Assembly (NCBI RefSeq): GCF_002770595.1
Contig: NZ_CP022986.1
Span: forward strand, 4,092,001-4,156,000
Source of the DNA: Chryseobacterium camelliae
Lineage (GTDB): Bacteria; Bacteroidota; Bacteroidia; Flavobacteriales; Weeksellaceae
Reading direction: 5' to 3'
Length of the DNA stretch: 64,000 nt
A model generated the notes under the pieces. That model saw only the letters and a program-made list of their open reading frames with translations, was not told where the DNA came from and searched no databases. The position numbers and the translations under genes are program-made. Positions 1 through 64,000 of the stretch are shown here, piece by piece (within the stretch, counting starts at the first letter, position 1; the number at the start of each line of letters is the position of its first letter).

Positions 1-80
1 ACCATTTATGTGTTATTTGATATTAGATTTATTTCGTAGTAAGTACGAGCTTGGAAGCTCGCTAGCGAGGAGAGCATCAA

Positions 81-374
81 TTATCTTTTAAAACTTTTTT
101 TCGCCAGATTCGGTAAATCTTCAAACCGCCCTTCTATAAGCGCAGTCTTTTTAGCCTGTGACCATTTCTTAATTTTCTTTTCAAATACAATGGCCTGACT
201 GATATCGGTAAAAGCACAATAGTAGACCAGTTGTACAGGCCTTCTTGTAGAGGTATAAGAGCCGAAGTATTTTCCGTCCTGGTGCTCATCAAACCGTTTA
301 TAAACATTTTCTGTAACGCCTGTATAATAGGTATTATCTGAACAGAGCAGTATATAAACAAAGGAAGTTTGCAT
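81..374 (-). CDS. GIY-YIG nuclease superfamily protein (UPF0213-like)
   Basis: A 97-residue protein. Near the N-terminus the core motif appears as VYILL followed by YYTGVT, then an arginine in a YKRFDEH segment and a glutamate in VFEKKIKKW, the usual single-domain GIY-YIG arrangement. Small stand-alone members are common in Bacteroidota genomes and their role is generally unknown; DNA cleavage is inferred from the family only. The ATG at 374 is preferred over the GTG one codon upstream. It stands alone next to the repeat tract at 481-1020. Confidence 0.8.
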   Translation of the reverse strand: MQTSFVYILLCSDNTYYTGVTENVYKRFDEHQDGKYFGSYTSTRRPVQLVYYCAFTDISQAIVFEKKIKKWSQAKKTALIEGRFEDLPNLAKKSFKR

Positions 375-480
375 CACATAAAAATAGTGAATTTATTGAT
401 GGGATTACACTATTATCATGTGTTTAAATACATTTATATATGCTTTAAACAATCATAATTAGAAAATTAATTTTCCTTCC

Positions 481-1020
481 GTTCGAGTACGCAACGGAGT
501 GAAGTGTATCAAGAACTGGTTTCGGATAGTAATCATCTTTTGTTACTCACCGGTTCTCGATACATTTTTCTCCGCTTTGCTGCGAAAAAAACTCGAACGG
601 ACGGTGCCGCAGTGTTTGTCACCAGTTGATTTCCGTCGCCGTATGTTCGAGTACGAAACGAAGTGGAGTGTATCGAGAACTTGTTGAAAAGGATTACGCT
701 TTTGCATGTTACTCACCGGTTCTCGATACATTTTTCTCCGCGTTGCTGCGAAAAAAACTCGAACTGACGGTGCCGCAGTGTTTGTCACCAGTTGATTTCC
801 GTCGCCGTCTGTTCGAGTGCGAAACGAAGTGAAGTGTATCGAGAACTTGTTGAAAAGGATTACGCTTTTGCCTGTTACTCACCGGTTCTCGATACATTTT
901 TCTCCGCGTTGCTGCGAAAAAAACTCGAACTGACGGGGCCGCAGTGTTTTTCCGGGATAGATTTCTGTCGCCGTCTGTTCGAGTGCGAAACGAAGTGAAG
1001 TGTATCGAGAACCTGTTGAA
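481..1020. repeat. 166-bp tandem repeat tract, about 3.3 copies
   Basis: Copies begin at 481, 645, 811 and 977 (period 164, 166, 166), the last being partial. The first copy is the most diverged. Each unit carries two inverted arms, GTTCGAGT...TATCGAGAAC and GTTCTCGATACA...ACTCGAAC, so a single unit could fold into an imperfect hairpin. The open frames inside (499-687, 626-832, 792-998 and the antisense ones) simply recur with the repeat and are not credible genes. No direct repeats or spacers of CRISPR type are present. Confidence 0.9.
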
Positions 1021-1082
1021 AAAATGAAACCGAGTTACTAAACAGCAAAGTAGACACCGCCTAACCTTATTTTCACTACAAC

Positions 1083-1109
1083 AAAAAACCCAGCACAACG
1101 CTGAGTTTT
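1083..1109 (-). terminator. Intrinsic terminator of the XRE regulator gene
   Basis: On the minus strand a short stem (AAAACTCAGC pairing with GCTGGGTTTT, with G-U pairs) is followed by a T run. It lies 30 nt downstream of the stop codon at 1140. Confidence 0.7.
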
Positions 1110-1139
1110 ATTATCGTAATTATTGAATGTATAAAACGG

Positions 1140-1514
1140 TTACCTATTTTTAAGCGCTTCTATTTCTTCCTGCAGCCTTTGGTTTTCTTTTTTCAGCAGC
1201 TCTATCAGGTCACGCTGGCTTTCCAGCAGAAATTCCGGGACGTTGCAGTAGTAGTTGCCGCTTACATTTCCAATATTATTGCTGTGCGTATTATTTTCAA
1301 AATGATTCACCTGTCGGGCTTCCTCTTCTTCATAGATGTCTTCTACGGGAACCTCCAGGAAACGGGCGATTTTTTCCCATTCTTCTTTTCTGATGGATAC
1401 GTCTCCGCTTTCTTTCCGGCTGTAGTTGGAAACGTCTGTGGCAATGGCGTCAGCGATCTGCTGCTGGGTGATGCCTTTTCTCTTTCTTACGCTGCGTAGC
1501 TTTTCTTTTTGCAT
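1140..1514 (-). CDS. XRE-family helix-turn-helix regulator with C-terminal coiled coil
   Basis: A 124-residue protein. Residues about 5-60 form a Cro/C1-type HTH (RKRKGITQQQIADAI, then YSRKESGD), which normally binds DNA as a dimer. An acidic linker and an Asn-rich stretch follow. The last 30 residues (ESQRDLIELLKKENQRLQEE) are heptad-like and probably form a dimerising coiled coil. The ATG at 1514 was chosen; an in-frame TTG at 1532 is less likely. Orphan regulators of this layout are common in Flavobacteriia. The target genes cannot be told from the sequence. Confidence 0.8.
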   Translation of the reverse strand: MQKEKLRSVRKRKGITQQQIADAIATDVSNYSRKESGDVSIRKEEWEKIARFLEVPVEDIYEEEEARQVNHFENNTHSNNIGNVSGNYYCNVPEFLLESQRDLIELLKKENQRLQEEIEALKNR

Positions 1515-1659
1515 GACTCGTATTTTATACAAATATGCAAAATATTAGCGGAAAAAAGAGGGGTAGCGGTATTTTTGTTTGGGTAATCTGCCATTTTTAA
1601 AGCCTTGTAGGAACATGAGCCTAAGGCTCGCGCTGGTATAGAAGAAAATCCATACAACA

Positions 1660-3123
1660 TCACATCTCTTCTGTATTGGAGCCGTTTTTCAGCTCTTCAA
1701 ATTTTGAGGCCATGGTCGGGTTGCCTTTCGTCAGCTTTTTGATGGTTAGATCATCTGCTTTGTTATTGGCCAGCCGTAGATTGTTTTCTGAAGAAAGCAG
1801 GGCATCCTTGGTTTTCTGGAGGTGCGTAATGGTTTTGTCGATTTCTTCAATGGCCGTTTTAAATTTCCTGCTGGCCAGCTCATAGTTCCGGGCAAAACCT
1901 TCTTTAAAGGCATTGATGTTTTCCTCGAAATTGGTAATGTCAATATTCTGGTTTTTAATCATGGCCAGCTCGGCTTTTACCTTCATTGAATTGAGGGCCG
2001 CATTCCTCAGTAAAGTAATCATTGGGATAAAAAACTGGGGCCGTACGACATACATCTTGGGGTATTTATGCGATACGTCCACTATCCCTGCATTGTACAG
2101 CTCGTTATCTGCTTCCAGAAGGGTTACGAGAACGGCATATTCACACCTTTTGTCATTCCTGTCTTTGTCCAGTTCCCTGAAAAAGTCTTCGTTCTTTTTC
2201 TTGGTCGCGGTTTCGTCGCCTTCATTTTTCATTTCAAACATAATTGAAATCACTTCATTGCCGGCATCATCGGTTTCCCTGTAAATGTAGTCGCCTTTAC
2301 TTCCCGATCTGGCGTCATTGTCTTTTTCGAAATAGGCATTCTGGAACGCAATAGATCTGAGCTTGTTGAACTCCACTTCGCAATGCTGCTCCAGGGTTTC
2401 TCCCAGCATCTTTGTGGATAACCTGAGCTTCATATCCTTGCGGAAGGCAATTTCTTCATCTTTATGGCGGATGATGTCTTCTTTTGCTTTCAGTTCGGCC
2501 AGGTATTTTTCGTTCAGGGACTTTTCCAGCAATTCCATTTCGGTTTTGGTAAGCGTGACCTTACTGGCAAAATCATCCCTTTCCTTTTCTATTTTCTGGA
2601 CCGCTTCGGTAACGGAAAGTTTTTTTTCTGTTTCGGCATTATCCAGCTTGAGTTTCAGCTCCGAGATCATGAGGTCCCTGTGAGACAACTGCTCTGTCAG
2701 ATTCCGTTCTATATCGGCTTTCAGCTGGATGATTTCCTTCTCTTTCTCGTCTTTTTCTTTTTCTATGCTTTTAACAGCTTCAGAAACCGATAACTTTTTT
2801 TCAGTTTCCGCGTTGTCAAGTTTCGATTTTAAATCGGTAAGCAGTTGGTCTTTTTCAGCCAGTTTCTCAGTCAGGATTTTATCATTGTCTGCTCTAAGAC
2901 GGAGGATTTCCTGATCTTTATCGGCCAGTTCAGCCTGGATGGTATTTTTAAGATGGGCTTCCGCAAGCTTTACCGCATTTTCTTTTTCCTTTTCAGCAAG
3001 GGCGAGCCTGGCGTGCAGCTCTTCTTCAAACTGATGGTCCCTTACCTGTTTCAGGATGTCCGCGAAACCGGCTTCATCTACTTTGAAAACTTTCTGACAG
3101 TGGGGACATTTAATATCGTTCAT
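1660..3123 (-). CDS. DUF2130 domain protein with long coiled coil
   Basis: 487 residues from the ATG at 3123. The frame stays open further upstream, but the protein clearly begins with the zinc-ribbon-like [13 protein letters not shown] (Cys6, Cys9). Residues about 25-235 are a long charged coiled coil that contains a near-duplicate 58-residue unit (about 73-130 and 131-188, both holding [13 protein letters not shown]). The C-terminal half is the DUF2130 domain; within it Asp278 (GDYIY) and Glu297-x-Lys299 (FEMKN) are spaced like a PD-(D/E)XK nuclease core. The function is unknown; nuclease activity is my inference. A matching promoter lies at 3207-3237. Confidence 0.8.
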
Positions 3124-3206
3124 GATGTACTTTACCTTTGTTGTATGATGGGAGTTCGGCTTTCTACTTTGATAGTGCAAAACAGTAAGGCCAAACTGTA
3201 ATGAAT

Positions 3207-3237
3207 CAAATATAGAAAAACTAACTTGAATTCTCAA
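3207..3237 (-). promoter_or_regulatory. Bacteroidota-type promoter for the DUF2130 gene
   Basis: On the minus strand, TTG (3235-3237), 20 nt, then TATATTTG (3207-3214), an exact fit to TAnnTTTG. It predicts a 5' leader of roughly 75 nt ahead of the ATG at 3123. Confidence 0.5.
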
Positions 3238-3411
3238 TGAGGTTTCCCGTAAATGCGGCTGAATGTTTTTTGGTGTTTTCTGTTTTGATAACAGCGCAGA
3301 TGCCGCCGGTTTATAAGGCCGCGATTTAATTCTGATCCTGATCAATTTATTTTCACAATTGTAATGGCATTATAATATGTTGATAATTAGAAAAGGCAGA
3401 TTTTCAGCAAA

Positions 3412-4200
3412 CTACTTCCTCAGCATTTCTTCATACGTCATTCTGACCGTTTCTTTACCATAGATATTTTCCAGCCTCCTGACGGTAAAGTGCCCTTTTG
3501 CCATCGCCTGGAAATGATCGATAAACAGGGTATTAACGATCGCACCTCCCGCAGCTCCGATAGCCGGAACAGCCTGTGCTGTTACTTTTTCAGAAACCTG
3601 TACGCTGAATCGTGCGGCTACTTTTGAAATTAACTTAACGATGACCGATGCGCCTTCATCCGCTACGGTTTTGGTGGTAAACTGCCGGGCTGCTTCTGCC
3701 ATGGTTTGCGCCAAAGCAATTCTGGCCGCGAAATATCCGCTTTCGCTCGCGTCATCAGATTCGCTCTTTCCGCCCAGTGCAAACACTTCGAGACAGGCCA
3801 GCTTCACATCCGGATCGGCTATGGATTCCCCTTCACTTCGTGCTATATCGATAACGGAGCGCAGCATAATGGTGGTAGATACCGGAAGCTCAATCGCAAG
3901 CGCAGGCAACCCGAAGAAGCCGCCGACAGCCCCGGATGCCGCAACCCCGAATTTATGCCACCAGTTGGAAGGCCGGGCGTTCAGTGTGTCTTTCATCGTA
4001 AAGATCGCTGTATCTGCCGCTTTGATTAATGCCGCTTCCGTAATGGTCCCGATTTTTTCATGTACATTTTTAGGAAGGAATTCCAGTGCTTTTTCCAGAG
4101 GCTGACCGATCGCGTTGGTAATTTTGGCCACAATGCCCGGGTTTTCCAGGATTTCCATGGCCTGGCGCAATTCTTCAAGGTGATTTTCAGATAGGTTCAT
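3412..4200 (-). CDS. EcsC family protein
   Basis: 262 residues. The central part (about 85-200) carries the hallmark Gly/Ala-rich amphipathic stretch AASGAVGGFFGLPALAIELP, followed by RSVIDIARSEGE and the conserved LACLEVFALGG. This matches the EcsC family named after the B. subtilis Ecs operon. No signal peptide is present; the hydrophobic helices suggest membrane association. The molecular role is not established for the family. It stands alone; 4201-4456 upstream holds nothing recognisable. Confidence 0.8.
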   Translation of the reverse strand: MNLSENHLEELRQAMEILENPGIVAKITNAIGQPLEKALEFLPKNVHEKIGTITEAALIKAADTAIFTMKDTLNARPSNWWHKFGVAASGAVGGFFGLPALAIELPVSTTIMLRSVIDIARSEGESIADPDVKLACLEVFALGGKSESDDASESGYFAARIALAQTMAEAARQFTTKTVADEGASVIVKLISKVAARFSVQVSEKVTAQAVPAIGAAGGAIVNTLFIDHFQAMAKGHFTVRRLENIYGKETVRMTYEEMLRK

Positions 4201-4456
4201 TATAATAGTGGTTGTTATTGGGTTTATGCCGTTTCGAAATATTCAAATGTTGTTAAAATGTCTATTCCAAAAGATGAACGTGTTGATACAGTAAGCACAT
4301 TTCCGGCCATGAAATTTATATGGTCTGCACATAATCAAAAATAATAAATTCTGATTAATTTTCTTTAAGCATAAGCTTGACGCTCGTACTCGTGATCCTG
4401 ATTGGACTTGTAAATAAAGTATCAAAAACTCCTTCTACAGCATGCGTTTTATGGTA

Positions 4457-5101
4457 TTATTGTAAACTTTTAATCCTGTCCAGATAAGAGTAATTCTCTT
4501 TAACTTTTTCAATCCATTTTTCTCTACCTGTTGGTTTACTAAGGAAATCCGAATGAAATTTTTCTGATTCAGAGTACACTGAAATCTGATTCGCTAAATC
4601 TTTAACTAATGCAGTGTTTTCAGAGTCATTATTCAAGACGTTTAGCGCATTATATAAAAGACAATAGCCGACATATTTTGTGTTCACTAATTCTCTTGTA
4701 TATTCTTTGATAATGTCTTCCTGGTCTTTTGATGGTGTTTCAGTTTGAATTCCCAAAAGATCTTTTTTAGCAAATAAAATATAAATAAGATACTGTTTTG
4801 AAGCTGTGCTCAAATCAGCACTATAAAGAGAGTTCAGGGTTTTCCAATCAATTTTCGGATCATTCATTTTATGGCCCAAATCATTTTCAATATTAAATAC
4901 CATAAAATCAGTGTGGGCATCCAGATACGGCAATTGGTCCATATACTCTTTCCCCGCAATTTTTGAATTATCATTCTTATTTAAAATAGATGATTTAAAT
5001 TGACCCTTATCGGTTATCTTTTCATTATTTGTAATGTCTTCTTTTGAGCAGCTTGAAAAAATTGAGGCCACTACAATTCCGCTTAAAATTAAATTTTTCA
5101 T
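4457..5101 (-). CDS. Putative lipoprotein, unknown function
   Basis: 214 residues with a lipoprotein signal peptide and a lipobox ending SSCSKE (Cys18). The mature part is hydrophilic, without a domain I recognise, and ends ENYSYLDRIKSLQ. Only 17 nt separate it from the upstream small secreted peptide gene (5119-5370), so the two are probably cotranscribed and may act together at the cell envelope. The cargo of the pair is unknown. Base composition is slightly more AT-rich than its neighbours. Confidence 0.65.
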   Translation of the reverse strand: MKNLILSGIVVASIFSSCSKEDITNNEKITDKGQFKSSILNKNDNSKIAGKEYMDQLPYLDAHTDFMVFNIENDLGHKMNDPKIDWKTLNSLYSADLSTASKQYLIYILFAKKDLLGIQTETPSKDQEDIIKEYTRELVNTKYVGYCLLYNALNVLNNDSENTALVKDLANQISVYSESEKFHSDFLSKPTGREKWIEKVKENYSYLDRIKSLQ

Positions 5102-5118
5102 GATATACTATTTCTTAG

Positions 5119-5370
5119 TTAACATCCTACACTTGTACCTTCCCATGAATCTACAACACCGGAATCAAAAACCCCCTCAGTTGTTGCATAAGCAAAGTAA
5201 ACGGTCTTTCCGCGGGGAGGATTCCCGGAGCATGCAGTTCCGTTCGGGACATTCCATCCCATCCCGATTCCGTAACCGCCTGATGAGTTATAACAACTCT
5301 TTGTACATACTTTTGCTTCGGCCGCTGTAAGGACCAAGACAGCTAAAAATGTCAGTGTTTTTCTTTTCAT
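5119..5370 (-). CDS. Small secreted cysteine-containing peptide
   Basis: 83 residues with a clear signal peptide, likely cleaved after AEA at residue 19. The mature peptide is about 64 residues with four cysteines (KVC, KSC, TAC and the C-terminal residue itself), which would allow two disulfides, and a glycine-rich GGYGIGMGW segment. No family is recognised. It is the first gene of a probable two-gene operon with the lipoprotein at 4457-5101 and has a TAnnTTTG element upstream. It could be an exported structural or signalling peptide; I cannot choose between these. Confidence 0.65.
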   Translation of the reverse strand: MKRKTLTFLAVLVLTAAEAKVCTKSCYNSSGGYGIGMGWNVPNGTACSGNPPRGKTVYFAYATTEGVFDSGVVDSWEGTSVGC

Positions 5371-5406
5371 TGTTTTTGGTTTAAATTGATTAATGATTTA
5401 GTTTTT

Positions 5407-5414
5407 CAAAAATA
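5407..5414 (-). promoter_or_regulatory. -7 element for the small peptide/lipoprotein operon
   Basis: TATTTTTG on the minus strand, 37 nt upstream of the ATG at 5370; a convincing -33 partner is not seen. Confidence 0.4.
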
Positions 5415-5607
5415 GCAAGCAGCACAGAAATTAAATTGTGGAAAACCTCAACAGGTAGTAAGAAAAGCATATCTATGTTTTTTAAGCAGGAGATTAAACG
5501 TCAAAAATAATGATTATTGTTCAGCATGGCACTCCGGCTTTTTACGGTGATTCTATTTTCTTTAATAAAGAGTCATTTAGTTAACTATCTGTTGGATAGG
5601 GTGTAAT

Positions 5608-5645
5608 ATGACACGAAAAATGACATTTTTTCATTTTCAATGACA
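5608..5645 (+). promoter_or_regulatory. Triple ATGACA direct repeat, possible activator site for hsp20
   Basis: ATGACA occurs at 5608, 5620 and 5640. The last two copies, as AATGACA, are 20 bp apart (about two helical turns). They lie just upstream of the sigma-54-like promoter at 5666, where an enhancer-binding protein would be expected to act. Confidence 0.35.
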
Positions 5646-5665
5646 AAATTTCACTTCAAAACCAC

Positions 5666-5679
5666 TGGCACAGCCTTTG
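5666..5679 (+). promoter_or_regulatory. Sigma-54 (RpoN) type promoter for hsp20
   Basis: TGGCAC at 5666-5671, then five bases and TTG at 5677-5679. The GG of the -24 element and the G of the -12 element have exactly the 10-nt spacing of the RpoN consensus; the -12 C is replaced by A. A start near 5691 would give a leader of about 45 nt to the ATG at 5736. No TAnnTTTG element overlaps it. The rest of 5371-5735 shows nothing else. Confidence 0.55.
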
Positions 5680-5735
5680 AAAATATTGTAGTGTGTTCAT
5701 TAAAAATATTGTTTAACCTTTAAAATTGGTTTGTT

Positions 5736-6191
5736 ATGTCAATCGTAAAAAGAAACAACGGCAGCATGCTCCCTGCCGCTCCGCGTACCCTGTTCGATGA
5801 CTTTTTCGGACGTGAACTTTTTAACTGGGGCAACAACAATTTCTCTTCTACCATGACCACCGTTCCGTCGGTGAACATCAGGGAAAACACAGACAACTTC
5901 GAGGTGGAAGTGGCCGCTCCGGGAATGGATAAAAAAGATTTCCAGATTACCCTGGAAGGCAACCTGCTGACCATTTCATCGTCCAGAAAAAATGAGTCGG
6001 AAGAAAACAAGGACCAGTACACCAGAAGAGAATTCAGCTACCAGTCTTTCAGAAGGACCTTTGAGCTTGCCAAAGATGTGGTGGATGAAGAGCATATCGA
6101 AGCCAGATATGATAATGGTGTCCTGAAGCTCACCATCCCGAAAACGGAAAAAGCTAAGAAGCAGGCGCCGAGACTGATTGAAATTCAGTAA
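5736..6191 (+). CDS. Hsp20/alpha-crystallin family small heat shock protein
   Basis: 151 residues. The N-terminal arm contains RTLFDDFFGRELF. The alpha-crystallin domain spans about 40-140: VNIRENTDNFEVEVAAPGM opens it and the conserved Y-D-N-G-V-L-K-L-T-I-P closes it. The C-terminal tail carries the L-I-E-I oligomerisation motif. It acts as an ATP-independent cytoplasmic holdase for unfolding proteins. The gene is monocistronic, ending at the hairpin at 6227-6257, and the upstream sequence suggests sigma-54 rather than housekeeping control. Confidence 0.93.
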   Translation: MSIVKRNNGSMLPAAPRTLFDDFFGRELFNWGNNNFSSTMTTVPSVNIRENTDNFEVEVAAPGMDKKDFQITLEGNLLTISSSRKNESEENKDQYTRREFSYQSFRRTFELAKDVVDEEHIEARYDNGVLKLTIPKTEKAKKQAPRLIEIQ

Positions 6192-6226
6192 ACTCCATTA
6201 TTGAACTAAGTTATGTATACTATACA

Positions 6227-6257
6227 GCAATTGGTTTTCCTCAGGAAAACCAATTGC
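6227..6257 (+). terminator. Perfect hairpin downstream of hsp20
   Basis: A 14-bp perfect stem (GCAATTGGTTTTCC and its complement) with a 3-nt loop, 36 nt after the hsp20 stop. The T run is weak, so termination is likely but not certain. Confidence 0.6.
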
Positions 6258-6316
6258 CGTTTACAGACCCAATCTTCTGAAATTACTTTGGTTGTTACAG
6301 ATAAAATACGTTTGTC

Positions 6317-7477
6317 ATGAATACATTACTGGTATCCATAGCCATTCTGTGCCTGACCACAACAGGATTGATTTTCCTGCTGAAAAAGCTCAGGCAGCCT
6401 TACCTTATTGCATACATTATTGCAGGAATCCTTCTGGGACCGTATGTTTTACAAGTATTTACGGAAACGCATCAGATTGAAGTGATTGGTGAGATCGGTA
6501 TCCTCCTCCTGATGTTTTTCCTGGGAATGGAAATCAACATCCCGAATCACCACAGCCTGATTGTACGGCCGCTGATTGCCCAGGGATGTAAGATCATTCT
6601 CAGTTTTGCCTTTGCTTTTCTTGCGGGCTATTTCCTGCATCTGGATGTCAGGAGCATGGTGCTGATGGCGTTCCTGTTCATTTTCAACAGTACGGCGGTG
6701 GTGAGTGAATTCCTTAAAAAAGACAGGATGCTCAATACTTCTTTCGGGATGATGATCCTGAACATCCTGATCATTCAGGATCTGCTTCTGGCTCCCGTCC
6801 TTACGGTTCTTAAAGTATGGAAAGGGGAACATTTCAGCCTGCTCACCATGGTTCTCCCGGTGATCCTTTGTCTCCTGATCTTTTTCCTGTTCCGGAAAAT
6901 ACGGAATACCCAGGAAATTAAAATACCGAAGATTTTCAGGGGAATAGAATACGACCACGACCTGCAGGTATTTACCGGTTTGCTGATCTGCCTCGGCTTT
7001 GGGATCCTGGCTGAAGCCATTGGCCTGAGCGGGGCTTTGGGAAGTTTCCTGGCAGGTGTCCTGGTGGGAAGGATCAAATTATTCAGCTGGCTGGAACATT
7101 CTCTTACGCCTTTTAAGGTATTTTTCATCACGGTTTTTTTCGTTTCCGTCGGTCTGAGGCTTGACCTGGCTTACCTGTACGAGCATTACAGTCTGGTGAT
7201 TACAGGAACCCTTGTAGTGCTGATCAGCAACAGTGTGATGTCTGCATTAGTGTTCAAGTTTTTACAATTCGACCGGAAGAGCAGCTGGTACGGCGGCGCA
7301 TTGTTGGCCCAGACCGGGGAATTCGGGATCCTGGCGTTGTCTGTGGCTTACAAGGCCGGTATTATTCCTTATGACCTTTTCAAAGCCGGGCTTTGCATTA
7401 CCTGCCTCAGCCTGCTGCTTTCCACCATCTGGATTACGGTTTTCAAAAGAATTGCGGACAGGAAGATTGTTGAGTAA
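6317..7477 (+). CDS. CPA2-type cation:proton antiporter (Kef-like membrane domain)
   Basis: 386 residues, almost all membrane: about twelve hydrophobic segments, with conserved [16 protein letters not shown] near the N-terminus, FFLGMEIN around residue 70 and FNSTAVVSEFLKK near 130. The family exchanges K+ or Na+ for H+ across the inner membrane. Unlike KefB/KefC it ends after the transmembrane domain, with no RCK/TrkA-N nucleotide-binding part, so redox or NAD gating in cis is not expected. It stands alone between hsp20 and gapN. Confidence 0.88.
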   Translation: MNTLLVSIAILCLTTTGLIFLLKKLRQPYLIAYIIAGILLGPYVLQVFTETHQIEVIGEIGILLLMFFLGMEINIPNHHSLIVRPLIAQGCKIILSFAFAFLAGYFLHLDVRSMVLMAFLFIFNSTAVVSEFLKKDRMLNTSFGMMILNILIIQDLLLAPVLTVLKVWKGEHFSLLTMVLPVILCLLIFFLFRKIRNTQEIKIPKIFRGIEYDHDLQVFTGLLICLGFGILAEAIGLSGALGSFLAGVLVGRIKLFSWLEHSLTPFKVFFITVFFVSVGLRLDLAYLYEHYSLVITGTLVVLISNSVMSALVFKFLQFDRKSSWYGGALLAQTGEFGILALSVAYKAGIIPYDLFKAGLCITCLSLLLSTIWITVFKRIADRKIVE

Positions 7478-7575
7478 GTAAGTTTTTTTTAATAAGGTGC
7501 ATCCAGGAAGCATTTTTCATGGTTATTGATCTGAATAAAGCTGTTGAAAAATAGAATAAATCTATGGACAAGGCC

Positions 7576-7606
7576 TTTGAAAAACGGGTTTTTACCCCTA
7601 CCTTTA
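7576..7606 (+). promoter_or_regulatory. Promoter of gapN
   Basis: TTTG (7576-7579), 19 nt, then TACCTTTA (7599-7606), one mismatch from TAnnTTTG; about 32 nt ahead of the ATG at 7639. Confidence 0.45.
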
Positions 7607-7638
7607 ATAGACCCGATTATTAAAAAAATAAAATATTT

Positions 7639-9267
7639 ATGAATTCAGAACACAAGCATCCTTTCCAGGACATTTTTAAAACTGAAAATGAAATCCCTGA
7701 AGAATATAAAATACCCGAAATCCATCAGCGGGAGTATCTGGTCAACGGAGAACTGGTAGAGTGGAACGGGGACGTCACCGAAATTTATTCACCGGTCTGC
7801 ATCCCTACAGAAAACGGATTGCAGAGAAAGCTGCTCGGAAGCATCCCGAATATCAGTCCACAGGAAGCCATGGAAATCCTGGATGCAACGGTTAATGCCT
7901 ACAACAACGGTTTGGGAGAATGGCCTTCCATGTCCGTTGAAAACCGCATCAAGTGCATGCAGAAGTTCGTCTATCTCATGCTTCAGCAGCGTGACCTTGT
8001 GATCAAGCTGCTGATGTGGGAAATCGGAAAAACCCTGTCAGATTCTACCAAAGAATTTGACCGTACCGTAGATTATATCAATCAGACCATCGATGCCCTG
8101 AAGGATCTTGACCGCGAATGTTCCCGATTCCAGCAGGCTGAAGGAACAATCGCCCAGATCAGGAGGGCTCCTTTAGGCGTAGTACTGAGCATGGGACCGT
8201 TCAACTATCCTCTGAATGAGATTTTTACAACGCTGATCCCTGCACTTATTATGGGGAATACCATTCTGTTCAAACTTCCCAAACACGGAGTTCTTGCGCA
8301 TTACCCGTTGCTGAAAGCTTTCAGGGAAGCCTTCCCGAAAGGAACAGTGAATACATTGTATGGTAAAGGAGCGGAAATCATCACCCCGATTATGGAAAGC
8401 GGGAAAGTGAATGTACTGGCATTTATCGGTTCCAGCAAAGTGGCCAATGGCCTGAAAAAGCTGCACCCTAAAGTCAACCGCTTGAGAGCGATCTTAAGCC
8501 TTGATGCAAAAAATGCCGCGATCGTAACTAAAAATGCCGATCTGGATGTTGCAGTCAGCGAATGCATTCTCGGAGCTCTGTCATTTAACGGACAGCGCTG
8601 TACTGCGCTTAAGCTGATCTTTGTTCAGAAAGATGTGGCTGCCGAATTTACCGAAAAACTTACCGCAGCGGTTTCCGCTATGAAGCCCGGACTTCCATGG
8701 GAGAAAGGTGTCAAAATCACCCCGCTTCCGGAAGCCAATAAGCCGGGCTATCTGAAAGAATGCATTGACGATGCAGTAGCCAAAGGATCGCAGGTGCTGA
8801 ATGAGCACGGAGGGTTTACCGAATCCTCTTTTGTCTTCCCTGCCGTAGTGTATCCGGTGAACAGCGAAATGAAATTATACCACGAGGAACAGTTTGGACC
8901 GGTGATTCCGGTGGTTCCTTTTGATTCTGTTGAGGAGCCCCTGGAATACCAGATCCACGCTTCCCACGGAATGCAGGTCAGCATTTTCAGTGAAGATGCG
9001 ATGGAAGTTGCCCAGTTAATTGATCCTTTCGTTAACCTGGTAAGCCGTGTGAACATCAACTGCCAGGCGCAGCGTGGTCCGGACGTATTTCCGTTTACCG
9101 GAAGGAAAGACAGCGCCGAAGGAACACTTTCCGTTTTTGACGCCCTGAGATCTTTTTCGATCCGATCACTGGTTGCTGCAAAACTGACCGAGTCTAATAA
9201 AAACCTGCTGAACACCATTGTCCGCGATCATGACTCCGGTTTCCTGAGTACGGATTACATTTTTTAA
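7639..9267 (+). CDS. gapN: NADP-dependent glyceraldehyde-3-phosphate dehydrogenase (non-phosphorylating)
   Basis: 542 residues of the aldehyde dehydrogenase superfamily. GPFNYPLNE (about 186-194) is the GapN-type cofactor segment, LSLDAKNA (287-294) replaces the usual LELGGK, and Cys321 in FNGQRCTALK is the catalytic thiol. The enzyme oxidises glyceraldehyde 3-phosphate to 3-phosphoglycerate and makes NADPH without ATP, bypassing GAPDH and phosphoglycerate kinase. The length and the LSLDAKN variant fit the long GapN form I associate with Chryseobacterium and relatives. It is a single gene with its own promoter, ending at a bidirectional terminator. Confidence 0.85.
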   Translation: MNSEHKHPFQDIFKTENEIPEEYKIPEIHQREYLVNGELVEWNGDVTEIYSPVCIPTENGLQRKLLGSIPNISPQEAMEILDATVNAYNNGLGEWPSMSVENRIKCMQKFVYLMLQQRDLVIKLLMWEIGKTLSDSTKEFDRTVDYINQTIDALKDLDRECSRFQQAEGTIAQIRRAPLGVVLSMGPFNYPLNEIFTTLIPALIMGNTILFKLPKHGVLAHYPLLKAFREAFPKGTVNTLYGKGAEIITPIMESGKVNVLAFIGSSKVANGLKKLHPKVNRLRAILSLDAKNAAIVTKNADLDVAVSECILGALSFNGQRCTALKLIFVQKDVAAEFTEKLTAAVSAMKPGLPWEKGVKITPLPEANKPGYLKECIDDAVAKGSQVLNEHGGFTESSFVFPAVVYPVNSEMKLYHEEQFGPVIPVVPFDSVEEPLEYQIHASHGMQVSIFSEDAMEVAQLIDPFVNLVSRVNINCQAQRGPDVFPFTGRKDSAEGTLSVFDALRSFSIRSLVAAKLTESNKNLLNTIVRDHDSGFLSTDYIF

Positions 9268-9464
9268 AGGTGTTCCTGTACCATTAATGAAGCTCTGTTT
9301 GAATGTGTTTCAAAGGAGAAAAGAGCATCAGGAGCCGGTCAATAACAGACAACAGAATAATTCTTTTCAGTAAGTTGGCGATACGCTGAACTTTGTTTCG
9401 TACTCAACTGACAGAAATTTGATTCTTGCAGTTAGTCGATGATCAGTAGCTGAATATGAATAAA

Positions 9465-9497
9465 AAATCCGCAATGAACAAAGTTCATTGCGGATTT
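9465..9497. terminator. Bidirectional terminator between gapN and the hydrolase
   Basis: A 15-bp perfect stem (AAATCCGCAATGAAC and its complement) with an AAA loop, flanked by A and T runs; it serves both convergent genes. Confidence 0.85.
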
Positions 9498-9523
9498 CTA
9501 TAGTAAATATTAAGGGTCAGCTT

Positions 9524-10357
9524 CTATTTCATCAGGAAGTCAGACAGAACTGCATTCAGTTCATCAGCGTGGGTAACATTCAGTCCGTGAGGCCCTCCTT
9601 CAACGATTACGAAACGGTTATCTGCAATACCCTGTGCAGCCTGGCGGCCAGCGGTATCAATCGGGACTATATTGTCATCATCACCGTGTACAATCAGTGT
9701 TTTTACGGTCACATTCTGAAGTTCCGGGCGGAAATCGGTATTGGCCCAGCTTTCTGCGCATTTGATGGTTGCGATAGGACAGGCATGTGCTGCAATGCTC
9801 CAGTCGTAATCCAGCTGTTTCTGGCTTACCGAGTGCGAAAGCATCCCATAGTTGTAAAAATCTTTGTGGAAAGACTCCAGGAAGGTAACCCTATCTTTCT
9901 TCAGGTTATCCATGATTTCATCAAGTTTCTCCTGCGGAACGCCATCCGGATTGTCTTCTTTTTGTTTTACGATCGGAATGATGGAAGAGATTAAAGCCAC
10001 ACGGTCTACATTTTCGGCTCCGTAATTGGTTAAGTAGCGGACTACTTCTCCACCTCCCATAGAGAATCCGAACAGGATCACATTTTTAAGGTCTAAAGCT
10101 GTAATCAGTTCGTGCAGGTCTCCTGCAAGCTCATCATAATTATAGCCTTCGGGCGAAGAAGACGGAAACGATTTTCCGAAACCTCTCCGGTCATATTGGA
10201 TGACACGGTAACCCAGGTTAAGCAGGACAGGAACCTGAAGCTCCCATGATTTTCCGCTGAGCGGCCATCCGTGAATTAAGATAACGGGCTGTCCGGAACC
10301 TAAGTCCTCATAGTAAAGCTGAACATTTTTTTCATTTTCTTTGGTAATGTAAGGCAT
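9524..10357 (-). CDS. Alpha/beta hydrolase (haloperoxidase-like)
   Basis: 277 residues from the ATG at 10357; the open frame upstream of it does not fit the family. The oxyanion segment HGWPLSGKSW lies at 29-38. The triad is readable as Ser99 in GFSMGG, Asp228 in HGDDDNIVP and His257 in GGPHGLN. This set is typical of cofactor-free haloperoxidase/arylesterase-like hydrolases in the cytoplasm; the natural substrate is unknown. It is divergent from the ECF sigma gene at 10542. Confidence 0.85.
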   Translation of the reverse strand: MPYITKENEKNVQLYYEDLGSGQPVILIHGWPLSGKSWELQVPVLLNLGYRVIQYDRRGFGKSFPSSSPEGYNYDELAGDLHELITALDLKNVILFGFSMGGGEVVRYLTNYGAENVDRVALISSIIPIVKQKEDNPDGVPQEKLDEIMDNLKKDRVTFLESFHKDFYNYGMLSHSVSQKQLDYDWSIAAHACPIATIKCAESWANTDFRPELQNVTVKTLIVHGDDDNIVPIDTAGRQAAQGIADNRFVIVEGGPHGLNVTHADELNAVLSDFLMK

Positions 10358-10541
10358 ATTTTTGATTTTAGTGTTGTATCGTTCTGAACAAATACTGAGC
10401 CACAAAAACAACAATACAGTTAAAAAAATTAACAGAAGATGCAACAACAGAGTACAGGTTGGAGTATATGATCATATGAATTTTTTGAAACCGGTGTAAC
10501 ATTTTTTTCAGAAGGCAACTAACTGTATAGAGTTTATAACC

Positions 10542-11039
10542 ATGGGTGCACAGGAAAACGAATTTTTAGCTAAAATGGAAAAGCATAAGGGAATCCTTTT
10601 TAAGATTTCCAAAATGTATATGGACGATAAGGATGATCGCGATGACCTGTTCCAGGAGATTACCTATCAGGTCTGGAAGGCCTATCCGAATTTTAAGGGC
10701 GAAAGTGAATTTTCCACATGGTTGTACAGGGTAGCCCTTAACACTGCAATCATCTTCCTGAAATCTGAAAAGAAAAGAAGCTTTATCAGCCATGAAGATT
10801 TTACAGGATATAAAATAGAGCAGGATGATTACAACCATGAAAAAGAAGAGCAGCTGGAAAGAATGTACACCGCCATCCATCAGCTTAACCCAATTGATAA
10901 AGCATTCATTTTCTATTACCTGGAAGATTTTTCCGGAAAGCAGATTGCAGAGCAGATGGGGATCTCCGATGGGAATGTCCGTGTTAAAATGAACCGCGCC
11001 AAGAACAAACTGAAAGATATCTTACACTCCAATACCTAA
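10542..11039 (+). CDS. ECF-type RNA polymerase sigma factor
   Basis: 165 residues. Sigma region 2 spans about 20-90 (DRDDLFQEITYQVWKAYPNF, then STWLYRVALNTAI) and region 4 about 110-160 (LNPIDKAFIFYYLEDFSGKQIAEQMG, a helix-turn-helix). It redirects RNA polymerase to a specific regulon. The next gene, 19 nt downstream, encodes a membrane protein that may be its regulator. A TGTAAC at 10495-10500 upstream could be part of an autoregulated ECF promoter, which is only a suggestion. Confidence 0.88.
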   Translation: MGAQENEFLAKMEKHKGILFKISKMYMDDKDDRDDLFQEITYQVWKAYPNFKGESEFSTWLYRVALNTAIIFLKSEKKRSFISHEDFTGYKIEQDDYNHEKEEQLERMYTAIHQLNPIDKAFIFYYLEDFSGKQIAEQMGISDGNVRVKMNRAKNKLKDILHSNT

Positions 11040-11058
11040 CCTTTTAAAACAGACAACA

Positions 11059-11652
11059 ATGAATATAGATGACCTTAAAAATGCCTGGAATGAGGACATT
11101 TTTGAAAATACCCCTGAAATAAGCACCGAACAAAGCCATAAAATCAATCTTCCCCTGGAAAGGATGCGCAGGAACATGCGCATGGAATTCTGGTCCACGG
11201 TTGCTATTTTTATTTTTTCCTTCAGCGTTATTGCCGTTTGCAACGCTCCGTTTAAATTTAAATTTTATTTTGACGTACTGATTGCGTCTATGCTGATTGT
11301 AACCGCATTTTTCTTCAGTAAGTTTTTTAAACTGTACCGCGAAATGAGCAATCCGGTGATGAAGACGGCTGACGCCCTGCGCGATCTTTTGTTACAGCTG
11401 AACCTGAACAAACAATACTATCTTTCGTTTTGCCTGGCTTTTGTCCCGTTTCTGGTGTGTGAACTCATTATTGTGATAGAATGTATCCCAAGACAGGAAC
11501 CTCTGTCTGATCTAAGGATTGCCGTGATCCTCATCAGTACCCTGGTAGCGGGCCTTTTCGCCCTGTACTTCTTTGGTCAGTGGTGGTTTGAAAGGCTGTA
11601 TGGGAAACATATCACGAAAATTGAAAAGCTTGTTCAGGAGCTTGATCATTGA
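11059..11652 (+). CDS. Membrane protein cotranscribed with the ECF sigma factor
   Basis: 197 residues. The N-terminal 45 residues are soluble (MNIDDLKNAWNED...), followed by four hydrophobic segments in two hairpins (about 50-95 and 125-175). It is not a recognised zinc anti-sigma factor: no HxxxCxxC motif is seen. Because it follows the sigma gene by 19 nt, a role as a membrane anchor or antagonist of that sigma factor is plausible but not shown. Confidence 0.65.
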   Translation: MNIDDLKNAWNEDIFENTPEISTEQSHKINLPLERMRRNMRMEFWSTVAIFIFSFSVIAVCNAPFKFKFYFDVLIASMLIVTAFFFSKFFKLYREMSNPVMKTADALRDLLLQLNLNKQYYLSFCLAFVPFLVCELIIVIECIPRQEPLSDLRIAVILISTLVAGLFALYFFGQWWFERLYGKHITKIEKLVQELDH

Positions 11653-11741
11653 AAAAGTACTGATCTGGTACAGCTCCGCCTCCGGAAACGCAGATTTGAA
11701 GATCCGGAGGCATGAGAAATCGACAGAAGGTGTGGCTGATC

Positions 11742-13304
11742 CTATCGCTTAATGCCCGCATTTGGTCTCACCAATGTTCCTTTTTCCATCATAATCGTGC
11801 TCATGACCCAGTTCATCTCCGGATCCTGATGGTCGATGACTTCCTGCATATTTTCCCGTATGGTAACATCAGGAACAACACCTTTACGGGTCCCGGAAAA
11901 GCTAATGTCGGGCTGTACCAGCAGTAATCCTACCGGTAAGCTGAGCTTCGAGTTCGGAAGCTGCTGATAGGAATAAAACCCTGCCACGGTACCATCATTG
12001 GCACCGCCGGTTTCTTCTCCTATCAACGTTGCACGATGGTCATTCTTAAGTTTGGAGGCCAAGATGGACGAGGCAGAAAAGCTGGAGCCGTTGATCAGCA
12101 CGAAAAGTTTGCCTGTAAAAGCATTTGGCTGAGGCTTGTTTGGCCTGCTTTCCTTCATCCTGTAATATGTTTTTCCATCCCTGCTGTAGGTGCTGAATGC
12201 CTGGGTGGTAAGGTAAACAGGGTAGGTAATACCTTTGATAATGTACTGCCATGGGCTGCTCTGCCTGAAGTAATTCGTTTTTAAAGGCGTTTTTGCTGAC
12301 GCAAGCTGTGAAGGATGGATCAAGGTGTAGGGCTCAGACGTCAGGTAAGAGTACAGATGATTGATTTCGTACAGTGAACCGCCGTAATTATTCCGGATAT
12401 CCAGGATAAGGTAGGAGGCCCCAGCCGCTTTTATCCGGGCAAAAGCATCTTTGTAAAACTGTTCCGAATGGCTTTCTGAAAAGCTTTTTACTTTGATGTA
12501 GGCCACGGTGCTGTCCTGATCAAGAAAACTGAAGCTCCGGTTATAGCTTTGTGTGAATGCATCGTAATCATGTACTTTTTTTTCAGGGGTAAGCTTGGCC
12601 TGCTTTTTTTCGCTGGCAAGTTCAGACTCAGACTTGGATTCCCTTTTCAGGGTGTAGGTTTTGTGTTGTCCCTGATAAACGGTTTCCAGTACTGCCTGGT
12701 TGTCAAATCCGTGTTCTGCTGTATAAAAATTGAAAAATACATCTTTCAGGTAATATGGATAAAAAGTTGTGTTGAATCCGTCGCTGCTGATCAGCTTCCT
12801 GTATTTTTTCATATAATCTGAAACGGGAACATGATTGATGGAAAGGATTTCGGTACCAGGCTGTATATTTTGAATAGAATCTGCATTGCTGACGATAAAC
12901 AGGCGGTCACCTTCCACATAATACCCGAAACGGCTAAAAAGCCCTTTGGTATGCTCCAATGCTTTGACTTCTTTCTTGGTAAACCTTCGTGCAGGAACCT
13001 TCAGGGAAAGGTGCCCCTCACGGACCGAAGCGATGAGCGGTTGCAGCCTGAAGTAAAATTGCAGCGGGCTTAGGGGAGTGTTAAGTGTGTTCTTAAGACT
13101 GTCAAATTTATATTTAAGATCCTGTTCCGAAATGTACCAATATAGGTTCGGATGCATTTCTTTCAGCTTGTTATAAGCATAGTCCACATCTTCCCTAAGC
13201 TTTTCAGGAGGGATGCAGGACATTCTCTGGGTATTGTATTTGCTTACCGATGTGCATGAAGTAAGAAATACAATGATAAATATTAATATCTGATGATTTT
13301 TCAA
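11742..13304 (-). CDS. S41 family peptidase, lipoprotein
   Basis: 520 residues. It begins with a lipoprotein signal peptide and lipobox LTSC (Cys17), placing it at the envelope. Residues about 35-110 precede a PDZ-like part (about 130-165, GTEILSINHVPV), then the S41 core: TVAYIKVKSF, LILDIRNNYGGS and the serine-rich nucleophile loop INGSSFSASS (about 405-413), then GEETGGANDG. The family cuts protein C-termini. The start codon is TTG: the next ATG falls after the lipobox and would lose the signal peptide. No obvious promoter. Confidence 0.85.
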   Translation of the reverse strand: MKNHQILIFIIVFLTSCTSVSKYNTQRMSCIPPEKLREDVDYAYNKLKEMHPNLYWYISEQDLKYKFDSLKNTLNTPLSPLQFYFRLQPLIASVREGHLSLKVPARRFTKKEVKALEHTKGLFSRFGYYVEGDRLFIVSNADSIQNIQPGTEILSINHVPVSDYMKKYRKLISSDGFNTTFYPYYLKDVFFNFYTAEHGFDNQAVLETVYQGQHKTYTLKRESKSESELASEKKQAKLTPEKKVHDYDAFTQSYNRSFSFLDQDSTVAYIKVKSFSESHSEQFYKDAFARIKAAGASYLILDIRNNYGGSLYEINHLYSYLTSEPYTLIHPSQLASAKTPLKTNYFRQSSPWQYIIKGITYPVYLTTQAFSTYSRDGKTYYRMKESRPNKPQPNAFTGKLFVLINGSSFSASSILASKLKNDHRATLIGEETGGANDGTVAGFYSYQQLPNSKLSLPVGLLLVQPDISFSGTRKGVVPDVTIRENMQEVIDHQDPEMNWVMSTIMMEKGTLVRPNAGIKR

Positions 13305-13524
13305 GCAGTGAATTTAAAAATTTAAATTGAATCTGCTACCATATTCCGTTGACTGCTCCCGTAAGTTTTATTTTTATCTCTATAGTGTTGATTTAGTATG
13401 TGTTAATATAGTTGCTGATAACAGAGGTAATTTAAATGTAAAAATTAAATCCTGATCTTAACTGCTTTTTTAAAGTAAAAAAGACTTTTCTTTCGTCTCC
13501 TTCCTTAAGTACGTCCGGAACAGA

Positions 13525-13555
13525 TTTGCCTGTTGCCTGAAAAGTAATACATTTG
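13525..13555 (+). promoter_or_regulatory. Promoter of the MBL hydrolase gene
   Basis: TTTG (13525-13528), exactly 19 nt, TACATTTG (13548-13555); 22 nt before the ATG at 13578. This is one of the cleanest flavobacterial promoters in the window. Confidence 0.65.
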
Positions 13556-13577
13556 AACGTTAACTTCAACACCATTT

Positions 13578-14675
13578 ATGATTTATTCCATCGTTGTTAT
13601 TGCATTGGTCATTATCGGAGCTTATTATCTGATTACTTCCCGTGAAGTTTTCGGAGCTGAACCCCGCGGAAAAAGGCTTGAGCGTATGAAGCAGTCCGGG
13701 CATTATAAAGACCGGCAGTTTCAGAACCTCAGTTATACACCATCGATTGCTGAGGGGTACAGCATGCCCCGCGTGATGTATGATTTTTTCTTTGCTAAAA
13801 AAGATCCTTTGTTGAAACCGCTGAAAGCAATTCCGTCCGTCCATACCGATTTAAAAGCGATACCGGCGGATCAGGATGTCATGGTATGGCTGGGTCATTC
13901 ATCCTATTTTATCCGCACCAATGGGGTTTCGTTTCTGATCGATCCGGTTCTGAGCTCCTATGGTTCTCCGTTTAAATATTTCAATAAAGCGTTTTCCGGA
14001 TCAGATATTTTCCGTCCGGAGGATATCCCGCATCTTGATTATTTGGTCATTACCCATGACCATTATGACCACCTGGATTATCCTACGGTAAAAGCCCTGA
14101 AGGACAGAGTAGAAAAAGTTATCCTGCCCTTAGGAGTGGGAGCGCATCTGGAACGTTGGGGATATGCCGAAGAAAACCTTATTGAAGAAGAATGGGGCAC
14201 CACCATACCGCTGAAAAATAATATCAGCATTACTTTTACGCCGGCAAGGCACTTTTCGGGGAGGAAAGTCAGAAGAAACGGGACATTATGGACTTCTTAC
14301 GTATTGCAGACCCCGGACAAGAAAATATTTCTGGGCGGAGACAGCGGTTACGATACCCATTTTAAAGCCATCGGTGAGCAATATGGGCCTTTTGACTACG
14401 CCATCATGGAAAACGGGCAGTATAATGAAGCCTGGAAATACATCCACTCTTTACCCGAAGATGTTGTAAAAGCAGGGATGGATGTGAAAGCAAAAAATAT
14501 CATTCCCGTACATTCTGCAAAGTTCGCCCTTGCGCTCCATCCGTGGAATGAACCACTTGAAAAGGTAAGTGTTCTTGGTAAGGAAAATCACCTGAATATT
14601 CTGACTCCCATGATCGGACAGCCGGTCAGTCTCAATGGATCCGATCAGCATTTCAATCCCTGGTGGAAGGATTGA
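13578..14675 (+). CDS. Metallo-beta-lactamase fold hydrolase (UlaG/NAPE-PLD type), membrane-anchored
   Basis: 365 residues. Residues 3-19 form one hydrophobic anchor. The metal site is THDHYDHLD (His160, His162, Asp164, His165), with a further GGDSGYD loop and a C-terminal IPVHSAKF histidine. The overall pattern (WLGHSSYF, then ARHFSGRK) is that of the L-ascorbate-6-phosphate lactonase/NAPE-phospholipase D-like branch. The substrate is unknown. Its stop codon (14673-14675) directly abuts the stop codon of the convergent GNAT gene. Confidence 0.85.
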   Translation: MIYSIVVIALVIIGAYYLITSREVFGAEPRGKRLERMKQSGHYKDRQFQNLSYTPSIAEGYSMPRVMYDFFFAKKDPLLKPLKAIPSVHTDLKAIPADQDVMVWLGHSSYFIRTNGVSFLIDPVLSSYGSPFKYFNKAFSGSDIFRPEDIPHLDYLVITHDHYDHLDYPTVKALKDRVEKVILPLGVGAHLERWGYAEENLIEEEWGTTIPLKNNISITFTPARHFSGRKVRRNGTLWTSYVLQTPDKKIFLGGDSGYDTHFKAIGEQYGPFDYAIMENGQYNEAWKYIHSLPEDVVKAGMDVKAKNIIPVHSAKFALALHPWNEPLEKVSVLGKENHLNILTPMIGQPVSLNGSDQHFNPWWKD

Positions 14676-14963
14676 TCAGGCGTGCCAGATATCCCGGTAA
14701 CGGTCCGGATGGTTTTCAAACTGCTGCCGTACAAAGTCGCATTCGGGATCTACCAATAGGTCATTTTCCTCGGCATACCGCACCAGTTCGTCCAGCAGCA
14801 ATTTAGCATAGCCATGCCCTTCATATGCTTCGTCAAGCTTGGTATAATATACGATCAGTTGTCTACCGTCTACTTTTATAGACATATATCCGGCTTTATG
14901 GCCGTCGATCAATAGCTGCAGCTCATCCTGATAGGGACTTAACTCAAATGTGATATTTTCCAT
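14676..14963 (-). CDS. Small GNAT-family N-acetyltransferase (YidJ/COG2388 type)
   Basis: 95 residues from the ATG at 14963. It has the reduced GNAT fold typical of this group: IDGHKAGYMSIKVDGR, then LDEAYEGHGYAKLLLDELV, in which GHGYA is the acetyl-CoA pyrophosphate-binding loop, and a C-terminal part ending HPDRYRDIWHA. The acceptor is unknown. It is convergent with the MBL hydrolase with zero bases between the stop codons, so each transcript probably reads into the other. Confidence 0.8.
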   Translation of the reverse strand: MENITFELSPYQDELQLLIDGHKAGYMSIKVDGRQLIVYYTKLDEAYEGHGYAKLLLDELVRYAEENDLLVDPECDFVRQQFENHPDRYRDIWHA

Positions 14964-15048
14964 GACTTTTATTATTTGGTTAAAGGGCAGAGAACTTTTC
15001 TCATGATTAAAGGTACAAATTAATTGATTATGAGCGGTAAAACACGAG

Positions 15049-16350
15049 TTATGAATTAGGAGTTGATTGTGGTGGATCAGTTGTTCTTGTAGCCAGGATT
15101 TTGTCAATTTTATGTCCGTCCTTATCCACAATTTCTAGGATGAGATTGCCAAAGGTCATCTGGTCCCCGGTTTTGGGCACTGTATCTTTTCCGTGGATGA
15201 ATAATCCTGAAACGCTCACGAAATTCTTTTCAATATCCTGGTCAAGCGTCAGGTTAAAATATTTCCTGAAATCATAGATGGAGCATTGGCCGTCAATCAG
15301 CCACGAATCTTCACTCCTGGCGATTATGTCCGGTTCATTATCGGAACCGTCCGGAATATTGCCAACCAGATCATCCAGGATGTCATTGAGGGTGACAATT
15401 CCTTTGGTCGTGCCGTACTCATCAATGACAATAGCAAGATGGGCCTTGTTTTTCTGGAAACTTTCCATAAGGGGATACACAAAAGAATTTTCACTGATGA
15501 ATATTGCCTTTCTCAGATGGGACCTCAGGTTGAAATTGCCGGGATCCAGGTCAAACAGGTCACACAGCTTAACGACTCCGATAATATGGTCTGGATTATT
15601 ATGTTCAGTAACAGGATAGGTGGAAAATGAACAGTTCCTGATTTTCCGCTTCACCGTCTGGTAATCATCACCGGCATCCACAGAAATGATCTTTGACCGG
15701 TGGGTAGCGAGTGAACTGACCTTTCTGTTGCCCAACTCGAATGCATTTTCCAAAACATCATGTTCCATATGCTCAATAATTCCGCCATCTCTACCTTCCC
15801 TGATAATGGATTTTATTTCTTCTTCAGTCACCATTTCCTTTTCATCATGACTGATGCCGAAAAGCTTTAAAATTCCTTCATTGGTTACCGTTAACAACCA
15901 GACAAACGGAGAGGTCAGTAAAGCCAGCCAGTACATAGGTCCGGCGATCAGCATGGAAATCTTTTCCGGAAATTTCAGCCCCAGTCTTTTTGGGATCAGT
16001 TCACCGAAAACGATGGACAAAAATGTAACTGTTATAATGATAATCACGGATGCAATAGGCTCGGAATAGGCAGTAAGCAGCCCGATATCAGAAATCAGGG
16101 CAGCAAGATCAGCCGTAAGCCGGTCACCTGAATGAATACCCAGAAGGATGCCGATCAGGGTAATACCGATCTGCACGGTTGAAAGAAATGTACTTGGATT
16201 GCCGGTGAGCTTAAGGGCACGTTCCGCACGGTGGCTGCCCCTCTTCTTTTCATTTTCCAGCTTAAAATTCTTGGCAGATACCAATGCCATTTCAGACATT
16301 GAAAAAATCCCGTTGACCAAGATCAGGATGATGATAATGATAATTTCCAT
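15049..16350 (-). CDS. CNNM/CorC (HlyC/CorC) family transporter with CBS pair
   Basis: 433 residues from the ATG at 16350. The N-terminal DUF21/CNNM domain has four hydrophobic segments (about 1-185) with SMSEMALVSAKNFKLE and FGELIPKRLGLKFPE. A CBS pair follows (about 200-330; THRSKIISVD, then AIVIDEYGTTKGIVTLNDILDDLVG), and the C-terminal CorC_HlyC domain ends the protein. Relatives take part in Mg2+/Co2+ efflux or resistance at the inner membrane; older annotation as hemolysin is not justified. It appears monocistronic. Confidence 0.88.
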   Translation of the reverse strand: MEIIIIIILILVNGIFSMSEMALVSAKNFKLENEKKRGSHRAERALKLTGNPSTFLSTVQIGITLIGILLGIHSGDRLTADLAALISDIGLLTAYSEPIASVIIIITVTFLSIVFGELIPKRLGLKFPEKISMLIAGPMYWLALLTSPFVWLLTVTNEGILKLFGISHDEKEMVTEEEIKSIIREGRDGGIIEHMEHDVLENAFELGNRKVSSLATHRSKIISVDAGDDYQTVKRKIRNCSFSTYPVTEHNNPDHIIGVVKLCDLFDLDPGNFNLRSHLRKAIFISENSFVYPLMESFQKNKAHLAIVIDEYGTTKGIVTLNDILDDLVGNIPDGSDNEPDIIARSEDSWLIDGQCSIYDFRKYFNLTLDQDIEKNFVSVSGLFIHGKDTVPKTGDQMTFGNLILEIVDKDGHKIDKILATRTTDPPQSTPNS

Positions 16351-16535
16351 GATGAAATATCTGTGAATAGTGTTAGCTAAATATAACCATAATTTTACAG
16401 AAAGGATGTTCACCATGCATGTTTAACGGAAATTATAAAATAAAATATGTTAAAGCGCTTAAGATGGTACTATGTCATGCTTCCCCGAAAAAAGAAATGA
16501 TCTTATCATGAAATTATATTTATAGGATATATATT

Positions 16536-16549
16536 GTTTGAATTTTATA
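16536..16549 (+). promoter_or_regulatory. GTTTGAATTTTATA motif upstream of the AraC gene
   Basis: This 14-mer, 11 nt before the ATG at 16560, recurs exactly at 17481-17494 upstream of the first aldo/keto reductase gene, so it may be an AraC autoregulatory site. Confidence 0.4.
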
Positions 16550-16559
16550 ATTTAGAGGT

Positions 16560-17465
16560 ATGGAAACAACTGAGACATTAAAAGGTTTTTACGAACGGAA
16601 CACTTTTTACAGGCTGCCGGAAGGCTGCACGGCTCCCGGACTCGGGCACTTTAATGTATTCGCAAGGGATAATTGTTCGTCGATCACTCCTTACAGCAGA
16701 AGGGATTATTATAAAATTTCACTGATTATAGGAAAAGGCACTATCCATTATGCGGATAAGTGGATCTATTTAGACCGGCCAGCAGTCCTGTTCTCAAATC
16801 CTCTTATTCCGTATTCATGGGAGGCTGAAAATGATGATCAGAAAGGTTTTTTCTGCCTGTTTACTGATCATTTCCTGCATAACGGCAGCCGTTTCGGCAG
16901 CCTTTCGGATTCCTGGCTGTTTAAAATAGGCGGCACCCCGGTATTCTTCGTAGATGAAAAACAGCAGCAGGAAGTGGCGGAGATCTTCGGTAAAATGATG
17001 ACGGAAATACAATCGGATTATTCCCATAAATACGATTTGCTGCGGGCTTACCTCCATCTCCTCATTCACGAAACCATGAAAATGCACCCTACGGAAAATT
17101 TTCAGCCGTACCAGAATTCTTCACAGCGCATTGCTTCGCTGTTTATGGAGCTTCTGGAGCGTCAGTTCCCCATTGACAGCCCGGAACGGTACCTGAGGCT
17201 GAAAACGCCTAATGACTATGCGGCCAGCCTTTCCATTCATGTCAACTCGCTGAACCGTTCCGTAAAAGAGATTACAGGCAGGACAACAGGGCAGCAGATT
17301 GCCTCAAGGGTAATCCAGGAAGCCCACGCGCTGCTGAAGCATACGGACTGGAATATTTCGGAAATTGCTTATGCACTGGGTTTTGAAGAGCCTTCTTATT
17401 TTACCAATTATTTTAAAAAACAGGCCGGGATAACGCCTAATGCTGTAAGAAATACACTGGTTTGA
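16560..17465 (+). CDS. AraC-family transcriptional regulator
   Basis: 301 residues. An N-terminal cupin-like sensing domain (about 20-150; RRDYYKISLIIGKG) is followed by the two-HTH AraC domain at about 195-300, with HVNSLNRSVKEITGRT in the first helix pair and ISEIAYALGFEEPSYFTNYFKKQAGITP in the second. It most likely activates the adjacent aldo/keto reductase genes: a 14-base motif is shared between its own upstream region and theirs, and a 21-bp-spaced direct repeat overlaps its stop codon. Confidence 0.88.
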   Translation: METTETLKGFYERNTFYRLPEGCTAPGLGHFNVFARDNCSSITPYSRRDYYKISLIIGKGTIHYADKWIYLDRPAVLFSNPLIPYSWEAENDDQKGFFCLFTDHFLHNGSRFGSLSDSWLFKIGGTPVFFVDEKQQQEVAEIFGKMMTEIQSDYSHKYDLLRAYLHLLIHETMKMHPTENFQPYQNSSQRIASLFMELLERQFPIDSPERYLRLKTPNDYAASLSIHVNSLNRSVKEITGRTTGQQIASRVIQEAHALLKHTDWNISEIAYALGFEEPSYFTNYFKKQAGITPNAVRNTLV

Positions 17466-17494
17466 TTTTTATAATTCTTGGTTTGAATTTTATA
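17461..17494 (+). promoter_or_regulatory. Direct repeat, candidate AraC operator of the aldo/keto reductase genes
   Basis: TTTGATTTTTATA (17461-17473) and TTTGAATTTTATA (17482-17494) differ at one base and start 21 bp apart, the classical spacing of AraC half-sites. They lie 24-57 bp upstream of the -7 element at 17518. Confidence 0.45.
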
Positions 17495-17517
17495 GGGTAA
17501 AGGATGTATTTCCATTC

Positions 17518-17525
17518 TAACTTTG
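17518..17525 (+). promoter_or_regulatory. -7 element of the aldo/keto reductase promoter
   Basis: TAACTTTG, an exact TAnnTTTG. No TTG lies at the -33 spacing, as expected for an activator-dependent promoter. Confidence 0.5.
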
Positions 17526-17553
17526 TCTTATTAATCATAAAATATAAACCGTT

Positions 17554-18555
17554 ATGCAATTCAGAAAATTAGGAAATACAGGAAAAGAACTTTCAGTTAT
17601 TGGATTAGGCTGCATGGGGATGAGTTTTGCCTATGGACCGACGGATGAGCAGGAAAGCATCAACACACTTCATAAAGCACTTGATCTTGGCGTAAACTTC
17701 TGGGATACCGCAGACATGTATGCCAATGGGGAGAATGAAAAACTGATTTCTAAAGTGCTGGTTCCGAACCGGGATAAAATTTTCATTGCCACTAAATTCG
17801 GGTTCAGGTTTAAAGACGGTAAGGCAAGCCACAGCGGTGCGCCGGGAACATACTTTGACGGTTCCCCGGAATGGGTAAGACAGGCTGTAGATGCAAGTCT
17901 TCAGCGGCTAAAGGTTGATGAAATCGACCTGTATTATGCCCATCGTGTAGATCCCAATATCCCTGTCGAGGAAACGGTAGGGGCTATGGCGGAACTGGTA
18001 AAAGCCGGGAAGGTGAAATATATCGGGTTATCAGAAGCTTCCGCATCCTCTATCAGGAAGGCGAATGCTGTTCATCCGATAACGGCCTTACAATCTGAAT
18101 ACTCACTGCTTACCAGGGATGTGGAAAATGAGATTTTACCCGTAATCAGGGAGCTTGGGATTACTTTAGTTCCTTATTCTCCGCTGGCGAGAGGATTGTT
18201 TTCCAACATCAATGACGTTCAGAACTTCGGAGCGGAAGACTTCAGAAAGTCGCTTCCACGTTATCAGGATGAATACCTTGAAAACAATAGAAAGCTGGCT
18301 CAGGAAATCAATGATTTTGCGGCTTCCAAGGGGGTGAAAGGAACCCAGCTGGCTCTTGCCTGGGTATTGAACCAGGGAGAGGATATTATCCCGATTCCGG
18401 GGACGAAAAGAATCAAGTACCTGGAGGAGAATATTGCAGCAGCAGGGTTGAAACTGTCCGGTGAAGATCTCAGCACCATCGATTCAATTCTGAAGAAATA
18501 TCCTCATGTAGGGGAAAGATACAGCGAAGGATCTATGAAGCTGGTTAATAATTAA
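17554..18555 (+). CDS. Aldo/keto reductase, copy 1
   Basis: 333 residues, a TIM-barrel NADPH-dependent oxidoreductase of the AKR13/YajO-like kind. The catalytic tetrad is readable as Asp (FWDTADMY), Tyr (same loop), Lys (ATKFGFRF) and His (YYAHRVDPN); the NADPH-binding end is IPIPGTKRIKYLEEN. It reduces aldehydes and ketones in the cytoplasm; the substrate is unknown. About 94% identical to the next gene, so the two arose by a recent tandem duplication. It lies 88 nt after the AraC gene, behind a putative operator. Confidence 0.9.
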   Translation: MQFRKLGNTGKELSVIGLGCMGMSFAYGPTDEQESINTLHKALDLGVNFWDTADMYANGENEKLISKVLVPNRDKIFIATKFGFRFKDGKASHSGAPGTYFDGSPEWVRQAVDASLQRLKVDEIDLYYAHRVDPNIPVEETVGAMAELVKAGKVKYIGLSEASASSIRKANAVHPITALQSEYSLLTRDVENEILPVIRELGITLVPYSPLARGLFSNINDVQNFGAEDFRKSLPRYQDEYLENNRKLAQEINDFAASKGVKGTQLALAWVLNQGEDIIPIPGTKRIKYLEENIAAAGLKLSGEDLSTIDSILKKYPHVGERYSEGSMKLVNN

Positions 18556-18625
18556 TCTTACAATAACATGCTGTCCTTAATTTTATATACAGGCAGGATG
18601 GCATATATTAAATTCACAAATCGTT

Positions 18626-19627
18626 ATGGAATTCAGAAAACTAGGAAATACAGGAGAAAAACTTTCAGCAGTTGGTCTGGGATGTATGGGAATGAGTGCT
18701 GCTTATGGCCCGGCTGATGAACAGGAGAATATCAAGACACTTTATAAAGCCCTTGACCTCGGCGTTAACTTCTGGGATACGGCTGATATTTATGCCAATG
18801 GTAAGAATGAAAAGCTGATCTCCAAAGTGCTGGTTCCGAACCGGGATAAAATTTTCATTGCCACGAAATTCGGCTTCAGGTTCAAAGACGGAAAGGCAAG
18901 CCACAGCGGTGCGCCGGGCACCTATTTTGACGGCTCTCCGGAATGGATCAGGCAGGCGGTAGATGCAAGCCTCCAGCGGCTGAAGGTTGATGAGATAGAC
19001 CTGTATTATGCGCACCGCGTTGATCCCAATATCCCGGTTGAGGAAACGGTAGGCGCTATGGCTGAACTGGTACAGGCAGGAAAAGTAAAATACCTTGGAT
19101 TGTCAGAAGCTTCCGCAGCTTCCATCAGAAAAGCACATGCTGTTCATCCGATCACTGCTTTGCAGTCTGAATATTCGCTGCTCACCAGGGATGTGGAAAA
19201 TGAAATCTTACCGGTCATCAGGGAGCTGGGAATTACGTTGGTTCCTTATTCTCCGCTGGCGAGAGGATTGTTCTCCAATATCAATGACGTCCAGAACTTC
19301 GGAGCGGAAGACTTCAGAAAGTCGCTTCCAAGATATCAGGATGAATACCTGGAAAATAACAGAAAGCTGGCTCAGGAAATCAATGATTTTGCGGCTTCCA
19401 AAGGGGTGAAAGGAACCCAGCTGGCGCTTGCGTGGGTATTGAACCAGGGAGAAGACATTATCCCGATTCCGGGGACAAAAAGAATCAGATACCTGGAAGA
19501 GAATATTGCCGCCGCAGGGCTGAAACTTTCCGGGGAAGACCTCAAAACCATTGATTCGATTCTGAAGAAATATCCTCATGTAGGGGAGAGGTACAGCGAA
19601 GGATCTATGAAGCTGGTTAATAACTAA
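18626..19627 (+). CDS. Aldo/keto reductase, copy 2
   Basis: 333 residues, a near-identical paralogue of the preceding gene. I count about 19 amino-acid differences, 12 of them in the first 60 residues, while residues about 171-288 are identical. The same catalytic set is kept (FWDTADIY, ATKFGFRF, YYAHRVDPN, IPIPGTKRI). The clustering of changes in the N-terminal loops may alter substrate choice, or later gene conversion may have homogenised the rest. A strong intrinsic terminator follows at 19646. Confidence 0.9.
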   Translation: MEFRKLGNTGEKLSAVGLGCMGMSAAYGPADEQENIKTLYKALDLGVNFWDTADIYANGKNEKLISKVLVPNRDKIFIATKFGFRFKDGKASHSGAPGTYFDGSPEWIRQAVDASLQRLKVDEIDLYYAHRVDPNIPVEETVGAMAELVQAGKVKYLGLSEASAASIRKAHAVHPITALQSEYSLLTRDVENEILPVIRELGITLVPYSPLARGLFSNINDVQNFGAEDFRKSLPRYQDEYLENNRKLAQEINDFAASKGVKGTQLALAWVLNQGEDIIPIPGTKRIRYLEENIAAAGLKLSGEDLKTIDSILKKYPHVGERYSEGSMKLVNN

Positions 19628-19645
19628 AGGCAAGAATATACAATC

Positions 19646-19681
19646 CTCAGGTTCCGGAAATATCCGGGATCTGAGTTTTTT
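19646..19681 (+). terminator. Intrinsic terminator after the second aldo/keto reductase
   Basis: A 12-bp stem (CTCAGGTTCCGG paired with CCGGGATCTGAG, two G-U pairs) with a 6-nt loop and seven T residues. Only 18 nt remain to the MFS start codon. Confidence 0.8.
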
Positions 19682-19699
19682 ATCAATATAACGACGATC

Positions 19700-20890
19700 A
19701 TGGTTACACTTAAAGAGAAAAATAAATTTATTGCCACACTGCTGGCTTTTGCCGTCATCCCGATGTCGGGGCTGTCAACGGATATTTACCTGCCTTCCAT
19801 GCCGAGCATGGCCGTAGAACTGAATCAGCCGGAAAGCCGGATCCAGCTCACCTTATCCATATTCCTGATCAGTTACGGATTAACCCAGTTTTTTGCCGGG
19901 AGCATTGTGGATTCGTTCGGCAGGTACAAGGTTTCTATGGTATCGCTGGCTCTGTTTGTGGTTTCATTTGTGATTACGGCAACCACCCAGAATATCTTTA
20001 TCATTTACGCCATGAGGGTTTTGCAGGGAATACTGTCGGGCTTTGCGGTAGTGTCGAAGCGGGCATTTTTTGTAGATGTCTATGACGGCGACAAGCGGAA
20101 ACATTACCTCAGCATCATGACCATTGTGTGGTCTGTGGGACCTATTATTGCACCGTTCATCGGAGGTTACCTGCAGAAAAATTTCGGGTGGCAGTCCAAT
20201 TTCTATGTGCTTGCAGGATACAGCCTGCTGCTTTTTATACTGGAATTTGTTTTTTCCGGTGAGACCCTGAAAAAGAGAAACCCTTTCCGTGTGGAGTTCC
20301 TGATTGAGCAGTATGCCTCTATGTTTAAAACGAAGGATTTTTTCTACGGCATGATCATGTGCGGGCTCAGCTATTCGATGATCATGTTCTTTAGCCTCTG
20401 CGGCTCTTTCATCATCGAACATAAAATGGGCTATTCCGAGGTGGTGGCCGGCTATGTTTCACTGATCCTCGGGTTTGCGTGGATGACCGGTGGATTTCTC
20501 GGAAAAGCGCTGATCAATAAAGCGTTCCTGCCTAAGATCCGGTATGCCAATTTCATTCAGCTCGCTTGTATAGTGCTGATGTTTATCGCTTCTTACTTTT
20601 TAAGCAATATTTACAGCCTGGTGGCTTTTGCGTTCTGTATTCACATTACGGCCGGGTTTGTCTTTAACAACTATTTTGCCTACTGTATCGGCCGGTTCCC
20701 GGAATCCGCAGGCATTGCGGGCGGTCTTACCGGTGGTGTAGCCTACATTATTACTTCTGCAGTCAGTTATGGGATCGTTGCAGTCATCAGGCCACAGGTC
20801 CAGCTGGAAGTTGCAGAAGGCTATTTTGTTCTGGGCCTGCTTGGATTGCTTGTCCTGAGCATGATCAGGATCAGGAAAGCCCACATTTAA
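19700..20890 (+). CDS. MFS drug/metabolite exporter, Bcr/CflA type
   Basis: 396 residues with twelve hydrophobic segments. The N-terminus shows the Bcr/CflA signature SGLSTDIYLPSMPSMA, and the loop 2-3 motif is GSIVDSFGRYKV. Such proteins are proton-driven inner-membrane exporters of small molecules (bicyclomycin, sulfonamides, dipeptides in E. coli). It lies between the aldo/keto reductase pair and an MBL hydrolase, 14 nt from the latter. A terminator immediately upstream implies read-through or a promoter inside the preceding gene. Confidence 0.85.
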   Translation: MVTLKEKNKFIATLLAFAVIPMSGLSTDIYLPSMPSMAVELNQPESRIQLTLSIFLISYGLTQFFAGSIVDSFGRYKVSMVSLALFVVSFVITATTQNIFIIYAMRVLQGILSGFAVVSKRAFFVDVYDGDKRKHYLSIMTIVWSVGPIIAPFIGGYLQKNFGWQSNFYVLAGYSLLLFILEFVFSGETLKKRNPFRVEFLIEQYASMFKTKDFFYGMIMCGLSYSMIMFFSLCGSFIIEHKMGYSEVVAGYVSLILGFAWMTGGFLGKALINKAFLPKIRYANFIQLACIVLMFIASYFLSNIYSLVAFAFCIHITAGFVFNNYFAYCIGRFPESAGIAGGLTGGVAYIITSAVSYGIVAVIRPQVQLEVAEGYFVLGLLGLLVLSMIRIRKAHI

Positions 20891-20904
20891 GATAAAATTT
20901 AAGA

Positions 20905-21873
20905 ATGATGGATAAAAAAGAAACTGTAAAAGAAGGTTCAATGAATGAACCAATACATTCAGACCCGTTTCCTCTACAACAGGAAAATGATCTTTCAGGT
21001 TTTAAAAAGATCATGCTCGGAGCGCTGGAACTGTTTATTTTTACAGACGGATACCTCCACGAAGAGAATGTTGCCTCTTTTGCTCCCAGAGGTAACCTGA
21101 CAGAATTGAAAACCATTCTTAAACAACATTTCCGGCCGGAAAATTACATTGATATAGCCCTGAATATACTTTTAGTAAAAACAAAGGACAGGCTGATCTT
21201 ACTGGATGCAGGCATGGGTATTTTTGCTGATGAAAGAGCTGGTTTTCTTCTCAAAAGCCTCAACAAAGCAGGTTTTTCCGTGAAAGATATTACTGATGTT
21301 TTCATTTCTCATGCACATCCTGACCACATCGGAGGTTTAGTGGACGAAAAAGGTAATCTTGTATTTTCCAATGCAGATTATTTCATAGCAGAGGCCGAAT
21401 ATGATTTCTGGATGAATGCCACCCTGGAAGATTTCGGCAACAGCGCCCTGAAAGACCAGCCGGAGCTGATCAGTCAGATGATTCCTCCGGTACAGAATAT
21501 CCTTAAAACCATACATCCCATATTGACATTTTTTGATTTCAAGCAAGAACTGTATGGGCATTTCAGCTTTCAGCTGGCGCCGGGACATACCCCGGGGCTC
21601 ACTATGACAACCATTTCTTCCGGAAAAGAAAAGCTGATCTGTATCGCTGATACAGTCCATTCAGATGTGATCTTATTTTCACATCCTGATTGGGGTTATT
21701 TCGGGGATGCGGATCTTGATATTGCTATCCAAACACGTATCAATGTTCTCTGCCAGTTATCGGAAACAGAAATGCGTGTATTTGCCTTTCATATGCCATG
21801 GCCTGGATTAGGTTTTACCGGAAAAGCAGGGCAGGAGTTTAAATGGATTCCGGAAGGCTTCATGCATGCCTGA
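20905..21873 (+). CDS. Metallo-beta-lactamase fold hydrolase
   Basis: 322 residues. The dinuclear zinc site is SHAHPDHIGG (His136, His138, Asp140, His141), then LAPGHTPGLT with a histidine, and IADTVHSD with the bridging aspartate. This pattern fits the AHL-lactonase/parathion-hydrolase-like group, but no substrate can be assigned. ATG codons at 20905, 20908 and 20941 are all possible; the first is 14 nt after the MFS stop, so both genes are probably cotranscribed. It ends at the terminator at 21914. Confidence 0.85.
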   Translation: MMDKKETVKEGSMNEPIHSDPFPLQQENDLSGFKKIMLGALELFIFTDGYLHEENVASFAPRGNLTELKTILKQHFRPENYIDIALNILLVKTKDRLILLDAGMGIFADERAGFLLKSLNKAGFSVKDITDVFISHAHPDHIGGLVDEKGNLVFSNADYFIAEAEYDFWMNATLEDFGNSALKDQPELISQMIPPVQNILKTIHPILTFFDFKQELYGHFSFQLAPGHTPGLTMTTISSGKEKLICIADTVHSDVILFSHPDWGYFGDADLDIAIQTRINVLCQLSETEMRVFAFHMPWPGLGFTGKAGQEFKWIPEGFMHA

Positions 21874-21913
21874 TAAAGACACTTATATTTTCTATTTTAT
21901 AATTTTCTTCATG

Positions 21914-21940
21914 AATCCTCTCAGCAATGAGGGGATTTTT
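21914..21940 (+). terminator. Terminator of the MFS/MBL unit
   Basis: AATCCTCTCA paired with TGAGGGGATT around a GCAA loop, followed by TTTTT. Confidence 0.85.
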
Positions 21941-21982
21941 ATGATCCCGTAATGGCTTTGAAACTATTATGTGGATCCAACA

Positions 21983-22008
21983 AAAAAGCCCCTTAAAAAG
22001 GAGCTTTT
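21983..22008 (-). terminator. Terminator of the isocitrate dehydrogenase gene
   Basis: On the minus strand AAAAGCTCC, a short T-rich loop, GGGGCTTTTTTG; 23 nt after the stop codon. Confidence 0.8.
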
Positions 22009-22030
22009 CAGTGTATATTGTGTACGGAGA

Positions 22031-24277
<2,247 letters not shown>

Positions 24278-24287
24278 TTAAGACTCA

Positions 24288-24295
24288 CAAATTTA
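24288..24295 (-). promoter_or_regulatory. -7 element for the isocitrate dehydrogenase gene
   Basis: TAAATTTG on the minus strand, 37 nt upstream of the ATG at 24250; no clear -33 TTG. Confidence 0.45.
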
Positions 24296-24437
24296 GTAAA
24301 TATGATTGTGTATTGGGTTATTTTGCATAAAAAAAGAGGCTGCCGCCTGTTGGGAATTATATTCTTATGATGGTATTTGATCCTTTAGCGTGTAAAAATA
24401 CCTATTGTATGCACTTTAAGATTTATTTAACCTGCCA

Positions 24438-24471
24438 TTGATCGGAAAAGTCCCTGTTTTAATTAAATTTG
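24438..24471 (+). promoter_or_regulatory. Promoter of tpx
   Basis: TTG (24438-24440), 23 nt, TAAATTTG (24464-24471), 22 nt before the ATG at 24494. The spacing is at the long end of the accepted range. Confidence 0.5.
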
Positions 24472-24493
24472 TAAGGAACTAAAATAATAGATT

Positions 24494-24994
24494 ATGTCAA
24501 CAACCATTACTTTGAAAGGCAATGAAGTGCATACCATTGGTACGCTTCCTTCCGTAGGTACTACCGTTAAGGATTTCGCTCTGGTGGATTCCGGGCTGAA
24601 TGTAAAAACCCTTCAGGACTTTGACGGAAAGAAAAAAGTATTCAATATTTTCCCGAGCATCGATACAGGCATCTGCGCGGAATCAGCCAGGAAATTCAAT
24701 GAAGCAGCTTCCGGACTGGATAATACCGTAGTGATTAATGTTTCCAAAGACCTTCCGTTTGCACTGGGCAGGTTCTGTGCAGCAGAAGGACTGGACAATG
24801 TGGAAACACTGTCGGATTTCAGAGGGACTTTCGGCGATGATTATGAAGTTACCATGACGGATTCTCCTATGCAGGGGCTTTTAAGCCGTGCCGTGATTGT
24901 AACGGATGTTGACAATACAATAGTTTACACCGAACAGGTTCCGGAAATTGCCCAGGAACCGGATTATAATGCCGCTTTAGAAGCATTAAAATAA
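24494..24994 (+). CDS. tpx: Thiol peroxidase
   Basis: 166 residues, an atypical 2-Cys peroxiredoxin. The peroxidatic Cys61 lies in FPSIDTGICAESARKF and the resolving Cys95 in LGRFCAAEGL, matching the Tpx pattern. It reduces H2O2 and organic hydroperoxides in the cytoplasm with electrons from thioredoxin. It is single, with its own promoter and a terminator at 25011. Confidence 0.95.
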   Translation: MSTTITLKGNEVHTIGTLPSVGTTVKDFALVDSGLNVKTLQDFDGKKKVFNIFPSIDTGICAESARKFNEAASGLDNTVVINVSKDLPFALGRFCAAEGLDNVETLSDFRGTFGDDYEVTMTDSPMQGLLSRAVIVTDVDNTIVYTEQVPEIAQEPDYNAALEALK

Positions 24995-25010
24995 TCGAAA
25001 TAAAATCAAT

Positions 25011-25044
25011 AGGCCTTGCGGATTAGTTTTCGCAGGGCTTTTTT
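25011..25044 (+). terminator. Terminator of tpx
   Basis: GCCTTGCG pairs with CGCAGGGC (one G-U) and is followed by six T residues. Confidence 0.8.
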
Positions 25045-25088
25045 GACTTTTGTATTTTTCAGGAGATCACCCCTTTAAAAGCATTCCT

Positions 25089-25493
25089 ATGAAAGCAGAG
25101 CAAATCATACCCGTTATAAGAATATTTGATTATCAGAAAGCCATTGAGTTTTATATCGACTGGCTGGGTTTTGAAATGGTGTGGGAACATCGTTTTGAAA
25201 GCCGTTCACCAGCCTATATGGAAATAAAAAAAGACGGTATGGTATTTCATCTCAGCGAACATCATGGTGATGCAACTCCGGGGAGCAGTACCTTTATCTG
25301 GGGCCAGGGGATTGTTGAATACCACAGGGAATTAATTGACAAGAACTATATTTATAACCGGCCCGGAATTGAGAAAACCTTTTATGAAGCTGTTTCATTT
25401 ACCGTGAATGATCCTTTCGGAAACCGGATTATCTTTAACGAGAAATTTGATGAGACAAAGCATAAAGATCTAAATTTTAATTCTATTCATTGA
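25089..25493 (+). CDS. VOC (glyoxalase/bleomycin-resistance fold) protein
   Basis: 134 residues from the ATG at 25089, whose product begins MKAEQIIPVIRIFDYQKAIE; the longer frame upstream starts inside the tpx terminator region and is not used. The order VIRIFDYQKAIEFYIDWLGF, YMEIKKDGMVFHLSEHHGD, then VNDPFGNRIIFNE is a single VOC domain of the glyoxalase superfamily group seen in bleomycin-binding proteins. It could bind a drug or catalyse metal-dependent chemistry. It precedes an AraC regulator by 32 nt. Confidence 0.8.
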   Translation: MKAEQIIPVIRIFDYQKAIEFYIDWLGFEMVWEHRFESRSPAYMEIKKDGMVFHLSEHHGDATPGSSTFIWGQGIVEYHRELIDKNYIYNRPGIEKTFYEAVSFTVNDPFGNRIIFNEKFDETKHKDLNFNSIH

Positions 25494-25525
25494 TCTGTTC
25501 CATGCAATAATCCATTCGTTCAACC

Positions 25526-26317
25526 ATGCCACCGCTTCATACCTATTATCAGGAGTTTCAGCCTGCAGAAGAATTGAAGGACATCATCCAGTGTTTCTGG
25601 TATTATAAGAGAGCTGTTGGTGAAGAGCAATCCTGTTTTGAGGTGATCCCTGACGGACATACCGAAATTATTTTTCATTTCGGAGACGGTTTAGACCTGT
25701 TTGATAATGAGAAACTGACTCCGCTGCCTTCACCCTTCATTATGGGGTTACAGGAGGGTCCTGTTTGTTTTCATATAAAAAACACAATGGAGATCATGGG
25801 CATCAGATGCTATCCGTGGGTACTATTTGACCTGCTGGATATTCCTTCCGGTAAAGGGATCCATCTTCCAAAACATCCGGTCAGTCAGTTGTATCCGGAT
25901 TTGAATGCCCTCATTCTTTCCGGAACAATAGAACCTGCTGTTGCCCGGATACAGCAATATTTCCTTGAATTATTTTCACAGAAATCTTTTGACGAGGTTT
26001 TAAGTAAGGCTGGAACGGCTATAAGAGCGGCCAAAGGGAGCATTCCCGTACATGAGGTAGCCGATTCTTCCCATACAACCCTGCGTACCCTGGAACGGAA
26101 GTTTAAAAAGTCTTCCGGAAAGACGGTAAAGGACCTGTGCGCGCTCATCCGTTTTGAACAGGTAAGAAATGAATTAATGCTCAATCCTGATGCTAATCTT
26201 GCAGGTCTTGCTTATGAGTTGGGCTATACCGACCAGTCCCACCTCACCAGGGAATTTAAGCGCTATGCCCATGTGACGCCTGCTGCCTTCGCCAGGAAAT
26301 GCAGAAATGAGCAGTAG
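25526..26317 (+). CDS. AraC-family transcriptional regulator
   Basis: 263 residues. The N-terminal part (HTYYQEFQPAEELKDIIQCFWYYKR, then EVIPDGHTEIIFHFGD) is the DUF6597-type sensor found in many Bacteroidota AraC proteins. The C-terminal AraC HTH occupies about 165-260 (HEVADSSHTTLRTLERKFKKSSGKT, then LAGLAYELGYTDQSHLTREFKRY). It sits 67 nt upstream of the TetX-like gene in the same direction and could regulate it, or the preceding VOC gene; no operator is evident. Confidence 0.88.
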   Translation: MPPLHTYYQEFQPAEELKDIIQCFWYYKRAVGEEQSCFEVIPDGHTEIIFHFGDGLDLFDNEKLTPLPSPFIMGLQEGPVCFHIKNTMEIMGIRCYPWVLFDLLDIPSGKGIHLPKHPVSQLYPDLNALILSGTIEPAVARIQQYFLELFSQKSFDEVLSKAGTAIRAAKGSIPVHEVADSSHTTLRTLERKFKKSSGKTVKDLCALIRFEQVRNELMLNPDANLAGLAYELGYTDQSHLTREFKRYAHVTPAAFARKCRNEQ

Positions 26318-26384
26318 CCCGTCTCTATTTTGTCGCATTTATACAATCGTAACTTATCGGTATTGCTGAATTTTGTCATCATAA

Positions 26385-27524
26385 ATGATACAGAATATGC
26401 TATTGCAAAATAAACAGGTGGCTATTTTAGGAGCGGGTCCGGCAGGTCTTACCATGGCGCGGCTGCTACAGCTGAAAAATGTCCAGGTAACCGTATATGA
26501 GCGGGACCTGAATGCGGAAACAAGAATCTGGGGAGGCACTCTTGACCTGCATAAAACTTCAGGACAGGTCGCCATGAAAAAGGCCGGACTGCTGGAAAAG
26601 TATTATCAGGCTGCCATCCCGATGGGAGTGAATATGGCCGATAAACAGGGCAATCTTGTGTTTACCAAAGAAATAACAGCAGAAGACCGGTTCAACAATC
26701 CGGAGATCAACAGGAACAGCCTCAGGACTTTACTGATGAACAGTTTACAGCCGGGTACGGTAGTCTGGGACAGAAAAGTGACCGGACTGAAAGAACAGAA
26801 TGGCCAATGGGCAATTCAGTTCGAAAATAAGGATGATGTAATGGCCGATATCGTGATTGTGGCCAACGGCGGGATGTCTAAAGTCCGAAAACATGTTACA
26901 GAAGCTGAAGTCGAAGAAACAGGCACGCTCATCATACAGGGAGATGTTCCCCAACCCCAGATCAGCTCCCCGGTTTTCTACCGCCTGTGCGACGGCAAAA
27001 GGCTGATGACAGCCCATAACGGAAACCTGTTGGTAGCCAATCCATATAATAATGGCCTGCTCTCTTATGGAGTTATGTTTAAAATGCCGGAAAAAAAGGA
27101 CATGGATGCACTGGACTTTAGTAATCGGGATGCGGTGACCAGGTTTCTTTTACAGCGATTTTCTGGCTGGGGTGATGTTTATAAAGAACTGTTCCGGGCA
27201 ACCACTTTTTTCGTTGGTCTTAATACAAAGAGACTGCCTTTAAATCAGCCCTGGAAAAATGACAGGCCTCTGCCGGTTACCCTGATCGGAGATGCTGCGC
27301 ACCTGATGCCGCCTTTTGCCGGGCAGGGCGTCAATACAGGATTGATGGACGCCGTTTATTTATCCGAGAACCTTACCGGCGGGAATTTTGAAAGCATTGA
27401 AGCTGCCATTCAGGATTATGAGCGGAGGATGCTGGTGTATGCAAGGGAAGCACAGCAAGAATCAGAAGACAATGAAATCCGGATGCATGATCCTGACTTT
27501 TCTTTTGCCAGCCTTATTCACTGA
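26385..27524 (+). CDS. TetX-like FAD-dependent monooxygenase
   Basis: 379 residues, a class A flavin monooxygenase close in length and layout to the tetracycline destructase TetX. Visible are the Rossmann GAGPAG (16-21), RIWGGTLDLH (47-56), the FAD-binding IGDAAHLMPPFAGQGVN (301-317) with Asp303, and a C-terminal helix. From memory of TetX, tetracycline-contact residues appear kept at Gln185, Arg206 and Met208, whereas the substrate-site histidine of the HFG motif is replaced (Ser227 in SYG). Hydroxylation of tetracycline is possible but unproven. ATG at 26385 or 26397. Confidence 0.8.
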   Translation: MIQNMLLQNKQVAILGAGPAGLTMARLLQLKNVQVTVYERDLNAETRIWGGTLDLHKTSGQVAMKKAGLLEKYYQAAIPMGVNMADKQGNLVFTKEITAEDRFNNPEINRNSLRTLLMNSLQPGTVVWDRKVTGLKEQNGQWAIQFENKDDVMADIVIVANGGMSKVRKHVTEAEVEETGTLIIQGDVPQPQISSPVFYRLCDGKRLMTAHNGNLLVANPYNNGLLSYGVMFKMPEKKDMDALDFSNRDAVTRFLLQRFSGWGDVYKELFRATTFFVGLNTKRLPLNQPWKNDRPLPVTLIGDAAHLMPPFAGQGVNTGLMDAVYLSENLTGGNFESIEAAIQDYERRMLVYAREAQQESEDNEIRMHDPDFSFASLIH

Positions 27525-27600
27525 ACCGGAATTGTGTTTAGATGATGCAGGTCATCAGTTGTTTAGATAAATAGAGCTATCTTTATGCTTTGAAATACCA

Positions 27601-28812
27601 ATGAAACGTTCAGGAACCGCAGATTTACCCCTTCACTATGGCAAAGTTCCGCCATGGCTGTATGAACGTATGTCTGCTTTAGGGCTGTCGATTATTGAAG
27701 TCATCTTGATGGACTATGGGAAAGATGAGGTGTTGCGGAGGCTGGCCGACCCGTTCTGGTTCCAGAGTTTTGGTGCGGTGATGGGGATGGACTGGCATTC
27801 TTCAGGGATTACCACCTCCGTGATGGGTGCTTTAAAACGGTCCGTCAATCCGAATTCCCAATCGCTGGGCCTGTACATTTGCGGGGGAAAAGGCAAATTT
27901 TCAAGGGAAACGCCTTCTGAACTGCTTCAGATTGCCGATAAGACAGGACTTGACGGAAATGCACTGGTTAGGGCCAGTAAGCTTTCTGCCAAAGTAGACA
28001 ATACAGCTATTCAGGACGGTTATCAGCTTTACCTGCACAATTTTATCCTTGCCGATAACGGCAACTGGAGCGTTGTCCAGCAGGGAATGCATGAATCCGA
28101 CAGTACGGCAAGGCGCTACCACTGGCATTCTGAAAACATCAGGTCATTTGTGGAAGAACCGCATACGGGAATCAACGGTGTTTCAAGGGGAATGATCCTG
28201 AACCTGACCGATGCGGAAGCTTCAGGCAGCAGGAAAGGCATTCTGGAAATATCCCATACTGATTCCGCAGAGGTTATGAATGATTTTTCGAGGCTGATCC
28301 TTCCTGCCCATCACGATGTGCAGGCTTCAGATGTAGACCTGAAACGGCTGGGTGCGCTTTTGTATGTTACCCGGGAACAGCAGCCGCAAAACTTTGAGGA
28401 GCTCCTTCTGCTGGAGGGGGTAGGGCCGCGGACCATGCAGTCTCTTGCGCTGGTAAGTGAGGTCATCCACGGTGCACCGTCACGGTTTACCGATCCTGCC
28501 CGCTTTTCATTTGCCCACGGTGGCAAGGACGGCCATCCTTTTCCGGTTCCTACCAAGGTATATGATGAGAGCCTCGGCATCATTAAAAAAGGAATTGAAA
28601 AGTCTAAACTGGGAAATTCGGATAAGCTCAAAACCCTGAACAAGCTTCATCAGATGATTGCTGAAACTGAAAAGGGATTTACTCCGGATTTTGATATCCA
28701 GGCAGTGATTGAAGAAGAAAGGCAGAATTCCTGGCGCTTTGGCGGGAAAACTGTTTTCGGGGATGCACAGAAACCTTCCCCTCCAAAACCGATCCAACTC
28801 TCTCTTTTCTAA
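27601..28812 (+). CDS. DUF763 domain protein
   Basis: 403 residues. The start MKRSGTADLPLHYGKVPPWL and the internal SLGLYICGGKGKFSRETP, HNFILADNGNWSVVQQGM and LLLEGVGPRTMQSLALVSEVIHG are typical of the DUF763 family. The LLEGVGPRTMQSLA stretch resembles a helix-hairpin-helix, so nucleic-acid binding is conceivable. The biochemical function is unknown. No signal peptide. It is in the same direction as its neighbours with gaps of about 76 and 152 nt, so cotranscription is uncertain. Confidence 0.8.
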   Translation: MKRSGTADLPLHYGKVPPWLYERMSALGLSIIEVILMDYGKDEVLRRLADPFWFQSFGAVMGMDWHSSGITTSVMGALKRSVNPNSQSLGLYICGGKGKFSRETPSELLQIADKTGLDGNALVRASKLSAKVDNTAIQDGYQLYLHNFILADNGNWSVVQQGMHESDSTARRYHWHSENIRSFVEEPHTGINGVSRGMILNLTDAEASGSRKGILEISHTDSAEVMNDFSRLILPAHHDVQASDVDLKRLGALLYVTREQQPQNFEELLLLEGVGPRTMQSLALVSEVIHGAPSRFTDPARFSFAHGGKDGHPFPVPTKVYDESLGIIKKGIEKSKLGNSDKLKTLNKLHQMIAETEKGFTPDFDIQAVIEEERQNSWRFGGKTVFGDAQKPSPPKPIQLSLF

Positions 28813-28964
28813 ATTTCATATCCGGAACCTGGCCTGAAGAAGTGAGAATGACAGATATTTCTGATCTGAATATTTTTTAGCAGAACTAAAAGTATGGCCA
28901 AGATGATTTCCTTGATCATATCCGGTAAAAAAAGTACTTTTAAGGGTCTAAAAATTTTAAAGTA

Positions 28965-29564
28965 ATGACCAGTAAAGCTTTACAGATTTCTTATGAGTTT
29001 CCGTTCTTTCTTGATGAAGAGCTTGCGGAGATCTTCCAGGCGCATGAACAGGTATCCTTTCAGAAAGGGGAATGCATCCTGCGGGAAGGTAAGACGGCCA
29101 ATGAGTATTTCATTCTTGAAAAAGGGCTTGCCCGTTCTTTTGTGAACGATTTTAACGGAAATGATGTGACCACTAATTTTTTTACTGAAAACGAAATCAT
29201 TATCGAAGTCTCTTCTCTGTTCCAGAGGATCCCGGCACAGGAAAATATGGTCTGCATTACGGATTGCGACTGCTGGAAACTGAATTTTGACACTTTTCAG
29301 GATTTATTCCACCGCATCCCCAACCTCAGGGAATGGGGGAGAGCCTGGATGTCACAACAGCTTTTCCTGTATAAACAGCGTTCTGTAGAAATGTTTACTC
29401 TATCCGCTACAAAGCGTTACCTCAACCTCCTGGAACAGAAACCTGAAGTCATCCGGTATGCGCCGTTAAAGCAGGTCGCTTCTTATCTGGGGGTTACAGA
29501 CACCTCTCTGAGCCGCATCCGTAAAGAACTGGTTTCGCATCCTGGCAAAAACGGATCCCGTTGA
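28965..29564 (+). CDS. Crp/Fnr-family transcriptional regulator
   Basis: 199 residues. A cyclic-nucleotide-binding-like beta barrel (about 25-115; KGECILREGKTANEYFILEKGLAR) is followed by a long helix and a C-terminal HTH (PLKQVASYLGVTDTSLSRIRKEL). The barrel lacks the RxS phosphate-binding motif of true cAMP receptors, and no Fe-S cysteine cluster is seen, so the signal is unknown. It is divergent from none of its neighbours and may control the VOC/SRPBCC genes downstream. Confidence 0.85.
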   Translation: MTSKALQISYEFPFFLDEELAEIFQAHEQVSFQKGECILREGKTANEYFILEKGLARSFVNDFNGNDVTTNFFTENEIIIEVSSLFQRIPAQENMVCITDCDCWKLNFDTFQDLFHRIPNLREWGRAWMSQQLFLYKQRSVEMFTLSATKRYLNLLEQKPEVIRYAPLKQVASYLGVTDTSLSRIRKELVSHPGKNGSR

Positions 29565-29689
29565 TCTGATGTCTTTTTCCGGAGCTGATCAAGGTGCTAT
29601 TGCCCAATAAATGATACCATAGAACAAATATTATATCGGCTCAGTTTTAATTCTTGTCTTATGGCAAGCTGATTGTCCTGTCAAGCCGG

Positions 29690-29697
29690 TAATTTTG
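29690..29697 (+). promoter_or_regulatory. -7 element before the VOC/SRPBCC gene cluster
   Basis: TAATTTTG, an exact TAnnTTTG, 27 nt before the ATG at 29725. An FNR/Crp-like TTG-N8-CAA (29654-29667) lies just upstream. Confidence 0.4.
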
Positions 29698-29724
29698 GTT
29701 TAAGATTATGCTAAAACAACGACT

Positions 29725-30129
29725 ATGGAAATCAATCAGATCTATGTAAACCTTGCCGTAAAAAATGTTCAGGAAACAAAAGAATTCTGGACAAAGCTGG
29801 GCTTTGCCGCTGACGAGCAGCTTTCAAATGAGAAAGGTATATGTATTGCCATGAAACCAGGACAGATTTCCGTCATGTTCCTCCAGGAAGACTTTTTCCG
29901 CACATTTTCAGAAAAACCCTTGCCGGTGGCCGGTACAGTGCAGATACTTCTTGCTTTAAGCCTGGGCAGCCGCGAAGAAGTGGACCGTTTGGTAAATATG
30001 GCTGTTGAAAATGGCGCCACACAACATGAAGAACCTCAGGATTACGATGGGATGTACCAGAATTCTTTCTGGGATATCAATGGCTATGGCTGGAACATCA
30101 TCTCCGTAGATGCTCAGATTGCAGAATAA
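29725..30129 (+). CDS. VOC family protein
   Basis: 134 residues with one glyoxalase-fold domain: IYVNLAVKNVQETKEFWTKLGF at the start and YQNSFWDINGYGWNIISVD at the end, the latter typical of the lactoylglutathione-lyase-related YaeR/extradiol group in Flavobacteriia. The second metal ligand positions are not clearly conserved, so catalytic activity is uncertain. It is the first of four VOC-type genes in a 2.6-kb stretch and is probably transcribed from the promoter at 29690. Confidence 0.8.
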   Translation: MEINQIYVNLAVKNVQETKEFWTKLGFAADEQLSNEKGICIAMKPGQISVMFLQEDFFRTFSEKPLPVAGTVQILLALSLGSREEVDRLVNMAVENGATQHEEPQDYDGMYQNSFWDINGYGWNIISVDAQIAE

Positions 30130-30184
30130 TCCATTGCCTCATCCTTTCAACGACTCATAACTCATAACTTATAACTTCAATCCT

Positions 30185-30616
30185 ATGCCTAAACTTAATC
30201 CGTACTTAAATTTTGACGGAAAAGCAGAAGAAGCTTTTCATTTTTACAAATCCGTTTTCGGAGGGGAATTCCTCGGAGAGATCCACAAAATGGGAAATGC
30301 TCCCGGGACGGAAAGCCTTTCAGAAGAAGAGAAAAACCGTGTGATGCACATTGCCCTTCCGATAGGCAATGATCTTCTCATGGCGTCTGATATTGTTCCG
30401 GGCTTCGGGCAGCACCTGAACATAGGAAACAGCAATTATGTCTCGGTCTTTCCTGATTCAAAAGCAGAGGCAGACCGGCTCTTCCATGCCCTCTCGGAAG
30501 GAGGAACCATTGAAATGCCGATTGAAGACCAGTGCTGGGGAGATTATTTCGGAAGCTTCCAGGACCGTTACGGGATTTACTGGATGATCAACTATAATGA
30601 ATCTTATCCGAAATAA
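30185..30616 (+). CDS. VOC family protein, PhnB/DUF899-like
   Basis: 143 residues. MPKLNPYLNFDGKAEEAFHF, YKSVFGGEF, then VMHIALPIGNDLLMASD and the C-terminal WGDYFGSFQDRYGIYWMINY are the signature of the PhnB-like branch of the VOC fold, often misnamed 3-demethylubiquinone methyltransferase. Function unknown. The 55-nt gap before it contains a short ACTCATAACT-type repeat. It lies 73 nt upstream of the SRPBCC gene at 30690. Confidence 0.82.
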   Translation: MPKLNPYLNFDGKAEEAFHFYKSVFGGEFLGEIHKMGNAPGTESLSEEEKNRVMHIALPIGNDLLMASDIVPGFGQHLNIGNSNYVSVFPDSKAEADRLFHALSEGGTIEMPIEDQCWGDYFGSFQDRYGIYWMINYNESYPK

Positions 30617-30689
30617 TCTTACCTTTAAAATCAGCCAAACGGTATTTGCTTTGCAGGTACCGTTTTACACCATTTCTAAAATCAATATT

Positions 30690-31106
30690 ATGGAACCTAT
30701 CACTCTTGAAATTACTATTCTGGTTTCTGCGGACAAAGTATGGCAATATTTTAATGGTCCCGAACATATCACCCGCTGGAATGTTGCGGATGACACCTGG
30801 CAGTGTCCCGAGGCAGAAAACGATGTGAAAGAAGGCGGAACTTTCAGGTACCGCATGGAGGCAAAAGACGGTAGCTTCGGATTTGATCTTCGGGGAGTAT
30901 ACGACGAAGTCATCCCTGAAAAACTGATACGGTACCATCTGGAGGATGGCCGGAAAGTGGAAGTGGTCTTCGAACAGATCGATGCGCACACCACAAAGCT
31001 GATCCAGACATTCGAGCCTGAAAAGCAGAATCCTGTACAGATGCAGCGGGACGGATGGTACGCTATTATGAATAATTTCCATAAATATGCAGAGGAAAAT
31101 GCGTAA
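30690..31106 (+). CDS. SRPBCC (AHSA1-like) domain protein
   Basis: 138 residues from the ATG at 30690. A frame is open further upstream to 30597, overlapping the previous gene, but homology to the START-like fold begins at MEPITLEITILVSADKVW. The typical GPEHITRWNVADDTW and EKLIRYHLEDGRKVEVVFEQ follow. Such proteins bind hydrophobic ligands in a helix-grip cavity; the ligand is unknown. It is surrounded by VOC genes, an association frequent in Flavobacteriia. The next gene starts 11 nt after the stop. Confidence 0.82.
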   Translation: MEPITLEITILVSADKVWQYFNGPEHITRWNVADDTWQCPEAENDVKEGGTFRYRMEAKDGSFGFDLRGVYDEVIPEKLIRYHLEDGRKVEVVFEQIDAHTTKLIQTFEPEKQNPVQMQRDGWYAIMNNFHKYAEENA

Positions 31107-31117
31107 TCCTTCAGGGA

Positions 31118-31381
31118 ATGATTAATTTAGTGCTTATGGCGAAATGCCTTAAAACCATGGCTCCGGTACCTTTCGAAGGCTGTTTTTTGAAGGGTATCCT
31201 GCCGGTTACAGCCAGGAGGGCACTTGAAAGGGAGAAAATCGATTCCCTGGAAAAGCTGTGCGGATATTCCGAAGCGGAAATTCTTCAGATGCATGGTTTC
31301 GGCAGGAATTCCATGAACAGGCTGAAGATCTACATGAAAAATCATCAGGCATACTTCAGCACCCATCCGGAAGCAGATTAA
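31118..31381 (+). CDS. Small helix-hairpin-helix protein like the RNA polymerase alpha C-terminal domain
   Basis: 87 residues. The core GILPVTARRALEREKIDSLE, then YSEAEILQMHGFGRNSMNRLK, has the same helix order as the alpha CTD of RNA polymerase (RALENAGI, LLKLHGMGPKAL), with HGFG as the hairpin. It may bind DNA without being part of the polymerase. A second possible start lies at 31136 (MAKCLKTM). It sits 11 nt after the SRPBCC gene and 66 nt before the double VOC gene. Confidence 0.7.
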   Translation: MINLVLMAKCLKTMAPVPFEGCFLKGILPVTARRALEREKIDSLEKLCGYSEAEILQMHGFGRNSMNRLKIYMKNHQAYFSTHPEAD

Positions 31382-31447
31382 TCAAAATGCAGCTGGAAAC
31401 CGAAGTCCAGATAAGTACAACAAAAGAATCTTTTATATCAGAAAATA

Positions 31448-32311
31448 ATGAACAATACTATTTTTCCATGCCTGTGGTGCGACCAGGATGCCGGAGACTC
31501 GGCGCGGTTCTACTGTGAGGTTTTCAGCGGTACGCTTACGGCGGATACTCCGGTAGTGCTGAATATCGAACTCTTCGGACAGAAACTGATGCTGCTGAAT
31601 GCCGGTCCTCAATTCACAAAAAATCCTTCCGTATCCTTTACGGTCTTTTGTGACAGTGAAGAAGAGATCATCAGGTACTGGGACCGTCTCAGTGAAAACG
31701 GGGAAGTGATGATGCCATTGGATTCCTATCCGTGGAGCAAAAAATTCGGCTGGGTCCGGGATCGGTTCGGGGTAAGCTGGCAACTGGTGCTCGATGAAAA
31801 AATGAGTGAGCAGAAAATAATGCCGACTTTAATGTTCATCCATCAGAACAACGGTAAGGCATACGAAGCAATGAAGCTGTATACTGATACTTTCCCCGAT
31901 TCGGAAATTAAACAAATACAGCGATATGGTGATTCAGATGGGACAAATGATACTGAACCTGCCGGAAATATCAGCCGGGGATATTTTACAATCAGTGGGT
32001 ACAGCTTTTTATGCACGGAGAATTCATATGACCACCAGTTTGATTTCAATGAAGCCATATCTGTGGTCGTGATGACCGATAACCAGGAGCAGACTGATCA
32101 TTACTGGGATGCACTGGTGGCAGACGGCGGCAGGGAAAGCATGTGCGGATGGCTGAAAGACCGGTACGGGCTCAGCTGGCAGATCGTTCCCAAAAAACTG
32201 ATCGAGCTGATGAACGATCAGGATCCTGTGAAAGCCCATCAGGTAGTTCAGGCAATGTTCCGGATGCAGAAAATTATTATAGAAGATTTGGAAAAAGCTT
32301 ATTATTCGTAA
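31448..32311 (+). CDS. Tandem VOC/PhnB-domain protein (two fused domains)
   Basis: 287 residues that divide at about 117-123 into two PhnB-like VOC domains. The first runs from NNTIFPCLWCDQDAGDSARF to WVRDRFGVSWQLVLDE, the second from IMPTLMFIHQNNGKAYEAMK to WLKDRYGLSWQIVPKK, so the ending is duplicated in the two halves. A C-terminal helix (HQVVQAMFRMQKIIIEDLEKAY) completes it. A fused pair can form within one chain the cavity that single-domain relatives make by dimerising. Function unknown. Confidence 0.82.
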   Translation: MNNTIFPCLWCDQDAGDSARFYCEVFSGTLTADTPVVLNIELFGQKLMLLNAGPQFTKNPSVSFTVFCDSEEEIIRYWDRLSENGEVMMPLDSYPWSKKFGWVRDRFGVSWQLVLDEKMSEQKIMPTLMFIHQNNGKAYEAMKLYTDTFPDSEIKQIQRYGDSDGTNDTEPAGNISRGYFTISGYSFLCTENSYDHQFDFNEAISVVVMTDNQEQTDHYWDALVADGGRESMCGWLKDRYGLSWQIVPKKLIELMNDQDPVKAHQVVQAMFRMQKIIIEDLEKAYYS

Positions 32312-32360
32312 GTGTATTTCGGCGTATTGTTTGATGTGTTAAGGTGAAACTTAAATTAAT

Positions 32361-33194
32361 ATGAAAACACACAACCAATCACAATCCAAATCAGAAGTTC
32401 CACAGGAAGGGCTGTATCCTGAAATCATCCGTGAAAACTACAAAGGCAGTGAAAAACTTGCAGGACGAAAAGCATTAATATCCGGAGGCGACAGCGGGAT
32501 CGGCCAGGCCGTAGCCGTACATTATGCCAGGGAAGGAGCCGATGTGGCCATCATTTATAAAGAAAGTGATGACGATGCTGAGGAGACCAGGAAACTGGTT
32601 GAGCAGGAAGGCCGCCAATGCCTGTTGCTGAAAGGAGACATTTCCGGTAAAGAATTCAGGAAACAGTGTATTGATCAGCTGAAGCAGGAGTGGGGAACAC
32701 TGGATGTTCTGGTCAATAACGCTGCCATACAGTCTCCTAAAAATGAAATCGAAAACATCAGTGACGAGCAGATCCTCGAAACATTCAACACCAATATCAT
32801 TTCCATGATCTCTTTCACCCGGGACTGCCTTTCGCTCATGCAGGAAGGCAGCAGGATTATTTGTACTACATCCGTTACAGCATACCGGGGCAGTGAGCAT
32901 CTCATTGATTATTCTTCCACGAAAGGGGCAATCGCCACTTTCATCCGTTCTATGGCGACCAACCTTGCCGAAAAAAAGATTCTGGTTAACGGAATTGCAC
33001 CGGGACCGATCTGGACCCCTCTTGTTAAAGAAACTTTTGACGATGTATCTAATTTCGGGAAAGACACGCCGCTCAAAAGGGCCGGGCAGCCTTCCGAAGT
33101 GGCTCCTGCATTCGTTTTTCTGGCTTCCGAAGATTCAAGCTTTATTACCGGTGAGATCATCCACATCAATGGTGGGGATTTTGTAGGCGGATAG
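32361..33194 (+). CDS. SDR family oxidoreductase (YghA/GsiB-like)
   Basis: 277 residues, a classical short-chain dehydrogenase with the N-terminal extension seen in YghA and B. subtilis YhdF. The NAD(P) motif is SGGDSGIGQAVAVHY, then NNAA; the active site contains a serine in TTSVTAY and Y-S-S-T-K (Tyr and Lys). It ends with GEIIHINGG. It probably reduces an aldehyde or sugar-derived carbonyl during stress. It follows the double VOC gene by 49 nt. Confidence 0.87.
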   Translation: MKTHNQSQSKSEVPQEGLYPEIIRENYKGSEKLAGRKALISGGDSGIGQAVAVHYAREGADVAIIYKESDDDAEETRKLVEQEGRQCLLLKGDISGKEFRKQCIDQLKQEWGTLDVLVNNAAIQSPKNEIENISDEQILETFNTNIISMISFTRDCLSLMQEGSRIICTTSVTAYRGSEHLIDYSSTKGAIATFIRSMATNLAEKKILVNGIAPGPIWTPLVKETFDDVSNFGKDTPLKRAGQPSEVAPAFVFLASEDSSFITGEIIHINGGDFVGG

Positions 33195-33294
33195 TTAGAA
33201 TATTATGTTAAAGCTTTATTAACATATTTAAAAATTCAAAAAAAAACCTTTTTTTTGTACTCACGAATTTGTGATTTTACACTATAACAATTAT

Positions 33295-33735
33295 ATGGAA
33301 ACATTATCTTACATGATTATGATTGAATCTTCGTTGCAGAAGATATGGAATGTGCTTTGGGGAGATGAAACGTATGGGCAATGGACTCAGTATTTTAACC
33401 CGGGATCAAAGGTTAAATCTGACTGGAAGATCGGAGGTAAAACATACTTCCTGAATGCAGAAGGGAACGGATTGGTTTCTACGATAGGAAGTCTTCAGCA
33501 GCCACACTACGTAGTATTTAAACATTTAGGCGTATTGAAGGACGGGGTAGAAGATACGCAGAGCAAGGAAGTGAAAGAATGGAGTGGCTCATTCGAAAGG
33601 TATTTTCTTACAGAGTTTGGCGGAAAAACAAAACTTTATATTGAAGTCCAGGCAGAAAAACACAGAAGAGAGGCGATGGATGCAGGTTTTACAAAGGGCC
33701 TTGAAACAGTAAAGCAACTGGCTGAAAAGTCTTAG
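33295..33735 (+). CDS. SRPBCC (START-like) domain protein
   Basis: 146 residues from the ATG at 33295; the frame opens at a GTG eight codons upstream, which is less likely. METLSYMIMIESSLQKIWNV is the first strand and helix of a helix-grip fold, followed by YGQWTQYFNPGSKVKSDWKIGG, the AHSA1-like pattern. The final helix is MDAGFTKGLETVKQLAE. Ligand and role are unknown. It is followed after 26 nt by the DoxX-like gene, so the two are probably cotranscribed. Confidence 0.8.
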   Translation: METLSYMIMIESSLQKIWNVLWGDETYGQWTQYFNPGSKVKSDWKIGGKTYFLNAEGNGLVSTIGSLQQPHYVVFKHLGVLKDGVEDTQSKEVKEWSGSFERYFLTEFGGKTKLYIEVQAEKHRREAMDAGFTKGLETVKQLAEKS

Positions 33736-33761
33736 AATGCTTAAACGCATATAGTAAGGCT

Positions 33762-34220
33762 ATGAAATTATTGGTGATCATGTTTACGGGATTTGCCTTA
33801 TCACTAGTAGGGATAAGGATTTTTCAGGGAGAATGGAATGTTCTGTTTTCCGGGAATTTCGGGATGGCCGTTTTCCTTTTCTTTACCGGAGCAGCCCATT
33901 TCAGATATCAGAAGGGAATGGCCATGATGATTCCGGATTGTATCCCGGCAAAAGTATTCTGGGTATATGCTACCGGACTTATGGAAATGGCAGCCGGCAT
34001 CGGCCTCCTGATTCCATCAGTGCGTGAACTGACCGCCATTCTGCTGATCGTCTTTTTTGTGCTTGTTTTTATCGCCAATATCAATTCATCAGCAAAAAGG
34101 ATCAACCTGTTCAAAGCAGATTATACCGGCCCGGGAATGAATTACCTGTACAGGGAAAGGCTGCCGATGCAGCTTATCTTAATAGCCTGGACATGGTATT
34201 TCGGGATTTACTTACACTAA
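33762..34220 (+). CDS. DoxX-like integral membrane protein
   Basis: 152 residues with four hydrophobic segments (about 1-20, 30-50, 68-90, 92-112) and a polar loop GMAMMIPDCIPAKVFWVYATG, consistent with the DoxX/DoxD-like family of small inner-membrane proteins. The last part (KRINLFKADYTGPGMNYLY) is soluble, then one more hydrophobic stretch. The role is not known. It is the last gene of a pair with the SRPBCC gene and ends at a strong terminator. Confidence 0.75.
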   Translation: MKLLVIMFTGFALSLVGIRIFQGEWNVLFSGNFGMAVFLFFTGAAHFRYQKGMAMMIPDCIPAKVFWVYATGLMEMAAGIGLLIPSVRELTAILLIVFFVLVFIANINSSAKRINLFKADYTGPGMNYLYRERLPMQLILIAWTWYFGIYLH

Positions 34221-34253
34221 AAAACGTCTCACGACTACTCGTGAGACGTTTTT
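34219..34253 (+). terminator. Terminator after the DoxX-like gene
   Basis: AAAACGTCTCACGA and TCGTGAGACGTTTT form a 14-bp stem with a short loop, followed by a T run; A-rich on the other side, so it could act in both directions. Confidence 0.9.
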
Positions 34254-34394
34254 GTTGGCTGGTCATAATCCTGTTCAGCGGATAGCCCGGTATTATATTT
34301 TACAACAGCATCTTTTCATTCAGATACAGCAGGTTCCGGATTTTTCCGAAGCCTGAAAGTCTCCATCTTTGCATCAGAATTTAACTTAAAAACT

Positions 34395-35150
34395 ATGCAG
34401 AGATTTAAAAACAGATTTGCCCTGATTACAGGCGGAACCAGTGGAATGGGTTTTGCCACGGCAGAACAGTTCATCAGCGATGGCGGAAGTGCGATCATTA
34501 CAGGAAGAAGCGAAAGGACCGTTAATGAGGCGGTAAAAAACTTAGGAAAAAGAGCATCCGGGATCGTTTCTGATGCGGGAAGCTATCATGATCTTATGAA
34601 GTTGCAACAGCAGGTCAGAAGGTATACAGAAACCATTGATGTAGTTTTTGCCAATGCGGGCTACGGAAAATTTGCTCCTGTGGAATCTGTTGATGAAATG
34701 CTTTTTGATGAATTGTTTAACATGCTGGTCAAAGGATCTTTCTTCACTGTACAGCAGGTACTGCCCCTGATGAAAAGAGGAGGATCGGTTATTTTCAATA
34801 CCTCCATCGCTACAGAAATGTCAATGCCTGATTTTTCAGTCTATTCAGCAGCGAAATCAGCCGTGCAGTCCTTGATCAGAAGTTTTGCTGCGGAACTGAC
34901 CGTCAGAGGAATCCGTGTCAATGGCATAAGCCCGGGACACATAAAAACAAATATATTCAACAATACCGGCCTGAATCCTGAGCAGATTAACGAAGCGGTT
35001 GATCATATTATTCCTGCTATCCCCTTTAAAAGGCTGGGAGACCCGTCGGAAATAGCCAATGCTGTCCTTTTTCTTGCCTCCGGGGAAGCGTCCTATATCC
35101 ATGGTGCGAAACTCAGGGTAGATGCAGGAATTTCTGTGGTCAGTCATTAA
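34395..35150 (+). CDS. SDR family oxidoreductase
   Basis: 251 residues. TGGTSGMGFATAEQF is the Rossmann glycine motif, NAGYG the NNAG equivalent, a serine in NTSIATE and Y-S-A-A-K complete the catalytic set, and SPGHIKT follows. This is a classical FabG-like NADPH-dependent reductase. The substrate is unknown. It stands alone between two terminators (34219 and 35156). Confidence 0.88.
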   Translation: MQRFKNRFALITGGTSGMGFATAEQFISDGGSAIITGRSERTVNEAVKNLGKRASGIVSDAGSYHDLMKLQQQVRRYTETIDVVFANAGYGKFAPVESVDEMLFDELFNMLVKGSFFTVQQVLPLMKRGGSVIFNTSIATEMSMPDFSVYSAAKSAVQSLIRSFAAELTVRGIRVNGISPGHIKTNIFNNTGLNPEQINEAVDHIIPAIPFKRLGDPSEIANAVLFLASGEASYIHGAKLRVDAGISVVSH

Positions 35151-35155
35151 AAAAG

Positions 35156-35186
35156 AAAAACCCATCACATATCATGATGGGTTTTT
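35156..35186. terminator. Bidirectional terminator between the SDR gene and lipB
   Basis: AAAAACCCATCA and TGATGGGTTTTT form a 12-bp stem with a 7-nt loop between convergent genes. Confidence 0.88.
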
Positions 35187-35222
35187 ATCTATTGCTATAG
35201 CCGAAAGTGAATGATCTTGCCG

Positions 35223-35966
35223 CTAATTTTCCTGTTTACTGTACATAATCAGTTCAGCTTCGAAAACTTCAGTAAAATGTTTTCTGACGGCAGACTTTAC
35301 CTGTTCTTTTTCTTCAGGGGTCAGGTCCCTTTCCAGTTCTCTTTTCAGGGAAGTTACCTGCTTATCCTTGATGCCACATGGGATAATATATTCAAAATAC
35401 CGCATATCAGTGTCAACGTTCAATGCAAAGCCGTGCAGGGTAACCCAGCGTGATGCTTTAACGCCCATGGCGCAGATTTTCCGGGCATAAGGTTTTCCCA
35501 CATCCAGCCATACGCCGGTTTCACCTTTGGAGCGTTCCCCTTTCAGCCCGAATTCGGCGATGGTCCTGATGATCACTTCTTCAAGGTTCCTCATATATAA
35601 GTGAATGTCTGTGAAGAAATTTTCAAGGTCTAAAATCGGGTATCCTACCAGCTGCCCGTAACCGTGATAGGTAATGTCCCCGCCGCGGTTGGTTTTTACG
35701 AAAGTGGCCTCTATCTCTTTCAGCTGTTCCATTCCGGCCAGCATGTTTTCTTCGTGGCCGCTTTTGCCCAGGGTGTATACATGCGGATGCTCTATAAAAA
35801 GCAGGTAATTGGACGTGGTATGATGCTGCTCCGGCGGCACATCACGGTTTTTGATCTTGGTATCGATGATGCCTTTCATCAGCTGTTCCTGATAATCCCA
35901 CGCAGACTGGTAATCTTTAATGCCTAAATCTTCAAACAGCACTGCTTTGTTCTGATGTGTATTCAT
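35223..35966 (-). CDS. lipB: Octanoyl-[acyl-carrier-protein]:protein N-octanoyltransferase
   Basis: 247 residues from the ATG at 35966; a TTG three codons upstream is unlikely. The family hallmarks RGGDITYHGYGQ (94-105), the catalytic lysine in ARKICAMG (Lys163) and the acyl-thioester Cys197 in IIPCGI are all present. LipB moves octanoate from ACP to the lipoyl domains of 2-oxoacid dehydrogenases and the glycine cleavage H protein. It follows trpA on the same strand but has its own -7 element at 35984. Confidence 0.95.
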   Translation of the reverse strand: MNTHQNKAVLFEDLGIKDYQSAWDYQEQLMKGIIDTKIKNRDVPPEQHHTTSNYLLFIEHPHVYTLGKSGHEENMLAGMEQLKEIEATFVKTNRGGDITYHGYGQLVGYPILDLENFFTDIHLYMRNLEEVIIRTIAEFGLKGERSKGETGVWLDVGKPYARKICAMGVKASRWVTLHGFALNVDTDMRYFEYIIPCGIKDKQVTSLKRELERDLTPEEKEQVKSAVRKHFTEVFEAELIMYSKQEN

Positions 35967-35983
35967 ATCCCTCAATTGAAATA

Positions 35984-35991
35984 CAAAGATA
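35984..35991 (-). promoter_or_regulatory. -7 element of lipB
   Basis: TATCTTTG on the minus strand in the 32-nt gap between trpA and lipB, 17 nt ahead of the ATG, so lipB can be expressed independently of the trp operon. Confidence 0.5.
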
Positions 35992-35998
35992 GTGAATT

Positions 35999-36733
35999 TT
36001 AACCTTTAACAGAGCGGATAAAGCCCGAAGCTTTGTCCTTCCAGTCGGTCTCCTGAAGCAGGATATTGACGAAAGCCGTGCCTATAATTCCGCCGTCCGC
36101 ATGCCGGGTTACCGTTTCGAAATCCTGTCTTGACTGGATACCGAAGCCGATCATCAGAGGGTTGGTAAGCGGTAATGAGGCCAGGCCGGAAAGATAATCT
36201 TCGTTGTTGACCGCAGCCTTCTGGCTGCCGGTTGTAGAGGAAGAACTTACGGCATATAAAAAACCGGAACTCAGGGAATCCAGGTAGAGGATCCTTTCCG
36301 AAGAGGTTTCAGGAGTGACCAGGAACGTGAAGTTCAGGCCATATTTACGGATAACGGGCCCGTAATTTTTTTCAAATTCAACCGGCGGAAGGTCCGGAAT
36401 GATCAGCCCGGAAACTCCGCTATCCGCACAGGCTGCACAGAAGTTTTCAAATCCGAAGCTCAGCACAGGATTGATATATCCCATCAGGATCACCGGGATT
36501 TTGATATCATGTTTAACGGATTTCAGCTGGGAAAACAGCTTTTCAAGTGTCATTCCGTTATGAAGCGCGCGTTCATGGGCCTGCTGGATCACAGGGCCAT
36601 CCGCTACAGGATCAGAATACGGCATGCCGATTTCCATCATGTCCGCTCCCGAATCCTGGATCAGCTTCATAATATCCGCCGTATCTTCAGCTTCAGGAAT
36701 GCCGGCCGTAAAGTATATATTAAGTTTTTTCAT
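35999..36733 (-). CDS. trpA: Tryptophan synthase alpha chain
   Basis: 244 residues, a TIM barrel. The catalytic glutamate lies in MMEIGMPYSDPVADGPVIQ and the aspartate in LIIPDLPPVEFE; the phosphate-binding end is GFGIQSRQD and GGIIGTAFV. It cleaves indole-3-glycerol phosphate to indole and glyceraldehyde 3-phosphate, passing indole to TrpB through the tunnel of the complex. It is the last gene of the trpEGDCFBA operon, 21 nt after trpB. Confidence 0.96.
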   Translation of the reverse strand: MKKLNIYFTAGIPEAEDTADIMKLIQDSGADMMEIGMPYSDPVADGPVIQQAHERALHNGMTLEKLFSQLKSVKHDIKIPVILMGYINPVLSFGFENFCAACADSGVSGLIIPDLPPVEFEKNYGPVIRKYGLNFTFLVTPETSSERILYLDSLSSGFLYAVSSSSTTGSQKAAVNNEDYLSGLASLPLTNPLMIGFGIQSRQDFETVTRHADGGIIGTAFVNILLQETDWKDKASGFIRSVKG

Positions 36734-36754
36734 TTGAATAAAGTGGTAAATTGG

Positions 36755-37966
36755 TTAGAATTGATCAGGTAGTTGCCCATCCATATCCTGGACTTTTTTT
36801 AAGTACGTTTCCATATCCTTGTCTCCGCGTCCGCTCAGGCAGATGACAACCACATCATCCGGTTTAAAGGTCTTCTGATCAAGCACTGCCAGTGCATGAG
36901 CGCTTTCCAGTGCCGGAATAATGCCTTCGGAGCGGGTCAGTGCAAAGGCAGACTGTAAGGCCTCTTCATCCGTTATGCTGAAAAACTCCGCCCGCTTTTC
37001 ATTGAAAAGATGCGCGTGAAAAGGCCCGATACCCGGATAATCCAGCCCTGCGGAAATCGAGTGGGGCTCAATCACCTGTCCGTCTGCGGTCTGCATCACC
37101 AGGCTTTTGCTTCCGTGCAAAACGCCCAGGGTCCCTAAAAAGGTCGTTGCTGCCGTTTTTCCCGAATCTATGCCTAAACCACCGGCTTCTGCGGCAATCA
37201 ATTGTACATTTTCTTCCTCTACGAAATGGTAAAAAGCCCCTGCCGCATTGCTTCCGCCTCCTACGCAGGCAATGACATAGTCGGGATTCCGGTTTCCGGT
37301 CTGCTCATACAGCTGTTCGCGGATTTCTTTCGAGATAATACTCTGGAACCTGGCCACAAGATCCGGGAAAGGATGGGGACCCACCACACTTCCGATGACA
37401 TAATGAGTCGTCACAGGATTGCTGATCCAGTCGCGCAGGGCTTCATTAACTGCATCTTTCAGTGTCTTGGAGCCTGATGTGGCTGCCACTACTTTCGCAC
37501 CCAGCATATTCATCCGGGCCACATTCGGTGCCTGCCGTTTGATATCCACTTCTCCCATGTAGACAATGCATTCCAGTCCAAGCAGGGCGCAGGCAGTCGC
37601 AGTCGCTACCCCGTGCTGTCCGGCTCCTGTTTCTGCGATAATCCTGTTTTTGCCGAGCCTTTTGGCCAGCAAAACCTGTCCGAGCGCATTGTTGATCTTA
37701 TGGGCCCCGGTATGGTTAAGGTCTTCCCGTTTCAGGTAGATCCGGGTATTGTATTTTTTACTTAGGTTTTTAGCAAAGTACAGCGGTGTCGCACGCCCTA
37801 CATAATTTTTAAGGAGCTCCTGGTATTCCTGCTGGAAATCTTCAGATTCTATAATGGCTATATACTTCTTTTGCAGTTCCTCTACATTCGGATACAGCAT
37901 TTCAGGGATGAACGCTCCGCCAAATGCACCGTAATATCCGTTTTCGTCTGGGTTTTTATATTTCAT
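36755..37966 (-). CDS. trpB: Tryptophan synthase beta chain
   Basis: 403 residues, a fold-type II PLP enzyme. Lys90 in [14 protein letters not shown] forms the Schiff base, and GGGSNAAG binds the cofactor phosphate. It condenses indole from TrpA with serine to make tryptophan. It is the TrpB1 type, normally partnered by TrpA, which follows 21 nt downstream. The gap of 67 nt to trpF upstream shows no obvious terminator. Confidence 0.97.
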
Positions 37967-38033
37967 TTTTTTGTTTTTTAGTAATTCAATGGTCTTCTAT
38001 ACAATCTGGAGTGGCTGTGCAGTTTGTTCATGA

Positions 38034-38711
38034 TCAATCTGTTTTGTAGATATTGGATACGAATTCTCTGATCCTGTCCAAATCCTTATCACCCGGCGTC
38101 CGTTCAAATTTTGAATTGATATCAATGGCAAAAGGCTTATGGCTGATGGTATCCAGGTCACCAATATTGTCTCTTGAAATTCCGCCGCTTAAAAAATAGG
38201 GAAGCGGAATATCCAGGCTGTCAAGGAGACTCCACTCAAAGCGTTTTCCGGTGCCGCCGTATCCTTTGCTGTCCGTATCAAACAAAATATAATCCACATC
38301 GTTCTGAACGGCCCGGATCTGTTCCGAAATCTCTTCTGAATGCTGCTCTTTTGAAACAGCATCGTGAATCCCGATTCTTACCGCCTTCATGATTTTAATT
38401 TTATGGCCTGCCTGTTTTCTGAGTGTGCTGATGTAAGTCTGGTCCTCATTTCCGTGCAGCTGGATCATAGCCAGGCCTGCTTTTTCGGCTACTTCAATAA
38501 CCTTTTCAACTGATTCATTCACAAATACCCCGGTTTTTCCCGGATGGTCAATAGACTGAATATAGGCTAATGTGAGCGAGTTCATGACAAAGCGGGGAGA
38601 ACGTTCATAAAATATGAATCCTATAAAGTCCACGTTCAGGGCAATCAGGTCCCGGATCTGTTCCTTTTTGGTCATGCCGCACACTTTCAGTGCCTGTATT
38701 CCGTTCTTCAT
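38034..38711 (-). CDS. trpF: Phosphoribosylanthranilate isomerase
   Basis: 225 residues, slightly long for TrpF. LKVCGMTKKEQI carries the catalytic cysteine, IGFIFYERSPRFV follows, and YILFDTDSKGYGGTGKRFEW holds the catalytic aspartate with the GGTG phosphate loop, then FLSGGISRDNI. It performs the Amadori rearrangement in the third step of tryptophan synthesis. It starts 9 nt after trpC as a separate gene, unlike the trpC-trpF fusion of enterobacteria. Confidence 0.95.
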   Translation of the reverse strand: MKNGIQALKVCGMTKKEQIRDLIALNVDFIGFIFYERSPRFVMNSLTLAYIQSIDHPGKTGVFVNESVEKVIEVAEKAGLAMIQLHGNEDQTYISTLRKQAGHKIKIMKAVRIGIHDAVSKEQHSEEISEQIRAVQNDVDYILFDTDSKGYGGTGKRFEWSLLDSLDIPLPYFLSGGISRDNIGDLDTISHKPFAIDINSKFERTPGDKDLDRIREFVSNIYKTD

Positions 38712-38720
38712 ATCCGTTCT

Positions 38721-39512
38721 TTATAATCCATGCACATGGGAAGACTGGCTGACAAAATCTGCAAAAGACTGTCCCGGATCGCTGTTTTTCATAAAATATT
38801 CGCCCATCAGGAAAGCATCAAAGCCCTGCTCTTTAAGGAACAGGAAATCCTTAACAGTATAAATACCGCTTTCCGCCACAGAAAGAGCCTGTTCCGGAAG
38901 CATATCTTTAAGCTGTACGGAATGCTGCAGATCCACTTTAAAATCTTTCAGGTTCCTGTTGTTGATACCTACCATGTCAATCGCGGACTGATAATGCTTA
39001 AGTTCAGTTTCGGTATGGATTTCCAGCAGTACTTCAAGGCCCAGTTCATGGGATAATGCGGTGAAATCATTCACCTGTTCCGGTGAAAGGCATGCCGCAA
39101 TCAGCAGCACAGCATCGGCACCGATGCTTTTAGCCTCATAAAACTGGTATTCATCAATCATGAAATCTTTGCGTAGAACCGGAATATGGATGTGGTTTCT
39201 TACCTTCATAACATCATCCAGGCTCCCGCCGAAAAAATCATGATCGGTAAGGATGGAAACGCCTCCGGCTCCGGCACGCTCATAGCTTGAGACCACTTCT
39301 AAAGGAGCAGCGCTATTGTTGATGATGCCTTTAGACGGTGACTGCCGCTTGAATTCTGCAATGATTCCGGTAGTATTTTTCAGGGAAGCCTTCATGGAAA
39401 GCGTTTTCCTGCCGAAAAACTCAGCATCTTTAAGCATAGCTAACGGCACTTTGGATTTTGCCGATAACACTTCTTCTTTTTTCCTCTGTATGATTTGATC
39501 TAATATCGTCAT
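38721..39512 (-). CDS. trpC: Indole-3-glycerol phosphate synthase
   Basis: 263 residues, a TIM barrel of usual length. IIAEFKRQSPSKGIIN contains the catalytic lysine, VLRKDFMIDEYQFYEAKSIGADAVLLI the second catalytic lysine, and VGINNRNLKDFKVDL the conserved Asn/Arg pair; ESGIYTV and FLMGEYFMK close the phosphate site. It cyclises the carboxyphenylamino deoxyribulose phosphate to indole-3-glycerol phosphate. 75 nt separate it from trpD. Confidence 0.96.
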   Translation of the reverse strand: MTILDQIIQRKKEEVLSAKSKVPLAMLKDAEFFGRKTLSMKASLKNTTGIIAEFKRQSPSKGIINNSAAPLEVVSSYERAGAGGVSILTDHDFFGGSLDDVMKVRNHIHIPVLRKDFMIDEYQFYEAKSIGADAVLLIAACLSPEQVNDFTALSHELGLEVLLEIHTETELKHYQSAIDMVGINNRNLKDFKVDLQHSVQLKDMLPEQALSVAESGIYTVKDFLFLKEQGFDAFLMGEYFMKNSDPGQSFADFVSQSSHVHGL

Positions 39513-39587
39513 AATATGTTTTTTAGCTTTTATTAAGGATTATTCGTGCTTGAGCATCATTCCTGATTGAACGGAGAAATCCCGGTT

Positions 39588-40574
39588 CTATTGAAGCAGC
39601 ATTTCCAGGCTTTGCAGGGCTTTACCGCTCTTCAGACTATCCTCAGCAAGCAGGAGGCATTCTTTATAATCTCCGTATCGGTGGGTGTGATGAAGCGCTA
39701 CGGCAGCATTGGCCAGGACAACCGAATTCTGCTGTTCCGTCCCTTTTCCTTCCAGGATTTTCCTGAATAATGCTGCCGTTTCCCCGATGGTTCCTCCTGC
39801 CTGGATGCTTTCCGGACTGACGGCATTGAATCCGAGATCTTCTGCGGAGTACATTTCTTCGCCGTATTTGGTAATGATTTTGGTATCCCGTGTAAGGCTG
39901 ATTTCATCATATCCGTCCATGCCGTGAACCAGGACAAATTCACGGCTGTCTTTCTGCAAAAGGTATTGGTAGATCCTTGCAATTTCAAGGTTATACACGC
40001 CGATCACGGAATATTGGGGTTTCGCAGGGTTCACCAGCGGTCCTAAGAGGTTGAAAAATGTACGCAGTCCCAGAGCTTTCCTTAAAGCTCCCACTGATTG
40101 CAGGGCAGGGTGGAAGTAAGGCGCGTGCAGGAAACAGATGTTGGCTTTCGCCAGGTCCTCATTCAGTTCTTCCGAAGTTTTTTTGAACTGATAGCCAAGT
40201 TCTTCCAGTACATTGGAAGCACCCGTGGTGGTTGAAGCCCCGTAATTTCCGTGCTTGGAAACTTTCTGTCCTGTCCCGGCCACAACAAAACTGGCCAGGG
40301 TTGAGATATTGATGGTGTTTTTTCCGTCACCGCCCGTTCCGACGATATCCAGCAAGCCGTCTTCTTCAAGGGTTACCGGAACTGCCATCTGTAAAAGGGC
40401 TTCCCGGAAGCCTTCCAGCTCCTGAAGGGTGATGTTGCGAAGCAGGAAAACACTGATGAACGCTGTGATTTCAGCATCATTGAATTTATTATGGGCTATT
40501 TCAAGCATCATTGCTTTCGCTTCAGATTTGGACAGCGTATAATGATTGAACAGGTATTGCAGTATTTCTTTCAT
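39588..40574 (-). CDS. trpD: Anthranilate phosphoribosyltransferase
   Basis: 328 residues. GTGGDGKNT (79-87) is the PRPP-binding signature, KHGNYGASTTTGASNVLEELG follows, and NLLGPLVNPAKP is the conserved hinge. It attaches the phosphoribosyl group to anthranilate, the second step of the pathway. It is a stand-alone TrpD, not fused to TrpG, and starts 32 nt after the trpG stop. Confidence 0.96.
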   Translation of the reverse strand: MKEILQYLFNHYTLSKSEAKAMMLEIAHNKFNDAEITAFISVFLLRNITLQELEGFREALLQMAVPVTLEEDGLLDIVGTGGDGKNTINISTLASFVVAGTGQKVSKHGNYGASTTTGASNVLEELGYQFKKTSEELNEDLAKANICFLHAPYFHPALQSVGALRKALGLRTFFNLLGPLVNPAKPQYSVIGVYNLEIARIYQYLLQKDSREFVLVHGMDGYDEISLTRDTKIITKYGEEMYSAEDLGFNAVSPESIQAGGTIGETAALFRKILEGKGTEQQNSVVLANAAVALHHTHRYGDYKECLLLAEDSLKSGKALQSLEMLLQ

Positions 40575-40606
40575 AACAGGATTCTGTAAAAATTAATCAG
40601 TCTGGT

Positions 40607-41221
40607 TTAGTGGAGAAGAAAGTTCCTGATGATGGTTTCTCCGTCCGGTGTCAGAATGCTTTCGGGGTGGAACTGCACACCATGCACATCATATGTTTTG
40701 TGTTGCAGAGCCATGATCATGCCGTCGTTATCCACAGCGGTAATTTCCAGTTCTTCAGGAAACCCTTCGGTGTTGACTGCCCAGCTGTGGTATCTCCCGA
40801 CTTCCATTCCGGAAGCAAGGTCACGGAAAAGTTTTGTTTTTTCTTTGACCAGGTTAGCTGGGGTAGAAACCCCGTGGAAGATCTCGGAAAGGTTGATCAG
40901 GGTTCCGCCGAACGCTTCCGCAATCGCCTGCTGTCCCAGGCATACGCCCAGGATGCTTTTGCTGGGAGCATACTCCCGGATCAGGTCCAGCAGAATGCCT
41001 GCTTCTTCCGGGATACCGGGACCGGGCGAAAGAATGATTTTATCATATTGTGCAATATCTTCGAGGGAGATCTCATCATTCCTCACGACATCCACTTTTC
41101 GGCCTAAGATCCTTTCTATGATCTGCACCAGGTTGTAGGTGAAGCTGTCATAGTTGTCAAAGACCAGGATTTTTGCTTCGTAATCCGTATCGGATGGAGG
41201 TATGGGTAGGGTAGTATTCAT
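40607..41221 (-). CDS. trpG: Anthranilate synthase component II (glutamine amidotransferase)
   Basis: 204 residues, a class I amidotransferase: FDNYDSFTYNLVQ at the start, the nucleophile Cys94 in LGVCLGQQAI, and the His185/Glu187 pair in VQFHPESIL. It supplies ammonia to TrpE. The first 15 residues are an extra Pro/Thr-rich extension ahead of the fold. Because it lies between trpE and trpD, a trp role is favoured over PabA, though such subunits may serve both. Confidence 0.93.
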   Translation of the reverse strand: MNTTLPIPPSDTDYEAKILVFDNYDSFTYNLVQIIERILGRKVDVVRNDEISLEDIAQYDKIILSPGPGIPEEAGILLDLIREYAPSKSILGVCLGQQAIAEAFGGTLINLSEIFHGVSTPANLVKEKTKLFRDLASGMEVGRYHSWAVNTEGFPEELEITAVDNDGMIMALQHKTYDVHGVQFHPESILTPDGETIIRNFLLH

Positions 41222-41287
41222 TTTTAAGGATAAGGTTGGTTATTGTATCAGATATAAATCTGTCGGTTATAAATGGTTAGTCGTGGA

Positions 41288-42709
41288 TCAGTCTGCTATT
41301 TTCTCTGCTTTTTCCACTGCTTTTTTCAGGGCATTCAGCTTATTATTGACTTCCTGCAGTTCATTTTCAGGTACCGAGTGGGCGACAAGGCCTGCTCCTG
41401 CCTGATAATATAGGGTGTTGTTTTTACTCAGGAACGTCCTGATCATGATGGCCTGGTTGCAGGTTCCGTTCAGTCCGATCATCCCGATACAGCCTCCGTA
41501 GTATCCCCTGGAATCTTTTTCATACGCATCAATCAGCTGAAGGGCTTTGTGTTTCGGTGCACCGCTTAAAGTTCCCTGGGGAAAGGTAGCCGATACCATT
41601 TCGAAAGGCTGGATGCCGGCCGGAAGATCGGCTGTTACTTCGCTTACCATATGAATCACGTGGGAAAAGAGCTGGATCTCTTTCAGTTTCGTTACCGTAA
41701 CATTGTTTCCCAGTTTCCCCAGGTCGTTTCTGGCCAGGTCCACCAGCATCGTATGTTCTGCGTTTTCTTTCGGATCTTTTTTTAAGGTTTCAATAGCCTT
41801 CAGGTCAGTGTCCAGATGGCCCGTCCTTTTGAATGTCCCGGCAATCGGGTGGATTACAGCCTGGTTATTTTTGATGATGAGCTGGCTTTCCGGGCTGGAA
41901 CCGAACAGTTTGTAATTGCCATAGTCGAAGAAAAAGAGGTAAGGAGAGGGGTTGATGTTCCGCAATGCGCGGTACACATTGAATTCATCACCGGTAAACT
42001 TCTGCTGAAACCTCCTGCTGAGTACCAGCTGGAATACATCGCCCCTCATGCAGTGCTTCTGGGCCGTTTTTACCAGTGCGATATATTCTTCATCGGTAAG
42101 GTTGGACGTTTCCGAACCGGATTTCCCGAAAGGATAAATCACCGGATTCCTGTTCTTGATCAGGCTTTCAAGGTGATAGAGCTCGGAGCGAACGCCTTCA
42201 ATGCGGTTTTCAATAAAATGCATTTCATCATTGTAATGATTGATCGCAATCACATACTGGTAAAGGCGGTACCTGAGCAGCGGGATCTCCACTTCCGGGC
42301 TCTGTGCTTTAAAGGTGACTTTTTCAAAAAGCTGTACCGCATCAAAACTGGTATACCCGAACACGCTCTGTGCGGTTTCCTCTACTGCGTCTTTTGCCTT
42401 TTCACATTCAAAAATCTGGCAGAAATCCCTGAAAATATCGGTTACCGAATGTCCTTCCAGCGGCTGTTTTACCGGTTCTTCCAGCGGGAGTTTTACCTCA
42501 AATTCTTTCAGCGACCTGATCTCTATTCCGGCAATGGCATTGATGCCGATATACGAGAAATTGTGCTCTGCATTCCTGGAATCCGAACTTTCCAGCAGTA
42601 CCGTATCCCTGAAATGGTCCCTTACCTGAAGGTAAATGTTCATGGGAGTCTGCAGGTCTCCGAGTGTTTTTTTTGAAACGGTTTTTATTTTGATTTTTTT
42701 GTGGAACAT
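41288..42709 (-). CDS. trpE: Anthranilate synthase component I
   Basis: 473 residues. The feedback site motif LLES (38-41) is present, so tryptophan inhibition is expected. The chorismate-binding core shows LFGSSPESQLI, IAGTFKRTGH, and TFPQGTLSGAPKHKAL. It makes anthranilate from chorismate with ammonia from TrpG. It is the first structural gene of the operon; its ATG lies 24 nt beyond the attenuator terminator at 42734-42767, so its expression depends on read-through. Confidence 0.96.
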   Translation of the reverse strand: MFHKKIKIKTVSKKTLGDLQTPMNIYLQVRDHFRDTVLLESSDSRNAEHNFSYIGINAIAGIEIRSLKEFEVKLPLEEPVKQPLEGHSVTDIFRDFCQIFECEKAKDAVEETAQSVFGYTSFDAVQLFEKVTFKAQSPEVEIPLLRYRLYQYVIAINHYNDEMHFIENRIEGVRSELYHLESLIKNRNPVIYPFGKSGSETSNLTDEEYIALVKTAQKHCMRGDVFQLVLSRRFQQKFTGDEFNVYRALRNINPSPYLFFFDYGNYKLFGSSPESQLIIKNNQAVIHPIAGTFKRTGHLDTDLKAIETLKKDPKENAEHTMLVDLARNDLGKLGNNVTVTKLKEIQLFSHVIHMVSEVTADLPAGIQPFEMVSATFPQGTLSGAPKHKALQLIDAYEKDSRGYYGGCIGMIGLNGTCNQAIMIRTFLSKNNTLYYQAGAGLVAHSVPENELQEVNNKLNALKKAVEKAEKIAD

Positions 42710-42733
42710 CTGTATTGGTTTACATTTTTAAAT

Positions 42734-42767
42734 AAAAAAAAGACTTCAACGGTATCCGTCAAAGTCT
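42734..42767 (-). terminator. trp attenuator terminator
   Basis: On the minus strand, AGACTTTGACGG and CCGTTGAAGTCT make a 12-bp stem (two G-U pairs) with an ATA loop, followed directly by eight T residues. It stands between the Trp-rich leader peptide gene and trpE. Its 5' arm (42757-42767) can instead pair with the leader segment at 42820-42829. Confidence 0.88.
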
Positions 42768-42797
42768 CTATATGCTAAATATTATTTTTGTCTTGCG

Positions 42798-42875
42798 TTA
42801 ACAACATAACAATACTTCCAGACCCGACGAAGAGTTTGAAAGCCACCACCAGTTATTGTTGCTGATCTGATTCAT
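42798..42875 (-). CDS. trpL: Trp operon leader peptide (25 residues, Trp-Trp-Trp)
   Basis: A 25-codon open frame ATG to TAA. It begins M-N-Q-I-S-N-N-N and then has three consecutive TGG codons (9-11, at 42843-42851), ending V-L-L-C-C. Tryptophan is normally the rarest residue, so three in a row directly upstream of a trp operon and an intrinsic terminator identify a ribosome-sensing leader. The ATG lies only 4 nt from the -7 element, so the transcript is nearly leaderless. The peptide itself probably has no function beyond translation. Confidence 0.85.
   Translation of the reverse strand: MNQISNNNWWWLSNSSSGLEVLLCC
42820..42829 (-). promoter_or_regulatory. Antiterminator segment of the trp attenuator
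   Basis: On the minus strand CGTCGGGTCT, in leader codons 16-19, can form 10 pairs (two G-U, one bulged T) with the 5' arm of the terminator, AGACTTTGACG. A ribosome stalled at the Trp codons would leave this segment free and thereby prevent the terminator. Confidence 0.6.
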
Positions 42876-42879
42876 GAGA

Positions 42880-42915
42880 CAAAAGTAAATATTTTTTTGA
42901 TATGAAATACAAAAA
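42880..42915 (-). promoter_or_regulatory. trp operon promoter
   Basis: On the minus strand TTTTTG (42910-42915), 22 nt, TACTTTTG (42880-42887), an exact TAnnTTTG. The expected start falls within 0-2 nt of the leader-peptide ATG. Confidence 0.65.
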
Positions 42916-43012
42916 TCCCGAAAAATTATCAAAGCTTAACTTTTCTCCTGATATTAACCGGTCAAGACCCTGAAAAAATCCTGATTTGTCATAACCTGAA
43001 ATTTATTTTTTA

Positions 43013-43020
43013 TATTTTTG
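43013..43020 (+). promoter_or_regulatory. -7 element of the lipoprotein/cytochrome pair
   Basis: TATTTTTG, exact, 21 nt before the ATG at 43042; a TTG at 42986-42988 is 24 nt upstream. This promoter is divergent from the trp promoter. Confidence 0.5.
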
Positions 43021-43041
43021 CTTAAATAATATAGAAAAAGA

Positions 43042-43269
43042 ATGAAAAAAGTATTAGCCGCCGCATTTATTGCAAGCTTATTGATGATCAACTGTTCTAA
43101 GAAAACAGATCATTCCCTGCAGGACAGCAACACGATGCTGGAAGAACCTGAAGTACCAACAGTAACCGATTCAACCGCTAAAAAAGCAGATACACCGGCT
43201 GCCACAGCTACTGCACCTGCCGCCACAGCTACCGACGCTGCCAAAAAAGATTCCACAGCAGCCAAATAA
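43042..43269 (+). CDS. Small Ala/Thr-rich lipoprotein
   Basis: 75 residues with a lipoprotein signal peptide and lipobox MINC (Cys18). The rest is a low-complexity tail of Ala, Thr, Pro and Lys (PAATATAPAATATDAAKK), probably extended and disordered. Its stop overlaps the start of the next gene by one base (TAATG), so translation is coupled to the cytochrome c lipoprotein. It may tether or space that cytochrome at the envelope; no family is recognised. Confidence 0.65.
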   Translation: MKKVLAAAFIASLLMINCSKKTDHSLQDSNTMLEEPEVPTVTDSTAKKADTPAATATAPAATATDAAKKDSTAAK

Positions 43270-43640
43270 TGAAAAAACTGTTTTTAACAGGATGCATAGG
43301 GCTGCTTATGGCATCCTGTTCTAAAAAAGAAAATACGGCCGTACAGTCTCCGGAACAGCCCGGCCAATCTGAACAGGCGGTCAGCCAGCTTTCCGGGGAA
43401 CAGCTGATTCAGACGCTGGATTGCTCAGGGTGCCACGCTGTGGATGAAAGGATGATCGGCCCTTCGTACCGTGACATTGCAGGCAGGTACACCGAGAAGG
43501 ATGCGGAACTGCTGGCTTCCAAGATCATCGAGGGAGGAAGCGGAGTGTGGGGAAGCGTCCCTATGCCGCCCCATCAGCAGATTTCAAAGGAAGACGCAAA
43601 GAAGATGGTAGGCTATATCCTTACGCTGAAAAATAAATAA
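43269..43640 (+). CDS. c-type cytochrome lipoprotein
   Basis: 123 residues. A lipobox ASC (Cys17) anchors it in the membrane. The heme motif is CSGCH (Cys52, Cys55, His56) and the distal ligand is probably Met99 in SVPMPPH, giving a class I, cytochrome c551-like fold. It would carry electrons in the periplasm, for instance to a terminal oxidase. It is translationally coupled to the upstream lipoprotein; a hairpin at 43665 follows. Confidence 0.88.
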   Translation: MKKLFLTGCIGLLMASCSKKENTAVQSPEQPGQSEQAVSQLSGEQLIQTLDCSGCHAVDERMIGPSYRDIAGRYTEKDAELLASKIIEGGSGVWGSVPMPPHQQISKEDAKKMVGYILTLKNK

Positions 43641-43664
43641 ATTTTTACATTCGTAAAAGAATAC

Positions 43665-43694
43665 ATGCTGTTCCCGTGAGGGAGCAGCATTTTG
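43665..43694 (+). terminator. Terminator after the cytochrome gene
   Basis: ATGCTGTTCCC, loop GTGA, GGGAGCAGCAT (11-bp stem, one G-U), then TTTTGTTGT. Confidence 0.8.
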
Positions 43695-43714
43695 TTGTAT
43701 AAGGGCGGAATTTT

Positions 43715-43747
43715 TTTGCCTCATACCTTTAAAAACCCTTATCTTTG
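43715..43747 (+). promoter_or_regulatory. Promoter of lysS
   Basis: TTTG (43715-43718), 21 nt, TATCTTTG (43740-43747), 22 nt before the ATG at 43770. Confidence 0.6.
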
Positions 43748-43769
43748 CCCGTTATTGAAATACAGAAAA

Positions 43770-45470
43770 ATGCAATTATCAGAACAGGAAATAATCCGAA
43801 GAGAAAAGCTGTCCAAGCTGACTGAAATGGGGATCAATGCTTTCCCTGCCGATGAGTATACCATCACAGATACTACAGAATCTATAAAACAGGATTTCGC
43901 TGATAATAAACAGGTTAAGATTGCCGGTAGACTGATGTCCAGAAGGATACAGGGGAAAGCGTCTTTTGCTGAACTGCAGGATTCCAAAGGAAAGATTCAG
44001 GTGTATTTTAACAGGGATGAAATCTGTACCGGAGAAGACAAGACTTTATATAACGAAGTATACAAGCATCTTCTGGACATTGGTGATATCATTGGTGTGG
44101 AAGGTGAGCTGTTCAAAACCCAGGTAGGGGAGATGACGGTAATGGTGAAGAATTTTACGCTTCTGACAAAGGCGTTACGTCCTCTTCCACAGCCGAGGAC
44201 CGATGAAAATGGTGTTGTATATGACGCATTTAACGATCCTGAATTAAGATACAGGCAGCGCTATGTGGATTTAACCGTAAATCCTCAGGTGAAAGAAGTT
44301 TTTGTAAAGAGGACCAGGCTTTTCAATGCGATGAGGACGTTCTTTAATGATGCCGGTTATTTTGAAGTGGAAACCCCGATCCTGCAGTCTATTCCGGGAG
44401 GAGCTGCTGCCCGGCCGTTCATTACCCATCATAATGCATTGGATATCCCGTTATATTTAAGGATTGCCAACGAATTATACCTGAAAAGGCTGATTGTCGG
44501 TGGCTTCGACGGTGTCTATGAGTTTTCCAAAAACTTCAGGAATGAAGGGATGGACAGGACCCATAACCCTGAATTTACCGCTATGGAAATCTACGTAGCT
44601 TATAAAGACTACAACTGGATGATGGATTTCACTGAAAAACTGCTGGAATTCTGTGCCGTACAGGTTAACGGGACTACCAAAGCAACTTTCGGGGAATATG
44701 AAGTGGATTTCAAAGCACCGTACCAGAGGATTTCCATGACCGATGCGATCCTGAAGTTCACCGGTTTTGATATCACCGGAAAAACAGAACAGGAACTGTT
44801 TGATTTTGCGAAATCAATTGGCATTGATGTGAACCAAACCATGGGGAAAGGGAAGCTGATTGATGAGATTTTCGGGGAGAAATGTGAAGGAAACTTTATC
44901 CAGCCGACATTCATTACGGATTATCCGGTGGAAATGTCTCCGCTCACCAAAAAACACCGGAGCAAAGAAGGGCTTACCGAGCGTTTTGAGCTGATGGTAT
45001 GTGGTAAGGAAATTGCCAATGCCTATTCCGAGCTGAATGACCCCATAGACCAGAGGGAACGTTTTGAAGACCAGCTGAAATTGTCTGAAAAAGGAGATGA
45101 CGAAGCCGGTCAGTTCATTGATGAAGATTTCCTGAGGGCACTGGAATACGGAATGCCGCCGACATCCGGATTAGGAATCGGAATGGACCGCCTGATCATG
45201 TTCCTTACCAACAATGCTTCTATCCAGGAAGTGCTGTTCTTCCCGCAGATGAAACCGGAAAAAGCCGTACCTCAGATTGAGCTGGGAGAAGATGAAAAAG
45301 TAATCCTTGAGATCCTGAACTCCCGTGAGGAGCCTTTTTCACTGGCAGAAGTTAAGGAAAGAAGTCAGCTGTCCGGTAAAAAATGGGATAAAGCTTCCAA
45401 GATACTGACGAAAAATAACCTGGTAAAGGTTGAAAAGATTGATGAACAGCTTCTCATGAAGCTCGCATAA
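43770..45470 (+). CDS. lysS: Lysyl-tRNA synthetase, class II
   Basis: 566 residues from the ATG at 43770; the longer frame would include the promoter and terminator. An N-terminal OB fold (VKIAGRLMSRRIQGKASFAE) precedes the class II core: motif 2 FRNEGMDRTHNPEFT and motif 3 GLGIGMDRLIMFLT. Beyond residue 500 there is an extra segment of about 65 residues (ILEILNSREEPFSLAEVKE...), winged-helix-like, which I associate with Bacteroidota LysRS. It charges tRNA-Lys. Single gene with its own promoter and terminator. Confidence 0.96.
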   Translation: MQLSEQEIIRREKLSKLTEMGINAFPADEYTITDTTESIKQDFADNKQVKIAGRLMSRRIQGKASFAELQDSKGKIQVYFNRDEICTGEDKTLYNEVYKHLLDIGDIIGVEGELFKTQVGEMTVMVKNFTLLTKALRPLPQPRTDENGVVYDAFNDPELRYRQRYVDLTVNPQVKEVFVKRTRLFNAMRTFFNDAGYFEVETPILQSIPGGAAARPFITHHNALDIPLYLRIANELYLKRLIVGGFDGVYEFSKNFRNEGMDRTHNPEFTAMEIYVAYKDYNWMMDFTEKLLEFCAVQVNGTTKATFGEYEVDFKAPYQRISMTDAILKFTGFDITGKTEQELFDFAKSIGIDVNQTMGKGKLIDEIFGEKCEGNFIQPTFITDYPVEMSPLTKKHRSKEGLTERFELMVCGKEIANAYSELNDPIDQRERFEDQLKLSEKGDDEAGQFIDEDFLRALEYGMPPTSGLGIGMDRLIMFLTNNASIQEVLFFPQMKPEKAVPQIELGEDEKVILEILNSREEPFSLAEVKERSQLSGKKWDKASKILTKNNLVKVEKIDEQLLMKLA

Positions 45471-45493
45471 TACGGATTAAATTCCAACCCTAT

Positions 45494-45522
45494 ACCTCTG
45501 CAATTCCTGCAGAGGTTTTTTT
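45494..45522 (+). terminator. Terminator of lysS
   Basis: CCTCTGCA and TGCAGAGG around a short loop, followed by seven T residues. Confidence 0.88.
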
Positions 45523-45704
45523 ATGCCTTCCTGTACTCCTATATTTTTAAAAAGTGTAAAAATTGCAGATTTTGAAGAACTTATTGCTTTTATTTTTTCA
45601 AAGCTGTTGCTTAAGATCGTAAGGTGTTTAGAAGAAAATTTCTATTAGTACTACAAGAGTATAACACATTACTTCATACTATTTTCAAAATTTAAATTAA
45701 TTTG

Positions 45705-45712
45705 TACATTTG
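45705..45712 (+). promoter_or_regulatory. -7 element of the T9SS cargo gene
   Basis: TACATTTG, exact, 21 nt before the ATG at 45734; no -33 TTG. The rest of 45523-45704 shows nothing recognisable. Confidence 0.45.
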
Positions 45713-45733
45713 CTGAAGTAAAAAACACAGACA

Positions 45734-47140
45734 ATGAAAAAAACATGTACCTTATTGGTATTGGCTTGTTCTATAGCTAATGCCCAGATTACCATCACTA
45801 AAGACACTTCATTCGGAAACAACGGGACTGTAAGTGGTTTAGGATCTTCTTCGCCCAATGACTGGCTGCTGCTGATTCCCCGTATTCATTCGACTTTCCA
45901 GGGAAGCAAAATTTTTGTCAGTTATCATGTGGACAACAGTTCTTTCACCCAGTTTACGAGGCTGAATGCTGACGGTTCTCCCGATGTTGCATTCGGGACT
46001 AATGGAACTGTGGTGATTCCGGCGTTTGAGGCCTATTATTTTTACGCCAATAATGATTTTTTCTATACCATTGGAAACCGGAAATACCTTTCCAATGGCC
46101 AGGAAGATACCAATTTTTCCAATGCCACGATGCAAATAACGGACTGGAACTATAAAATTGTGCTTCCGGATGGCAAGATTTTCTTCCGGGGAGATCATGC
46201 CTTCAGCAAATTTCTTCCAAACGGTAATCCGGATACCTCTTACGGAACTAACGGTTCTATGAACATTGACGCCTCTGTTGCCGGAGATCCTAGTGGGAAT
46301 TTCAATTATGAGTTCTTTTTTAACAAAGACCAGGCAGTATACGAATTTATCTCTCCGTCTGTTGGCTTGTCCAATATCCGTAAAGTGAGCGTGGGTACAG
46401 GCAGCCTGGATACTTCATACGGCCAGAGTGGCTATGCCCATGTAAAAAATTCAGTGCTCACTACAACAGCTTCTTATGCTGTGAGTGTGCAGACTTCTTT
46501 AAATGATGGATCTTTCATCAATAAATTTACAGATAGCGGAAATATCTATTTCACCAAGACAGATGGCCAGGGGATGCTGGACCAGACTTTGGGAACCGGT
46601 GGTGTGATTATCGCTGAAAAGTCATTTTTGTATAACGGGACTGCGTATTCTGCACAGGACACGGAGCCACTGGTGTATAATGATGTAATCCTGGTTCCCG
46701 CAGAAAATTCTTCCCATGATCTTGGGATTGCCTGTTATTCAATGAACGGTAATAATCTTACGGTTAATAACGGTACGTTTTATCCCCTGTCAGGAACTTC
46801 ATACACGACGTTGAGATTCACTTTTGTGAAAGATAATTACCTGTATGTGATGCATGACAATAATATTTCAAGGTACATTATCCAGAAACCTGTACTATCC
46901 GTAAAAGAACAGGCAGGTCAACAAGATGTAATAAGATTCGAAAATCCTTTTAACGAACAATTATCCATGTTTTCCGATGCTGATATCAGAGAAGTGGAAA
47001 TTCTGGATGAAAGCGGGAAAACCGTTCTGAGAGGAAAAGGTCCTAAACTCAATACCTCATCTCTGCTGAAAGGCAGCTATCTCATCAGAATAACTTCAGC
47101 ATCCGGTAAAGTAACGGTAAAAAAGGGAATTAAAAACTAA
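45734..47140 (+). CDS. Secreted protein with T9SS type A sorting domain and delta-60-like repeats
   Basis: 468 residues. A signal peptide ends near residue 18 (ACSIANAQ). The body carries repeats of the type LNADGSPDVAFGTNGTV, LPNGNPDTSYGTNGSM and TGSLDTSYGQSGYA, resembling delta-60 or beta-propeller repeats. The last 75 residues (ENPFNEQLSMFSD, LLKGSYLIRITSASGKVTVKKGI) are a type A C-terminal domain that directs export by the type IX system and surface anchoring. The ligand is unknown. Confidence 0.88.
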   Translation: MKKTCTLLVLACSIANAQITITKDTSFGNNGTVSGLGSSSPNDWLLLIPRIHSTFQGSKIFVSYHVDNSSFTQFTRLNADGSPDVAFGTNGTVVIPAFEAYYFYANNDFFYTIGNRKYLSNGQEDTNFSNATMQITDWNYKIVLPDGKIFFRGDHAFSKFLPNGNPDTSYGTNGSMNIDASVAGDPSGNFNYEFFFNKDQAVYEFISPSVGLSNIRKVSVGTGSLDTSYGQSGYAHVKNSVLTTTASYAVSVQTSLNDGSFINKFTDSGNIYFTKTDGQGMLDQTLGTGGVIIAEKSFLYNGTAYSAQDTEPLVYNDVILVPAENSSHDLGIACYSMNGNNLTVNNGTFYPLSGTSYTTLRFTFVKDNYLYVMHDNNISRYIIQKPVLSVKEQAGQQDVIRFENPFNEQLSMFSDADIREVEILDESGKTVLRGKGPKLNTSSLLKGSYLIRITSASGKVTVKKGIKN

Positions 47141-47156
47141 CAGAATATACATATTG

Positions 47157-47182
47157 AAAAAACCGTCATCGCGACGGTTTTC
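47157..47182. terminator. Bidirectional terminator overlapping the 3' end of cydB
   Basis: AACCGTC, loop, GACGGTT, with A and T runs on either side. The cydB stop codon (47166-47168) lies in the stem, so the hairpin is part of the coding sequence for its last residues. Confidence 0.82.
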
Positions 47183-48194
47183 TCAATAAAGATCTTCTTT
47201 GTTTGCTGAATGAGACCATCAGGTAGAAAAGGAATGGAAGAATAAAAACGGAGCCTAAAATTAAAGCCCATCCCAATGCATTGATGGTTTTGGGAGCCGC
47301 CACATGCTCCAGCAGCGAAAGATGCTGTCCGTTCCCGAACAGAATGATGTTCGGATTATGCTGATACGTGGCAGCTACCAGGATCATAATGATCTGGAAT
47401 CCTGCGAGAGCCCTTACAGAAAGCAGTTTTCCGGTATGCATTGCTCTTAGGATAAGCCCTAGGCAGATCGTCGCAAAGACTGTAGCCATAATTCCCAAAG
47501 GTTTGGAGAAAACCCACATCACCAATGGGATATCGGAAATATAGGCTGTAAGAAAGACCAGAAGCCCTGTAATGACTACAAATACCATGGTTTGTTTTGA
47601 TTTTTTGATCATCAGCTTCAATTCCATACGGTCTATCGCTTCCCTCAACGCAAATACCGAAGCGACATAAGCGCAGATGGCAATCGTAAAGAGGCCTACA
47701 GCCACACCGAACCAGTTCAGCCAGCTGAAAATATAGAGTTCTGCAAAACTGTTCGCATCCGGATGGATGGACCTGGAAATGGTTGCTGCAGCAATCAGTC
47801 CGAGGAAGAAAGGTGTTAGTAAGCTGGAGAAATAAAAGATCTGGGTATACACTTTCTGCCACTCATCTTTTACGGCATCATAATGCCTGAAGGTAAACGA
47901 AGTACCTCGGGCAATAATCCCGATCAGCATCAGTACCAAAGGGATATGAAGGTAAGTGGAAAGGGTGGTGTACACTTCCGGGAAGCCGACAAAAAGAATC
48001 ACAATGGCTATAATCAGCCACATATGATTGGCCTCCCATACCGGAGCGATCGATTCATACATAATGACCTGTGTTTTGGGGCGGTTTTTTTCTTTGGTGA
48101 ACATTTCCACGATTCCTGCCCCGAAATCAGCTCCCCCTAAAATCACATAGAGGCAGATAGACAGCCAGAGAAAACCTATGACAACATAAATCAT
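47166..48194 (-). CDS. cydB: Cytochrome bd ubiquinol oxidase subunit II
   Basis: 342 residues with about eight or nine membrane segments. Conserved are the N-terminal GGADFGAGIVEMF and APVWEANHMWLI, which are signatures of CydB, followed by FRHYDA. Together with CydA it forms the high-affinity quinol oxidase used at low oxygen. The start overlaps the cydA stop (ATGA), indicating coupled translation. The gene ends inside the terminator hairpin shared with the convergent T9SS gene. Confidence 0.95.
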   Translation of the reverse strand: MIYVVIGFLWLSICLYVILGGADFGAGIVEMFTKEKNRPKTQVIMYESIAPVWEANHMWLIIAIVILFVGFPEVYTTLSTYLHIPLVLMLIGIIARGTSFTFRHYDAVKDEWQKVYTQIFYFSSLLTPFFLGLIAAATISRSIHPDANSFAELYIFSWLNWFGVAVGLFTIAICAYVASVFALREAIDRMELKLMIKKSKQTMVFVVITGLLVFLTAYISDIPLVMWVFSKPLGIMATVFATICLGLILRAMHTGKLLSVRALAGFQIIMILVAATYQHNPNIILFGNGQHLSLLEHVAAPKTINALGWALILGSVFILPFLFYLMVSFSKQRRSLLRKPSR

Positions 48195-49537
48195 AATTTC
48201 TTGTTTTTAATAGTGTTGAACTGAGGATCGGTAGGATCATATAATTTCGGGACCATCCTGATCTGCCTGGTCAGAAGGAATGCCATCACGAAAGAGAGGG
48301 AAACAAACACGGCAGTAAAGAAATAGAAGGAATACTGTATTCCGGGCATCGGAGTCACCGCATCCACTGTTCTCATAATTCCGTAGATGATCCACGGCTG
48401 ACGTCCGACTTCGGTTACCGTCCAGCCCGCTTCCAGTGCCATATAGCCGAAAGGCGTGGCAATCAGGAATGTTTTTAGGAACCAGGTTTTATTCAGCCAT
48501 TCTTTCTTAAAAAAGCTGGCATACAGGTAGAGCATTCCGATGATGATCATTACCACCCCGAAAAAGATCATGATCTGAAAAGCATAATGGACCACCGCTA
48601 CCGGAGGCCATTCGTCCCTTGGGAAATCTTTCAGTCCTTTTACTTCTGCGTTGAAATCACTTGCAACAAGGAAGCTGAGCATTTTCGGAATCTTAATTGC
48701 ATATTTCAGTTCTGCCTTTTGCTGGTTCGGAATTCCGCCAATGACAAATGCAGCCCCTTTTTCCGTTTCGAAATGCGCTTCCATGGCGGCAAGTTTGATG
48801 GGCTGCCGTTCAGCAACCGATTTTGCCGCCGTATCACCTGTCAAGGGTGCTCCGAAGGCCCCGATCATCGCAAAACCGGCTGCAATCCTGAATGCTTTGG
48901 TATGGAATTCCACATTTTTTTTACGCATGATTAAAAAAGCGTGTACTCCTGCTACCGCAAATCCGGTAGCACAAAAGGCGGCAACGGTCATGTGGAGCGC
49001 CTGTGAAAACCAGGCATCATTGAACATGGCTTTGATAGGATCTATATTCAGGTATTGTCCGTTGATGTAATCAAATCCCGAGGGAGAGTTCATCCAGGCA
49101 TTGGCTGCAACGACCAGGATACCGGATGCAAGACCGCTTAAACCTACCAGGAATCCGCAGAACCAATGGAACCATTTGTTGAAACGGTCCCAGCCGTACA
49201 GGAAGAACCCTATGGCAATGGCTTCAATAAAAAATGCGGTTCCTTCCAGGGAAAAAGGCATCCCGAAAATAGGGCCGGCATGCTTCATGAACTGAGGCCA
49301 TAAAAGGCCAAGCTCAAAAGAGAGCATCGTCCCGGATACCGCTCCGGTGGCAAAAAGGATGGCTACCCCTTTACTCCATGCTTTGGTAAGGCCTTTATAA
49401 AGTTCGTTGCCGGTTTTCAGGTATTTCCAGTGGGCAAATGCCATTAAAAACGGCATCACCATCCCGACACATGAAAAGATAATGTGAAAACCCAGGGACA
49501 TGGCCATCTGGGCACGGGCCGCAATAAAATCATCCAT
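48191..49537 (-). CDS. cydA: Cytochrome bd ubiquinol oxidase subunit I
   Basis: 448 residues, short-Q-loop type. His18 (SLGFHII) and the conserved GRQPW motif (EVGRQPWIIYG) are visible, with nine membrane segments expected; b-type hemes b558, b595 and d are bound by this subunit. It oxidises quinol and reduces oxygen to water at the inner membrane. No separate CydX-like small gene was found downstream. The upstream gap 49538-49828 shows no exact TAnnTTTG element for cydA. Confidence 0.95.
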   Translation of the reverse strand: MDDFIAARAQMAMSLGFHIIFSCVGMVMPFLMAFAHWKYLKTGNELYKGLTKAWSKGVAILFATGAVSGTMLSFELGLLWPQFMKHAGPIFGMPFSLEGTAFFIEAIAIGFFLYGWDRFNKWFHWFCGFLVGLSGLASGILVVAANAWMNSPSGFDYINGQYLNIDPIKAMFNDAWFSQALHMTVAAFCATGFAVAGVHAFLIMRKKNVEFHTKAFRIAAGFAMIGAFGAPLTGDTAAKSVAERQPIKLAAMEAHFETEKGAAFVIGGIPNQQKAELKYAIKIPKMLSFLVASDFNAEVKGLKDFPRDEWPPVAVVHYAFQIMIFFGVVMIIIGMLYLYASFFKKEWLNKTWFLKTFLIATPFGYMALEAGWTVTEVGRQPWIIYGIMRTVDAVTPMPGIQYSFYFFTAVFVSLSFVMAFLLTRQIRMVPKLYDPTDPQFNTIKNKKL

Positions 49538-49807
49538 ACACTCAACTTTTAAGTACTCAATTTACGGATAAATTATAAGAAGGAATATGATATAAGACAG
49601 TAGAAGTTCCCAAAATCTGCCTTACCTTCGAATTCTTATGCTTTTGAAAAGTTGTGTCTAACAGCAATGACTTTTATATAAGCATTATCATAGGGTTATT
49701 TATCTGTTCTTTTAGTGAATAATCCGCTTTTTCCACTCCTGTTTTTTGACACTTTTTAACTTTCATACCTCGAAAAAAATCACGATATTTGTGGGTCTCT
49801 GCATTGA

Positions 49808-51763
<1,956 letters not shown>

Positions 51764-51788
51764 TCGATAGCGGAATATAAATGATAGG

Positions 51789-51814
51789 AGCCTCCTTAAC
51801 CGGAGGCTTTTTTT
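51789..51814 (+). terminator. Terminator of gyrB
   Basis: AGCCTCC and GGAGGCT around a six-nt loop, then seven T residues. Confidence 0.9.
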
Positions 51815-51853
51815 GTGATGAAAAATTAATTTTCCAGTTCATAGATATTTCAT

Positions 51854-51861
51854 TACTTTTG
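51854..51861 (+). promoter_or_regulatory. -7 element before the DUF3857 gene pair
   Basis: TACTTTTG, exact, 16 nt before the ATG at 51878; no -33 partner. Confidence 0.45.
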
Positions 51862-51877
51862 GAAAATTTTAGTAACT

Positions 51878-53770
51878 ATGATGAAAATATTTTGTATCGG
51901 AGCGCTTTCTATTGCTTCTTTACATTTCGCTCAGAATTATCCCGCTTCAGCCATTCCTGAACCTTTAAAAAAAAATGCCAACCTGGTCATCCGTAAAGAC
52001 CTGACCACCCTCCAGATCAACAGCGTGGATGAAATCCGGTACCAGTACCAGAAAGTAAGAACGGTGATGAATAAGGATGGTAAAGACCAGGCCACTCCTG
52101 TCATTGCCTATCAGAAAGGAGACCAGATTTCAGATGTTAAAGTAACGATCTATGATGAAGCCGGCAAGAAAATAAAATCATACTCTAAATCAGACTTTGG
52201 CGATTTTGCCAATACTCCCGACGGGATTTTCTACTCGGATGACCGTTTCATGTCACTGCCCTATACTCCGACACAATATCCTTATACCATAGAGTTTTCT
52301 TATCAGCTCAAAGACCAGAATACGGTTTTCATTCAGGATTTTGTCCCGTTTTCCATCACCAATACTTCGGTGGAAAGCAAAGAGCTGAGAGTCATCAACA
52401 ATTCAGGGATAGAGCTTAAAACCAAAACCTATCCTTCAAAATACAATTATGCTGCGGTAACTGAAAGCGGAAGCAGTACAGATAAAGTCTATTCTTTTAA
52501 AGATGTCCCTGCGGTTGACGGTACTTTTTTAATGCCGCAGCCGGACAAAATTTTACCTAAGGTAAGCTTTGCCCTGACGAGGTTCAACCTGATGGGAAAA
52601 CAGGGAAGCATCAGCAGCTGGAAAGATTTCGGGACTTGGTATTATAACAGCATCCTGCAGCCCGTTTCCACAATAACGCCTGCCGTTAAGGCTGAAGTGG
52701 CAGCATTGCATTTACAGGGCACTACAGAGGAGAAAGTAAAAAAACTGTATCAGTACATGCAGTCTAAAACACGGTATATTGCGGTCGCTTTAGGGATTGG
52801 AGGATGGCAGCCGATGCAGCCTGAAGAAGTATCCAAAAAAGGCTATGGTGATTGTAAAGGTCTTACGAATTACATGAAAGTATTGCTGGATGAGGCCGGG
52901 ATCCCTTCAAATTACTGCGTGATCAACTCTGGAGACTCCCAGTTGACCTTTGATCCGGAATTCCCGAAAATGGGCGGAAACCACGCCATCCTTATGGTGC
53001 CTACTGAAAAGGGAAGCATCTGGCTGGAAAATACAAGCCAGATGATGGCATTCAATCATTTAAGCACATCCACAACAGACAGGAATGTGCTTTCAATCGG
53101 TAAGAATGGCATCGAGCTGATCAGCACGCCGGTGTATTCACCGGAGCAAAACAATGAAAAGCAGGTGCTGAAGATCAGGATCAACGAGGATAACAGCATT
53201 ACCGGGGAAGGCCAATTCTCCTACACCGGCAATCAGTATGATTACAATGTCGCTTTCACCGGCCTTTCGCCGAAAGAGCGTAATGAAGCCATCAGGGACA
53301 GGCTGAGTGTTCTTAGTTTCGATAAAATTGAAATGAAGAACGTCATCAATGACAGGGATAATGCCGTTGCCCGGTACGAACTTGATTTCAAAGCAGGCAA
53401 TTATTCCAAAACGGCCGGAAACAGCATGCTGTTCAGGGCAGTTCCTATTTTTACCAATGTCATCTATAAAAATGATGAAGCCAGAGAGCTCCCTTTTGAG
53501 CTTCAGCAGTCGTTTCAGGATGATTATGAGATTACATTTACGGTTCCTGCACAGTATAAGCTGGATGAAGTTCCTGAAAATGTCAGCTTCAATTCAGAAT
53601 TTGGGAGTTACCAGCTGAATTTCGTGCGGAATGGTACCGAGCTTAAGGTGAACAGGAGCATCAGGATCAATAAAGGCATTTACCCGAAAGAAAAGTACAA
53701 TGAGTACATCAACTTCAGGAAGAAAACATTAAAAAATGATAATTCAAAAATTCTAATTTCAAAAGCATAA
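51878..53770 (+). CDS. DUF3857/transglutaminase-like secreted protein, catalytic form
   Basis: 630 residues with a signal peptide. An N-terminal DUF3857 domain (about 30-210) is followed by a transglutaminase-like core: Cys326 in GYGDCKGLTNYMKVLL, then the histidine in GGNHAILMVP and an aspartate-like partner in SIWLENTSQ, in which the usual Asp is replaced by Glu. A C-terminal beta domain follows. Such proteins act in the periplasm; the substrate is unknown. The second, related gene begins 2 nt after its stop. Confidence 0.85.
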   Translation: MMKIFCIGALSIASLHFAQNYPASAIPEPLKKNANLVIRKDLTTLQINSVDEIRYQYQKVRTVMNKDGKDQATPVIAYQKGDQISDVKVTIYDEAGKKIKSYSKSDFGDFANTPDGIFYSDDRFMSLPYTPTQYPYTIEFSYQLKDQNTVFIQDFVPFSITNTSVESKELRVINNSGIELKTKTYPSKYNYAAVTESGSSTDKVYSFKDVPAVDGTFLMPQPDKILPKVSFALTRFNLMGKQGSISSWKDFGTWYYNSILQPVSTITPAVKAEVAALHLQGTTEEKVKKLYQYMQSKTRYIAVALGIGGWQPMQPEEVSKKGYGDCKGLTNYMKVLLDEAGIPSNYCVINSGDSQLTFDPEFPKMGGNHAILMVPTEKGSIWLENTSQMMAFNHLSTSTTDRNVLSIGKNGIELISTPVYSPEQNNEKQVLKIRINEDNSITGEGQFSYTGNQYDYNVAFTGLSPKERNEAIRDRLSVLSFDKIEMKNVINDRDNAVARYELDFKAGNYSKTAGNSMLFRAVPIFTNVIYKNDEARELPFELQQSFQDDYEITFTVPAQYKLDEVPENVSFNSEFGSYQLNFVRNGTELKVNRSIRINKGIYPKEKYNEYINFRKKTLKNDNSKILISKA

Positions 53771-53772
53771 CC

Positions 53773-55710
53773 ATGAAAAGAATACTGTGGGCGGCATTAG
53801 GCTCCCTTACGATGACCTACGTTCAGGCTCAGAAACATGAGTTCCTTAATCCTCCGAAATTCAATGATGCGGACCTGTCCAAACCCAAATCCCTGCTGGA
53901 TGAGAATGCACCGGTGGAAGTATTGTACCGTTCTGCGCATTATAAGATGGATTCCCGTACCGGATATCTTTCCAAAAGTTATTTTTACCGGGTGAAAATT
54001 TACCGGAAAGATAAGGCTGAAGACTGGCTGAACCTTGAAATTCCTCTGTATCAGGGTAATGGAGGCAGCCAGGAAACCATCAGTAGGATCAAAGCATTCA
54101 CCTATAACCTGGATAATGGAGTAAAGGTAGAGACTAAGGTGGAAAACAACTCCAAGTACAAAAGCAAGGAGAACAAAAATGTAACGGTAACAAAATTTGC
54201 ATTTCCTAATGTAAAGGACGGCTCTGTCATCGAATACCAGTATACGGTGGAATCGCCGTTCGCCTATGCTATACCTGAATTCCTGATTGAGACGGATACA
54301 CCTACCCTCTATACGGAATATGTACTGGACAATCCTATCAATATGTCCTATAATGTGAATTATACCGGGTCACTCAATCCAAAATACAGGGAAATCGCAG
54401 ATAAAAACTTATACGGGATGGATTATAAGACGTACCGTTTCGCCTACGAGAACCTGAAGCCCTTCAAGGTGGAAAAATTCGTTAAAAACGACCATAATTA
54501 CAGGACAAAAGTCAGCGCAGAGCTGCATTCCACCAATTTCAGCGAGCTTAAACTCTACTCTTCTTCATGGGATCAGATCCGGCAGAGGCTGTACGATGAT
54601 GAGGACTTCGGCGGCGAGCTGAAAAAAAGCAGGTTTGCCAAAGATAATATGCCCGCCGGAGTGGCAGGCATGAAAAATGAGCTTGACAAGGCCAATGCCA
54701 TATTCAGCTATGTACAGAAAACCTTTACCTGGAACAACAAACGGGGCATCTATACGGAAGACGGACTGAAAAAGATGCTGGAAACAAAGACCGGGAACGC
54801 TGCGGAAATCAACCTGTTCCTGGTGATGCTGATGCGCGAAGCCGGCATCAAAGCTGATCCTGTACTGATTTCCACCATCAATAACGGTATGATCAACCTG
54901 GTTTCTCCCAATGTCGCCAATATGAACCTGGTTATTGCAGCCATTGAGGTGAACGGAGCCATACATGTCTACGACGCTACCACGAAGCAATCATCCGTAG
55001 ACCAGCTTCCGCCGAGAGACTGGAATGAATACGGTGTACTGATGGCCAAAGATAACGTAAAGCAGATCCGGATGATCAATGCCAAGCCAAGCTTTACCTA
55101 TCTGACCACCAATGCAAAAATTAATACGGACGGAAGCATTTCAGGGAATTATACGGACAGGGATACAGGGACTTATGCCATGTATGCCAAAGAAAATTAC
55201 GATGACAATCAGGAAAAGTACAAAAAGCAGTACAAGGAAAATTTTGCGATAGATTTCACAGGCATTACCTCTCAGGTATTGGAAAACGGTGATTTTGAAA
55301 GCAGCATGAGCTTTTCATCCGAGAACCTGATTGATAAAGTGGGCAAGAAAATCATCATTAACCCGTTGCTGTTCATGAATAAAAATTCAAATGAATTTGA
55401 CCAGACCGATGAAAGGAAATACCAGATTGATTTTATTTCCCCGTTTACCAAAGTGAAGAAAATTACCTTGGAAATCCCGGAAGGGTATGCCATCGAGGAA
55501 ATGCCGAAAAATAAGAAGATCGTCACTCAGGACAAGGAAATAGAATACAGCTATACAGCGGAGCAGAAAGGAAACATGCTGGAAGTAACGTCGGTGATGA
55601 CGGTTAAGAGCGCAGACTATCCTAAAGAATATTATTCTGCATTCAAACAGATCTGGGGAACAGCTTCGAAAAGCGAAAACCAGGTTATCAGCCTGATCCG
55701 GAAATCATAA
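53773..55710 (+). CDS. DUF3857/transglutaminase-like secreted protein, apparently non-catalytic
   Basis: 645 residues with a signal peptide cleaved near VQAQ. Same layout as the preceding protein, but the transglutaminase core reads TGNAAEINLFLVML, with Ala343 at the place of the catalytic cysteine, and MNLVIAAIE where the histidine should be; the aspartate in VYDATTK remains. It is therefore probably a pseudoenzyme that binds rather than processes a polymer, maybe a partner of the upstream protein. The two start and stop codons are 2 nt apart. Confidence 0.82.
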   Translation: MKRILWAALGSLTMTYVQAQKHEFLNPPKFNDADLSKPKSLLDENAPVEVLYRSAHYKMDSRTGYLSKSYFYRVKIYRKDKAEDWLNLEIPLYQGNGGSQETISRIKAFTYNLDNGVKVETKVENNSKYKSKENKNVTVTKFAFPNVKDGSVIEYQYTVESPFAYAIPEFLIETDTPTLYTEYVLDNPINMSYNVNYTGSLNPKYREIADKNLYGMDYKTYRFAYENLKPFKVEKFVKNDHNYRTKVSAELHSTNFSELKLYSSSWDQIRQRLYDDEDFGGELKKSRFAKDNMPAGVAGMKNELDKANAIFSYVQKTFTWNNKRGIYTEDGLKKMLETKTGNAAEINLFLVMLMREAGIKADPVLISTINNGMINLVSPNVANMNLVIAAIEVNGAIHVYDATTKQSSVDQLPPRDWNEYGVLMAKDNVKQIRMINAKPSFTYLTTNAKINTDGSISGNYTDRDTGTYAMYAKENYDDNQEKYKKQYKENFAIDFTGITSQVLENGDFESSMSFSSENLIDKVGKKIIINPLLFMNKNSNEFDQTDERKYQIDFISPFTKVKKITLEIPEGYAIEEMPKNKKIVTQDKEIEYSYTAEQKGNMLEVTSVMTVKSADYPKEYYSAFKQIWGTASKSENQVISLIRKS

Positions 55711-55756
55711 CCAGGTACGTAGATTCACATTGTACGAAAACCTTTGAAATAATCTT

Positions 55757-55783
55757 AAAACCATTCATTTTTGAATGGTTTTT
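55757..55783 (+). terminator. Terminator of the DUF3857 gene pair
   Basis: AAAACCATTCA, loop TTT, TGAATGGTTTTT. It lies just upstream of the next gene. Confidence 0.88.
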
Positions 55784-55807
55784 GCATGCATATCCAAAAT
55801 AAAAGTT

Positions 55808-56632
55808 ATGAAAAATATACTGGCAGCCATAACATTGGCTGCTCTATTTTCGGTTTCAGCGTGCAAAAAAAGCGAAACCTCAGGGACCTCCTCTGCAACA
55901 GAAAATTCCAAACCGGGCACGTTCAGGACAGATTCTGTAGCCATCAATGATTCCGTAAAGCTTGCGGATTCCCTGACTGTGCAGTATTCTGCTAAACTTC
56001 TGGTATTTCCTTCCTTACAGGATAAGACCTTGCTCGACAGTATCTATTTCAACAGAAAGGTGCTCAAAGATTTTTCTCAGAAAGGCCTTCAGGCTTATCT
56101 TGAAAAGGATAAGAATGGGTATTTCGATAAATTAAGGAAAGAAAGTAAAGAATACCTGTCGGATATCAGGTTCGGAGAGAAGTGGTATACGGATACATCC
56201 ATGCACCTGAAATCCGTTAATAATGATTTCATGCATATCCAATATATGTGGGGGTCGTATGAAGGCGGTGCCCATGACAATTATGGTTTTTCAGAACGCG
56301 TTTTCGACCTTAAAAACAATAAAAAACTGGAGCTTAAGGATATTACCACCATGCCGGCAGGTAATCTTGAAGCTTTGCTGATGAAAAACATCAACAAAAT
56401 CAACAGCGGAACCACAGACAATAAAGGGCAGGTGAACAATTCGGAGATGCTCCTCGTAGAGGTAATTCCTGCCACGGATAATTTTTATTTTGATGACAAA
56501 AACCTGTATTTCCATTACAGCCCGTATGAAATTGCAGCTTTTGCAGCCGGAGATATTACCATTCCGGTTTCCTGGCAGGAACTGGACAAAACTCTTACTC
56601 CTGCTTTCAGGGAAAGGATGAAATTTAAATGA
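55808..56632 (+). CDS. RsiV/DUF3298-family lipoprotein
   Basis: 274 residues from the ATG at 55808; an earlier in-frame codon lies inside the terminator. Lipobox SVSAC (Cys19). The DUF4163-like first part and the C-terminal DUF3298 domain (YFDDKNLYFHYSPYEIAAFAAGDITIPVSW) are recognisable, as in the extracellular part of RsiV, which binds lysozyme. There is no anti-sigma domain, so it is more likely an envelope-bound binding protein. The stop is 44 nt before the dagK ATG, with a hairpin between. Confidence 0.82.
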   Translation: MKNILAAITLAALFSVSACKKSETSGTSSATENSKPGTFRTDSVAINDSVKLADSLTVQYSAKLLVFPSLQDKTLLDSIYFNRKVLKDFSQKGLQAYLEKDKNGYFDKLRKESKEYLSDIRFGEKWYTDTSMHLKSVNNDFMHIQYMWGSYEGGAHDNYGFSERVFDLKNNKKLELKDITTMPAGNLEALLMKNINKINSGTTDNKGQVNNSEMLLVEVIPATDNFYFDDKNLYFHYSPYEIAAFAAGDITIPVSWQELDKTLTPAFRERMKFK

Positions 56633-56637
56633 TATTT

Positions 56638-56665
56638 AATGCTTCCCTTACGGAAGCATTTTTTA
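56638..56665 (+). terminator. Hairpin between the RsiV-like gene and dagK
   Basis: ATGCTTCC and GGAAGCAT (8-bp stem) followed by a T run; the T run overlaps a TATTTTTG element (56664-56671) of the next gene. Confidence 0.75.
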
Positions 56666-56671
56666 TTTTTG
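56664..56671 (+). promoter_or_regulatory. -7 element of dagK
   Basis: TATTTTTG, exact; only 5 nt separate it from the ATG at 56677, which would give a leaderless transcript. No clear -33 TTG is present. Confidence 0.4.
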
Positions 56672-56676
56672 TGACC

Positions 56677-57528
56677 ATGGAAAATGTCGCTTTCATCATC
56701 AATCCTTTTTCAGCCAAAGGAAATTACCAGCCGTTTCTCAATGCGCTGAAAGCTAAGGTTAAAGATCCCTTATACTATATTTCAGATTCCATTGCCGGGA
56801 CCCATGATTTTATACAGGAACACTTCAGCCATGTGGATATTTTTGTCGCGGTAGGAGGGGACGGGACTATTTCCACCGTAGCACAGTACCTGATCGGTAC
56901 TTCCAGGATCCTCGGAATTTTTCCTGCCGGTTCCGGAAACGGATTTTCAAATGAGACCAATTTCGGGAAAAACCTGGATGAGCTCATCGGTAAACTGCAG
57001 GCCGGGAAATCAAGGAAGATCGATACTTTTACGGTAAATGACAGGCTTTCCATCAATGTTTCTGGGACCGGCTTTGACGGAAAGGTGGTGAAGGAGTTTG
57101 AAAAAACCACGCGCGGCTTTACAAATTATATTAAAGTTTCCATGAAGACATTTTTCAGCTACAAGCCGATCAAGGTTAAATTTTTCGATGAGAAATACCG
57201 GCAGTACAACGGTAAGTACCTGATGCTGAACATTGCCAATACCCGACAGTTCGGGAATAAGGCCTATATTGCCCCGCAGGCAAGCAAAAGTGACGGGCTC
57301 GTGGATATGGTGCTGGTAAAAAAGTTTCCGTTCACCTATTCGCCGCTGTTTGCGTTCAGGATGTTTACCAAGAAGCTTAGGAATGATGATTATATTACCT
57401 ATATTCCCGTTTCCGAGATCGAATTTAAGGTGAATACCAAAAACTGGCACCTGGACGGGGAATTCAACAAAATAAAATCTCCGGTACATGTGAAGGTCCA
57501 GCCGGCCAGCCTGAATATCCTGATCTGA
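56677..57528 (+). CDS. dagK: Diacylglycerol kinase family lipid kinase
   Basis: 283 residues from the ATG at 56677. The DAGK catalytic domain is plain: AVGGDGTIST (GGDGT at 60-64) and FPAGSGNGFSNE (85-90), then SGTGFDGKVV. The C-terminal beta-rich domain ends WHLDGEFNKIKSP. It phosphorylates diacylglycerol or a similar lipid at the membrane. Its last 230 nt occur twice more, in decayed form, at 58191-58405 and 59089-59322. It is convergent with the genes that follow. Confidence 0.9.
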   Translation: MENVAFIINPFSAKGNYQPFLNALKAKVKDPLYYISDSIAGTHDFIQEHFSHVDIFVAVGGDGTISTVAQYLIGTSRILGIFPAGSGNGFSNETNFGKNLDELIGKLQAGKSRKIDTFTVNDRLSINVSGTGFDGKVVKEFEKTTRGFTNYIKVSMKTFFSYKPIKVKFFDEKYRQYNGKYLMLNIANTRQFGNKAYIAPQASKSDGLVDMVLVKKFPFTYSPLFAFRMFTKKLRNDDYITYIPVSEIEFKVNTKNWHLDGEFNKIKSPVHVKVQPASLNILI

Positions 57529-57530
57529 GA

Positions 57531-57986
57531 TTATAGGGTCTGATGAAGGGCAATGCGGTTTCCTTCGCTGTCTTCAAATTCTGCGACGGCAAAACCATGT
57601 TTTCTATTAACGGTTTTAGGATAAAGGATCTTCCCTCCTTTCTCCAGGACTTTTTCTAATGTAAGATCAATGTCTTGGGTCCTGAAATAAAGGATAACAC
57701 CCTTTCGGGTCGGCTGGTAGACATCGCCTTTTGCCAATGCCCCGGAAATCCCGCTGCCGGTTTCTTCAAACGGGAACAGCAGCATTTCATAGTCATCAAT
57801 CATTTCTTTTTCAAACCTGAAACCAAATACATGGCTGTAAAATTTCCGGGCCCTTTCCAGGTCTGTGACAGGAATTTCAAAATAGACCACCGGATTGTTT
57901 TCTTTTATCATCTTATGGTTGTTTTTTGTACAGGACATAAGCAGGATACCGGTCACGCATAACAGCTGCCTGATGTATTGATGCAT
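57531..57986 (-). CDS. VOC-domain lipoprotein (first cargo gene of the dagK-dctA locus)
   Basis: 151 residues. An N-terminal signal peptide with lipobox LLMSC (Cys19) precedes a VOC domain: PVVYFEIPVTDLERARKFY, SHVFGF, then VILYFRTQDIDLTLEKVLEKGG and EFEDSEGNRIALHQ. A cytoplasmic version from M26 (MIKENNPVVYFEIP) is possible, but the lipobox favours an envelope location. The stop lies 2 nt beyond the dagK stop. It sits between the dagK 3' end and a dctA-like fragment. Confidence 0.75.
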   Translation of the reverse strand: MHQYIRQLLCVTGILLMSCTKNNHKMIKENNPVVYFEIPVTDLERARKFYSHVFGFRFEKEMIDDYEMLLFPFEETGSGISGALAKGDVYQPTRKGVILYFRTQDIDLTLEKVLEKGGKILYPKTVNRKHGFAVAEFEDSEGNRIALHQTL

Positions 57987-58011
57987 TTCAATAGTAATTT
58001 AATGATGCCTC

Positions 58012-58405
58012 CGGTTTTTCATCAATTTTATGAGGGTCATTAAAGCAGTACTGTCACTGCTCTTTATCCAGTTGCTTCTCCCAATTCGCAACTACAACTG
58101 CCGCTACAGAGTTTCCGATCACATTCGTCAGCGCTCTGCATTTGCTCATGAATTTATCAATACCAAGCACCAGGTCAGTCCATTTTATGGTCTTGGTCAA
58201 AAATTTCTTTTGATATATTCCGCGTTATTTGCAGTCGGGATATTACCTAATAAGCTCAGGGATGATTATATCACCTATATTCGCGTTTCTGAGATTTGAA
58301 TTTAAGATGAATACCAAAAACTGGAATCTTGACGGGGAATTTAACAAAATGAAATTACCGATTCATGTGAACGTACAGCCGTTAATTTTAAATATTTTAA
58401 TATAG
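58012..58405. repeat. Composite repeat 1: dctA 3' remnant fused to dagK 3' remnant
   Basis: 58012 to about 58188 resembles the last 175 nt of dctA (59785-59960), including the exact stretch CCGATCACATTCGTCAGCGC. From 58191 to 58405 it resembles the last 230 nt of dagK (57301-57528), for example AATACCAAAAACTGG and ACGGGGAATT. Stop codons and shifts make it non-coding as either gene. It separates two cargo genes. The hybrid frame 58030-58299 is a by-product. Confidence 0.85.
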
Positions 58406-58417
58406 TTTTTTGCCGGA

Positions 58418-58876
58418 CTATTTCCAGTAGTTTTTCATAAGATCCGCTACCCATATAGGCTGTTTGATCTCTGTTTTTGGCTGGAATTCCTTAAATACAG
58501 GTTTAATATCAAGTACAGGCGTTCCGTCAATAGCATCAAGAAACTTTACTTTGATAGTTCTATTATTGTGTTCCAGTAATTCCACTGTTGCAAGCCCTAT
58601 TGTGTTCGGTCTGTCCTTTTTACGCTGCCCGAAAATACCTGTCATCGGATAATTTACATTACCTCTCGGATGGCCTGAAAAAACGATATCTTCTTTTTCT
58701 ACCTTATCAAAATAATAAATAATTTCCAGATGGGAAAAGCTTGAAATGCTGTTAAAAGCTTCCGTAGGAATATGGTCTGCCAATTCAATTTCTGCAATGA
58801 TGGTTTCCCAATTGTCATCGATTAGTTCCGTCCTGGAATTTTTTACCGTTGCTACAGGCTGAAGTGTAATTTCCAT
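58418..58876 (-). CDS. TrmO/TsaA-family tRNA methyltransferase-like protein (second cargo gene)
   Basis: 152 residues from the ATG at 58876. FSHLEIIYYFDKV, HPRGNVNYPMTGIFGQRKKDRPNTIGL and the ending LDAIDGTPVLDIKPV are the TrmO (YaeB/TsaA) signature; that family methylates N6-threonylcarbamoyladenosine in tRNA with SAM. It is shorter than E. coli TrmO, so another substrate is possible. Its stop is 12 nt from the dagK remnant of composite repeat 1 and its start is about 34 nt from the dctA remnant of repeat 2. Confidence 0.82.
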   Translation of the reverse strand: MEITLQPVATVKNSRTELIDDNWETIIAEIELADHIPTEAFNSISSFSHLEIIYYFDKVEKEDIVFSGHPRGNVNYPMTGIFGQRKKDRPNTIGLATVELLEHNNRTIKVKFLDAIDGTPVLDIKPVFKEFQPKTEIKQPIWVADLMKNYWK

Positions 58877-58910
58877 ATATGATTTGATTATTACTATTTT
58901 ATATTGATTT

Positions 58911-59322
58911 TTAGATTTCCAGTTTTTTCTCAACTTTACCCGGGTGATCCAGGCAGTATCGAAGTTATTCCTGATCCAGCTGCTTCTTCCAGTTGGCAAC
59001 CATAACATTAGCTGCAGAATTTCCGATCGCATTTGTCAGTGCTCTGCATTTGCTCGTAAATTTATCAATACCAAGCATGAGGGCGTTCCATTTTATGGTT
59101 TTGGTAAAAAATTTCCTTTGACATATTCCGCATTACTTGCATTCCGGATGTTACCTAACAAGCTCAGTGATTATCATTACCCCACCTATATTCGCGTTTT
59201 TGAGATTGAATTTAAGATAATAAATACCAAAAACTGAAATTTAAACCGGGAATTTAATAAGATAAAATCTCCCACTCATCTAAAGGTACAGCCTTCTAGC
59301 CTTACTACCCTTAATTTAACAT
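58911..59322. repeat. Composite repeat 2: dctA 3' remnant fused to dagK 3' remnant
   Basis: 58911-59088 matches the dctA 3' end (it begins TTAGATTTCCAGTTTTTTCT, as at 59785), and 59089-59322 matches the dagK 3' end. The fusion point is the same as in repeat 1 (CCATTTTATGGT followed by TTGGT), and both copies share substitutions absent from the intact genes, for example TTACCTAA and AAGCTCAG. Internal stops show it is not coding; the frame 58944-59237 is a by-product. Confidence 0.85.
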
Positions 59323-59325
59323 GAA

Positions 59326-59781
59326 TTATTCACTGTAAACATTTTTGTTGTGCAGTTCCATCCATTTAGTAGGATCTGCAATATCGGTCCATCCAAATTG
59401 TCGGTACAGCCCGTGTGCATCTCCGGTAAGTAAAATCCATCTTCTCAGGCCTTGTAAATCAGGATGATTCATAATTGTTTCCATTAACCATTTAGAAAGT
59501 CCGTTTCCTCGATATTCTTCCAGGATATATACATCACCTAAATAGGCAATAGTAGAAAAATCAGAGATAATCCGGGCAAAACCTATTTGTTTTTCATTCA
59601 GATAAACTCCGAAGCACATGGAGTTTTGTATGGCAGCCTGTACTTTTGCTTTAGGAATATTTAAGCACCAATATGCTTTGGTTGATAGAAACTCATGTAC
59701 AGCGTCAATATCCAGCCTTGATTTATCTGTAGAAATACAAAACTGGTCTTTATATAGGGCTATATTTTTCATGTACGTCAT
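59326..59781 (-). CDS. GNAT-family N-acetyltransferase (third cargo gene)
   Basis: 151 residues. IGFARIISDFSTIAYLGDVYILEEYRGNGLSKWLMETI contains the acetyl-CoA-binding R-G-N-G-L loop, and WILLTGDAHGLYRQFGW is the typical C-terminal part of this GNAT group. The acceptor is unknown. Start 59781 or 59772. It begins 3-12 nt after the dctA stop on the same strand, so it can be read from the dctA transcript; its stop lies 3 nt from the dagK remnant of repeat 2. Confidence 0.82.
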   Translation of the reverse strand: MTYMKNIALYKDQFCISTDKSRLDIDAVHEFLSTKAYWCLNIPKAKVQAAIQNSMCFGVYLNEKQIGFARIISDFSTIAYLGDVYILEEYRGNGLSKWLMETIMNHPDLQGLRRWILLTGDAHGLYRQFGWTDIADPTKWMELHNKNVYSE

Positions 59782-59784
59782 CTA

Positions 59785-61071
59785 TTAGATTTCCAGTTTT
59801 TTCTCAACTTCATCCGGGTGATCCAGACAATACTGCAGCCACTCTTTATCAAGCTGTTTTTCCCAATTAGCTACGACAACCGTCGCTACGGAATTTCCGA
59901 TCACATTCGTCAGCGCTCTGCATTCGCTCATAAATTTATCGATGCCCAGGATCAGGGTCATTCCTGCCAGGGGAATTTCAGGCACAACGGCTAGCGTTGC
60001 CGCTAAGGTAACGAATCCGGCTCCTGTTACGCCTGCTGCGCCTTTTGAGCTGAGCATCGCTACCAGAAGCAGCAGCAATTGTTTTTCCAATGGCAGGTGG
60101 ATGTTCAGTGCTTGGGCAATAAACAGGGAGGCCAGCGTCATATAGATATTGGTGCCATCCAGGTTGAAGGAATAGCCGGTAGGAACAACCAGCCCTACAA
60201 TAGCTTTCGAACAGCCTGCTTTTTCCAGTTTCTCCATGATTCCCGGCAAAGCGGATTCTGAAGAGCTGGTTCCCAGCACCAGCAAAAGCTCCTCTTTAAG
60301 GAAATACATCAGCTTAAAGATATTAAAGCCGTTATAAAGGGCGACCGAACCCAGCACGATCACTATAAACAGGATGGAAGTAATGTAGAATGTGCCCACC
60401 AGGAAAATAAGGTTCAGCACAGAATGAAGACCATATTTCCCAATGGTGAACGCCATAGCTCCGAAAGCCCCGATAGGCGCAAGCTTCATCAGCATATGCA
60501 CGATCTTGAAGACCGGAGCAGACAGGTCCTGAAGGAATTCAGTGACTTTAGCGCTTTTTTCTTTCGTCAGGACCAGGGCCACACCCATAAGGATGGCTAC
60601 CAAAAGGACCTGCAGTATGTTTTCACCAACCAGCGGACTAAACAGGGTTTCCGGGATAATATTCATGATGAAACCCGTGAGAGTAGATTCGTGTGCCTTC
60701 TGCTGGTACTGTGAAACATCCCCGGAAAGTGTGGCCGGATTAACATTCAGTCCATGTCCCGGCTGCAGCAGGTTGCCCACGACAAGTCCGATGATCAGTG
60801 CCAGGGTTGAGAATGTAATGAAATAGATCATTGCTTTCATGGCAATTCTCCCGACTTTCTTAAGATCGGTCATATGCGCAATCCCGAGGGTAAGGGTAAT
60901 GAAAATCACCGGAGCAATGATCATTTTCACCAGCCGGATGAAACCGTCGCCCAAAGGCTTCATTTTTTCACCCAGTTCCGGGTAAAACCTCCCTAAAAGA
61001 ATTCCTGCAATGATGGCGACAACAACCTGGAAATAGATCTGCCGGTAAAATTTCTTCGTCTTCAAAATCAA
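59785..61071 (-). CDS. dctA: Dicarboxylate/amino acid:cation symporter (DAACS), DctA-like
   Basis: 428 residues, eight membrane segments and two reentrant loops. [20 protein letters not shown], the serine-rich [17 protein letters not shown] hairpin, the [15 protein letters not shown] and the [17 protein letters not shown] motifs are characteristic. It imports C4-dicarboxylates or glutamate with H+ or Na+. The first usable start seems to be a non-ATG codon (TTG) just before [10 protein letters not shown]. Its 3' end is duplicated in the two composite repeats downstream. Confidence 0.9.
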
Positions 61072-61135
61072 TCTTTAAATGTTCAGAGCCGGAAATTAAG
61101 AAAATTAATCTGAAGTATGATAAAAGTCAGTAAAA

Positions 61136-61166
61136 GTTTCGGCGGGGCTGAAAGCCCCGCCGAAAC
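61136..61166 (-). terminator. Long hairpin downstream of ggt
   Basis: GTTTCGGCGGGGCT, loop of 3 nt, and its exact complement form a 14-bp GC-rich stem. It is 47 nt after the ggt stop and, on the minus strand, is followed by CTTTTACT, a weak T run. It lies between ggt and dctA on the same strand. Confidence 0.6.
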
Positions 61167-61213
61167 ATATAACGTCTAAAACGGTGTTAAAAACGACCAG
61201 TGATTGACTGTCA

Positions 61214-62899
61214 TCATTCTATGGCTACGGAATCATCACCCCTGCCGTCCGCTACAGCCTGGATATTACCATTGTCATCCCGGGTGATCATTTCGGTTTT
61301 TCCGATCTGTTTGACTTTTTCAAAAGTGTAATTCTTAGCCTTTAATTCTGCTATGGTGCTTTCAGGGAAGTTTTCCTCCACCTTTATTGTTTCAGGCAGC
61401 CATTGCTGATGGAATTTCGGGGCATTAACGGAGATATTCGCGTTTTGCCTGAAATCAACCACATTGACAATCGATTGGTATACTGAAGTTGGAATCGTAG
61501 TTCCTCCGGGTGTACCCACAACCATATACGGTTTTCCGTTCTTAAGAAGGATTGTAGGCGTCATGGAGGAGAGCATTCTCTTGTTAGGCTGTATGGAATT
61601 GGCTTCACCACCTACAGCACCGAACATATTCGGTACACCGGGTTTAATGGAAAAGTCATCCATTTCATTGTTAAGGAAGAATCCGGCTCCGGATACCACG
61701 ACCTTGCTGCCATAATAGCCGTTAAGCGTTGTGGTGACAGAAGCTGCATTGCCGTCTTTATCCAGCACGGAGATATGGGTTGTCTGCGTCGATTCTTTGG
61801 GCTGGGCAATGATCTTGCCAACTTCAGAGCTTGGGGTTGCCCTATCAAAGCTGAAGTTTTTCCACCGGCCCTTCAGGTACTCATCAGAGATCAGGTAATT
61901 GGTTTTATCCTGAATAAAATCCGGGTCACCCATATATTCGGCACGGTCTGCAAAAGCCCTTCGTTCCGCTTCTGCCATGATCTGTACAGCTTTTGTTGAG
62001 TTCTGCTGGTATTGCTCAAGGTTTTCAAAGCTTGCCATCCTGAGCATCTGGGCCAGGAGGAGCCCGCCGCTTGACGGCAGCGGCATGGAAACCACACGGT
62101 TGCCTTTATAATCGAATTCAAGCGCCTTTCTTTCTGCGACCTTATAGTTTTTAAGATCCTGCAGGGTGATAATCCCGTTGCCCTTCTTCATTTCCGCAAC
62201 GATGAGGGCAGCCGTTTTACCTTCGTAAAAACCTTTGGCACCCAGTTTCTGGATCAGCTTTAACGTTTCCGCCAGCTCTTTCTGGATGAGGATGTCGCCT
62301 GCCTTCCAGGGTACATCCTTAACAAACGCATTGGCTGTCGTATTGTGTTTTTTGAATGCATCCCTGTGCCTGTTGAGCATATCCGCTTCCTGTTCCGTGA
62401 CGGCGAATCCTTTTTCAGCTAAGTCAATTGAGGGCTGGATGATCTTTTCCATCGGAAGCCTGCAGTATTTCAACGTCGCAAAAAAGCCTGCAACACTTCC
62501 GGGAATGCCTACGGCAAGCCGCCCGTTCTGGGAAAGGTCTGTACTGGCTTTTCCGCTTTTATCAAGGTACATATCCCTCGATGCTTTCAGGGGAGCAGTT
62601 TCCCGGTAATCCAGGGTAAACTTTTCGCCGTTGTTTTTGACGCCGACCAGAAATCCGCCGCCGCCAATATTGCCTGCCTGAGGATAAACGACGGCCAATG
62701 CATACTGCGTAGCAACTGCTGCGTCATAAGCATTGCCGCCCATTTTCAAAATGCTGGCACCGGCTTCGCTGGCCAGCGGATGGGCGGAGACTACCACACC
62801 TTTGTTTTTTACTTTTACCTCCTTTACAATCGTAATGTCTGTGTACTGTGCTGAGAAATATTGCGTTATCAGTACCCCTATAATGATCATCTTCTTCAT
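61214..62899 (-). CDS. ggt: Gamma-glutamyltransferase
   Basis: 561 residues with a signal peptide (to about residue 17, QYFSAQ). It is an Ntn hydrolase that cleaves itself into two subunits; the nucleophile is the threonine at STQTTHISVLDKDGNA (Thr373/374). The large subunit carries VVVSAHPLASEAGASILKMGGNAYDA and the substrate-binding RETAPL (Arg99); the lid-like GYYGSKVV and PSSGGLLLAQML follow. It removes gamma-glutamyl groups from glutathione in the periplasm. Confidence 0.95.
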   Translation of the reverse strand: MKKMIIIGVLITQYFSAQYTDITIVKEVKVKNKGVVVSAHPLASEAGASILKMGGNAYDAAVATQYALAVVYPQAGNIGGGGFLVGVKNNGEKFTLDYRETAPLKASRDMYLDKSGKASTDLSQNGRLAVGIPGSVAGFFATLKYCRLPMEKIIQPSIDLAEKGFAVTEQEADMLNRHRDAFKKHNTTANAFVKDVPWKAGDILIQKELAETLKLIQKLGAKGFYEGKTAALIVAEMKKGNGIITLQDLKNYKVAERKALEFDYKGNRVVSMPLPSSGGLLLAQMLRMASFENLEQYQQNSTKAVQIMAEAERRAFADRAEYMGDPDFIQDKTNYLISDEYLKGRWKNFSFDRATPSSEVGKIIAQPKESTQTTHISVLDKDGNAASVTTTLNGYYGSKVVVSGAGFFLNNEMDDFSIKPGVPNMFGAVGGEANSIQPNKRMLSSMTPTILLKNGKPYMVVGTPGGTTIPTSVYQSIVNVVDFRQNANISVNAPKFHQQWLPETIKVEENFPESTIAELKAKNYTFEKVKQIGKTEMITRDDNGNIQAVADGRGDDSVAIE

Positions 62900-62930
62900 G
62901 ATAAAAAATATACCCGAATTTACAATTTTG

Positions 62931-62963
62931 TTTTTGAATAGGGGGTTAAAATCTTTATTTTTG
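62931..62963 (+). promoter_or_regulatory. Promoter of the threonine dehydrogenase gene
   Basis: TTTTTG (62931-62936), 19 nt, TATTTTTG (62956-62963), 24 nt before the ATG at 62988; a textbook flavobacterial promoter. Confidence 0.7.
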
Positions 62964-62987
62964 CTTCAATCAACTAAAAAGAAAACA

Positions 62988-63953
62988 ATGGAATCCTATA
63001 CGGAAAAAATCCTGATTACCGGTGCTTTGGGCCAGATCGGCACAGAGCTTACCAACCGCCTGGTTGAAATTCACGGCGCAGACAATGTAGTAGCTTCGGG
63101 TCTTGACAAATGGCAGGAAGGCATCAGCTCGGCAGGTCATTATGAGAGACTGGATGTGACCAATACAAAATTGGTGAGGCAAGTCATCAAAGATTATGAA
63201 ATCACTACGGTATACCATCTGGCATCCCTGCTGTCAGGAACTTCGGAAAAACAGCCGCTGTTCGCATGGAAACTGAACCTGGAGCCTCTTATCGATTTTT
63301 GTGAAATGGCGAAGGAAGGGCTTATCAAAAAGATTTTCTGGCCAAGCTCTATTGCGGTCTTCGGGAAAGGGATTCCAAAAGAAAATGTGGGGCAGGAGGT
63401 AGTGCTGAATCCTACCACCGTATATGGGATCTCCAAAATGGCAGGGGAGAAGTGGTGCGAATATTACTTCGATAAATACGGCGTAGACGTTAGAAGCATC
63501 AGGTATCCCGGATTGATCTCCTGGAAGACTCCGGCAGGCGGCGGGACTACGGATTATGCTGTGGAAATTTTTTATAAAGCCATAGAGGACGGAAAATACA
63601 CCAGCTTTATTTCTGAAGATACCGCCATGCCGATGCTGTATATGGATGATGCTATTGAAGCTACCCTGAAATTGATGGATGCTCCTAAGGAGAGCCTGAC
63701 GGTCCGTTCATCGTACAACCTGGGCGGAATGTCTTTCACCCCCAAACAGCTGGCTGAAGAAATCAGGAAAGAAATCCCGGGATTTGAGATCAGCTATGAG
63801 CCCGATTTTAGACAGGCCATTGCAGATTCCTGGCCGGCATCCATTGATGATTCCACGGCAAAAAACGACTGGAAACTTTCTTACAATTTCGGAATTTCCG
63901 AAATGACTCAGGACATGATTAAAAATCTAAGAATAAAATTAGGTAAAAATTAA
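62988..63953 (+). CDS. L-threonine 3-dehydrogenase, SDR (GalE-like) type
   Basis: 321 residues from the ATG at 62988; the open frame upstream runs antisense into ggt. The Rossmann motif is TGALGQIG (11-18), the catalytic set is Ser120/121, Tyr146 and Lys150 (YGISK), and GLISWKTPAGGGTTDYAVEIF is the signature of the short-chain threonine dehydrogenases described in Flavobacterium and in vertebrates, not the zinc-dependent enzyme. It oxidises threonine to 2-amino-3-oxobutyrate with NAD+. Confidence 0.9.
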   Translation: MESYTEKILITGALGQIGTELTNRLVEIHGADNVVASGLDKWQEGISSAGHYERLDVTNTKLVRQVIKDYEITTVYHLASLLSGTSEKQPLFAWKLNLEPLIDFCEMAKEGLIKKIFWPSSIAVFGKGIPKENVGQEVVLNPTTVYGISKMAGEKWCEYYFDKYGVDVRSIRYPGLISWKTPAGGGTTDYAVEIFYKAIEDGKYTSFISEDTAMPMLYMDDAIEATLKLMDAPKESLTVRSSYNLGGMSFTPKQLAEEIRKEIPGFEISYEPDFRQAIADSWPASIDDSTAKNDWKLSYNFGISEMTQDMIKNLRIKLGKN

Positions 63954-64000
63954 TGCTTTAATTTTAACTTTAAATAAGAGTATTTTTAACATCTGATTTT

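Follow-up and report, generated by a model that had tools for sequence, protein, structure and literature searches.

The closest described counterparts of the device treated here are two attenuators that precede trpE and a set of candidate attenuators in a flavobacterium. In trpL of E. coli and other enterobacteria, a short ORF with tandem Trp codons, the mutually exclusive helices 1:2, 2:3 and 3:4 and a terminator lie before trpE, and all of these are shared by the locus upstream of trpE in the window (the whole stretch of 64,000 nucleotides that was analysed). The main differences from E. coli trpL are that the leader in the window has no match to an Rfam model, probably has a leaderless start, has a longer 2:3 loop and is located in a genome without TrpR. 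The trpLE(G) attenuator of Sinorhizobium meliloti (rnTrpL/peTrpL) is also alike in its tandem Trp codons and its attenuation without repression, and its leaderless ORF starting at the ATG resembles the start predicted here; it belongs to a different phylum, differs in sequence and has a leader of 14 codons (PMC7298713). A survey of 2010 knew classical leader-peptide attenuation from two phyla only, the Proteobacteria and the Actinobacteria (PMC2965389), and in 2021 ‘strong clues’ for such attenuation upstream of amino-acid biosynthesis operons were reported for Flavobacterium psychrophilum (PMC9723704), whose candidate attenuators are from the same phylum as the window. Tryptophan is not mentioned in the main text of that paper, nor are a leader sequence, covariation or a distribution given there (PMC9723704), and most of the Flavobacteriaceae leaders sampled here differ from the present one in that their 5′ stretch is longer and their antiterminator is not the same. 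By the sequence features tested, the device in the window is an attenuator of the ribosome-mediated trpL class, and we hold with high confidence that the locus is best explained by ribosome-mediated transcription attenuation of the trp operon. The mechanism is textbook and was previously suspected in Flavobacterium; the distribution, the architecture and the predicted leaderless start appear to be new, with an earlier description in Merino 2008 or Lopatovskaya 2010 being possible.

The trp leader and its promoter box

The attenuator at 42734–42915 is confirmed as an observation. The initial annotation had described a minus-strand leader of 25 codons with Trp-Trp-Trp at codons 9–11 and trpE downstream of it, and direct reading bears out this leader and places the trpE start at 42709. 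The features, all on the minus strand, are as follows.

42887–42880, minus strand: Bacteroidota sigma-A −7 box TACTTTTG (TAnnTTTG), read directly, adjoining the start codon
ATG 42875 to TAA 42798, minus strand: leader peptide ORF of 25 codons, MNQISNNNWWWLSNSSSGLEVLLCC followed by the stop, from direct reading and homologous leaders
42851–42843, minus strand: three tandem Trp codons TGG TGG TGG (codons 9–11), putative stall site, invariant in relatives
42842–42815, minus strand: anti-antiterminator hairpin (1:2) in the minimum-energy fold, arms 42842–42832 and 42825–42815, 6-nt loop, one A·C mismatch
42831–42820, minus strand: antiterminator segment (region 2) UUCGUCGGGUCU, forming a duplex with the terminator 5′ arm
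42812–42801, minus strand: leader tail codons LLCC (LSCC in most Chryseobacterium), with mostly synonymous change
42768–42756, minus strand: terminator 5′ arm (region 3) GAGACTTTGACGG, common to antiterminator and terminator
42752–42740, minus strand: terminator 3′ arm (region 4) CCGTTGAAGTCTT, separated from the 5′ arm by the loop ATA
42741–42734, minus strand: run of eight T, read directly, overlapping the terminator 3′ arm
42709–41288, minus strand: trpE, anthranilate synthase component I, first structural gene (NCBIfam best match TIGR00564 trpE_most, E 5e-119, below the curated cut-off)
41221–35223, minus strand: trpG/pabA, trpD, trpC, trpF, trpB, trpA and lipB, in this order after trpE, from NCBIfam matches

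The products TrpG, TrpD, TrpC, TrpB, TrpA and LipB each pass the curated cut-off, and TrpF was assigned by best matches only. The genus of the window (g1; genome of 4.38 Mb) was taken as Chryseobacterium, as its closest named relatives are all Chryseobacterium. A homologous leader is present at every locus of two Chryseobacterium samples, one of 72 loci and one of 80 named loci; the WWW codons are invariant in both samples and the N-terminal codons drift freely, and the start codon is GTG at one of the 80 loci (L202). The RNA of the leader in the window folds more stably than its own shuffles (z = −2.8).

Moreover, right next to the start codon there is a promoter box, which was absent from the initial annotation. 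Box and start codon are separated by 4 nt in 71 of the 72 Chryseobacterium leaders and by 4–5 nt in 39 of the 44 other leaders of the family in which a box was found, and outside the family a longer gap, or no recognised box, is more frequent. In F. psychrophilum the TAnnTTTG box occupies positions −12 to −5 when counted from the transcription start (PMC9723704). Taken together with the spacing in the window, this predicts +1 at 42875, the A of the leader ATG, or at the base before. The constancy of the 4-nt spacing (71/72 loci) suggests that the leader mRNA of Chryseobacterium is probably leaderless or nearly so. Elsewhere in the phylum, leaderless mRNAs are uncommon: they make up 5.5% in F. 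psychrophilum (PMC9723704), and 5′ UTRs shorter than 10 nt account for about 3.7% in B. thetaiotaomicron. Patterns for His and Ile leaders with the same promoter box were also searched for in the window's own genome, where the two hits examined precede no amino-acid operons.

Three mutually exclusive helices

An intrinsic terminator with a hairpin energy of −15.4 kcal/mol lies between the leader ORF and the first structural gene; its eight T residues, which the initial annotation had pointed out, are seen in the sequence, and a terminator was located in 153 of 159 leader loci. The same annotation had taken 42829–42820 to be complementary to the terminator 5′ arm, and this holds, the pairing in fact reaching 42831: the duplex between the antiterminator and the terminator 5′ arm has 12 bp with one bulge and an energy of −13.6 kcal/mol. 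A long loop separates regions 2 and 3, which counts against attenuation. In the window by itself the duplex is modestly better than shuffles (p = 0.045), so that the weight rests on conservation and covariation. When the segment after the Trp codons was paired with the terminator 5′ arm of the same leader in 46 taxa, the mean energy was −11.75 kcal/mol versus −8.4 for swapped partners, and the sum of the cognate pairings was reached in none of 20,000 permutations, by which shared ancestry and base composition are only partly controlled. The duplex beats shuffles of its own leader at p < 0.05 in 25 of the 46 taxa, and cognate pairing is also found in distant genera, such as GATTCGTCGGTGCT with AGCTCTGATGAATC in g29 and GATTTATCGGTGTC with GACCTCGATAAATC in g19. 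The comparison of cognate and swapped partners thus gives evolutionary support to an antiterminator (2:3) that is mutually exclusive with the terminator. In the duplex test, the same simple antiterminator pairing was not seen in the Flavobacteriaceae or in the genera g8, g10, g21 and g28.

The 1:2 hairpin, which sequesters the antiterminator segment, is the part missing from the initial annotation. It begins directly after the third Trp codon, its 3′ arm includes GGGUCU of the antiterminator, and its shape of 4 + 4 bp flanking a 1×1 mismatch is kept among relatives. Standard pairs occupy 304 of 328 cells in 41 distinct hairpins, while the permutations gave a mean of 224 and a maximum of 254; this level was met by none of 5,000 permutations, in which ancestry is partly controlled and the location of the hairpins by their pairing introduces a bias toward paired cells. 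All three mutually exclusive helices are, by these comparisons of sequences, conserved and covarying across the relatives. The check among related genomes that the initial annotation had proposed for the leader, the WWW codons and the hairpins therefore came out in its favour, with invariant WWW codons and covarying alternative helices.

Occlusion folding, with a ribosome footprint from −13 to +15 of the P site, was used to follow these helices. A ribosome whose A site holds a Trp codon shortens or abolishes 1:2, so that covariation and occlusion folds both support a 1:2 hairpin whose 5′ arm is covered by a ribosome at the Trp codons. With this stalled ribosome, 2:3 is the optimum from the emergence of the terminator 5′ arm until the 3′ arm is nearly complete; in free RNA, 2:3 is also a transient optimum before the terminator is completed. 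At full length the optimum is 1:2 together with 3:4, both for free RNA and for a ribosome at the stop codon, and even when the ribosome is stalled the terminator stays the more stable fold. Since the terminator is favoured at full length despite the stalled ribosome, the antitermination step would have to be kinetic in this model.

In 69 of 72 Chryseobacterium the stop codon follows the last Trp codon at a distance of 45 nt, downstream of region 2; in many other genera the distance is 24–30 nt, which puts the stop inside region 2 or at it, like that of E. coli. This E. coli placement, in which the terminating ribosome covers region 2 and which does not define the class, is thus found in many other genera and not in Chryseobacterium. 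The initial annotation had asked how a ribosome that only partly covers the antiterminator at the leader stop could mask it, and the difficulty is real, as the stop lies beyond region 2 and the ribosome there fails to cover the segment. It is resolved by the 1:2 hairpin, which forms in the occlusion fold with a ribosome at the stop and so accounts for the switching off of the antiterminator in Chryseobacterium: once the leader has been read through, the segment is masked by this hairpin rather than by the terminating ribosome.

For the working of the device we infer the following stalling response and stalling kinetics. RNA polymerase would initiate at the leader ATG, or one to two bases from it, and a ribosome would translate the leaderless, or nearly leaderless, ORF. 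When charged tRNA-Trp is scarce, the ribosome would stall at WWW with its footprint over the 5′ arm of 1:2, the free antiterminator segment would pair with the emerging terminator 5′ arm, and the polymerase would proceed into trpE. When Trp is plentiful, the ribosome would reach the stop codon, 1:2 would re-form behind it, the terminator would fold and transcription would stop before trpE.

Distribution among the Bacteroidota

The regions upstream of trpE were collected from the family of the window (132 regions, with 72 leaders of its genus) and from other families of the order or class (40 regions), and a leader was defined as an ATG ORF of 8–35 codons containing WW. Such a leader is present at 125 of the 132 family loci and 29 of the 40 class loci, and one with WWW at 119 and 24 of them, respectively; control rates for WW leaders were 0.5% (family) and 0 (class) in dinucleotide shuffles and 0 on the antisense strand. 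All 80 named Chryseobacterium loci carry the leader. Among the apparent exceptions in the collection, locus L135 is masked (N). One family member, G127 (locus L134), has no Trp leader directly upstream of trpE, which might reflect loss or an operon rearrangement. In the leaders L104, L265, L272 and L278, WWW is replaced by WCW or WLW, and a strong terminator is present in L104, L272 and L278.

Furthermore, genus g17 and one class member have operons in which trpB comes first, ahead of trpE, and there leader and terminator are situated upstream of trpB; at the three loci concerned, L324, L325 and L326, a WW(W) leader and a terminator precede trpB rather than trpE. The leader is thus seen to stay with the head of the operon in these sequences. 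In the other classes of Bacteroidota, Trp-rich leaders precede trpE in 9 of 9 loci. These leaders from outside the class (L315–L323) are longer and of a somewhat different style, with single and tandem Trp codons (for example FAWAWWW). As far as sequences tell, the covarying trp attenuator can be followed across the window's family, and every Bacteroidota group sampled has Trp-rich leaders of like layout. The reading of the locus as trp attenuation, put forward in the initial annotation, is supported by the invariant WWW, the covarying helices, the terminator kept among relatives and the leader at the operon head even where trpB comes first.

Leader tail, other explanations and significance

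The last codons of the leader evolve in a different manner from the first ones. Codon changes were mapped on a trpE tree of 80 Chryseobacterium (loci L136–L215), where the Trp codons show zero changes, the structure codons +1 to +8 show 12 changes in all, and the bases past the leader stop drift (14:150). The tail codons +11 to +14, which are situated outside the three regulatory helices, have 24 synonymous versus 13 non-synonymous changes, whereas for the N-terminal codons the counts are 16 and 95 (Fisher p = 1e-8). The tail therefore looks conserved as a peptide, and a function at the peptide level is possible. Pairing of the tail with the linker before the terminator, as a cause of this conservation, gave a weak signal (730 of 20,000 permutations). 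A small hairpin spanning the leader stop codon (for example TGCTAA...TAGCA) recurs in many Chryseobacterium leaders (L018, L020, L026 and others), and it might pause polymerase or ribosome.

It could be assumed from this substitution pattern that the leader transcript or peptide acts mainly in trans, as rnTrpL/peTrpL of S. meliloti do, and that attenuation is one output only. Trans action is documented for the RNA and the peptide of that leaderless trp attenuator (PMC7298713), whereas for the present leader it is only possible: other genera have a different tail, wobble pairing within the stop-adjacent hairpin may account for part of the synonymous pattern, and the leader has no known target. 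We consider a main action in trans unlikely. Similarly doubtful is the idea that the conserved LSCC tail gives the leader peptide a second function, as a trans-acting peptide, by a nascent-chain effect or as a second sensor through its Cys/Ser codons, on top of an attenuator that would be phylum-wide and, in the family, leaderless.

A partial terminator that acts constitutively beside an ORF present by chance, setting a fixed low transcription of trpE, would agree with the complete leader being most stable when folded into the terminator; this reading is very improbable, as the ORF, the WWW codons and the two competing helices are conserved and covarying. Control by a protein or tRNA sensor, with the short ORF being incidental, is familiar from TrpR, TRAP and T-box-type systems of trp genes in E. 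coli and Bacillus, and is largely refuted here and the least credible of all, as the WWW codons are invariant, neither TrpR (Trp_repressor, PF01371) nor TRAP (TrpBP, PF02081) was found in the genome of the window while the positive controls matched, and the Rfam scan of the window gave no family at the gathering threshold, T-box included, and only chance matches, with no amino-acid leader family, up to E = 10.

Ribosome-mediated attenuation of the trp operon has several consequences in this form. If the start codon lies at or beside the first base, the loading of the ribosome would be tied directly to transcription initiation, and the leaderless start, if true, would provide a clean test of leaderless translation in Bacteroidota. 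In annotation, a new RNA family could be set up for the leader. Beyond the two phyla of the 2010 view and the clues from flavobacteria in 2021, the predicted range of trp attenuation is extended by the covarying helices found here across the family of the window.

Follow-up and report, generated by a model that had tools for sequence, protein, structure and literature searches.

Species of Chryseobacterium keep a gap between the convergent genes dagK and dctA that most probably acts as a slot for homologous recombination, resembling a minimal mobile element (MME), and in the lineage described here this slot was probably joined once by an illegitimate event and then multiplied by homologous recombination. 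In the window (the whole stretch of DNA that was analysed, 64 kb), the gap holds three genes of unrelated families, all on the minus strand and separated by two joints made of gene tails, in the order dagK-VOC-joint-TrmO-joint-GNAT-dctA (Table 1). The array of three cargos and two dctA-tail/dagK-tail joints is confirmed. We considered the remnants themselves, the contents of the same gap in other species, the divergence of the cargos relative to the flanking genes, and the mosaic ancestry of the tails, and weighed them against other ways in which such an array could have arisen.

Structure of the locus

Table 1. Features of the dagK-dctA interval (window positions).
Feature	Position	Strand	Remarks
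dagK, YegS/BmrU-type lipid kinase	56677-57528	+	intact left flank; Pfam DAGK_cat + YegS_C; last ~220 nt = repeated tail
Cargo 1, VOC (glyoxalase/bleomycin-resistance superfamily) putative lipoprotein	57531-57986	-	Pfam PF00903, E 3e-11
dctA 3' remnant 1, VOC-linked	58004-58181	-	78% over 173 nt vs intact dctA
Joint 1, dctA tail/dagK tail	58175-58190		breakpoint as in joint 2 (alignment)
dagK 3' remnant 1, TrmO-linked	58185-58405	+	frameshifted; 79% over 200 nt
Cargo 2, TrmO-like tRNA methyltransferase	58418-58876	-	Pfam PF01980, E 2e-23
dctA 3' remnant 2, TrmO-linked	58911-59088	-	79% over 180 nt
Joint 2, dctA tail/dagK tail	59080-59098		breakpoint as in joint 1 (alignment)
dagK 3' remnant 2, GNAT-linked	59094-59318	+	in-frame TGA; 73% over 219 nt
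Cargo 3, GNAT acetyltransferase	59326-59781	-	Pfam PF00583, E 9e-12
dctA, C4-dicarboxylate transporter	59785-61071	-	intact right flank; NCBIfam NF002461, E 6e-194

The initial annotation, made from the sequence alone, had described three non-homologous cargos, each lying between a dagK tail on the left and a dctA tail on the right, and this layout holds (BLAST E 1e-36 to 1e-43). When the interval was searched by BLAST with its own gene tails, all four remnants that the annotation had expected to align were recovered with significance (E 8e-43 and 3e-37 for dagK remnants 1 and 2, 2e-36 and 2e-39 for dctA remnants 1 and 2). The only other self-matches in the window were one gene pair and a repeat near the left end, so the remnants are not background. 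Both dagK remnants are disabled as reading frames, and the assignments of the intact dagK and dctA are backed by Pfam and NCBIfam. The distances from cargo stop to dagK tail, given earlier as 2-12 nt, were measured as 2 nt (VOC), 12 nt (TrmO), and ~5 nt (GNAT), and the GNAT start codon lies 3 nt from the dctA stop. An assembly artefact was rejected, as the genome of the window (G000) is one closed contig (4.38 Mb) and the layout recurs in G107, another genome assembled as one contig.

The tail copies repeat in direct orientation and in register. Aligned to each other, joints 1 and 2 show 78% identity over 260 nt and the same breakpoint; their likeness falls from 85% at the centre to 69% at the cargo ends (p 1e-4). 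Because both joints share one breakpoint, one illegitimate event followed by homologous recombination is the probable history, and a single joining event, then copying with replacement of the cargo-side sequence, probably explains this pattern of likeness. The initial annotation had proposed that alleles of the interval, each with its own gene, were added one by one; the addition of alleles stands, but not a separate illegitimate event for each, since the joints are copies of one joint.

Variation of the slot in Chryseobacterium

All 175 Chryseobacterium genomes searched contain dagK, and dctA is convergent to it in the 166 intervals examined; with one genome per species the comparison is between species, strain-level exchange lying outside these data. 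Most intervals are shorter than 280 nt and gene-free, while 34 of the 166 contain one or more ORFs of at least 100 aa, belonging to about ten unrelated kinds. These comprise VOC, c1 (an unknown protein of ~165 aa), TrmO, GNAT, a sulfatase-like protein, a three-gene set, and several secreted-looking proteins, the later kinds in this list being typed by sequence appearance only. The small single cargos (VOC of the window type, c1, TrmO, and GNAT) leave 2-12 nt between their end and the dagK stop, begin at a distance of 0-46 nt from the stop of dctA or overlap it by 4 nt, and are always oriented as dctA; larger cargos and a second VOC clade leave a wider gap on the dagK side. Most cargo-bearing genomes hold a single alternative, and two (G000 and G107) hold three in tandem. 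The initial annotation had made its cassette idea depend on variation at this locus: G107 does carry all three genes in the window's order, but across the genus the locus varies widely. Remnants were searched for in the other genomes with their own tails as well as with all tails, and were found only in G107, in G178 and, as a 40-nt case, in G114. In one further genome (L139 of G200), dctA lies in two pieces ~1.5 kb apart, which suggests an insertion inside dctA.

Each cargo of the window also occurs as the sole occupant of the slot in other species: VOC in G203 (as an interrupted ORF), in G019 and as the second VOC clade, TrmO in G165, G027, and G050, and GNAT in G115. The earlier proposal of alternative alleles of the dagK-dctA interval, each with a gene of its own, is thus borne out for all three. 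Close TrmO homologues are rare (6 in 299 genomes of the family), and 5 of the 6 lie in the dagK-dctA slot; TrmO or GNAT genes located elsewhere, in G143, G036, and G117, are without dagK-dctA context.

Divergence at fourfold-degenerate sites was compared between cargo and dagK+dctA with Fisher tests. For VOC, silent-site divergence between the window and G019 was 0.20 vs. 0.61 in dagK+dctA (p 6e-8), while for TrmO it was 0.04 vs. 0.42 between the window and G107 (p 4e-9) and 0.28 vs. 0.64 between the window and G027 (p 3e-6). GNAT diverges like the core genes (0.36 vs. 0.42 for G107, 0.60 vs. 0.66 for G115), so the case for its movement rests solely on its patchy presence; the TrmO of G050, too, is as diverged as the core genes. 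On a tree built from the bodies of the flanking genes, c1 required 7 state changes for 8 carriers and TrmO 5 for 5, counts in which gains and losses are indistinguishable and which the silent-site test separates for VOC and TrmO. By this measure of divergence, VOC and TrmO can be shown to have moved between species. A purely vertical history, in which an ancient three-gene array of the genus was lost piecemeal in most species, would agree with the gene order common to G107 and the window and with the vertical level of GNAT divergence, but it is barely credible given that silent-site divergence of VOC and TrmO is far below that of the flanking genes and that single alleles are scattered on the tree without scars of other units.

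A plasmid or phage vehicle was also considered and rejected, as phage sequences gave no match and plasmids gave only an 83-86 nt match to the dctA tail, with no copy of the array.

Mosaic tails

Whole-remnant nearest-neighbour placing gave a weak signal, the remnants being short and decayed, and for this reason they were compared tract by tract. In the window, the dagK stop codon next to TrmO and the adjoining spacer are similar to those of the TrmO-bearing G165 and G027 and differ from those of the window's own dagK (45 of 50 positions identical to G165 vs. 27 to its own). The last 34 nt of dagK remnant 1 likewise match G165 at 30 of 34 positions vs. 19 of 34 for the own dagK, whereas 77-152 nt upstream the remnant is closer to its own lineage (70/75 to G203 vs. 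60/75 to G165). On the other side, dctA remnant 2 has TrmO-dctA spacer sequence in common with G165 and G027. Similarly, the VOC-proximal part of dctA remnant 1 matches the tail of the VOC-bearing G203; in G107, the dctA remnant beside VOC is a near-perfect match to the G203 dctA tail (42/42 in one segment of the alignment) and not to the dctA of G107 itself. The joint-side part of dagK remnant 2 is identical to G107 dagK (34/34). The strongest of these comparisons span just 34-75 nt, and the tract p-values (0.006 and 0.03) are descriptive only, the segments having been picked after inspection of the profiles.

That the remnants beside a cargo resemble the tails of species with that cargo alone supports the reading as alleles given in the initial annotation. 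Tails that are donor-like near the cargo and recipient-like farther away fit the footprints expected of crossovers inside the tails.

Origin of the array and alternative explanations

We propose that species keep different small genes in the slot, packed against both stop codons and read in the direction of dctA, and that incoming DNA would be exchanged by crossovers in the conserved dagK and dctA tails, each cargo bringing a stretch of donor tail along. In the lineage of the window and G107, an illegitimate event that joined the tail of dctA to that of dagK would have produced a tandem duplication of the slot; homologous recombination, by unequal crossing-over, replacement of one copy by another allele, or integration of a circle excised earlier, may then have multiplied the joint and placed different alleles in the copies, giving the present order. 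As the route, sequence comparison gives the most support to homologous recombination within the tails. We infer the order of the steps, their RecA dependence, natural transformation as the mode of entry, and any benefit of keeping more than one allele. The genome of the window encodes ComEC and DprA, which belong to widespread families that also occur in organisms not known to be competent. In the related genus Riemerella, natural competence works through ComEC, DprA, and RecA (PMC8459023).

The joint-adjacent dagK sequence is closest to the dagK of G107 among all genomes compared, so the joint probably arose in a G107-like lineage. Identity between the window and G107 is 82-86% in dagK, GNAT, and dctA and 93-98% from dagK remnant 1 through dagK remnant 2, which suggests that the middle unit was passed later between the two lineages. 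The closest relative of the window, G203, has VOC alone in the slot, and this may be either the ancestral state or a deletion product. Two-unit intermediates (VOC-TrmO or TrmO-GNAT) were not found among the genus intervals examined. Duplication of the slot recurs, as an independent array is present in G178 (interval L297: VOC, a 130-nt dctA remnant, a copy of the empty spacer, and dctA, with dagK broken in the assembly), its joint differing in breakpoint from those of the window, and the last 40 nt of dagK and the empty spacer are tandemly duplicated in G114 (interval L236).

The initial annotation had also offered a variant in which circles carrying one gene plus a dctA-dagK joint integrate repeatedly. 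Such units would excise by recombination between the repeated tails, and one crossover with any dagK or dctA tail would return them to the chromosome, so that the locus would act as a RecA-driven cassette reservoir. The register of the direct repeats and the breakpoint common to both joints agree with this, and the single VOC of G203, which has a hybrid dctA tail, could be the result of a deletion; nevertheless we regard it as unlikely, since no circular form or autonomous copy was seen, plasmid and phage matches to the array are absent, and linear exchange of alleles accounts for the same sequences. Repeated homology-facilitated illegitimate recombination, in which each allele is joined by homology at one end and by end joining at the other, could create the first joint, has been discussed as a mechanism for type VI secretion system (T6SS) arrays (PMC5361080), and would suit the independent joint in G178, but two additions are not expected to pick the same breakpoint twice, and as the sole mechanism it is disfavoured and quite improbable.

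Insertion by a site-specific element (integron-like cassettes or an unknown recombinase) could be suspected from the cassette-like size, common orientation, and tight packing of the genes. The locus had been called integrase-free in appearance, and indeed no recombinase or integrase gene was found among the cargo and flanking genes scanned from 53773 to 63953 (VOC, TrmO, GNAT, transglutaminase, DUF3298, GGT, and epimerase). The separators can be aligned along their length to the tails of dctA and dagK, have folds no more stable than those of most shuffled sequences (z-scores 0.06 to -1.95), and gave no Rfam match. Integron- or attC-like separators were rejected, the joints being decayed coding tails with no unusual fold, and an RNA element at the joints was rejected on the lack of an Rfam match. 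Moreover, independent joints differ in breakpoint, and alignments show no common short core site at the cassette ends, so a site-specific element is very improbable.

A wider form of the preferred reading, in which conserved gene tails are general recombination handles and a dynamic cassette array is kept up in Chryseobacterium solely by homologous recombination, with units captured, duplicated, excised, passed between species and all perhaps transcribed from dctA, is possible, if rather doubtful.

Comparison with known systems

The usual picture of an MME is of one gene replacing another. In Neisseria, they are cassettes that change places when the conserved genes on either side undergo homologous recombination (Saunders and Snyder 2002, definition per PMC3898611), and the dagK-dctA slot fits most of that definition: it is bounded by two conserved genes, holds different whole-gene cassettes in different genomes (about ten cargos as well as empty slots), and lacks a mobility gene among the cargo and flanking genes scanned. 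The mosaic tails and the low divergence of VOC and TrmO favour the view that cargo would be incorporated by homologous recombination in the flanks. The slot departs from the definition in the tandem retention of alternatives. In Neisseria MMEs as so defined, alternative cassettes occupy different strains, whereas here species were compared and a single genome holds three cassettes in tandem, with duplicated tails of dagK and dctA between them. We read the definition, which does not give this as a strict rule, to mean that alternatives replace one another, and G000 and G107 depart from this.

In Vibrio cholerae, alleles of one locus stack in tandem in T6SS immunity arrays, leaving 3' remnants of the displaced gene, and recombination without an integrase has been given as the explanation (PMC5361080). 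Those arrays consist of related effector-immunity modules, whereas the cargos here are small enzymes of unrelated families, tails of both flanking genes are left behind, and the two joints derive from one by copying. Integron arrays are similar in having one small gene per unit, the same orientation, and a recurrent separator, but the separators here are decayed dctA and dagK coding tails instead of attC sites, and no IntI integrase is present among the scanned genes. The statement in the initial annotation that no description of such a locus was known is therefore too broad with respect to single-cassette behaviour (known from MMEs, PMC3898611) and to tandem accumulation of alleles (PMC5361080). 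For a stacked MME it stands: no description was found in the literature searched, which is weak evidence, the original MME papers lying outside the readable text.

The locus indicates that the MME route can pile up unrelated genes in a row with donor scars still readable, and suggests that ordinary recombination of DNA is enough to assemble an array of cassettes without an integrase. With a slot comparable across ~170 species, it offers a natural record for testing the entry of genes into chromosomes without integrases and transposons.

Other repeats in the window

Two adjacent genes at 17554-19627, aldo/keto-reductase-like by sequence appearance, are 87% identical over 1019 nt and represent a recent tandem gene duplication. 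A 166-nt tandem repeat (2.9 copies, 95% match) occupies 541-1022, and a related inverted copy is located at 9315-9405.
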